Assembly (NCBI RefSeq): GCF_018780185.1
Contig: NZ_JADMJX010000084.1
Location: 1 to 32,735, forward strand
Source of the DNA: Rhizobacter sp.
GTDB taxonomy: Bacteria > Pseudomonadota > Gammaproteobacteria > Burkholderiales > Burkholderiaceae_C
Length of the DNA stretch: 32,735 bases
Reading direction: 5' to 3'
Part shown: in pieces, positions 1 to 32,735 of the stretch
Layout of the letters: the number at the start of each line of letters is the position of its first letter
How positions within the stretch are numbered: the first letter of the stretch is position 1
The notes under the pieces: generated by a model
The model's input: the letters and a program-made list of their open reading frames with translations, nothing else
Told to the model about the DNA's origin: nothing
Databases searched by the model: none
Program-made: the position numbers and the translations under genes

Positions 1-36
1 GAGGCCGATGAAACCGATGCTGGGGTTGCTGCTCAT
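1..36 (-). CDS. N-terminus of a probable NAD(P)-binding Rossmann oxidoreductase (partial, runs off the left edge)
   Basis: ATG at 36..34 overlaps the iolC stop (ATGA overlap); reads MSSNPSIGFIGL, resembling the start of a GxIGLG Rossmann motif. Only 12 codons visible. Confidence 0.4.
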   Translation of the reverse strand, partial: MSSNPSIGFIGL

Positions 37-2015
37 GCTGTTTTCTCTTTGGCGGTGGGGGAGACAGTGGTGATGGGGGCCTGCGGTGCGTCGCTGCGCG
101 CGTTGCACCACAGGTGGATGAGTCGCTGGTAGCGCGTGGCCACCTCGTCGATCACGCCGGCGTCGTCGAGCGTGCCGGCGAACCAGGCGGCCGCGGCATC
201 GGCAAAGATCGAGCGGCCGACCGCGAAGCCCTTGCACAGCGGCTGGTCGGCGGCGGCCCGAAAGCCGGTGGAGAGATCGGCCTCGCTTGCCTCCAGGCCG
301 AGCAGCAGCACGCCGCGGCAGTGCGGGTCGTGTTCGGTGATCACGGCGTTGATGCGCTGCCACGCGGCGGCGTCGGTGGGCGGCTGCAGCTTCCACCAGT
401 CGGGCCACACGCCGGCGGCATAGATCTGCCGCATGGCGCGCGCCATGGTGTCGGCGTCGGCCGGGATCTCGCGCGGCGGGATCACCTCCACCAGCAGCTC
501 GTGCCCGGTGGCGTTGCAGGCGTCGGCCAGGGCCACGACGGTGCGCAACTGTTCGGCGGCCAGCTCGGGTGGGTCGTCGGGGTGGTGGGCCAGCAGGCAC
601 TTCACCACGTGCTCGCCGGGCCAGGTGCGCAGCGCCAGCGCGACGTTGGTGCCGGCCTCGAACGCGAGCGGTCGCGAGCCGGGCCGCTCGACCGGGCGGC
701 CGACCCACCAACCGGCGCCGGTGAGCTGGGGCAACACGTCTTCGCCGTAGCGGCCGTCGATGATCACGCCCGGCGTCGGAAAGCCGGCCGCGCCGCCCGC
801 GCTGGCCTGGGCGGTGTCGTAGCCCTGGCGTGCCGCTTGCGCAACCAGCTGCTTGAAGTCGGCGATGCGCGCCGTGGCCGCGCCATGGCGGCTGGCCAGG
901 TCTTCGAGCTGCGAGCGGTGGTCGAAGGCCAACACGGCGAGCGACCCCCAGCGCCGCGTTCGGGTGGAGGCACGGTGCAACTGCTCCAGCCGGGCGTCTT
1001 CGCGCAGGCGGCGCGTGGGCGAGCCGTGCTGCAGGAAGTGCTGGAGTTCGTCCCAGCTCGGCATGGCCGGTGCGCAGCCGTGGCGCGAGACCACAATCGC
1101 GCCGCAGGCGTTGGCATAGCGCAGTGTCTGGGGCAGCGGCTCGTTGCGCACCCAGCCGCGCAGCAGGCCGGCCATGAAGGCGTCACCCGCGCCGAGCACG
1201 TTGAACACCTCGACCGGGAAACCCGGGCCGGTGACCCCGTCTTCCACACTTGCCGGGATCGGGCCCTCGAAGGCCACGCAGCCCATCGGCCCGCGCTTCA
1301 TCACGATCAGCGCCTTCGACACTTCGCGGATGCGCCGCAGCGCCGCCAGGTTGTCGCTGAAGCCGCCGGCGATGTGGATCTCTTCTTCGGTGCCGACGAT
1401 CAGGTCGCACAGCGGCAGCACTTTTTGCAGATGCGCGCTGACTTGCTCCGACGGCACATAACGCTGCTCGCCCAGGCCGGGCGACGTGAGGCCCCACAGC
1501 ACCGGGCGGTAGTCGATGTCGAGCGCGATGCGTGTGCCGGCGGCGCGTGCGGCCTCGATGGCGCTCATGCAGGCGTCGAAGGTCTGCGCGTTGGAGAGGT
1601 GCGTGCCCGACAGCAGCAGCGTCTGGGCCGAGGCCACGAAGGCCGGGTCGATGTCGGCCACCGAGAGTGCCATGTCGGCGCACTGCTCGCGGTAGAAGAC
1701 CAGCGGGAAGGTGTCGCGGTCGCGGATGCCGAGGAAGACGAGCGCGGTCAGGCGCTTCGGGTCGGTGCGCACCTGCGACACGTCCACGCCCTCGGCCGCC
1801 AGCGACTCGCGCACGAAGCGGCCGTTGTGCTCGTCGCCCACGCGGGTGATCATGCCGGCCTTCAGGCCCAGGCGCGAGGCACCCACCGCGGTGTTGCACG
1901 GCGAGCCGCCCAGGTACTTGGCGAACGACTGCACGTCTTCGAGCCGCCCGCCGATTTGTTCGCCATACAGATCGACCGCCGCGCGGCCCATGCAGATCAG
2001 TTCCAGTGCACGCAT
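33..2015 (-). CDS. iolC: Bifunctional 5-dehydro-2-deoxygluconokinase / DUF2090 aldolase-like domain protein (inositol catabolism)
   Basis: 660 aa; PfkB-type sugar kinase N-terminus (GGSPCNTAVGASRLG, NVLGAGDAFMAGLLRG) followed by a DUF2090-like C-terminal domain (LAFDHRSQLEDLA...). Confidence 0.92.
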   Translation of the reverse strand: MRALELICMGRAAVDLYGEQIGGRLEDVQSFAKYLGGSPCNTAVGASRLGLKAGMITRVGDEHNGRFVRESLAAEGVDVSQVRTDPKRLTALVFLGIRDRDTFPLVFYREQCADMALSVADIDPAFVASAQTLLLSGTHLSNAQTFDACMSAIEAARAAGTRIALDIDYRPVLWGLTSPGLGEQRYVPSEQVSAHLQKVLPLCDLIVGTEEEIHIAGGFSDNLAALRRIREVSKALIVMKRGPMGCVAFEGPIPASVEDGVTGPGFPVEVFNVLGAGDAFMAGLLRGWVRNEPLPQTLRYANACGAIVVSRHGCAPAMPSWDELQHFLQHGSPTRRLREDARLEQLHRASTRTRRWGSLAVLAFDHRSQLEDLASRHGAATARIADFKQLVAQAARQGYDTAQASAGGAAGFPTPGVIIDGRYGEDVLPQLTGAGWWVGRPVERPGSRPLAFEAGTNVALALRTWPGEHVVKCLLAHHPDDPPELAAEQLRTVVALADACNATGHELLVEVIPPREIPADADTMARAMRQIYAAGVWPDWWKLQPPTDAAAWQRINAVITEHDPHCRGVLLLGLEASEADLSTGFRAAADQPLCKGFAVGRSIFADAAAAWFAGTLDDAGVIDEVATRYQRLIHLWCNARSDAPQAPITTVSPTAKEKTA

Positions 2016-2915
2016 TCAGCGGCCTCCCTTGCCGTTGGTGGGGCGTTTTGTCTTGGTGGCCGGTTTGCCGGTCGTTTTGGCGGCGCCGCGCGCCGATTGC
2101 TCGGTCAGCTGGTGGCCGGTGCTCACCACCACGGCCTGGGCCAGGCAGAGCGGCGCCACCAGCGAGCGGAAGGCCTTCTCCGCCCCCAGGCTCAGCTCGA
2201 AGCACACGCGCGCCGACGGCTTGAGCGGCGACAGGGCGCTGTCGGTGATGGCGATCACCGGGATGCCGCGCGCATGCGCAGCGTTGGCCGCGTCGATCAC
2301 CTCTTGCGAGTAGCTGTGGAAGCTCGCGACGATCAGCACGTCTTCGGGCTCGATGTTGTTCAGCGAGTTGGCCAGCATGCCGCCCAGGCCGTCGATCAGG
2401 TAGGTCTTGAGTTCGAGCTGGCTCAGTGCATAGGCCAGGTACGAGGCCACCGGGAAGGCGCGCCGCTGGGCCAGCACGTGCACGTGGCGCGCCGCGCAGA
2501 TCAGCTTGGCGGCGCTCGTGATGTCGGCCTCGGCCACGTTTTCTTCGAGCTGCCCGAGCTCGGACACGGCCTCGCCCACGAACTGGTGCAACACGCCCGA
2601 GCCGCCGTTGTTGGCCTTGCCGTGGCGGCGCAACTGGTCGATGCGCTCGCGGTAGCTGACCGAGCGCTCGACCAGGTGCTCGCGGAACACACCCTGCATC
2701 TCGGAGAAGCCACCAAACTCGAGCGCATTGGCGAATCGGATCAGCGCCGAAGGCTGCACACCGGCCGCATCGGCCACCGCCGCCACCGTGCCGAGCGCGA
2801 GCTCGTTGGGCTTGTCGAGTGCAAAGCGGGCGATCAGCTGCAGTTGTTTGGGCAGCGTGGGGTAGGCGCGTGAGATGGCGTCTTTGAGGTCGTCGTAGTT
2901 CAGAGCGGCGGTCAT
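2016..2915 (-). CDS. MurR/RpiR family transcriptional regulator (HTH + SIS domain)
   Basis: ORF 2016..2948; most plausible start is MTAALNYDDLKDAI at 2915. RpiR HTH (AAGVQPSALIRFANALEFGGFSEMQ) and SIS domain (VLIVASFHSYSQEVIDAANAAHARGIPVIAITD). Abuts iolC with no gap. Confidence 0.9.
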   Translation of the reverse strand: MTAALNYDDLKDAISRAYPTLPKQLQLIARFALDKPNELALGTVAAVADAAGVQPSALIRFANALEFGGFSEMQGVFREHLVERSVSYRERIDQLRRHGKANNGGSGVLHQFVGEAVSELGQLEENVAEADITSAAKLICAARHVHVLAQRRAFPVASYLAYALSQLELKTYLIDGLGGMLANSLNNIEPEDVLIVASFHSYSQEVIDAANAAHARGIPVIAITDSALSPLKPSARVCFELSLGAEKAFRSLVAPLCLAQAVVVSTGHQLTEQSARGAAKTTGKPATKTKRPTNGKGGR

Positions 2916-2931
2916 CGGGTTTTCACAGGTG

Positions 2932-2983
2932 TCAAACACATCAAACACAGAACAAACGTTCTTGCATGAACGGAGAATAGAAC
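2932..2983. promoter_or_regulatory. Candidate operator/promoter region between the RpiR regulator and the divergent ABC operon
   Basis: Perfect tandem 9-mer TCAAACACA-TCAAACACA (2932-2949), followed by inverted repeat GAAC-aaac-GTTC (2950-2961) and further GAAC half-sites at 2968 and 2980, in a relatively AT-rich intergenic stretch. Confidence 0.4.
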
Positions 2984-3020
2984 ATACATTTCATCCTGTC
3001 CAGCATTTGTTTCATTCGAC

Positions 3021-4046
3021 ATGTCCACACAAACCCGACCTGCCCCGCTCGTCACCACGCCGATGGTGTTCACCGTGGCCCTGCTTGCCAGCACACCCCT
3101 GTGGCTGAGTCAGGTGGGGCTGTACCAGTACCTCGCGCTTGAAATCATGATCTGGATGATGTTTGCGCTGGGCCACAACCTGCTGCTCGGCTACGGCGGC
3201 CTGCCCTCGTTCGGGCACGGGGCCTACTTCGGTGTGGGGGCCTATGCCTTCGGCCTGCTGCAGCAGCGTGCCGATGCCGGTTTGCTCGCCGGCCTGCTGG
3301 GCGCGGTGTTGCTGAGCGCCGTAGCCGGCATGCTGGTGGGCGCGTTCATCTCGCACAAGCGCGGCATCTATTACGCGCTGCTCACCATCGCCTTCGGCCA
3401 GGTGTTCTGGTTTGCGGCGGTCAAGCTGCACGGCATCACCGGTGGTGAAGACGGCTTGCTCAACATCAAGCGGCCCGACCTCTCGCTTGGCTTCATCGAC
3501 ATCAAGCTCGGCAGCAACGAAGCCTTCTTCTACTTCGCGCTGGTGCTGTTTGCGCTGGTGCTGGTGGCGCTGTGGCGGCTGATCCACTCGCCGTTCGGGC
3601 GCGTGCTGCGCGCCATCAAGCAAAACGAGATGCGCGCCGCCTTCGTGGGCCACAACGTGTGGCTCTACAAGTGGCTGGCCTTTACGCTGTCGGCGAGCGT
3701 GGCGGGCCTGGCGGGTGCGCTTTTCGCGATGGCGCAGCAATCGGCCTACCCCAACGTCATGAGTCTGCACAACTCGGGCTTCGTCGTGATGATGGTGCTG
3801 ATCGGTGGCGGCCTGGTGAGCTTCTGGGGCCCGGTGATCGGCGCGCTGGTGTTCATCCTGACGAGAGACTTGCTGGGCGCCTACACCGAGACCTGGCTGC
3901 TCTGGTACGGCCTGGTGTTCATGGTGATGGTGCTGTTCCAGCCCGACGGCGTGGCCGGTGCGTGGCAGAAGGCGCGGGCACGCTTGGCGCGGCGCAAACA
4001 ACCGGCTCCTGCACCGTCCCTCAACCACACCCCGAAGGAGGCATGA
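3021..4046 (+). CDS. Branched-chain amino acid-type ABC transporter permease (LivM-like)
   Basis: 341 aa hydrophobic protein; LivM-type motifs (NLLLGYGGLPSFGHGAYFGVGAYA, RAIKQNEMRAAFVG, ASVAGLAGALFA). Confidence 0.9.
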   Translation: MSTQTRPAPLVTTPMVFTVALLASTPLWLSQVGLYQYLALEIMIWMMFALGHNLLLGYGGLPSFGHGAYFGVGAYAFGLLQQRADAGLLAGLLGAVLLSAVAGMLVGAFISHKRGIYYALLTIAFGQVFWFAAVKLHGITGGEDGLLNIKRPDLSLGFIDIKLGSNEAFFYFALVLFALVLVALWRLIHSPFGRVLRAIKQNEMRAAFVGHNVWLYKWLAFTLSASVAGLAGALFAMAQQSAYPNVMSLHNSGFVVMMVLIGGGLVSFWGPVIGALVFILTRDLLGAYTETWLLWYGLVFMVMVLFQPDGVAGAWQKARARLARRKQPAPAPSLNHTPKEA

Positions 4047-4792
4047 ACATGGCCCTCTTTGAAGCCACCCAACTGCACAAGCGTTTTGGCGACAACGTGG
4101 TGCTGGAGAGCATCTCTCTCGCCTTCGAAGAAGGCCAGCTGAACGGCATCATGGGCCCCAACGGCGCGGGCAAGACCACCTGCTTCAACGTGCTGACCGG
4201 GCGCTACAAACCCGACCGCGGCACGGTCAAGTTCGCGGGCGAAGACATCACCGGCCTGTCGCCGCGCGAGATCGCCTGCAAGGGCGTGTCGCGCTCGTTC
4301 CAGATCATGAATCTGTTCGACGACGACAGCGCGCTCGACAACGTGCTGATCGCCTTGCCCTCGGTGCGCGCCAAGGGCTACTCGATGGCGAGCGACCTCG
4401 GCCGCGACAGCGCCGCGCACGACGAGGCCGCCGCCATCCTGGCCCGCGTGGGCCTGGCCGGCAAGGAGCGGGTGCAGGCCGAGAGCCTGTCGTATGGCGA
4501 ACGGCGTGCGCTGGAGATCGGCGTGGCGCTCGCCGCAAGGCCGCGCCTCTTGTTCCTCGACGAGCCCACCGCCGGCCTCGGCAGCGAAGGCACGGCGCGC
4601 CTGGCCGAGTTGATCGCCGAACTCAAACGCCAACTCACCATCGTCATCATCGAGCACGACATGCATTTCCTGTTCAGCCTGGCCGATCGCATCTCGGTCA
4701 TCCACTGGGGCCAGGTCATCGCCCAGGGTGACCCCGACGGGCTGCGCGACAACCCGTGGGTGCAACGCTCCAACCTGGGAGCGGTGGCATGA
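4043..4792 (+). CDS. ABC transporter ATP-binding protein (LivG-like)
   Basis: Start ATG 4043 overlaps the upstream stop (ATGA). Walker A GPNGAGKTT, signature LSYGE, Walker B LLFLDEPTAGLG. Confidence 0.92.
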   Translation: MNMALFEATQLHKRFGDNVVLESISLAFEEGQLNGIMGPNGAGKTTCFNVLTGRYKPDRGTVKFAGEDITGLSPREIACKGVSRSFQIMNLFDDDSALDNVLIALPSVRAKGYSMASDLGRDSAAHDEAAAILARVGLAGKERVQAESLSYGERRALEIGVALAARPRLLFLDEPTAGLGSEGTARLAELIAELKRQLTIVIIEHDMHFLFSLADRISVIHWGQVIAQGDPDGLRDNPWVQRSNLGAVA

Positions 4793-5520
4793 GCGCGGTG
4801 TTGAAACCTTCCGCATCGGAGTCGGTGCTGTGCATCGACAACATCGAAACCTTCTACGGCGAAACGCAGGCACTGTTCGGCGTGTCGCTCAGCATTGCTC
4901 CCGGCGAGGTGGTGGCCCTGCTCGGCCCCAACGGGGCGGGCAAGACGACCACGTTGCGCTCGATTCTGGGCCTCACGCCGCCGCGGCGTGGGCGCATCCA
5001 CTTCGACGGGCAGGACGTCACGCGCCGCCCCACGCACGAGATCGCCGCCATGGGCGTCGGCTGGGTGCCCGACGACCGGCGCATCTTCCCCACGCTGACC
5101 GTGGCGCGCAACCTCGCCATCGCGCGCAAGAAGACGCGCTTCCGTTCCTGGAACGAGAAGGAGTGCTTCGAGATCTTCACCGCGCTCGAATACCTGATGC
5201 AGCGCGAATGCGAAAACCTCTCGGGCGGCGAGATGCAGATGGTCGCGATCTCGCGCGCCCTGCTGGGTTCGCCTGGCCTGGTGCTGTTCGACGAGCCGAG
5301 CCAGGGGCTTGCGCCCAAGGTGGTGCAAGACGTGATGTCGACCGTGCTGCGGCTCAAGCGCGAAGGCGTGTCGGTGCTGCTGGTCGAGCAGAACGTGGCC
5401 TGTGCGCTCGGCGTGGCCGACCGTGTGATCGTGATGCGCCACGGCAAGGTGGTGCACGAAGGCCCGGCCGAGCCGCTGCGCCAGGACCCTGACCTGCAAC
5501 GACGTCTGCTAGGAATCTGA
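4789..5520 (+). CDS. ABC transporter ATP-binding protein (LivF-like)
   Basis: MSAVLKPSASE... start at 4789 overlaps the upstream stop; Walker A GPNGAGKTTT, signature LSGGEMQM, Walker B LVLFDEPSQGLAP. Confidence 0.93.
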   Translation: MSAVLKPSASESVLCIDNIETFYGETQALFGVSLSIAPGEVVALLGPNGAGKTTTLRSILGLTPPRRGRIHFDGQDVTRRPTHEIAAMGVGWVPDDRRIFPTLTVARNLAIARKKTRFRSWNEKECFEIFTALEYLMQRECENLSGGEMQMVAISRALLGSPGLVLFDEPSQGLAPKVVQDVMSTVLRLKREGVSVLLVEQNVACALGVADRVIVMRHGKVVHEGPAEPLRQDPDLQRRLLGI

Positions 5521-5524
5521 CGCC

Positions 5525-6175
5525 ATGAGCTCTCAACCCCTTCTCCAAGTGCAAGGCCTCGTCAAGCGCTACCAGCGCGGATGGCCGCAACGCCAGACCA
5601 CCTTCTGCCTGGAAGCCGACTTCCAGATCGACGGCCCCGCCATCGTCGGCGTGATGGGTGCCAACGGCGCCGGCAAGACGACGATGTTCGAGCTGATCAC
5701 CGGCAGCAACCTGCCCACCGATGGGCGCGTGCTGGTGGCCGGGCAAGACATCCACCGGGTGCGCTACCGCGAGCGTGACCGCCTCGCGTTGCACTACCAC
5801 CAGTCGTACCAGGTGCGTTCGTTCACCCGCACCCACCCGGCCTTCATGCTGGAGCACGCGGCCAGCGAGCGTGCGCAGGTCCACCTGTTCGACGAGCCGC
5901 AGTTCAACACGCAAGACGGCTACATCGGCTTCATGCTCGATTTCTTCCGCCGGCTTCGCGCAGAAGGACGGCTGGTGTTCCTGTGCCTGCACCCCAACGA
6001 GCCGGTGCACCTGGACATCTTCAACGAGGTCTGCGACCGCTACCTCTTCGTGCACAAGGACGAATCGCGCGTCAGCCGCGTGATGCAGGCCGGCTCGCTC
6101 CACCAGCTGGCGCGCGATGCCCGCGTGCGCCACTACCTCGGCAAGCTGGCGCCACTGGCCGACAAGGCGGCTTGA
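5525..6175 (+). CDS. Atypical ABC-type ATPase lacking the LSGG signature, third ATPase of the operon
   Basis: 216 aa; Walker A GANGAGKTT, Walker B VHLFDEP, H-loop-like LCLHP; only about 35 residues between the HYHQ segment and Walker B, with no LSGGQ-like motif. Confidence 0.8.
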   Translation: MSSQPLLQVQGLVKRYQRGWPQRQTTFCLEADFQIDGPAIVGVMGANGAGKTTMFELITGSNLPTDGRVLVAGQDIHRVRYRERDRLALHYHQSYQVRSFTRTHPAFMLEHAASERAQVHLFDEPQFNTQDGYIGFMLDFFRRLRAEGRLVFLCLHPNEPVHLDIFNEVCDRYLFVHKDESRVSRVMQAGSLHQLARDARVRHYLGKLAPLADKAA

Positions 6176-6179
6176 CACA

Positions 6180-6197
6180 CCTGCCCGAAAGGGCAGG
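6180..6197 (+). terminator. GNRA-capped hairpin after the ABC operon (terminator or attenuator)
   Basis: CCTGCCC-GAAA-GGGCAGG perfect 7-bp stem, 4 bp after the stop at 6175; no strong T-tract. Confidence 0.4.
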
Positions 6198-6232
6198 GTC
6201 GTGTTCGCAGCGCTGCGGCGAGAATCGCGCCG

Positions 6233-6841
6233 ATGAAGTTGCTGCTGGTAGATGACCACCCGCTGTTCGGCGTGGGCTTTGCGCATGCGCTGACGCATGC
6301 GCAGGCTGGCGTCGAGGTGCAGACCGCGCTGACGCTCGACCAGGGCCTCGCGCTGGCGGCACAGACCCGCGAGCTCGACGTGGTGCTGATCGACTACCGC
6401 CTGGGCGGTGACAACGGTCTCGACGGGCTGCGCCGCTTCGGCGCGAGCCACCCGCTGGTGGCGCGGGTGCTGATCTCGGGCGATGAAGACACGGCCCTCG
6501 CCGCCCGCGCGCGGGCCGCCGGGGCGGCCGCCTTCCTGGGCAAGTCGCTCGCCATCGGCCAGGTGCTCGAGGCCTTGCAGATGGTGTGCAATGGGGGCGA
6601 GCATTTCAGCCACGCCGCTGCGGCGCTCTCACAGCGGGGTGCCGGCGACGCCGCACCGACGGCACGCCAGCTCGAAGTGCTGTCGCTCATCGCACGCGGC
6701 CGGCAGAACAAGCACATCGCCGACGAACTGGGCATTGCCGAGCGCACGGTGAAGCTGCATGTCACGGCGCTGCTCGATGCCCTGGGCGCGAGCAACCGCA
6801 CCCACCTGCTCGTGCGGGCGCGTGAGGTGGGGTTGCTGTAG
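6233..6841 (+). CDS. LuxR/NarL-family DNA-binding response regulator
   Basis: 202 aa; receiver (LLVDDHPLFGVGF, VLIDYRLGGDNG) and LuxR HTH (TARQLEVLSLIARGRQNKHIADELGIAERTVKLHVTALLDALGASNR). Confidence 0.93.
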   Translation: MKLLLVDDHPLFGVGFAHALTHAQAGVEVQTALTLDQGLALAAQTRELDVVLIDYRLGGDNGLDGLRRFGASHPLVARVLISGDEDTALAARARAAGAAAFLGKSLAIGQVLEALQMVCNGGEHFSHAAAALSQRGAGDAAPTARQLEVLSLIARGRQNKHIADELGIAERTVKLHVTALLDALGASNRTHLLVRAREVGLL

Positions 6842-8584
6842 ATGGGGCGCTTGGCGAGCTGGTGGCCGCTGATTCCCGATGCCGTGGAGCCGGAGCAGCT
6901 CGCACGCCTGTTGCTGGTCAGCCCGATGGTGTCGGTGCTGAGTGCCGTGGGTGCGGTGGTCTCGTGTGTGCTGTATTTCAATGGGCCCGTCGATCGGGAG
7001 CTGATCGTCTGGCTGGCGCTGTTCGGCAGCATGAGCCTTGCCCGGGTGCTTGCGGGGCTGTATGCGCCTCGCGCCCGCAGCTTGCAGACCCATCCGCGAC
7101 GCTGGGCCCGCTGGGGCCTGGGCAGCACGCTGGTGCACGGCCTGCAATGGGGCCTGCTCAGCGTGGTGTTGAGGGTGCCGGGCAACCCGGAAGCCGAGTC
7201 GATCCTGCACATCACGCTGGCGGCGGTGGCCATGGGTTCGGCGGTTCACCTGTCGGGCTTCTACCGCGTGCTGGTGGTGTTTGTCGTGTGCGTGCTGGGG
7301 CCGCTGGTGCTGCGCGACCTGCTCGTCGGCACGGCGTACCACGCCGTGATGGCCGGGATGATCTTCCTGATCGGCGTGTACACGCTGCTCAATGGCCGCA
7401 ACCAGGCGAAGCTGATCCAGGCCTTGCACCAGGAGAATCAGCGCAGCGAGGCCGCGCGCCGCGCCGCCGAGGAGGCCAGTGCCGCCCGCACCCGCTTCTT
7501 TGCCGCCGCCAACCACGACCTGCGCCAGCCCTTGCATGCCATGGGCCTGCTGGCGCAGACGCTGTGCGCGCCGGGCTCGAAGGCCGCGCCGGTCGATGTG
7601 GCCGAGGTGTCGGGCCACCTGGTCGAGTGTGTGGAAGGCATGACCAACGTGGTCGACGACCTGCTGGAGATCACCCGCCTCGATGTGGGCCACATGACGC
7701 CGCAGAGTTCGGTGTTCGGGCTTGACGACCTGTTGCGTGAAACCTGCCAGCCCTACCAGGCACTGGCGCGCGCCAAGGGCCTGCAGCTGGCCGTCGACGC
7801 CGGGCGGCTGGCGGTGCGCAGCGACCGCGCGCTGGTGGCGCGCGTGCTGGCCAACCTGGTGTCCAACGCCATCCGCTACACGCGCGCAGGGGCCGTGCGC
7901 ATCTACGCCCGACCCGACGGCGATCAGGTGGTACTTCGGGTGGAAGACACCGGCATCGGCATCGCGAGCGACCACCTGCCGCGCATCTTTGAAGAGTTCT
8001 ACCAGGTGGGCAACCCGGCGCGCGACCGCCGCCTCGGCCTGGGGCTGGGCCTCGCGACCGTCAAACGCCTCAGCGATCTGCTGTCGTTGTCGGTGTCGGT
8101 GCAGTCCGCGCCGGCGCAGGGAAGCGTGTTCACGTTGACCTTGCCACGGGCTCCCGATCATGAGCTCGCCCCCATGCCACCGGGTGGCACGCCTGCTGTC
8201 GAGCCGCTGATCGCATCGCAACGGGTGCTGCTGATCGAAGACGATGCCGATTCGCGCAATGCCCTGCTGGGCCTGTTGCTCCAATGGGGCTGCGACGCAC
8301 GAGCGGCCCCGGGCGCCCGTGAAGCGATCGCGTGGCTGGGCCAGGGCTTCACCCCCGACGTGCTGGTGGTCGACCTGCGTCTGGCCGACGGCGCCAGCGG
8401 CCTCGACGTGATCGACTCGCTGCGTGCGGCCGTGGGCCACGAGCTGCCGGCGCTGGTGGTCACTGGCGACGCGGGCAGCGAGCACATGCTGAAGGCCCAG
8501 TCGCGCGGCTTTGCAGTGCTCGTGAAGCCGGCCCGCCCGGTGCAGTTGCGTGCCTTCCTGAGCCAGGCCTTCAGCGCCCCCTGA
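6842..8584 (+). CDS. Hybrid sensor histidine kinase with C-terminal receiver domain
   Basis: 580 aa; N-terminal TM helices, H-box FFAAANHDLRQPLHAMGL, HATPase (LANLVSNAIRYT, VEDTGIGI, GLGLGLATVK), receiver (VLLIEDDADSRNALL, VLVVDLRLADG). Starts immediately after the response regulator stop. Confidence 0.93.
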   Translation: MGRLASWWPLIPDAVEPEQLARLLLVSPMVSVLSAVGAVVSCVLYFNGPVDRELIVWLALFGSMSLARVLAGLYAPRARSLQTHPRRWARWGLGSTLVHGLQWGLLSVVLRVPGNPEAESILHITLAAVAMGSAVHLSGFYRVLVVFVVCVLGPLVLRDLLVGTAYHAVMAGMIFLIGVYTLLNGRNQAKLIQALHQENQRSEAARRAAEEASAARTRFFAAANHDLRQPLHAMGLLAQTLCAPGSKAAPVDVAEVSGHLVECVEGMTNVVDDLLEITRLDVGHMTPQSSVFGLDDLLRETCQPYQALARAKGLQLAVDAGRLAVRSDRALVARVLANLVSNAIRYTRAGAVRIYARPDGDQVVLRVEDTGIGIASDHLPRIFEEFYQVGNPARDRRLGLGLGLATVKRLSDLLSLSVSVQSAPAQGSVFTLTLPRAPDHELAPMPPGGTPAVEPLIASQRVLLIEDDADSRNALLGLLLQWGCDARAAPGAREAIAWLGQGFTPDVLVVDLRLADGASGLDVIDSLRAAVGHELPALVVTGDAGSEHMLKAQSRGFAVLVKPARPVQLRAFLSQAFSAP

Positions 8585-8703
8585 GTGCGCGCCCTGCTTG
8601 CCCGACTGCCCTTTGGTGCTATGGGCGCCGGGGCAGCTGCTGCCTAGCATCGACCTCGCAAAGCCGTGCGCCTGGGTGCGGCTCGTCAGGGGAGACATCG
8701 GGC

Positions 8704-10110
8704 ATGAACAACACCCTCATCAGCGGCTGGGCCATTGCTGCCGCGTTGGCCGTTGCCAGCCTGGCCGCGTGTGGCGGCGGCGGGGGTGGCAGTGCCCCGC
8801 CTCCTCCGGCACCACCCCCACCGCCGGCAACGGGGTGGTCGGTCACGTCGCCACCGCTGTCGGCCGGTGGCTCAGGCAGCGCCAAGGTGGTGGTAGACGC
8901 TTCGGGCCGCGCGCTCGCCGCGTGGCTGACGCTGCGCGCCGGCACGCTGATCGACGACGACCTGGTGGTGAGCCGCTACGAGCCTGCCAGTGGCTGGAGC
9001 GCACCGCAGGCGCTCGAATCGCGCCTCGGCGACGTGACACGTTTCGAGATGGCGATGGATGCCGCCTCGGGCCGCGCCGTCGTGCTGTGGACGCAGGCCA
9101 GCGACACCAGCAACAGCGGCGCCTGGGCGCGCCACTTCGACCCCGCCGGCGGCTGGACGCCGGTGCAGGCGCTCAGCACCGCCACCGGCGTGGTCGATGT
9201 GCTGAGCGTGGGCATGGACGTGCAAGCCAATGCCGTGGCCGCCTGGTCGCAGCTCGACGGCTCGCGCTTCAGCATCTGGGGCAACCGCGGCAGCGCCGCC
9301 GGCACCTGGGGCAGCGCGCAGCTGCTCGAAAACATGGACGAGCTTGGCCGCGTCGACGGCAACCCACGCATCGCCGTGGCGCCGCAGGGCGACGCGCTCG
9401 TGGTGTGGCAGGCCAGTGGCGGCACCCCCGTCAACCGCGGCACCTGGACCAACCGCTACACCGCCGGCGGCGGCTGGGGCACGGCGAGCCAGCTCGTCTC
9501 GGTCTCGGGCGGTTCGGCCCCCGACATCGCGATCGACGCGAACGGCAACGCGGTGATGGTGTGGTCGCAGATCAGCGTGGTCTCGGTCACCGAGATGTAC
9601 GCCCTGATCCAGGCCAAGCGCTACCAGGCCGGCGCCTGGGGCGCGCCGCTGCAAGTGGCGCGTGAGCTGGGCGCCAACAGCGTGCTGAGCACCGTGCACG
9701 TGAAGATGAACGCGGCCGGTGCGGCGCTGGTGGCGTGGGGGCAGGGCGACGAATCGATCCGCGCCACGATCGCATCAGCGGGCGGGAACTGGCCCGCACC
9801 CAGCATCGTGAAACCGGTGGGATCGCGCTCGGCGGCGACCGGCGTGCGCGCGGCCATCGACGGCGAGGGCAACGCCTTTCTCGCCTGGTCACAAGGCAAC
9901 GACGTCGGCACCGTCGACACCATGCTGAGCGCCTACACCGTGGCCGGTGGCTGGGTGGCGGGCGTGGCGCACGACAACATCAACGAGATCGCCACCGACC
10001 CGGCCATCGCGATGGATGCGCGTGGCAACGCCTGGTCCCTGTGGACGCAGTACACGGGCGCATCCACCGGCACGCAGATCGTGGCGCGGCGTTTCAGCTC
10101 GGGGCGCTGA
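8704..10110 (+). CDS. Repeat-containing (beta-propeller-like) lipoprotein
   Basis: MNNTLISGWAIAAALAVASLAACGGGGGGSAPPPPAPPPPP: lipobox with Gly/Pro tether; repeated units like IAIDANGNAVMVWSQ...RYQAGAWGAPLQVA. Confidence 0.8.
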   Translation: MNNTLISGWAIAAALAVASLAACGGGGGGSAPPPPAPPPPPATGWSVTSPPLSAGGSGSAKVVVDASGRALAAWLTLRAGTLIDDDLVVSRYEPASGWSAPQALESRLGDVTRFEMAMDAASGRAVVLWTQASDTSNSGAWARHFDPAGGWTPVQALSTATGVVDVLSVGMDVQANAVAAWSQLDGSRFSIWGNRGSAAGTWGSAQLLENMDELGRVDGNPRIAVAPQGDALVVWQASGGTPVNRGTWTNRYTAGGGWGTASQLVSVSGGSAPDIAIDANGNAVMVWSQISVVSVTEMYALIQAKRYQAGAWGAPLQVARELGANSVLSTVHVKMNAAGAALVAWGQGDESIRATIASAGGNWPAPSIVKPVGSRSAATGVRAAIDGEGNAFLAWSQGNDVGTVDTMLSAYTVAGGWVAGVAHDNINEIATDPAIAMDARGNAWSLWTQYTGASTGTQIVARRFSSGR

Positions 10111-10153
10111 CGCGTCGCCGCCCTCCACCCCACTCACTCAACCAGGAAACCAC

Positions 10154-10459
10154 ATGACCCGAACTCTGCTTGTTGCCCTTGCCGTGGCTGCCGTGGCAGC
10201 CGCCGGCTGTGCCTCGATGGCGGTGACCGACCAGGCCCTCGTCGACCGCACGGCCTTCGCGCTCGGGCTCGACAAGAGCGCCTTCACCATCAGCAACCGC
10301 ACCGATGAAGGCACCACCACCCGTTATGCGGTGAAGACCAAGGCCGGGCAGGAATACAACTGCTTCGTCGGCGGCTCGTTCAATGTGACCGGGCGCTCGG
10401 TGTCCGAGGCCATCTGTACGCGCAAGGGCGAGCCCATGAAGAACCCCTTGTTGCGCTGA
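10154..10459 (+). CDS. Small putative lipoprotein
   Basis: MTRTLLVALAVAAVAAAGCASMAVTDQ...: signal peptide with lipobox AAGC; 101 aa; AGGAAAC ribosome-binding-like region upstream. Confidence 0.7.
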   Translation: MTRTLLVALAVAAVAAAGCASMAVTDQALVDRTAFALGLDKSAFTISNRTDEGTTTRYAVKTKAGQEYNCFVGGSFNVTGRSVSEAICTRKGEPMKNPLLR

Positions 10460-10464
10460 CGGTG

Positions 10465-11337
10465 ATGAGCGCCACCCTCGACGCCTGGCAGCGCCAAGGG
10501 CGTTTCATCGACTGGCGTGGCCACCGGGTGTTCGTGGCCCAGGCCGGCCGCGGCCCCGCGCTGCTGCTGGTCCATGGCTACCCGATCGGCTCCTACGACT
10601 GGCATGCGGTGTGGGACAACCTCGCCACGCGCTTCACCCTCATTGCACCCGACATGCTGGGCCTGGGCTTTTCCGACAAACCGGCCGGCCACGCCTACTC
10701 GCTGCAAGACCATGCCGACCTGCACGACGCGCTGATCCAGCGACTCGGTTTGCGCCGCCTGAGCGTGATGGCGCACGACCTCGGCGTGAGCGTGGCGCAA
10801 GAGCTGCTCGCGCGGCAACTCGAAGACGCCCGCCGCCCGCAAATCGATTCGGTGGTGCTGCTCAATGGCGGCTTGTGCCCCGAGGCCTACCAGCCGCGTG
10901 TCATTCAACGCCTGCTCTCGTCACCGCTCGGCCCCTGGATCGGCCCCCACATTCCGCGCGCGGCCTTCGACCGCTCGGTGCGCCGGCTGTTCGGCCCCAA
11001 GACAGCGGCGTCCAACGACCTGCTTGACGATTTCTGGCGCCTGGTCACACACAACGACGGCCTGCGGGTGGCGCACGCCGTCGGGCGCTTTTATGTCGAC
11101 CGGCTGGCCTGCCGCGACCGCCTGGTCGAGCCACTGTTGCGCCGCACCGTGCCGACCCGGCTGATCAACGGCGCCGCCGACCCCAACTCAGGCCGCCACA
11201 TGGCCGAGCGTTACCGTGCGCTGGTGCCGAGCGCCGACATCGTGAGCCTGGAGCAGGTGGGCCACTGGCCGCAGATCGAAGCGCCGCAGGCCGTGCTGGC
11301 CGCAGCCATGCCGTTTCTCATCGGGCAGGCGGCGTGA
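10465..11337 (+). CDS. Alpha/beta hydrolase
   Basis: ORF from 10462 (GTG) or 10465 (ATG); LLLVHGYPIGSYDWHAVWDNLATRFTLIAPDMLGLGFSDKP, MAHDLGVSVAQELLAR, VGHWPQIEAP. Confidence 0.92.
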   Translation: MSATLDAWQRQGRFIDWRGHRVFVAQAGRGPALLLVHGYPIGSYDWHAVWDNLATRFTLIAPDMLGLGFSDKPAGHAYSLQDHADLHDALIQRLGLRRLSVMAHDLGVSVAQELLARQLEDARRPQIDSVVLLNGGLCPEAYQPRVIQRLLSSPLGPWIGPHIPRAAFDRSVRRLFGPKTAASNDLLDDFWRLVTHNDGLRVAHAVGRFYVDRLACRDRLVEPLLRRTVPTRLINGAADPNSGRHMAERYRALVPSADIVSLEQVGHWPQIEAPQAVLAAAMPFLIGQAA

Positions 11338-11349
11338 ATGCCGCGCGGC

Positions 11350-11382
11350 CTACAACGGCAGCTCGGTGAAGTAACGCCCGCC
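11350..11382 (-). pseudogene. Remnant of a flavin reductase 3' end (GGRYFTELPL-stop)
   Basis: Reverse complement ggcgggcgttacttcaccgagctgccgttgtag = GGRYFTELPL*; matches 30/33 nt of the intact flavin reductase 3' end at 19867-19899; all three differences are synonymous. Confidence 0.75.
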
Positions 11383-11586
11383 TCGGCGCCTTCCCGATGG
11401 CTGTACAGCGGCTTAATCGTGGCGTATGCGTCCGCCCATCGTGTCCGCTGCCTCGCTGGCCTGCGCCAGCACGGTCTTCCTCGCTTCGTTGGCTTCACCC
11501 ATCGGGTGAGGTTGCCAAAACTCAACGAACCGCACCAATCCTCAAGATCCACGCGCTTCGCGCACCTTCAACTGCCGTTCTTAGGT

Positions 11587-14130
11587 TCAATGTGGTGATG
11601 CCGAGTCATCAAGTGCATCGAGCACCCCGAACGCAAGCTTGGCTATCTCGTCGTCGCGCAAACCGGCGCCCGCGGCCACCAGCTGTTTGAACGCGAACGG
11701 GCCCAGGTGATTGGCGGCGAGTTGCTCGACCCTCTGTGTTGCGCGAGCCTCGTTGATTTCGCGCGAGCTGCCGTTGCCGGCGTAGCACGCGTTGGCATAC
11801 CCGAGCAAGCGACTGGCTGAGCGGGGTCGGCCTTCGATCGCTGCCAGCAAGGCCAGGTAGTCAGCCCAGTAAGGTTGCCAGGCCATCTGCAGCGCCTGCG
11901 ACCACCCCTCCACGGCGAGCTGCCTGGCCTGCGTCGTCTCGTTTTTGGACAACAACGCCGCCGTGAGGTTGAGGCGTGCCGCAGGCAGAGCCGCGAGTTG
12001 CCGTGTCTCGTGCAGTTGCGCCTGGAGCGCTACACCGCACGCGATGGCTTCGTCAACGCGCCCGTGGGCGAGCAGGCTGTCCATCAGGTTGGCCTGTGCC
12101 ACCAGCAGCTGCCAGGACCAACCCGCCTGGTCATACAGCGAAAAGGCGCGGTGGCGCCATTCGATCGCGGCTTCAAACTTGCCTCGTGCGCTGAACCAGC
12201 AAGCCACGGCAGCGGCGCCCTGGGCACGCACCACCGCAGGCCAGTGGCTGTCTTCAATCGAGCCCAGTTCGTTGATCTCGGCGTGTTGCTCATCATCGGG
12301 CTCTGCGACTTCGCAGTACACCAGGATCGAGAGTGCGCGGTACAAGCCCACCGGGTCGCCCAGATCCCTGAAGAGTCTGACCGCGTGCATGGCATGGCGG
12401 CGTGCGAGCGCCGGCTGCGAGGCACCCCAGTCGAATGCGGCTTCCAGATTCCAGCGCGCCCGCAGCGGCGCCGGTAGTGCATCGGTCACTAGCGGGCGGG
12501 TGGATTCGAGCAAGCGGCGCCGGTCTTGCGGGCGTTCGTTGGAGACGACGAGTGCGAGCGACGCGGCCAGCGACACCGCCGTCTCGGCGTCGTGGTTCAA
12601 GGCCCAGGCGCAGGCGGCGCGCCCGCTGTCCAGGTCGGGCATCAACGCAGCACGCCAATGGTCCACCGCCACTCGGCCTTCAAAGCACTCGACATAGGCA
12701 TCTTCAAAGAGCACGCGGCAGGCCAGCGCGTGCCTGCGATGCAGTTCTTCGGCCTCGCCCGCTTCGCGCAGGCGTTCGATCGCAAAGGCACGTGTTGTCT
12801 CCAACAGGCGATAGCGCACCGGATCGAGCCGCTCAATGGCAACCAGAGAGCGATCGACCAGGCCGCCGAGCGCATCGAGCACGCTCCACGCATCGAGCTG
12901 CGAATCGGCGACTATTTGCTGGGCACTGGCCAGTGAGAAGGTGTTCGCAAAAACGCCCAGGCGCTGCAGAACCGTTTGCTCGGTGTCGCTTAGAAGCGAG
13001 TGGCTCCATTCCATCGCGGCCCGCAGCGTCTGGTGACGCTCGGGCGCGCCGCGGCGGCCGCCGGTCAGCGCCCGAAAGCGTTCGTCCAGCACAGCCAAGA
13101 GGGCGGGCAAGCCGAGAAAGGGCGCACGTGCTGCCGCCAGCTCGATGGCCAGCGGCAGGCCGTCCAGCCGGCGACAGACCTCGACGGCGAGTGCGATGTT
13201 GCCGGCCGTCAGAACGAAGCGTGTGTTGGCCGCTTTCGCGCGCTGCGCAAACAACGCCACCGCGCCGTAACGCAGCGCCTCGTCGATGGGCGTGGTGCTC
13301 TCGGGCACGGCCAGGGTGTTGAGCCGGTAGACGGTCTCCACCGACAGGTTCAGAGGCACCTGGCTGGTCACGATCAACCGCACACCCGGTGCAGTGTCGT
13401 GCACCGCTTGCGCCAGCTGCGAGACGGCGCCGACCAGGTGCTCGGCATTGTCGAGCGCGACCAGCATCTGCAGCGGCTGCACGGCGATCAACAAGGTCTT
13501 GAGGGGTTCGCCCGCTGCCGAATTGAGACCCAGCGCGGTCGATATGCACCCGACCACCAGATCGGGGTCGGTGAGCGCGGACAAGTCGACCCAGCACACG
13601 CCATGCTCATAGACGCGGCGGCGGCTGTGCAGCAGCCACTGGGCGAGACGCGACTTGCCGACGCCGCTCGGGCCTACCAGCGTGATCAGGCCGTGCTGGG
13701 ATATCAGCTCGCTCAGCGCGGCGAGATCGTCGTCGCGACCGACCAGCGGCTGGATCGCGTCGGGCACATTGGTTCGCCTCGGGGGCAATGCCGGGGCGGT
13801 GGCGTCTTGCCTGGGTGTCGGATCAGTGCCGAGCAGGCTCATCGAGAACCGGTAGCCCAACCCGGGGATGGTCGCGATGGCCTGCGGCCCCAGGAGCTTG
13901 CGCAAGCCCGACACCTGGACCGGCAGGTTGGCCTCTTCGACCACCAGCCCGGGCCAGACCTCATCCAGCAGCTCGGCCTTCGTGACCACGCGGTCGCGGC
14001 GTTCGATCAGCGCCAGCAACAGATCAAAGGCGCGCGTACCGATCGCAAGCGCACAGCCGTCGTCCAGCAGCTGCCGCTCGGCAGGCAGCAGTTCGAAATG
14101 GCCGAAACGAATGCGATTGGGCACCATCAC
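11587..14130 (-). CDS. Winged-helix (Trans_reg_C) DNA-binding domain plus STAND/NB-ARC-like ATPase regulator
   Basis: 847 aa; N-terminal OmpR-type wHTH (FGHFELLPAERQLLDDG...VVTKAELLDEVWPGLVVEEANLPVQVSGLRKLLG...IPGLGYRF), Walker A LVGPSGVGKSRLAQ, Walker B-like LVALDNAEHLV, helical repeat C-terminus. Confidence 0.9.
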   Translation of the reverse strand: MMVPNRIRFGHFELLPAERQLLDDGCALAIGTRAFDLLLALIERRDRVVTKAELLDEVWPGLVVEEANLPVQVSGLRKLLGPQAIATIPGLGYRFSMSLLGTDPTPRQDATAPALPPRRTNVPDAIQPLVGRDDDLAALSELISQHGLITLVGPSGVGKSRLAQWLLHSRRRVYEHGVCWVDLSALTDPDLVVGCISTALGLNSAAGEPLKTLLIAVQPLQMLVALDNAEHLVGAVSQLAQAVHDTAPGVRLIVTSQVPLNLSVETVYRLNTLAVPESTTPIDEALRYGAVALFAQRAKAANTRFVLTAGNIALAVEVCRRLDGLPLAIELAAARAPFLGLPALLAVLDERFRALTGGRRGAPERHQTLRAAMEWSHSLLSDTEQTVLQRLGVFANTFSLASAQQIVADSQLDAWSVLDALGGLVDRSLVAIERLDPVRYRLLETTRAFAIERLREAGEAEELHRRHALACRVLFEDAYVECFEGRVAVDHWRAALMPDLDSGRAACAWALNHDAETAVSLAASLALVVSNERPQDRRRLLESTRPLVTDALPAPLRARWNLEAAFDWGASQPALARRHAMHAVRLFRDLGDPVGLYRALSILVYCEVAEPDDEQHAEINELGSIEDSHWPAVVRAQGAAAVACWFSARGKFEAAIEWRHRAFSLYDQAGWSWQLLVAQANLMDSLLAHGRVDEAIACGVALQAQLHETRQLAALPAARLNLTAALLSKNETTQARQLAVEGWSQALQMAWQPYWADYLALLAAIEGRPRSASRLLGYANACYAGNGSSREINEARATQRVEQLAANHLGPFAFKQLVAAGAGLRDDEIAKLAFGVLDALDDSASPH

Positions 14131-14415
14131 CTCATTTCACAAGAGCACGCGGTCGCTCTCGAGGCGGTTCAGATCGTCTGGCGACGGGGCAGCTTCTGTG
14201 CCGGACGGTCGAGTCTATCGAAACCGCCCGCCCCGGCCTGTCGAGGGGCCCGCGCGCATGCCGCCCGACCCTCTCTTCGACCCCGGGCCCAGGGCCATCG
14301 GCATTCAGGCATGAGCCCCATGCAGCGTTCGCTCTCGGGGTGTTTTAGAACGTTTAAAGACGGCGCAGCTTCGTTGCCAGACAGTCGGTGCCTCGACACG
14401 GCCAGGGTGCCACTC

Positions 14416-17028
14416 ATGAACAACTCACTTGTGCTCCGAAGCGAGGGCTGGCGCGCTGCGCTGCGCCGCAACGTCATGGCGGGCGTGTGCGCCCTGGTCA
14501 CCGCGTGCGGTGGTGGGGGTGGTGCTCCGCCACCGCCACCCGCTGCACTGCCCCCGACCCTCACGCAGCAACCCGCCAGTCTCAGCGTGACCGAAGGGCA
14601 GGCCGCGAGCTTCACCGTCGCTGCGACGGGCGACGCGCCGCTCGCCTACCAGTGGCAGCGCAACGGCGCCGACATCCCCGGCGCGACCGCCCCCACCTAC
14701 GTGCTGGCGGCCACCGTGCTCGGCGATGGCGGGGCCACCTTTCGTGCCGAGGTGAGCAACGCGGCCGGCAACACGACCAGCAACGCCGCCACGCTCACCG
14801 TGATGGTGAGCGTGCCGGTGCTCACCATCACGCTGCAGCCGGTGGCCACCACGGCCGTCGCCGGAACGCAGGCCAGCTTCAGCGTGGCCGCCACCTGCAG
14901 CGCCGGAACACTCGGGCTCAAATGGCAACGCGGCCACACCTCGGGCGGCATTCTCAACTGGGCCGATATCGCGGCCGCCAACGCGAGCACGTACAGCTTG
15001 TCCACAGCCATCGGCGACAGCGGCGTGCAATTCCGTGCCGTGCTCGACTGCGGCGGGCTGAGCATCACAAACAGCCAAGCCGCGCTTCTCACCGTGACAC
15101 CGCCGCCCACGGTCGCCATGGCTTTGCTGCCCACCGTCGGCTTGCGCCCGCAGGCCGAGATCTTCAGCGTGGCCGGCATCGACCAGGACGCAGCCGGCAG
15201 CTTCAGCTTCATCACCTCAAACCGGATCAAGCGTCTGAGTGCCGACCTGAGCAGCATCACGCCGGTCGCCGGCGCAACCCTGCCCGGGGCCGCTGACGGC
15301 ACCGCCGATGTCGCCTTGTTCCGCCAACCGCTGGGGCTGGCGCAAGACGCTGCCGGCAACCTCTATGTGGCCGACACCGCCAACTACACCATTCGCCGCA
15401 TCGCCCCCAACGGCACCGTGAGCACGCTGGCAGGTACGGCCGGGGTGTCGGGCACCGCCGACGGCACGGGCGCGGCTGCACGCTTCTCGCGCACCAGTGC
15501 GATCGCCATGGGGCCGGACGGAGACCTTTATGTGGCCGACCAAGACAACTGCCGCATCCGCCGTGTCACGCCGGCCGGCGTGGTGAGCACCTACGCGGGC
15601 AGCGTCTTTGGCGTTGAGGATGGCGCGCCCTTGACCGCACGTTTCGTCGGACCCAGCGCCGTGGCGGTGGCCGCGAACGGCGATGTGCTGGTGGCCGACG
15701 GCCCCCGCATCCGGCGCATCGTGCGCAGCGGCGGCGGTGCTGCGTCGGTGCAAACGCTGGCCGGCAGCGGGGCGAACGATCCCGCCAGCCCCGACGGCGT
15801 CGGCATCGCGGCGGTGGTCAACCCCAGCGCCATGGTCGTGCGCGGCAATACGCTTACCTTTCGCGACGCCAGCGGCATGCTGCGCCAGATCGATCTGACG
15901 AGTGCCGTCGTCACGACCTTGGCTGGCTCGCGTGTGCTCGGCGCAGGTTTTGTGGATGGCACCGTCCCCACCGCGCGCATTGATATCGCTGGCGGCGTGA
16001 CGCTCGCGTCGGGCGGCGGGTTCATGCTGGCCGAAAACCGCGCGCTCCGCCAGGTCAGCGCGACCGGCGTGGTGCACACGATCGCCTCGGGCTTCGCGCA
16101 GGGCATGGCGGCCGCTGGCGTGGGCACGCTCACGCAGATGCCGTTTGCAAGCCTGGCCAGCAGCGGCGGTTTGCAGGCCGTGGCCATCGACCCGGCAGGC
16201 AACGCGGTCGTGGTCGAGACGGGAACCCGGCTCGTGCGGCGCATCAGCCCGGCCGGTGTGGTCACGCTGGCAGCCGGCCTCACGGCGGGGCCGGGGCCAG
16301 GCAGCGTGATCGACGGGGTGGGCAGCGCGGCGCAGTTCAATGTCGCGTTCGCGGCCATCGCGAGCGACAGTGCCGGCGTGCTCTACCTGGGCGACAACTA
16401 CGGCGTGCGCCGCATCGCGCTCGACAACACCACGACCTTGCTCGCAGGGTCGCGCACCGACCCGGGCGCGGTTGACGGTAACGCGGTCACGGCCCGCTTC
16501 ATGGGGATTCGTGGCGTGGCCGTGAAACCCGCGGGTGATGTGTACGTGGCCGACAGCAGCAACACGATTCGCCGCGTGGATGCGGCGGGCGCCGTCAGCA
16601 CCTATGCCGGCGTGATGGGGCAGGGCGGCAGCACCGACGGGCCGGTGGCCACGGCGCGCTTCACGCTGCCCGGGCCGATGGCCTTCGCGCCCGACGGCAG
16701 CCTGTTCGTCGTCGACAAGATCGCCGGCAACGGCGTGATCCGCCGGATCGCCCCTGACGGCGCCAGCGTGAGCACCGTCGCCCTTCCGGCCGACAGCCAG
16801 GTGACCGCGCTGGCTGTCGATGCCACCGGCACGCTCTATTACGCCGGCTACCCAGGCCTCATGCGGTTGCCACCCGGTGGCACGCCCAGCGTGCTGGTGC
16901 CGCGCGGTGCTGGCGTGGTGCTCGGCGCCAACCCCAGCGTGGGCGACGTCGACGGCATCGCCGTGCTGGCGCCCGGCCAACTGGTCGTGCTCAGTGGCGG
17001 CCAGATCCTGAGGGTGACGCTGCCCTGA
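14416..17028 (+). CDS. Lipoprotein with Ig-like domains and NHL-repeat beta-propeller
   Basis: MNNSLVLRSEGWRAALRRNVMAGVCALVTACGGGGGAPPPPP lipobox/tether; Ig-like (TQQPASLSVTEGQAASFTVAATGDAPLAYQWQRNGADIPGAT); repeated NHL units (PLGLAQDAAGNLYVADTANYTIRRIAPNGTVSTLAGTAG). Confidence 0.85.
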   Translation: MNNSLVLRSEGWRAALRRNVMAGVCALVTACGGGGGAPPPPPAALPPTLTQQPASLSVTEGQAASFTVAATGDAPLAYQWQRNGADIPGATAPTYVLAATVLGDGGATFRAEVSNAAGNTTSNAATLTVMVSVPVLTITLQPVATTAVAGTQASFSVAATCSAGTLGLKWQRGHTSGGILNWADIAAANASTYSLSTAIGDSGVQFRAVLDCGGLSITNSQAALLTVTPPPTVAMALLPTVGLRPQAEIFSVAGIDQDAAGSFSFITSNRIKRLSADLSSITPVAGATLPGAADGTADVALFRQPLGLAQDAAGNLYVADTANYTIRRIAPNGTVSTLAGTAGVSGTADGTGAAARFSRTSAIAMGPDGDLYVADQDNCRIRRVTPAGVVSTYAGSVFGVEDGAPLTARFVGPSAVAVAANGDVLVADGPRIRRIVRSGGGAASVQTLAGSGANDPASPDGVGIAAVVNPSAMVVRGNTLTFRDASGMLRQIDLTSAVVTTLAGSRVLGAGFVDGTVPTARIDIAGGVTLASGGGFMLAENRALRQVSATGVVHTIASGFAQGMAAAGVGTLTQMPFASLASSGGLQAVAIDPAGNAVVVETGTRLVRRISPAGVVTLAAGLTAGPGPGSVIDGVGSAAQFNVAFAAIASDSAGVLYLGDNYGVRRIALDNTTTLLAGSRTDPGAVDGNAVTARFMGIRGVAVKPAGDVYVADSSNTIRRVDAAGAVSTYAGVMGQGGSTDGPVATARFTLPGPMAFAPDGSLFVVDKIAGNGVIRRIAPDGASVSTVALPADSQVTALAVDATGTLYYAGYPGLMRLPPGGTPSVLVPRGAGVVLGANPSVGDVDGIAVLAPGQLVVLSGGQILRVTLP

Positions 17029-17074
17029 GCGCGCGCCCTCCCTCACACCCACTTGCCTTTTCACGGGAGAGACC

Positions 17075-19831
17075 ATGAACACACTTGTCTTGAACACGCG
17101 GCGCGCGAGGGCCACCGCGATGGTGGCCGCCGCGGCCTTCACCCTGGCCGCATGCGGTGGTGGCGGCGGCGATTCACCGCCCCCACCACCACCCACAGAG
17201 ACCCTGTTCGTTCCCGCCAACGCCTGGACCGGTGCCGCGCCAACCGGCGCGCAGACGCTGACGGCCGACGAGTTCCGACGCCGGCAGGTGGCCGGCGAGC
17301 TGATGCTCGTCACCTCGGCCACGCAGGACGCGCAGCGCAGCGCACAGCGAGCGCATGTGGCGGCCGAGCGGGCCTTCCTGGAAAGCCAGCCCGACCTGAG
17401 CGATGCGGTGAGGGCCTTGCTGGCGCAAGCGGCCGCGGCCCCCGACCTCGAGGCCGGGGCGGTCGCCTCGCTGGCCGGTGGGCGCAGGGTGGCGCTGAAC
17501 AGCCTGGGCACCGCCATCGTCAACGCCGCCGCCGCCCACCGGCGTGCGCGCGACCCGGCCCTGGCCCTGGCGGCCTACGAGTTGTCGCACGCGCTGCTCG
17601 ACGATGCGCTGAAGGCGCAGCTGCCGGCACCCGCCACGCTGGCCGGTGCCACGCTCGCGCAGGTCCGGCAGGCGGCGCTGCAGATGGAAGCGGCGCTTGC
17701 CGCGCTGCCCGACATCGACAACACGCGCCTCGACCCGAGCGCGCCGCCCACGCCGTCCACACCATCCGGCACACCGAACGGCAGGCAGCGTGCGTTGGCG
17801 TTCAGCCCCGGTGCCGGCAGCGACAACGACGGGACCTGCGCAGCCACCGGCCTGGCGCGGCGCTATCACTTTCCGCTGCGCAACTTCGTGTCACCCGTCA
17901 AGGACCAGGGCGAGCGCGGCCTGTGCTGGGCCTTCACCGCCATTGCCGCGGTGGAAAGCCGCGAGCAGGTGCAGCTGGGCACGACACCCAACCTGTCGGA
18001 GCAGTTCCTGGCCAACCGGGTCAAGCTGCTGTGGTCGCCGAGCGACTTCGTCGATGGCGGCTCGGCGGCCTTCGCGCTCAACACCGCGGAAGACCTCTTC
18101 CAGCGCCTGCGGGTCGAAACCGCGTGGACCTACAACCCGGCGGCAGGCCGGCCCGCCAATGCGTTCGACGCCGGCGTGGGCGGCACCTCGGCGTCGTACA
18201 CCGGGGCCTGCAACGGCTACACCGGCACCTGCTCCGAATCGGCGCACCAGAGCGAATGGGCCTGCGCCTCGCTGCTGGGGGGTGCGCTCTTCTGCGCCCA
18301 CGTGAACCAGAGCTTCCCCGACGCGGGCGTGCGCGGCAGCCGCGTGCTGCCCGTGTGGGCCAGCGGCCAGTCGTGGGACGTGGCCATCCTTCGCACGCAC
18401 CTGGCCGCCGGCCGCTCGCTGATCGCCACCTTTCCGGTCTACGAAGGCTTCATGGCCGCCCCGGCCACGGGCATCGTGTCGACCTACCTGCGCCAGAGAC
18501 GGGACGCCACGGGCAACCTGGTGGACGGCAGTTATGGCGACCACCTGGCGCAGATCGTCGGCTTCGTCAGCAACGAGCAGCTCTCGCTGCCCGGCGGACC
18601 GCCGAGCGAGGTGGGCGGCGGGGGCTACTTCATCCTGCGCAACTCATGGGGCTGCAACGCGGGCGACGCCGGCTACTACTACGTGCCGGCCGATTACGTT
18701 CGCGACAACTTCCATTCGCTCGAGGTGCTCAACATGCCGCCCAACCGCAGCGCGCGCTGGAATGCCGACCAGCTGGCCCCGGGCGGCACCGCCGGCCTGA
18801 GCGTGGCCCTGCGCAACAACGCCGCAGCCAGCTTGCGCGTGCGCAGCGAACTCGCGGCCGAGATCCTCGTCAACCACCCGGTGGCGAACTATGTGCGGCT
18901 CACCGCCAGCTCGGACCGCGATGGCCTGCTGTTCGATGGGCAGTGGCTGGTCAATGCGCCGGTGGGCGGCAGCCTCTTCGCCAACTCGCTGCCGGTCACC
19001 TTCCAGACCGAAGGGATGCGGCGCGTGACGCTGGTGGCGCGCTACGGCTCGCAGCAGGTGACCACCACCAACGACGTGATGGTGCTCAACGCGGCGCCCA
19101 CCCTCGCCTTCGAGACCAGCGGCACGCCGCAGCAGAACGAGAACTTCGTGGTGAACGTGGTGGCCACCGACGTCAACGAAACCGACCCGAGCGCGATGTG
19201 CAACGCCATGACCTGGTCGGTGAGCGCCCCCGACACCCTCGTCTCGGGCAGCGGCTGCACGCGCGTCATCCGCTTCGGTGCCGCCGGCACCCGCCAGGTG
19301 AGCGTCGCCACGCAAGACCGGGAGGGCCTGCCGGCGGCTGCCACCGGCAGCTTCAACGTGGCGCCGCCGCCGGTCAACCCGTACCCGCGCATCAACGCCT
19401 TCAGCGTGATCTCGCGCGACGTGCTGCTCATCGAGAACCAGCCCTTCGGCTGCATCCCGCGCACGGTGGCCAACAACGCGGTGATCGACCTGCGCCAGTT
19501 CGGGTGCAAGCCCGGCATCGTCGGGCCCGACCTGTCACGCTTCTTCGGCGAGGTGGCCGTCGAGAACCCCTCGGGCGAAGTGCTCAGCTACGACTGGACC
19601 TACACCGACTACTACGCCAACGGCACGGCCTCGCCACGCTCCGGCACGGCGAGAACGGCCACGCCGCGGGTGGAGCTGAACCGTTTCCTGTATGTCGGCC
19701 TGGACCCGGTGACCACCTCGGCCTTCCGCTGCACGCTCGACGTCCGCGTCAACGCGCCCGAGGCCTCGCGCAGCAAGACCCTGCGGGTGTGGAGCGGTCA
19801 GTGCATCAACGTGGAGGTGGCGCCGCGCTGA
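17075..19831 (+). CDS. C1 (papain-like) family cysteine peptidase lipoprotein with Ig-like C-terminal region
   Basis: Lipobox TLAACGGGGGDSPPPPPP; papain motifs FVSPVKDQGERGLCWAFTAIAAVES (Cys), YGDHLAQIVGF (His), GYFILRNSWG (Asn). Confidence 0.88.
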   Translation: MNTLVLNTRRARATAMVAAAAFTLAACGGGGGDSPPPPPPTETLFVPANAWTGAAPTGAQTLTADEFRRRQVAGELMLVTSATQDAQRSAQRAHVAAERAFLESQPDLSDAVRALLAQAAAAPDLEAGAVASLAGGRRVALNSLGTAIVNAAAAHRRARDPALALAAYELSHALLDDALKAQLPAPATLAGATLAQVRQAALQMEAALAALPDIDNTRLDPSAPPTPSTPSGTPNGRQRALAFSPGAGSDNDGTCAATGLARRYHFPLRNFVSPVKDQGERGLCWAFTAIAAVESREQVQLGTTPNLSEQFLANRVKLLWSPSDFVDGGSAAFALNTAEDLFQRLRVETAWTYNPAAGRPANAFDAGVGGTSASYTGACNGYTGTCSESAHQSEWACASLLGGALFCAHVNQSFPDAGVRGSRVLPVWASGQSWDVAILRTHLAAGRSLIATFPVYEGFMAAPATGIVSTYLRQRRDATGNLVDGSYGDHLAQIVGFVSNEQLSLPGGPPSEVGGGGYFILRNSWGCNAGDAGYYYVPADYVRDNFHSLEVLNMPPNRSARWNADQLAPGGTAGLSVALRNNAAASLRVRSELAAEILVNHPVANYVRLTASSDRDGLLFDGQWLVNAPVGGSLFANSLPVTFQTEGMRRVTLVARYGSQQVTTTNDVMVLNAAPTLAFETSGTPQQNENFVVNVVATDVNETDPSAMCNAMTWSVSAPDTLVSGSGCTRVIRFGAAGTRQVSVATQDREGLPAAATGSFNVAPPPVNPYPRINAFSVISRDVLLIENQPFGCIPRTVANNAVIDLRQFGCKPGIVGPDLSRFFGEVAVENPSGEVLSYDWTYTDYYANGTASPRSGTARTATPRVELNRFLYVGLDPVTTSAFRCTLDVRVNAPEASRSKTLRVWSGQCINVEVAPR

Positions 19832-19866
19832 CCCGCGCGGGCAGAAGCGCAGCGACTGGGGGGCCC

Positions 19867-20376
19867 TTACAAGGGCAGTTCGGTGAAGTAACGCCCGCCG
19901 TGGTAAATCAACGGGAGCGCACCTTCACGCCGCTCGCAGCGCTCGACCTCGCCGACGAAGATGATGTGGTCACCCTCTTCGTACTGGCTGCGGTTGAAAC
20001 ACTCGAACACCGCGGCGCTGCCTTCGATCACCGGCGCACCGCCGGCGCCGCGGCGGAAGGTGACGCCGGCAAAACGATCAACGTCTTTGGATGCAAACCG
20101 CTCGGCCAGCGTGCGCTGCTCAGCCGCGAGGATGTTGATGGCGTAGTGCGAGCCGGTGCTGAACGCCGGCATCGAGCCCGCCCGCTTGGACAGGCTCCAC
20201 AGCACCAGCGGGGGCGACAGCGAGACCGAGTTGAACGAGTTGGCCGTGAGGCCCACCGGGCGGCCGGTGGGGTCGAGTGCGGTGACCACGGTAACGCCGG
20301 TGGCGAAGCTGCCGAGCGCGGAGCGGAATTCCTGGGCGGAAAAGCTGGGGGTGACCGGGCGCAGCAACGCGTTCAT
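19867..20376 (-). CDS. Flavin reductase family protein
   Basis: Start MNALLRPVTPSFSAQEFRSALGSFATGVTVVTALDPTGRPVGLTANSFNSVSLSPPLVLWSLSKRAGS; C-terminus IYHGGRYFTELPL. Confidence 0.92.
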   Translation of the reverse strand: MNALLRPVTPSFSAQEFRSALGSFATGVTVVTALDPTGRPVGLTANSFNSVSLSPPLVLWSLSKRAGSMPAFSTGSHYAINILAAEQRTLAERFASKDVDRFAGVTFRRGAGGAPVIEGSAAVFECFNRSQYEEGDHIIFVGEVERCERREGALPLIYHGGRYFTELPL

Positions 20377-20612
20377 GCACCGATTGTGGCGGAGTCGGCT
20401 GCAGGCGGCCAACTCCTATCTAGGGGGTCTCTCCGGGGAGGGAAATGTGGGCACTCCATGGCCGCCGCATGAGACTTATTCACGCACTTGGCCCGCACGC
20501 CCCCCGGCGCCGGGATGCGCTGGATGTGGTTTGACCTGCTGCCGCGTGTGGGAGCGCGGATGTCGCTCGCCGAACGGTAGAGTTCGCGTTCACCCCAGAA
20601 GGAGCCCGACAC

Positions 20613-21035
20613 ATGTCAGAAGAACCGATCGATCTCTCATCCATGCGGCACATCCGCGCAGCCCGTGAAGTGGGTTCGGCGGCCGACGGTCAAGCCGTCG
20701 TCCTCAACTTCGAGATGAGAGACGGCACCGCGGAGCGGTTCGCAATGAGCCCCTCACGGGTCGGCCCCTTGGTGGCCTCCCTGTTGTTTGCCTCCGAAGT
20801 GGCGGCAAACGACCGACAGATTGCCGCCGGGAAGGGAGCGGCAGGGGGCGAGCAGTCAACGCTCATCGACATCGTTCGTGTCAATGCCAGTTCAGCGCCC
20901 GGCGCTGACTACGTGTGTGTCCGCATGGTCATCGGCGAAGGCGTCAACCTCGATTTCCGCATTCCCTTGGCGGTCGTCCCGGCCTTGCAGGGAAAGATCG
21001 CGGAGGCTCTCGCGCTTGCTCAGCGCGGAGCCTGA
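20613..21035 (+). CDS. Hypothetical protein, 140 aa
   Basis: MSEEPIDLSSMRHIRAAREVGSAADGQAVVLNFEMRDGTAERFAMSPSRVG...; upstream AGAAGGAG ribosome-binding site. Confidence 0.7.
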   Translation: MSEEPIDLSSMRHIRAAREVGSAADGQAVVLNFEMRDGTAERFAMSPSRVGPLVASLLFASEVAANDRQIAAGKGAAGGEQSTLIDIVRVNASSAPGADYVCVRMVIGEGVNLDFRIPLAVVPALQGKIAEALALAQRGA

Positions 21036-21066
21036 GGTCAGCCCACCCGAACTTGGCCCACCCGAA

Positions 21067-21546
21067 ATGCTCACCTTTCGTCCGCTCACGGCCGATGACC
21101 AGTCGCAACTGTGGAACTGGCTGCACATCGCGCTGTGGGACCCGCCGCCAGCCGGCCTGCGGCCCCTCGAAGCGCTTCAGATCCCTGGTGTTCGCATCTA
21201 TGCAGAGGGCTGGGGGCGGCCCACGGATGTCGGCGTTGTCGCTCAGGTCGATGGGGTGGACGCAGGGGCTTGTTGGATGCGATTGCTGCCCTTGGGTGTC
21301 GGCCTCGCGTCAATCGACGCCGAGACACCTCAGCTGGGCATCGCTCTGTCATCGCCATACCAGCACAAAGGGCATGGGCGCCCCCTGATGCAGGCGGCAC
21401 TCAAGGCGGCCGCACAAGCTGGCCATGCCCGGGTCGCGTTGACCGTTCACCCTCAGAACCCGGCCCAACGCCTGTACGAGGCCTGTGGCTTTCGCAAAAT
21501 CGAGGTCCGTAACGCATACCACCTGATGGTGGCGGATGTGGCCTAG
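21067..21546 (+). CDS. GNAT family N-acetyltransferase
   Basis: MLTFRPLTADDQSQLWNWLHIALWD...LGIALSSPYQHKGHGRPLMQAALKAAAQAGHARVALTVHPQNPAQRLYEACGFRKIE. Confidence 0.88.
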   Translation: MLTFRPLTADDQSQLWNWLHIALWDPPPAGLRPLEALQIPGVRIYAEGWGRPTDVGVVAQVDGVDAGACWMRLLPLGVGLASIDAETPQLGIALSSPYQHKGHGRPLMQAALKAAAQAGHARVALTVHPQNPAQRLYEACGFRKIEVRNAYHLMVADVA

Positions 21547-21604
21547 AAAACCTCGGGCGTCATCCGCCCCGCGCGCCGCGCAGTGCGTCCCTAGAATCGC
21601 GCCC

Positions 21605-23188
21605 ATGACCGTACCCCCTGTGAGCCTGCAAGCCCGCTTCACGGCCTTGCACCGCCTGCTGGTGGTGATGCTGCTGGGCTTTGCCTCGGGCCTGCCGCTG
21701 GCGCTCACCGGCCAGGCCATGCAGGCGTGGCTGAGCGTCGAAGGGGTCGACATCGCGACCATCGGCTTTCTGAGTCTGGTCGGCCTGCCCTACACCTTCA
21801 AGTTCTTGTGGGCCCCGCTGATGGACCGCTTCGAGCTGCCCTGGCTCGGCCGGCGGCGCGGCTGGCTGGTACTCACGCAGCTGGCGCTGGCGGGCGCCTT
21901 GTGGTGGATGGCGAGCACCTCGCCGACCGCGTCGATCCGCCTCTTTGCGCTGCTGGCGGTGCTGGTGGCCTTCATCTCGGCCTCGCAAGACGTGGTGGTC
22001 GACGCCTACCGCACCGACCTGCTGCCCGCGCGCGAGCGCGGCCTGGGCGCCTCGACCAGCGTGCTGGGCTACCGGCTGGCGATGATCCTGTCGGGTGGCA
22101 TCGCCTTCATCTGGGTCGACCCCACCCAGGGCGGCGGCTGGTCGTGGCCCGAGGTCTACCGCTTCATGGCCGGTTTGATGGTGGCGGCGGCGGTGTTGTC
22201 GGCCCTGCTGTTGCCGCGCCTGCCCGCAGAGGTGCGCCCGACCAGCGTGGCACGCAACGACCTGCTCGGCTTTCTGGCTGTGGTGCTGGCGGTGGCGCTC
22301 GGCGTGGTGCTCAGCGACCGTCTTGGCCCGCCGATCGCGCGGGTGCTGCTCGCGCCGTTTTGGGAGGGCAGCAGTTTTTCCACCGACCTGCAGGGCAAAT
22401 GGACGGCGCTGCTGGCCTTGCTGCTGGGCGTCGCCTTCACGCTGCCGCTGGCGGCATGGGTGGCCAAGGTGGCGCGTTTCGAAACCCTGGTGGGCGGCTT
22501 GCGCAGCTACTTCAGCCAGAGTGGCGCCGGCGCGTTCCTGGCCTTCATCGTGCTCTACAAGCTGGGCGACGCGTTTGCCGGCTCGCTGATGACGCCCTTC
22601 CTGCTGAAGACCATGTTGTTCAGCCAGGCCGAGGTGGGGGTGGTCAACAAGCTGATCGGGCTGTGGCTCACCATCGGCGGCGCACTGCTTGGCGGCGCGC
22701 TGATGTTCAAGCTGGGCCTGTGGCGCTCGCTGATGCTGTTTGGCGTCTTTCAGATGGTCAGCAACCTGGGCTTCTGGTGGTTGGCCGTGAATGGCAAGGG
22801 GTTGATGCCGGGCCTGGTGATCCCGGCCTTCGACTGGGGCTTCGTCAAGCTCGCCCAGGCCACGCCGGTCGATGGCGGGTTGCTGATGGTGATTGCCGCC
22901 GAGAACCTCTCGAGCGGCATGGGCACGGCGGCGTTTGTCGCCTTCCTGATGAGCCTGTGCAACCAGCGGTTCACCGCCACGCAGTACGCGCTGCTGTCGG
23001 CTTTTGCCTCGGTGGGGCGCGTGTGGGTCGGGCCACTGGCGGGCGTGATGGCCGAGACCATCGGCTGGCCCAGCTTCTTCATCGCCTCCACCGTGTTGGC
23101 CGCGCCGGCGCTGGTGATGTTGTGGTGGCTGCGCGAGCCCGTGCGCGCGCTGGAAGTCGACCCCAGCGCCCCCAAGTTCGACGATTGA
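21605..23188 (+). CDS. ampG: AmpG-family muropeptide MFS transporter
   Basis: Start MTVPPVSLQARF; LLGFASGLPLALTGQAMQAWLSVEGVDIATIGFLSLVGLPYTFKFLWAPLMDRF and SQDVVVDAYRTDLLPARERGLGAS are AmpG-like. Confidence 0.88.
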   Translation: MTVPPVSLQARFTALHRLLVVMLLGFASGLPLALTGQAMQAWLSVEGVDIATIGFLSLVGLPYTFKFLWAPLMDRFELPWLGRRRGWLVLTQLALAGALWWMASTSPTASIRLFALLAVLVAFISASQDVVVDAYRTDLLPARERGLGASTSVLGYRLAMILSGGIAFIWVDPTQGGGWSWPEVYRFMAGLMVAAAVLSALLLPRLPAEVRPTSVARNDLLGFLAVVLAVALGVVLSDRLGPPIARVLLAPFWEGSSFSTDLQGKWTALLALLLGVAFTLPLAAWVAKVARFETLVGGLRSYFSQSGAGAFLAFIVLYKLGDAFAGSLMTPFLLKTMLFSQAEVGVVNKLIGLWLTIGGALLGGALMFKLGLWRSLMLFGVFQMVSNLGFWWLAVNGKGLMPGLVIPAFDWGFVKLAQATPVDGGLLMVIAAENLSSGMGTAAFVAFLMSLCNQRFTATQYALLSAFASVGRVWVGPLAGVMAETIGWPSFFIASTVLAAPALVMLWWLREPVRALEVDPSAPKFDD

Positions 23189-23245
23189 TGTGTCCACCGC
23201 TGGACCCGTGCGGAACCCGCCAGCCCTCCTGAAGTCAGACCCGTC

Positions 23246-24142
23246 ATGACCCATCCACACACAACTACCCCCTTCACTTGCCACTGCCCGCTGCACTCGC
23301 GCCGCCTGTTCACCACCACGCTGCTCGGTGGTGGTGCGTTGCTGGCCCTGCCCGCACTGGCGCGCGAGGGCGTCGACGTGGGGCCGCAGTCGGTGTTCAC
23401 CAAGGCCATCTCGGCGCAGCAGGTGGAGACCATGGCCCAGCAGAACTATGTCGACATGAAGCGCCAGGCCAGCGCCAAGGGCGCCTTGGTGCGCGACGAC
23501 GACCCGCAGCTCGTGCGCTTGCGCAGCATCGCCAAGCGCCTGGTGCCGTTCAGCTACGAATGGAACCCGCGTGCGCGCGAGTGGAAGTGGGAGGTGAGCC
23601 TGATCGGCTCTGACCAGATCAATGCGTTTTGCATGCCCGGCGGCAAGATTGCGTTCTACACCGGCATCTTGCAGAAGCTGCAGCTCAATGACGACGAGGT
23701 GGCGATGATCATGGGCCACGAGATCGCCCACGCGCTGCGCGAGCACGCGCGCGAGCGCATGGGCAAGACGGTGGCCACCCGCGGCGGCATCGAGATCCTG
23801 TCGGCCATCTTCGGCTTGGGCAATGCCGGCCGCCTGGCGGCCGACATGGGCGGCCAGCTGCTCACGCTCAAATTCGGCCGCGAAGACGAGTCCGAGGCCG
23901 ACCTGGTCGGCATGGAACTCGCCGCCCGCGGCGGCTACGACCCGCGGGCCGGCGTGACGCTGTGGAACAAGATGGCCGCCGCCGCCAAGGGCGCACCGCC
24001 GCAGTTCCTGTCGACCCACCCGTCGGGGCCGACCCGCATTCAAGACATCCAGGCCAGCCTGCCCAAGGTGCAGGGGCTGTATGCGAAGGCGCCCAAGCCG
24101 GAGCAGCGCTTCGGGCCGCCGGCAGCAGCCGGCAAGAGCTGA
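23246..24142 (+). CDS. M48 family metallopeptidase with Tat-like signal peptide
   Basis: Zinc motif GHEIAHALREHARERMG; downstream ESEADLVGMELAARGGYDPRAGV; N-terminus HSRRLFTTTLLGGGALLALPALA. Confidence 0.92.
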   Translation: MTHPHTTTPFTCHCPLHSRRLFTTTLLGGGALLALPALAREGVDVGPQSVFTKAISAQQVETMAQQNYVDMKRQASAKGALVRDDDPQLVRLRSIAKRLVPFSYEWNPRAREWKWEVSLIGSDQINAFCMPGGKIAFYTGILQKLQLNDDEVAMIMGHEIAHALREHARERMGKTVATRGGIEILSAIFGLGNAGRLAADMGGQLLTLKFGREDESEADLVGMELAARGGYDPRAGVTLWNKMAAAAKGAPPQFLSTHPSGPTRIQDIQASLPKVQGLYAKAPKPEQRFGPPAAAGKS

Positions 24143-24393
24143 GTCGGGCTGGGTCGGCGCCCCTCTCGTCAGGGGTTAGGCATGTCCCCCGCGTTTGAAG
24201 GAGAAGCACGCTCACCCGGCTCACCAAGTCGCGGATGCTCGCGGTTTGGCTTCGTCGCTCGGACACCTGGTAGGGGCTGTCCATGGGCCGGGTGGCGGTG
24301 CTGCAAGACTCCAACATGATGCGTTCCCCTGGTGCTTGTCGGCGGGCTGACAAGCCCCTCGCCGTGACCACCAATTTAGGGATGACGCGACAC

Positions 24394-24422
24394 AAAAGCC
24401 GGTGAGTCTGACCGGCCGGCTT
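24394..24422 (-). terminator. Rho-independent terminator-like hairpin downstream of the MBL-fold gene
   Basis: Minus strand reads AAGCCGG-...-CCGGCTTTT (stem AAGCCGG/CCGGCTT followed by Ts), about 45 bp after the stop at 24467. Confidence 0.55.
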
Positions 24423-24466
24423 GTGACTTATTGACCTCGGGGTTTCACGAGCGGGTCACGCGCCCG

Positions 24467-25108
24467 TCACGTGCCGCGCACATACGGGTTGTGGCGCCGC
24501 TCCTCGCCGAAGCTGCTCTCCTCGCCGTGCCCGGGGATGAACACCACCTCGTCGCCCATCGGCCACAGGCGCTGGGTGATGGAGCGGATGAGGGTGTCGA
24601 AGTCACCCTGCGGGAAGTCGGTGCGGCCGATGCCGCCGGCAAACAACACGTCGCCCACGAAGGCGCGTTGGCTGGTGGGTTCGAAGAAGACCACGTGCCC
24701 CGGTGTGTGGCCGGGGCAGTGGCGCACCTGCAGCGTGACGTGGCCGACCTGCACCGTGTCGCCGTCGTGCAACCAGCGGGTGGGGGTGAAACTCTCCGCC
24801 GGCGGGAAGCCGAACATGCGGCTTTGTTGCGGCAGGCCGTCGATCCAGAACTGGTCGGCTTCGTGTGGGCCGATGATGGGCAGGCCGCGCTCGCGTGCCA
24901 GTGCGCCGGTGGCGCCTGCGTGGTCGATGTGGGCGTGGGTGAGCCAGATCTGTTCGAGCCTGAGGCCCAACTTGTCGGCGGTGGCCAGCAGGCGCGGCAG
25001 CTCGCCGCCGGGGTCGATGACGGCCGCTTGCATCGTCTCGCTGCACCACACGAGCGAGCAGTTTTGCTGAAAGGGGGTGACCGGGATGGTCAGGTACTGG
25101 AAGCTCAT
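24467..25108 (-). CDS. MBL-fold metallohydrolase (glyoxalase II-like)
   Basis: MSFQYLTIPVTPFQQNCSLVWCSETMQAAVIDPGG...WLTHAHIDHAGATGAL...HCPGHTPGHVVFF. Confidence 0.92.
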   Translation of the reverse strand: MSFQYLTIPVTPFQQNCSLVWCSETMQAAVIDPGGELPRLLATADKLGLRLEQIWLTHAHIDHAGATGALARERGLPIIGPHEADQFWIDGLPQQSRMFGFPPAESFTPTRWLHDGDTVQVGHVTLQVRHCPGHTPGHVVFFEPTSQRAFVGDVLFAGGIGRTDFPQGDFDTLIRSITQRLWPMGDEVVFIPGHGEESSFGEERRHNPYVRGT

Positions 25109-25182
25109 GTCACGAAGGCAAGCGGAGTGCAAAGTATGAAACTGGGGCCCAATGTATCGAACTCACCTCAGCTCGCCGGATC

Positions 25183-25896
25183 ATGCAGCCCATGAACAGC
25201 ACCCCGACCACGGGCCCGCACAGCCTGCTGCGCGACGAGCGGCTCAAGTCGCTCGTCCAGGGCGCATTGCGCGCGTTCAACGTGCAGAGCCACGCCGGCG
25301 AGCCGCAAGCCAAGCCGCTGCATGCGGCGGCAGTCGCCATCGCCATCATTGACGAAGGCCATGGCGCTGACTTGCCGGGCCTGGCGCGGCACGCGCAATG
25401 GAGCACCCAGGCCGCCTTGCTGCTGACACGGCGCTCGCTGCAGCTGCGCCGCCACGCCGGCCAATGGGCGCTGCCGGGTGGGCGCATCGACGCGGGCGAG
25501 ACCGCCGAGCAGGCGGCCCTGCGCGAGATGGCCGAAGAGGTCAACCTGCACCTCGACGGCAGCGCCGTGATGGGCCGGCTCGATGATTTTGTGACCCGTT
25601 CGGGTTTTGTGATCACGCCGGTGGTGGTGTGGGCGGGTGCGGCGCGCGACATCGTGCCCAACCCCGAAGAAGTCGCCAGCGTGCACCGCATTCCGGTGGC
25701 CGAGTTCTTGCGCGCCGACGCGCCGATGCTCGATCAGGCCGAACACAGCGAGCACATGGTGCCGCGCATGCCCCTGGGTGCCGACTGGATTGCCGCGCCC
25801 ACCGCGGCCATGCTCTACCAGTTCAGAGAGGTGTGCATCGAGGGCCGGAGCACCCGCGTGTCGCATTTCGAACAACCGCTGTTCGCCTGGAAGTGA
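25183..25896 (+). CDS. NUDIX hydrolase / CoA pyrophosphatase-like
   Basis: NUDIX box GGRIDAGETAEQAALREMAEEVNLHL; start at 25183 or 25192. Confidence 0.88.
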   Translation: MQPMNSTPTTGPHSLLRDERLKSLVQGALRAFNVQSHAGEPQAKPLHAAAVAIAIIDEGHGADLPGLARHAQWSTQAALLLTRRSLQLRRHAGQWALPGGRIDAGETAEQAALREMAEEVNLHLDGSAVMGRLDDFVTRSGFVITPVVVWAGAARDIVPNPEEVASVHRIPVAEFLRADAPMLDQAEHSEHMVPRMPLGADWIAAPTAAMLYQFREVCIEGRSTRVSHFEQPLFAWK

Positions 25897-25909
25897 CGCC
25901 AGGCCCGCG

Positions 25910-26479
25910 TCAGCGTGTGGCGCTGCCTTCGCGCAGCGCGAGGTCGAGCAAGTCGCTCACCCGCTCGATCAGCGGGTGCGCTTCATACGGCGCACCGGCC
26001 ACGCCCAAGATGGCATGCAGGGGCAAGCGCGAAGGCCGCTCGATGGCCTGCTCGGGGTCTTCGGCGGCAAGACCGTGCAGCGACCGCGTGGTGGGCCGGC
26101 CGGTGAGGTCGACCATGGTGCCGACCATGCGGGTGGCGTTGCCGTTGGCGTCGCGCTCCACGACCCGGCCACGCGACAGCACCGTGCGGTAGCCCGAGCC
26201 GTTGCTGCGCAGGCGAAAGCGCATCTCATAGCTGGATGCCTTGCCGTCGAGGTGCGAGCGCAGCGAACCCTGCATGGACTCCAGGTCGTCGGGGTGCACC
26301 CGGCAGCGCCAGAACCCGGTGTTGTCGGGCTCGTGGATGCGCGGAAAGCCAAGGCGCGCCTTCCATGGCGGCGAGTAGTGAACCATCTCCTGAAAAGGGT
26401 CCAGGTCCCACACGCCGAAGCTGGCGTTCTCGATGGCCAGACGCCAGCGTTGCAGTTGGGCGGCGCGGTCCAGCGTCAT
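25910..26479 (-). CDS. Stand-alone PAS-domain protein
   Basis: ORF 25910..26524 with probable start MTLDRAAQ at 26479; PAS fold (FGVWDLDPFQEMVHYSPPWKARLGFPR...HPDDLESMQGSLRSHLDGKASSYEMRFRLRSNGSGYRTVLSRGRVV). Confidence 0.8.
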   Translation of the reverse strand: MTLDRAAQLQRWRLAIENASFGVWDLDPFQEMVHYSPPWKARLGFPRIHEPDNTGFWRCRVHPDDLESMQGSLRSHLDGKASSYEMRFRLRSNGSGYRTVLSRGRVVERDANGNATRMVGTMVDLTGRPTTRSLHGLAAEDPEQAIERPSRLPLHAILGVAGAPYEAHPLIERVSDLLDLALREGSATR

Positions 26480-26609
26480 GCTTTGAGTGAGGAGGTTGCG
26501 GGTGTCAAGCTGGAATTCTCCCACCGTCGCCCCGCTGCCCCTCGTGCTGGTACGGGTTCAACTTGCCCCACCGTGGCGTACGGCGCACTCCAGACGCGCC
26601 CGCCGTTGC

Positions 26610-27272
26610 TCAGGCCAACACGCGCCGCAGCCAGCGGTTGAGGTCGCCGATCTCCTCGGCGCACACCGAGTGCGGCATCGGGTAGTCGTGCCACTCGATC
26701 GGGTAGCCCAGGGCGGCCAGCGCGTCGCGCGAGGCCACGCCGCGCGCGAACGCCACCACCGGATCTTGCGTGCCATGCGCCAGGAACAAGGGCACGTCGC
26801 GGTTGGCCGCGCTGCGCTCGGTGGCCGTGCTGGCCGCCAGCGGCAGGTAGCCCGACATACCCGCCACCCCGGCCAGCCGCTCGGGGTGGCGCAGGCCGGT
26901 CAGCAGCGCCATTGCGCAGCCTTGCGAAAAACCGGCCAGCACGATGCGCGAGGCGGGCACACCACGCGCCTTTTCTGCGGCGATCAGTTCTTCGATCAGG
27001 GCTTGCGATTCACGCAAGCCGGCTTCGTCTTCGCGCCGCGCGAGGTCGGGGCCGAGGATGTCGTACCAGGCGCGCATCACGTAGCCGCCGTTGATCGTGA
27101 CCGGCCGCTCCGGCGCATGCGGCAGCACGAAGCGCACCGCGCCGAGGGCGCTCAGGTCGAGCTCTTCGGCGATGGGTGCGAAGCCGTGGCCGCTGTCGCC
27201 CAGCCCGTGCAGCACGATCACGGTGCGTGTGGGCGAGGGGCCGGTTTCGATCTCGAGGGTGTCCAGTGACAT
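26610..27272 (-). CDS. Carboxylesterase / phospholipase family alpha/beta hydrolase
   Basis: TVIVLHGLGDSGHGFAPIAEEL, LAGFSQGCAMALLTGL, LAHGTQDPVV, DYPMPHSVCAEEI. Confidence 0.92.
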   Translation of the reverse strand: MSLDTLEIETGPSPTRTVIVLHGLGDSGHGFAPIAEELDLSALGAVRFVLPHAPERPVTINGGYVMRAWYDILGPDLARREDEAGLRESQALIEELIAAEKARGVPASRIVLAGFSQGCAMALLTGLRHPERLAGVAGMSGYLPLAASTATERSAANRDVPLFLAHGTQDPVVAFARGVASRDALAALGYPIEWHDYPMPHSVCAEEIGDLNRWLRRVLA

Positions 27273-27311
27273 GGGGGCTCCGCGGTTGGCTGGGCGCCCA
27301 TCGTAAGGGCC

Positions 27312-28331
27312 TCAGCGCGTGGTGGTGGCTCCAGCCCCGCGAAAGGCCCCCGGCGTGTCGCCCGTCCAGCCGCGAAACGCGCGGTGGAACGAAGCCGTGC
27401 TGTCAAAGCCCAGCTGGGCACTGATGGCGTTGATGGGCTCGTGTCCGCGGGTCAGCATCTGCAAGGCCATGTCGCGGCGGAACTCGTCTTTCACGCGCTG
27501 GAAGCTGGTGCCTTCATCGGCCAGGCGGCGGTGCAGCGTGCGCGCCGACACATGCAAGGCCTCGGCCGCGCTCTCGGCGGTGGCGGGCAGCGGGAGGCGC
27601 TCGGCCAGGTAGGCGCGCAGGCGCAGGCCGAGGCGTTTTTCGTGCTCGCCCACGAACAGCCAGTCTTCGGGAGCGCGCAGCAAGAACTCGTTCAGCTCAT
27701 GCTTGTTGCGGCGGATCGGCAGCTGCAGCAGCTCGGGCTCCAGGTGCAAGGCAGCCTGCGCCTGGTTGAAGAACACCGGGCCGGGGTACAGCGCCAGGTA
27801 GTCGCTGGCAAAGCTCGGCTGCGCAAACGTGAAGTCGACGCGGATCAGCGGCAGGCGCTGCCCCACCAGCCAGGAGAGCACACCATGCACGACCTTGAGC
27901 AGCATGTCTTGCGCGAACGGCTTGCAGGGCAGCGGTGTCTGGGTGGAAGCAATGGCGATGCGCGCGCTGGCGGGGTCAGGCAGCAACACCATGTGCAGGT
28001 CGTCGCGCAGCATGCGCGACATGTAGGTCCAGCGGTGCAGCGCCACCATCAGGTTCTTGGCATCCATCAGCGCCAGGCAGGTGAACTTGAGCGCGCCATG
28101 GCGAAACGCCCGCGGGAACAGGCGCAGCATCTCGTCGTCCAGCGCGAAGGCGAGCGCGCGGTAGATCGCCGAGAACTCGGCTTCGCCAATGCGGGCGTCA
28201 GCTTGGGTGAGCCGAGTGGGGTCGAGCCCCACCTTTTGCAGCAGCGCGGTGTCGGTGGGCGAGACCTCGGCAGCCTGCAACAAGGCGGCCAGGTAGCCCA
28301 TCGAAAGAGTCGGCGTCAGCGCAGGTGCCAT
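27312..28331 (-). CDS. AraC family transcriptional regulator
   Basis: 339 aa; C-terminal AraC HTH (ESAAEALHVSARTLHRRLADEGTSFQRVKDEFRRDMALQML...AISAQLGFDSTASFHRAFRGWTGDTPGAFR). Confidence 0.92.
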   Translation of the reverse strand: MAPALTPTLSMGYLAALLQAAEVSPTDTALLQKVGLDPTRLTQADARIGEAEFSAIYRALAFALDDEMLRLFPRAFRHGALKFTCLALMDAKNLMVALHRWTYMSRMLRDDLHMVLLPDPASARIAIASTQTPLPCKPFAQDMLLKVVHGVLSWLVGQRLPLIRVDFTFAQPSFASDYLALYPGPVFFNQAQAALHLEPELLQLPIRRNKHELNEFLLRAPEDWLFVGEHEKRLGLRLRAYLAERLPLPATAESAAEALHVSARTLHRRLADEGTSFQRVKDEFRRDMALQMLTRGHEPINAISAQLGFDSTASFHRAFRGWTGDTPGAFRGAGATTTR

Positions 28332-28369
28332 GGCGCTGAAAGTAGCACGCGCGCCTGGGTGGCGCGACT

Positions 28370-28391
28370 GGTGGAAGCCTGGGCTTCCACC
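28370..28391. repeat. Perfect inverted repeat between ompW-like and araC-like genes
   Basis: GGTGGAAGCC-TG-GGCTTCCACC, 10-bp perfect arms, 2-nt spacer. Confidence 0.6.
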
Positions 28392-28405
28392 CGGTCTGCA
28401 GGGTC

Positions 28406-29047
28406 TTAGAAGCGGTAGTTGAAGCCGATGGCGATCATCGGGATCGCCTTGATCTTGCCCGCGCCGTCGCGGATCTCGGCCAGCTCGGCGTCGATGTCGG
28501 ACTGCGGGATCAGGCTGAAGTTGTTGCCGCTGTGCGACTCGGTCACCTTGGCCTTGCCGATCGATGCGCCCAGATCGAACACGAAGCCCCAGCCGGTGCT
28601 CAGCTGGTGCCCATAGCCCAGCCCCAGGTAGGGCGTGGTCTTGGGGAACTCGATCTTCACGTTGAAGCGGTCGGTGCTGTCGGTGGTGTAGGTGTTGTTG
28701 CCAATCGTCATGGGGGTGCCATTGCCCCTGGCCAGCAGGTCGAGCTTCATGTTGTTGAAGGTCACGCCACCCGTGAAGCGAAAGCCGCCCCCATCGAAGG
28801 GAAACCAGTCACCAAACAGGCCGACGCGGTTGTAGGTGGCCTTGCCTTCGTAGTCGATGCCTTCTTCACGCTCGTTCTTGTCGCGGCTGCCGAGGGTGCC
28901 GAAATCGCCGCGCACGGTGAACTGTGGTGACAGCGCCTGGGCAAAACCCAGCATCACGCCGTGCGTGCCGATGCCGGTGTACACCTCGCCGGCGTTCGCG
29001 CCCGCGGCCAAGGTCACAGCCGCCAGGGCGATCAGGGTGCGCTTCAT
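28406..29047 (-). CDS. OmpW-like outer membrane beta-barrel protein
   Basis: MKRTLIALAAVTLAAGANAGEVYTGIGTHGVMLGFAQ... with C-terminal aromatic end MIAIGFNYRF. Confidence 0.75.
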   Translation of the reverse strand: MKRTLIALAAVTLAAGANAGEVYTGIGTHGVMLGFAQALSPQFTVRGDFGTLGSRDKNEREEGIDYEGKATYNRVGLFGDWFPFDGGGFRFTGGVTFNNMKLDLLARGNGTPMTIGNNTYTTDSTDRFNVKIEFPKTTPYLGLGYGHQLSTGWGFVFDLGASIGKAKVTESHSGNNFSLIPQSDIDAELAEIRDGAGKIKAIPMIAIGFNYRF

Positions 29048-29172
29048 GGTGTTCCTTCTGAGATTTGACCCTGCACAGCGCAGGTGAATCTCATTCTAGG
29101 AACGGGGGGTGGGGGCGGGATCGGCCAAACAGCCGATGTGGCGTGACGCTTTTCACCCGATCGGCGGGTGGT

Positions 29173-29310
29173 TCAGCGCAGCGCCTTGCCTGCCATTTGC
29201 AAGATGTCGTCGAGCGGGTTGCCGTCGCCGTTCAAGTCGAGCATCGAGGCCAGGCCACCACTGCCCAGCGGCCCGAGCGGGCCACCCAGGTCGTCGAGCC
29301 CGGACGATTG
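29173..29310 (-). pseudogene. Orphan DUF937-like C-terminal fragment
   Basis: Minus strand in-frame reading SGLDDLGGPLGPLGSGGLASMLDLNGDGNPLDDILQMAGKALR*, typical of a DUF937 C-terminus, with no matching N-terminus; upstream sequence is the DUF3597 gene in another frame. Confidence 0.55.
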
Positions 29311-29320
29311 CGCCTGCGTG

Positions 29321-29728
29321 TCAGTCCAGCAACTCGGCGGGCACGTTGCCGCCGTTGGCGGCGATGTGCGCCAGCACGTTCTTGTGCAGCCAGATGTTCA
29401 TCTTGGCCGAGTCGCCCATCAGGTCATCGGGGCAGTTCAACTCCTTGGCCAGCTCCTTGCGGGCCGTCAGGCTGCTGTCGATGTCGAGCAGCTTGAGCAG
29501 GTCGACGATGGAGGTGCGCCAGTTCAGCTTTTGCGGGTTGGCTTTGGCGCGCTGCTCCAGCTGCGCGACCACGTCGACCACCGCGATCGGGTTCACCACC
29601 GCGGCGGCGGGTACCGAGCTCGGCGTGGATGCAGCCGCTGGAGGGGGCGCCACCGAAGCGGGCGTGACGGGCGCCGCGGCCGCTTCTTTCATGCCGAGCT
29701 TTTCGAGGATGTTGCTGAAAAATCCCAT
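29321..29728 (-). CDS. DUF3597 domain-containing protein
   Basis: 135 aa; MGFFSNILEKLGMKE...VDVVAQLEQRAKANPQKLNWRTSIVDLLKLLDIDSSLTARKELAKELNCP. Confidence 0.88.
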   Translation of the reverse strand: MGFFSNILEKLGMKEAAAAPVTPASVAPPPAAASTPSSVPAAAVVNPIAVVDVVAQLEQRAKANPQKLNWRTSIVDLLKLLDIDSSLTARKELAKELNCPDDLMGDSAKMNIWLHKNVLAHIAANGGNVPAELLD

Positions 29729-29776
29729 GGTGCGCTTCCGATTGAGTGATCAGAGGCGCATGGTAGGCCGGATGGG

Positions 29777-30562
29777 TTACAGCGTGAAGTCGTAATCGAT
29801 GATCAGCGGCGCGTGGTCGGAAAAGCGCTGTTCCAGGAAGATGTGTTCCTTGCGGGCCAGCGCGGCCAGAGCCGGCGTGGCCAGGTGGTAGTCGAGCCGC
29901 CAGCCCACGTTCTTGGCGTAGGCCTGGCCGCGGTTGCTCCACCAGGTGTATTGCTCGGCCTTGTCATTCAGTGTGCGAAACACGTCGACCAGGCCCAGCT
30001 CGTCGAGCGTGTGGGTCATCCAGGCGCGCTCTTCGGGCAGAAAGCCGCTGTTCTTCTGGTTGCTGCGCCAGTTCTTGAGGTCGATCTCCTTGTGCGCGAT
30101 GTTGATATCGCCCACCAGGATGAACTCGCGCTCGGCCTTGAGCCGCTGCAGATAGGGCGTCATCAACGCGAGAAAGCGGAACTTGGCGAGCTGACGCTCC
30201 TCGCCACTGGAGCCGCTGGGGAAGTAGCAGCTGATGATGCTCAAGCGGCGTGCGGGCGTGTCGAAGCGCACTTCGATGTAGCGCCCCTCGGCGTCGAACT
30301 CGGGCGCGCCGATGCCCACCACCACGTCGCTGGGTTCCTTGCGGGAGTACACGCCCACACCCGAGTAGCCCTTCTTCTCGGCGAAGTGGAAGTGGCCCTT
30401 CAGATCGTGCAGGGTGTCGAAGCGCTCGGCGATGTCGGCGGCCTGCGCCTTGATTTCTTGCACACCCATACAATCGGCGCCCAGGGCTTCGGCCCAGGGC
30501 AACAGGCCCTTGGTGGCGGCAGAACGAATGCCGTTCAAATTCAAAGACACCAGTCGAAACAC
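29777..30562 (-). CDS. xth: Exodeoxyribonuclease III
   Basis: GTG start at 30562; FRLVSLNLNGIRSAATKGLLPWAEALGADCMGVQEIKAQ, FILVGDINIAHKEIDLKN, WRLDYHLATPAL, FSDHAPLIIDYDF. Confidence 0.92.
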   Translation of the reverse strand: MFRLVSLNLNGIRSAATKGLLPWAEALGADCMGVQEIKAQAADIAERFDTLHDLKGHFHFAEKKGYSGVGVYSRKEPSDVVVGIGAPEFDAEGRYIEVRFDTPARRLSIISCYFPSGSSGEERQLAKFRFLALMTPYLQRLKAEREFILVGDINIAHKEIDLKNWRSNQKNSGFLPEERAWMTHTLDELGLVDVFRTLNDKAEQYTWWSNRGQAYAKNVGWRLDYHLATPALAALARKEHIFLEQRFSDHAPLIIDYDFTL

Positions 30563-30575
30563 GAGACACCCCCCG

Positions 30576-31268
30576 ATGAGCCCCAACTCGCAAAACATGT
30601 CTTTGGAACAAGACAGCCTGGCCCAGGACTTCGTGAAGTTCTCGGTCGAAGCGGGTGTGCTGCGGTTCGGGGAATTCAAGACCAAGGCCGGGCGGCTGTC
30701 GCCCTACTTCTTCAACGCCGGCCTGTTCGATGACGGCGCCAAGCTCGCTCGCCTCGCAGAATTTTATGCGCGCCGCCTGCTGGCCTCGGGCATCCAGTTC
30801 GACATGATCTTTGGCCCGGCCTACAAGGGCATCACGCTGGCGTCGGCGGTGGCCGTGGAGTTGGCCCGCCAGGGGCACAACGTGCCCTATGCCTACAACC
30901 GAAAAGAAACAAAAGATCACGGTGAAGGCGGCACGCTTGTCGGCGCGCCGGTGGCCGGCCGCGTTCTCATCATTGACGACGTGATTTCTGCGGGAACTTC
31001 GGTGCGCGAATCCATCTCGATGATCCGGGCAGCGGGTGCCACGCCTTGCGCGGTGGCGATTGCGATCGACCGGCAGGAAAAGGCGTCAGAGAACGGCGTC
31101 GACGCCGAATGGTCGGCGGTGCAGTTCGTCGAACGGCAACTGAAACTGCCAGTTTGTGCCATTGCGACGCTGAATGACTTGCTGCAGTATCTGAAAACCA
31201 ACCAGGACGCGGCCCTGGGCGAACACTTCGCCCGTGTGGCCGCGTACCGCGAACGTTATGGGGTGTGA
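30576..31268 (+). CDS. pyrE: Orotate phosphoribosyltransferase
   Basis: FKTKAGRLSPYFFNAGLFDDG, MIFGPAYKGITLA, YNRKETKDHGEGGTLVG, VLIIDDVISAGTSVRESI. Alternative start at 30597. Confidence 0.95.
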   Translation: MSPNSQNMSLEQDSLAQDFVKFSVEAGVLRFGEFKTKAGRLSPYFFNAGLFDDGAKLARLAEFYARRLLASGIQFDMIFGPAYKGITLASAVAVELARQGHNVPYAYNRKETKDHGEGGTLVGAPVAGRVLIIDDVISAGTSVRESISMIRAAGATPCAVAIAIDRQEKASENGVDAEWSAVQFVERQLKLPVCAIATLNDLLQYLKTNQDAALGEHFARVAAYRERYGV

Positions 31269-31953
31269 TTTGTTTCGTTCACGCGCTGTTCAATCCACTC
31301 TGTTCTTGAGCCTGCTGGGCTTGGCGGGCAGTGCCTCGGCTGCGATTTACAGCTGCGTCGACGCCAACGGTCGCCGCCTGACCTCCGACCGCCCGATCGC
31401 CGAGTGCCTGGCGCGTGAACAGCGCCTGCTCAACGCCGACGGGTCGATCAAGCAGGTGGTGCCGCCCACGATGACGGTCGACGAGATGGCCGAAGCCGAG
31501 GCCAAGAAGCGCCAGGCCGAGGTCGACCGGGCCGCACAGCAAGACGCGATCCGCCGCGACCGCAACCTGCTGGTGCGCTTTCCCAACGAAGCTGCCCATA
31601 CCAAGGCGCGTGAAGCGGCGCTCGACGACGTGCGCAAGGGTGTGAAGTTTTCCGAAGAGCGCCTGGCCGACCTGCAGCGCGAGCGCAAGCCGCTGCTCGA
31701 TGAGAGCGAGTTCTACAAGGGCAAGAAAATGCCCGCCAAGCTGAAGCAGCAACTCGACGCCAATGACGCTGCTGCCGCGGCGCAGCGCTCGCTGGTGCAA
31801 AACCAGAAAGACGAGATCACCCGCATCAACGCGCTCTACGACGTCGAGCTCGGCCGGCTCAAGAAGCTGTGGAGCGGCACGCCGGTGGGCTCGATGGGGG
31901 TGTTGCCGGCGGCGTCTTCGCCGCCCGCTCCGCGCAAGCCGGCGGGCAAGTAG
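31258..31953 (+). CDS. DUF4124 domain-containing secreted protein
   Basis: Start MGCDLFRSRAVQSTLFLSLLGLAGSASAAIYSCVDANGRRLTSDRPI; overlaps the pyrE 3' end by 11 bp. Confidence 0.85.
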   Translation: MGCDLFRSRAVQSTLFLSLLGLAGSASAAIYSCVDANGRRLTSDRPIAECLAREQRLLNADGSIKQVVPPTMTVDEMAEAEAKKRQAEVDRAAQQDAIRRDRNLLVRFPNEAAHTKAREAALDDVRKGVKFSEERLADLQRERKPLLDESEFYKGKKMPAKLKQQLDANDAAAAAQRSLVQNQKDEITRINALYDVELGRLKKLWSGTPVGSMGVLPAASSPPAPRKPAGK

Positions 31954-31966
31954 CCCGCCGCTGGAC

Positions 31967-32037
31967 CCGTTCGCCCTGAGCTTGTCGAAGGGCTGGCTCG
32001 CACGTCACCAGGGCTTCGACAGGCTCAGCCCGAACGG
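31967..32037. repeat. Imperfect palindromic dispersed-repeat-like element / bidirectional terminator
   Basis: Left arm CCGTTCGCCCTGAGCTTGTCGAAGGGCT (31967-31994) and right arm AGGGCTTCGACAGGCTCAGCCCGAACGG (32010-32037): 23/28 complementary, 15-nt spacer, between convergent genes. Confidence 0.7.
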
Positions 32038-32045
32038 CGGAGGTA

Positions 32046-32735
32046 TCAGCCCCCGAGCTTCTTTTTCAGCAGCTCATTCACCGCGGCCGGGTTGGCCTTG
32101 CCCTTGGTGGCCTTCATGGCCTGGCCGATCAGGGCGTTGAAGGCCTTGTCCTTGCCAGCGCGGTATTCCTCGACCGACTTGGCGTTGGCGGCCAGCACCT
32201 CGTCAAGGATGCGCTCGAGCTCGCCGGTGTCGCTCATCTGCTTCAGGCCTTTGGACTCGATCAGTGCGTCGACCGAGCCGCCCTCCGTCCACAGCGACTC
32301 GAACACCTGCTTGGCGCCATTGTTCGAGATGGTGCCGTCGGCGATGCGGGTGATCAGCTGAGCCAGCGTGGTGGCGTTGACGCGGCTCGCATCGAGCCCC
32401 AGGTCTTCGGTGTTCAGGCGCCGGGAGATCTCGCCCATCATCCAGTTGGCGACGAGCTTCGGCTGCCCGCTGGCCTTGGCGGCTTCTTCAAAATAAGCGC
32501 CGAACGCCTTGTTCTGCGTGACCATCGCTGCGTCATACGCAGGCAGGCCGTAGTCCTTCTGAAACCGCTCGGCCATCAGGCGCGGCAGCTCGGGCATCTC
32601 ACTCCTCACCCGTTCGACCCACTCGGGGGCGATCACCAGCGGTGGCAGGTCGGGGTCGGGGAAGTAGCGGTAGTCGTGCGCGTCTTCCTTGGTGCGCATC
32701 GCCCGCGTCTCGCCGGTGTCGGGGTTGAACAGCAC
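32046..32735 (-). CDS. gatB: Asp/Glu-tRNA amidotransferase subunit B (partial, N-terminus beyond right edge)
   Basis: [34 protein letters not shown]...[12 protein letters not shown]...[12 protein letters not shown]. Confidence 0.96.

Follow-up and report, generated by a model that had tools for sequence, protein, structure and literature searches.

The window (the whole 32,735-nt stretch of DNA analysed, from the draft assembly G000, which has 411 contigs) carries a flavin reductase gene (FR) whose last 33 nt, at 19867-19899, recur in the same orientation at 11350-11382. The two copies enclose exactly three genes, as the earlier note on this DNA had claimed: a regulator, a lipoprotein and a C1 protease. 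The features of the region, with the evidence for each in brackets, are:

10462-11337, plus strand: alpha/beta hydrolase gene, the left native neighbour (Pfam Abhydrolase_1; orthologue beside FR in genome G006, contig C179, 89% aa, and in genome G009, 77%)
11338-11349, no strand: native 12-nt spacer from the hydrolase stop to the FR stop, ATGCCGCGCGGC (identical in the G006:C179 empty site)
11350-11382, minus strand: remnant, the displaced native FR 3' end, GGRYFTELPL* (unbroken alignment to G006:C179 running into its FR)
11383-11586, no strand: left end of the insert, with no counterpart found in the genus (weak short matches only, outside G000)
11587-14130, minus strand: regulator of 847 aa with a winged-helix DNA-binding domain (Trans_reg_C) and an AAA/NB-ARC-type ATPase (domain search; nearest family relatives 51-52%)
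14416-17028, plus strand: lipoprotein of 870 aa with Ig-like and NHL repeats (domain search; orthologue fragment, 78% aa, in contig C259 of G006)
17075-19831, plus strand: lipoprotein-type papain-family (C1) cysteine protease of 918 aa (Pfam Peptidase_C1; papain relatives in the PDB)
19832-19866, no strand: spacer from the protease stop to the FR stop, right end of the insert (homologous to the G006:C259 spacer)
19867-19899, minus strand: 3' end attached to FR today, probably imported (repeat comparison and the codons of relatives)
19867-20412, minus strand: FR gene, its body native-like (Pfam Flavin_Reduct; 89% nt to G006:C179)
20469-20580, plus strand: M14 carboxypeptidase gene, of which two ends are left (20469-20488 is the gene start in G006:C179, 20493-20576 the gene end in G006:C259)

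The M14 carboxypeptidase gene is next after FR in most of the genus; in the window its first codons are fused to its last codons. To the right of this remnant there are a 140-aa protein without assignment and a GNAT-like gene, followed by an MFS gene.

Read on the minus strand, 11350-11382 is GGCGGGCGTTACTTCACCGAGCTGCCGTTGTAG and 19867-19899 is GGCGGGCGTTACTTCACCGAACTGCCCTTGTAA. The copies agree at 30 of 33 positions, including the whole of the first 20 nt of the FR tail, and both encode GGRYFTELPL*: the three differences (GAG/GAA, CCG/CCC and TAG/TAA, remnant/FR-attached) are all synonymous. Outside the repeat there is no similarity on either side (32 out of 100 matches over the next 100 nt). 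The pair is the top ungapped 33-nt self-match within the window, only one other pair reaching 28/33 (between two ABC ATPase genes), and order-3 Markov simulations of the window (n=12) gave best self-matches of 25-27/33. BLAST of the ~1-kb neighbourhood of one copy against the other gives E=1e-9, and the remnant region finds just the two copies in the 5.02-Mb genome assembly. The repeat of the FR 3' end with synonymous-only differences, first described in the earlier note, thus stands well beyond simulation.

An assembly artefact could in principle produce the same picture, if two strains had been joined through the FR tail: G000 is a draft in 411 contigs, and G006, with two FR contigs, evidently mixes two lineages. 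But FR and a close hydrolase copy are each present just once in G000, and a join at 11382/11383 needs shared sequence, of which the left end of the insert shows none; we consider such a chimera very improbable.

The three genes between the repeats

The catalytic triad of the protease (C, H and N) is visible in QGERGLCWAF, DHLAQIVGF and RNSWG; by its domain and these catalytic residues the protein qualifies as a member of the papain family (C1). The lipoprotein and protease genes, separated by a 46-nt gap, are likely to form an operon under the divergent regulator, and the proteins look secreted, given their lipobox-like LAACGGGG starts. In the divergent promoter region that separates the regulator gene from the lipoprotein gene there is a 63-nt direct repeat (14149-14211 and 14325-14387, 76%), whose copies are possibly paired operators; upstream of lipoprotein relatives it has no more than weak matches.

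A full-length relative of the protease (62%) is found in another family of the same order, without the other two cluster genes; judged from sequence, this relative (L183, 11627-15848) adjoins AbiEi/AbiEii-like genes and a type I restriction subunit. Relatives of the lipoprotein (56-62%) and of the regulator (51-52%) in other genera have no partner genes within the stretches read, and G006:C259 shares the lipoprotein-protease pair only. Because each gene occurs singly elsewhere, the three are, as far as their relatives tell, not a conserved unit or element, and the word 'module', used for them earlier, was too strong. Nor are they new families. A piece of a regulator gene on G006:C436 was considered as the cluster regulator and rejected, since it corresponds to a paralogue in G000:C410.

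Among the viral contigs searched there is no relative of the protease, and matches to the lipoprotein are Ig domains only; among the plasmids searched the protease reaches 39% at best (Deinococcus) and the regulator-type proteins stay below 60%. Composition was tried as evidence of foreign origin and rejected: GC3 of the cluster genes (0.80-0.91) brackets that of the surroundings (about 0.87), with no clear signature.

Empty sites and the FR locus across the genus

Eleven genomes of the genus were compared. A close homologue of the hydrolase lies beside FR in two of them, G006 (contig C179) and G009, and in both the two genes are adjacent and convergent, with a single FR 3' end and no insert, which is the empty-site form with one 33-bp copy that an insertion leads one to look for. 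Window positions 8814-11382 align continuously with 1-2591 of C179, into its FR gene, and 19874-20488 align with 2566-3180 of the same contig; the 12-nt spacer that separates the two stop codons is the same in C179 as at the remnant. G009 is colinear with window positions 818-24121 apart from the insert and a stretch to the right of FR. The identical spacer and the unbroken alignment show that the copy at 11350 is the native FR end still in its original place, and that 11383-19866 is inserted DNA that placed three genes between FR and the hydrolase. The match at 11350 has the native FR position, rather than lying inside an unrelated conserved element, and the same three genes are not common to all relatives. 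The empty sites in two genomes of the same genus thereby support the earlier proposal that the segment was inserted at, or exchanged through, the FR 3' end. An empty site with a single repeat copy and direct repeats at both borders, two features by which integrative elements are recognized, are both present at this locus.

FR, M14 carboxypeptidase, MFS transporter and M48 protease genes form a conserved block in most of the genus; the gene past the FR 3' end varies, and may be a long convergent gene, a lip8 gene, the hydrolase or the present cluster. A second FR tail near FR is absent from the nine other genus contigs scanned, so that the window alone has one. A strict tail pattern matches in 29 out of 401 genomes of the family, with two copies in G000 only; other elements ending in the FR-tail sequence, for which the earlier note had proposed a search, do not occur among these strict matches and the sampled genomes. 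The variable 3' neighbour and the sole second tail in the window together indicate that the 3' side of FR changes often without leaving such scars. Nearby, two genes have lost their interior by deletion and kept their ends, M14 in the window and the protease in C259.

Native copy, age and a donor-like arrangement

At each of the three differing sites the remnant agrees with C179 or has the state commoner among relatives; the alternative state is in the FR-attached copy. It is likely, then, that the remnant keeps the ancestral codons at all three sites and that the FR-attached copy is derived. If the repeat had arisen in place, the probability that all three changes fell on the FR copy is about 0.011 (9.5 synonymous versus 33 free sites). 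The split between window and C179 has a dS of 0.36-0.44 (about 0.18-0.22 per lineage), and the lack of any amino-acid-changing difference in the remnant has P=0.006-0.015 if it is older than this split and has decayed neutrally. These age and polarity probabilities are based on 33 nt and assume neutrality; taken together they fit the fairly recent import of a functional FR tail of foreign origin. The earlier note had derived the remnant from another functional allele: two functional alleles are indeed favoured (P about 0.01 against duplication), but the polarity is probably the reverse, the FR-attached copy being the likely import and the remnant native. The leucine codon TTG is found in both repeat copies and in no relative examined, which suggests either a close donor allele or two origins of TTG.

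The same numbers bear on an in-place origin, by target duplication in a transposon-like event or by local duplication of the FR end. Such an event would explain a direct repeat at the borders, but no transposase or terminal inverted repeats were noted there, 33 nt would make a long target duplication, and all the differences are on the functional copy (P=0.011); it is scarcely credible as the origin of the repeat.

In G006:C259 the lipoprotein gene, what is left of a protease gene (locus L014; L080 735-895; its start and its last ~50 nt), the same spacer and FR are contiguous. The neighbourhood of cluster and FR thus exists in another lineage too. Contig C259 begins within the lipoprotein gene, leaving the left side of the cluster outside the contig, so that this lineage with the cluster beside the anchor gene is donor-like for the right side only; a donor carrying the left side was not found in the genomes searched. 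The G006 bin has two distinct FR contigs, C179 and C259, and therefore probably mixes two lineages. Between FR and M14, L014 also carries a ~180-nt palindrome-ended, MITE-like insert (1486-1668; GGCGACGCTGAACAAGTCTC ... GAGACTTGTTCAGCGTCGCC), and a 16-nt pattern from its end has no other site in the eleven genus genomes.

The FR of C259 is 84% identical (nt) to that of C179, and the window FR 89%; the FR tree is ((window, C179), C259), with support 0.97/0.96. The last 60 nt of the window FR are 78% identical to C179, as against 95% for the next 120 nt, a drop that is not significant alone, the three lineages being about equidistant there with C179-like and C259-like sites mixed. Between window and C259 the lipoprotein has diverged by a dS of 0.63, much like FR (0.52), so the cluster is old in the genus. 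This similarity and the FR tree would both agree with an insertion made before the lineages of C259, C179 and the window parted, C179 having later lost the insert by recombination through the 33-nt repeats. On that history, however, the remnant is expected to have taken 6-9 changes, and none that alters an amino acid is seen (P 0.002-0.015), which makes it distinctly unlikely.

Routes of acquisition and comparison with known systems

The most likely route, to which we give a little better than an even chance, is an FR-anchored recombination with congener DNA that was joined on the left within the native end of FR. The ancestor would have had the hydrolase and FR adjacent and convergent, and would have acquired 11383-19866 (regulator, lipoprotein and protease) and an FR 3' end from a congener whose cluster already adjoined FR. 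On the right side FR would have provided the homology that anchored the exchange. On the left, the incoming DNA would have been joined within the native FR, 33 nt before the gene end, either directly (by homology-facilitated illegitimate recombination, HFIR) or with a second FR copy that was largely removed by a later deletion, of the kind seen in M14 and in the C259 protease. FR would thus have stayed intact, with its own body and the donor's synonymous tail, and the native tail would be the scar; under this model the outer edge of the repeat is at the FR stop because homology ends there. Only one non-homologous junction is needed, at 11382/11383, a position set by the C179 alignment. Against FR-anchored recombination, the FR tree places the window with C179 and not with C259, and the genomes searched yielded no donor that has the cluster's left side.

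Site-specific integration accounts for both borders at once. The cluster would be an integrative element, or part of one, with an attP carrying the FR 3' end, its integrase later lost or acting in trans; its synonymous tail would have made FR whole again and pushed the native tail to the opposite border. Elements of this kind leave behind what is seen here, a direct repeat with precise borders and only synonymous differences, an intact target gene and a native end out of place (PMC8409611), and the identical first 20 nt of the tail could hold the crossover. But the insert has no integrase, excisionase, relaxase or phage gene, there is no tRNA at its borders, the three genes occur singly elsewhere, and second tail copies are as rare as described above (one of 29 family genomes that match the strict pattern, and none near FR in nine genus contigs). 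Rfam and tRNA searches gave nothing at the insert borders, and PADLOC and PHROGs found no defence or recombinase family in the insert; these last two and the domain searches bear out the earlier statement that no integrase is present. We regard this integration as unlikely. A narrower form, in which the cluster is a small integrase-less cargo unit moved in trans by a recombinase recognizing the FR 3' end, with a 33-bp attachment site and repair of the target gene, seems decidedly improbable.

The locus is a clear-cut case of gene gain of an ordinary kind, most likely by ordinary recombination. The gain is well resolved, as the empty site, the filled site and a donor-like arrangement are all found within one genus, and codon differences in a 33-nt scar reveal the native copy. 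The 3' end of a gene can be exchanged for a synonymous foreign one with the gene left intact, and att-like repeats alone are therefore no proof of an integrase.

SGI1 is inserted at the 3' end of trmE, and SGI1-like islands at yicC (PMC8409611); the present case shares with them insertion at a gene 3' end, an intact gene and short direct repeats at the borders, but has no integrase or mobilization genes, only three cargo-like genes, and no further element occupying this site in relatives. The HFIR described for natural transformation (de Vries and Wackernagel 2002; discussed in PMC6382021) is similar in combining one homologous anchor, here FR, with one non-homologous junction, so that foreign DNA is gained beside the anchor. 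HFIR is known, however, from laboratory transformants of other species, whereas here it is deduced from a scar, and the junction is within the anchor gene itself, leaving a short duplication. Finally, although its left border is 33 nt inside FR and not in a homologous flank, the locus resembles cases in which genes are gained through homologous recombination in the core genes beside them, with the FR-M14-MFS-M48 block on one side and variable genes on the other.
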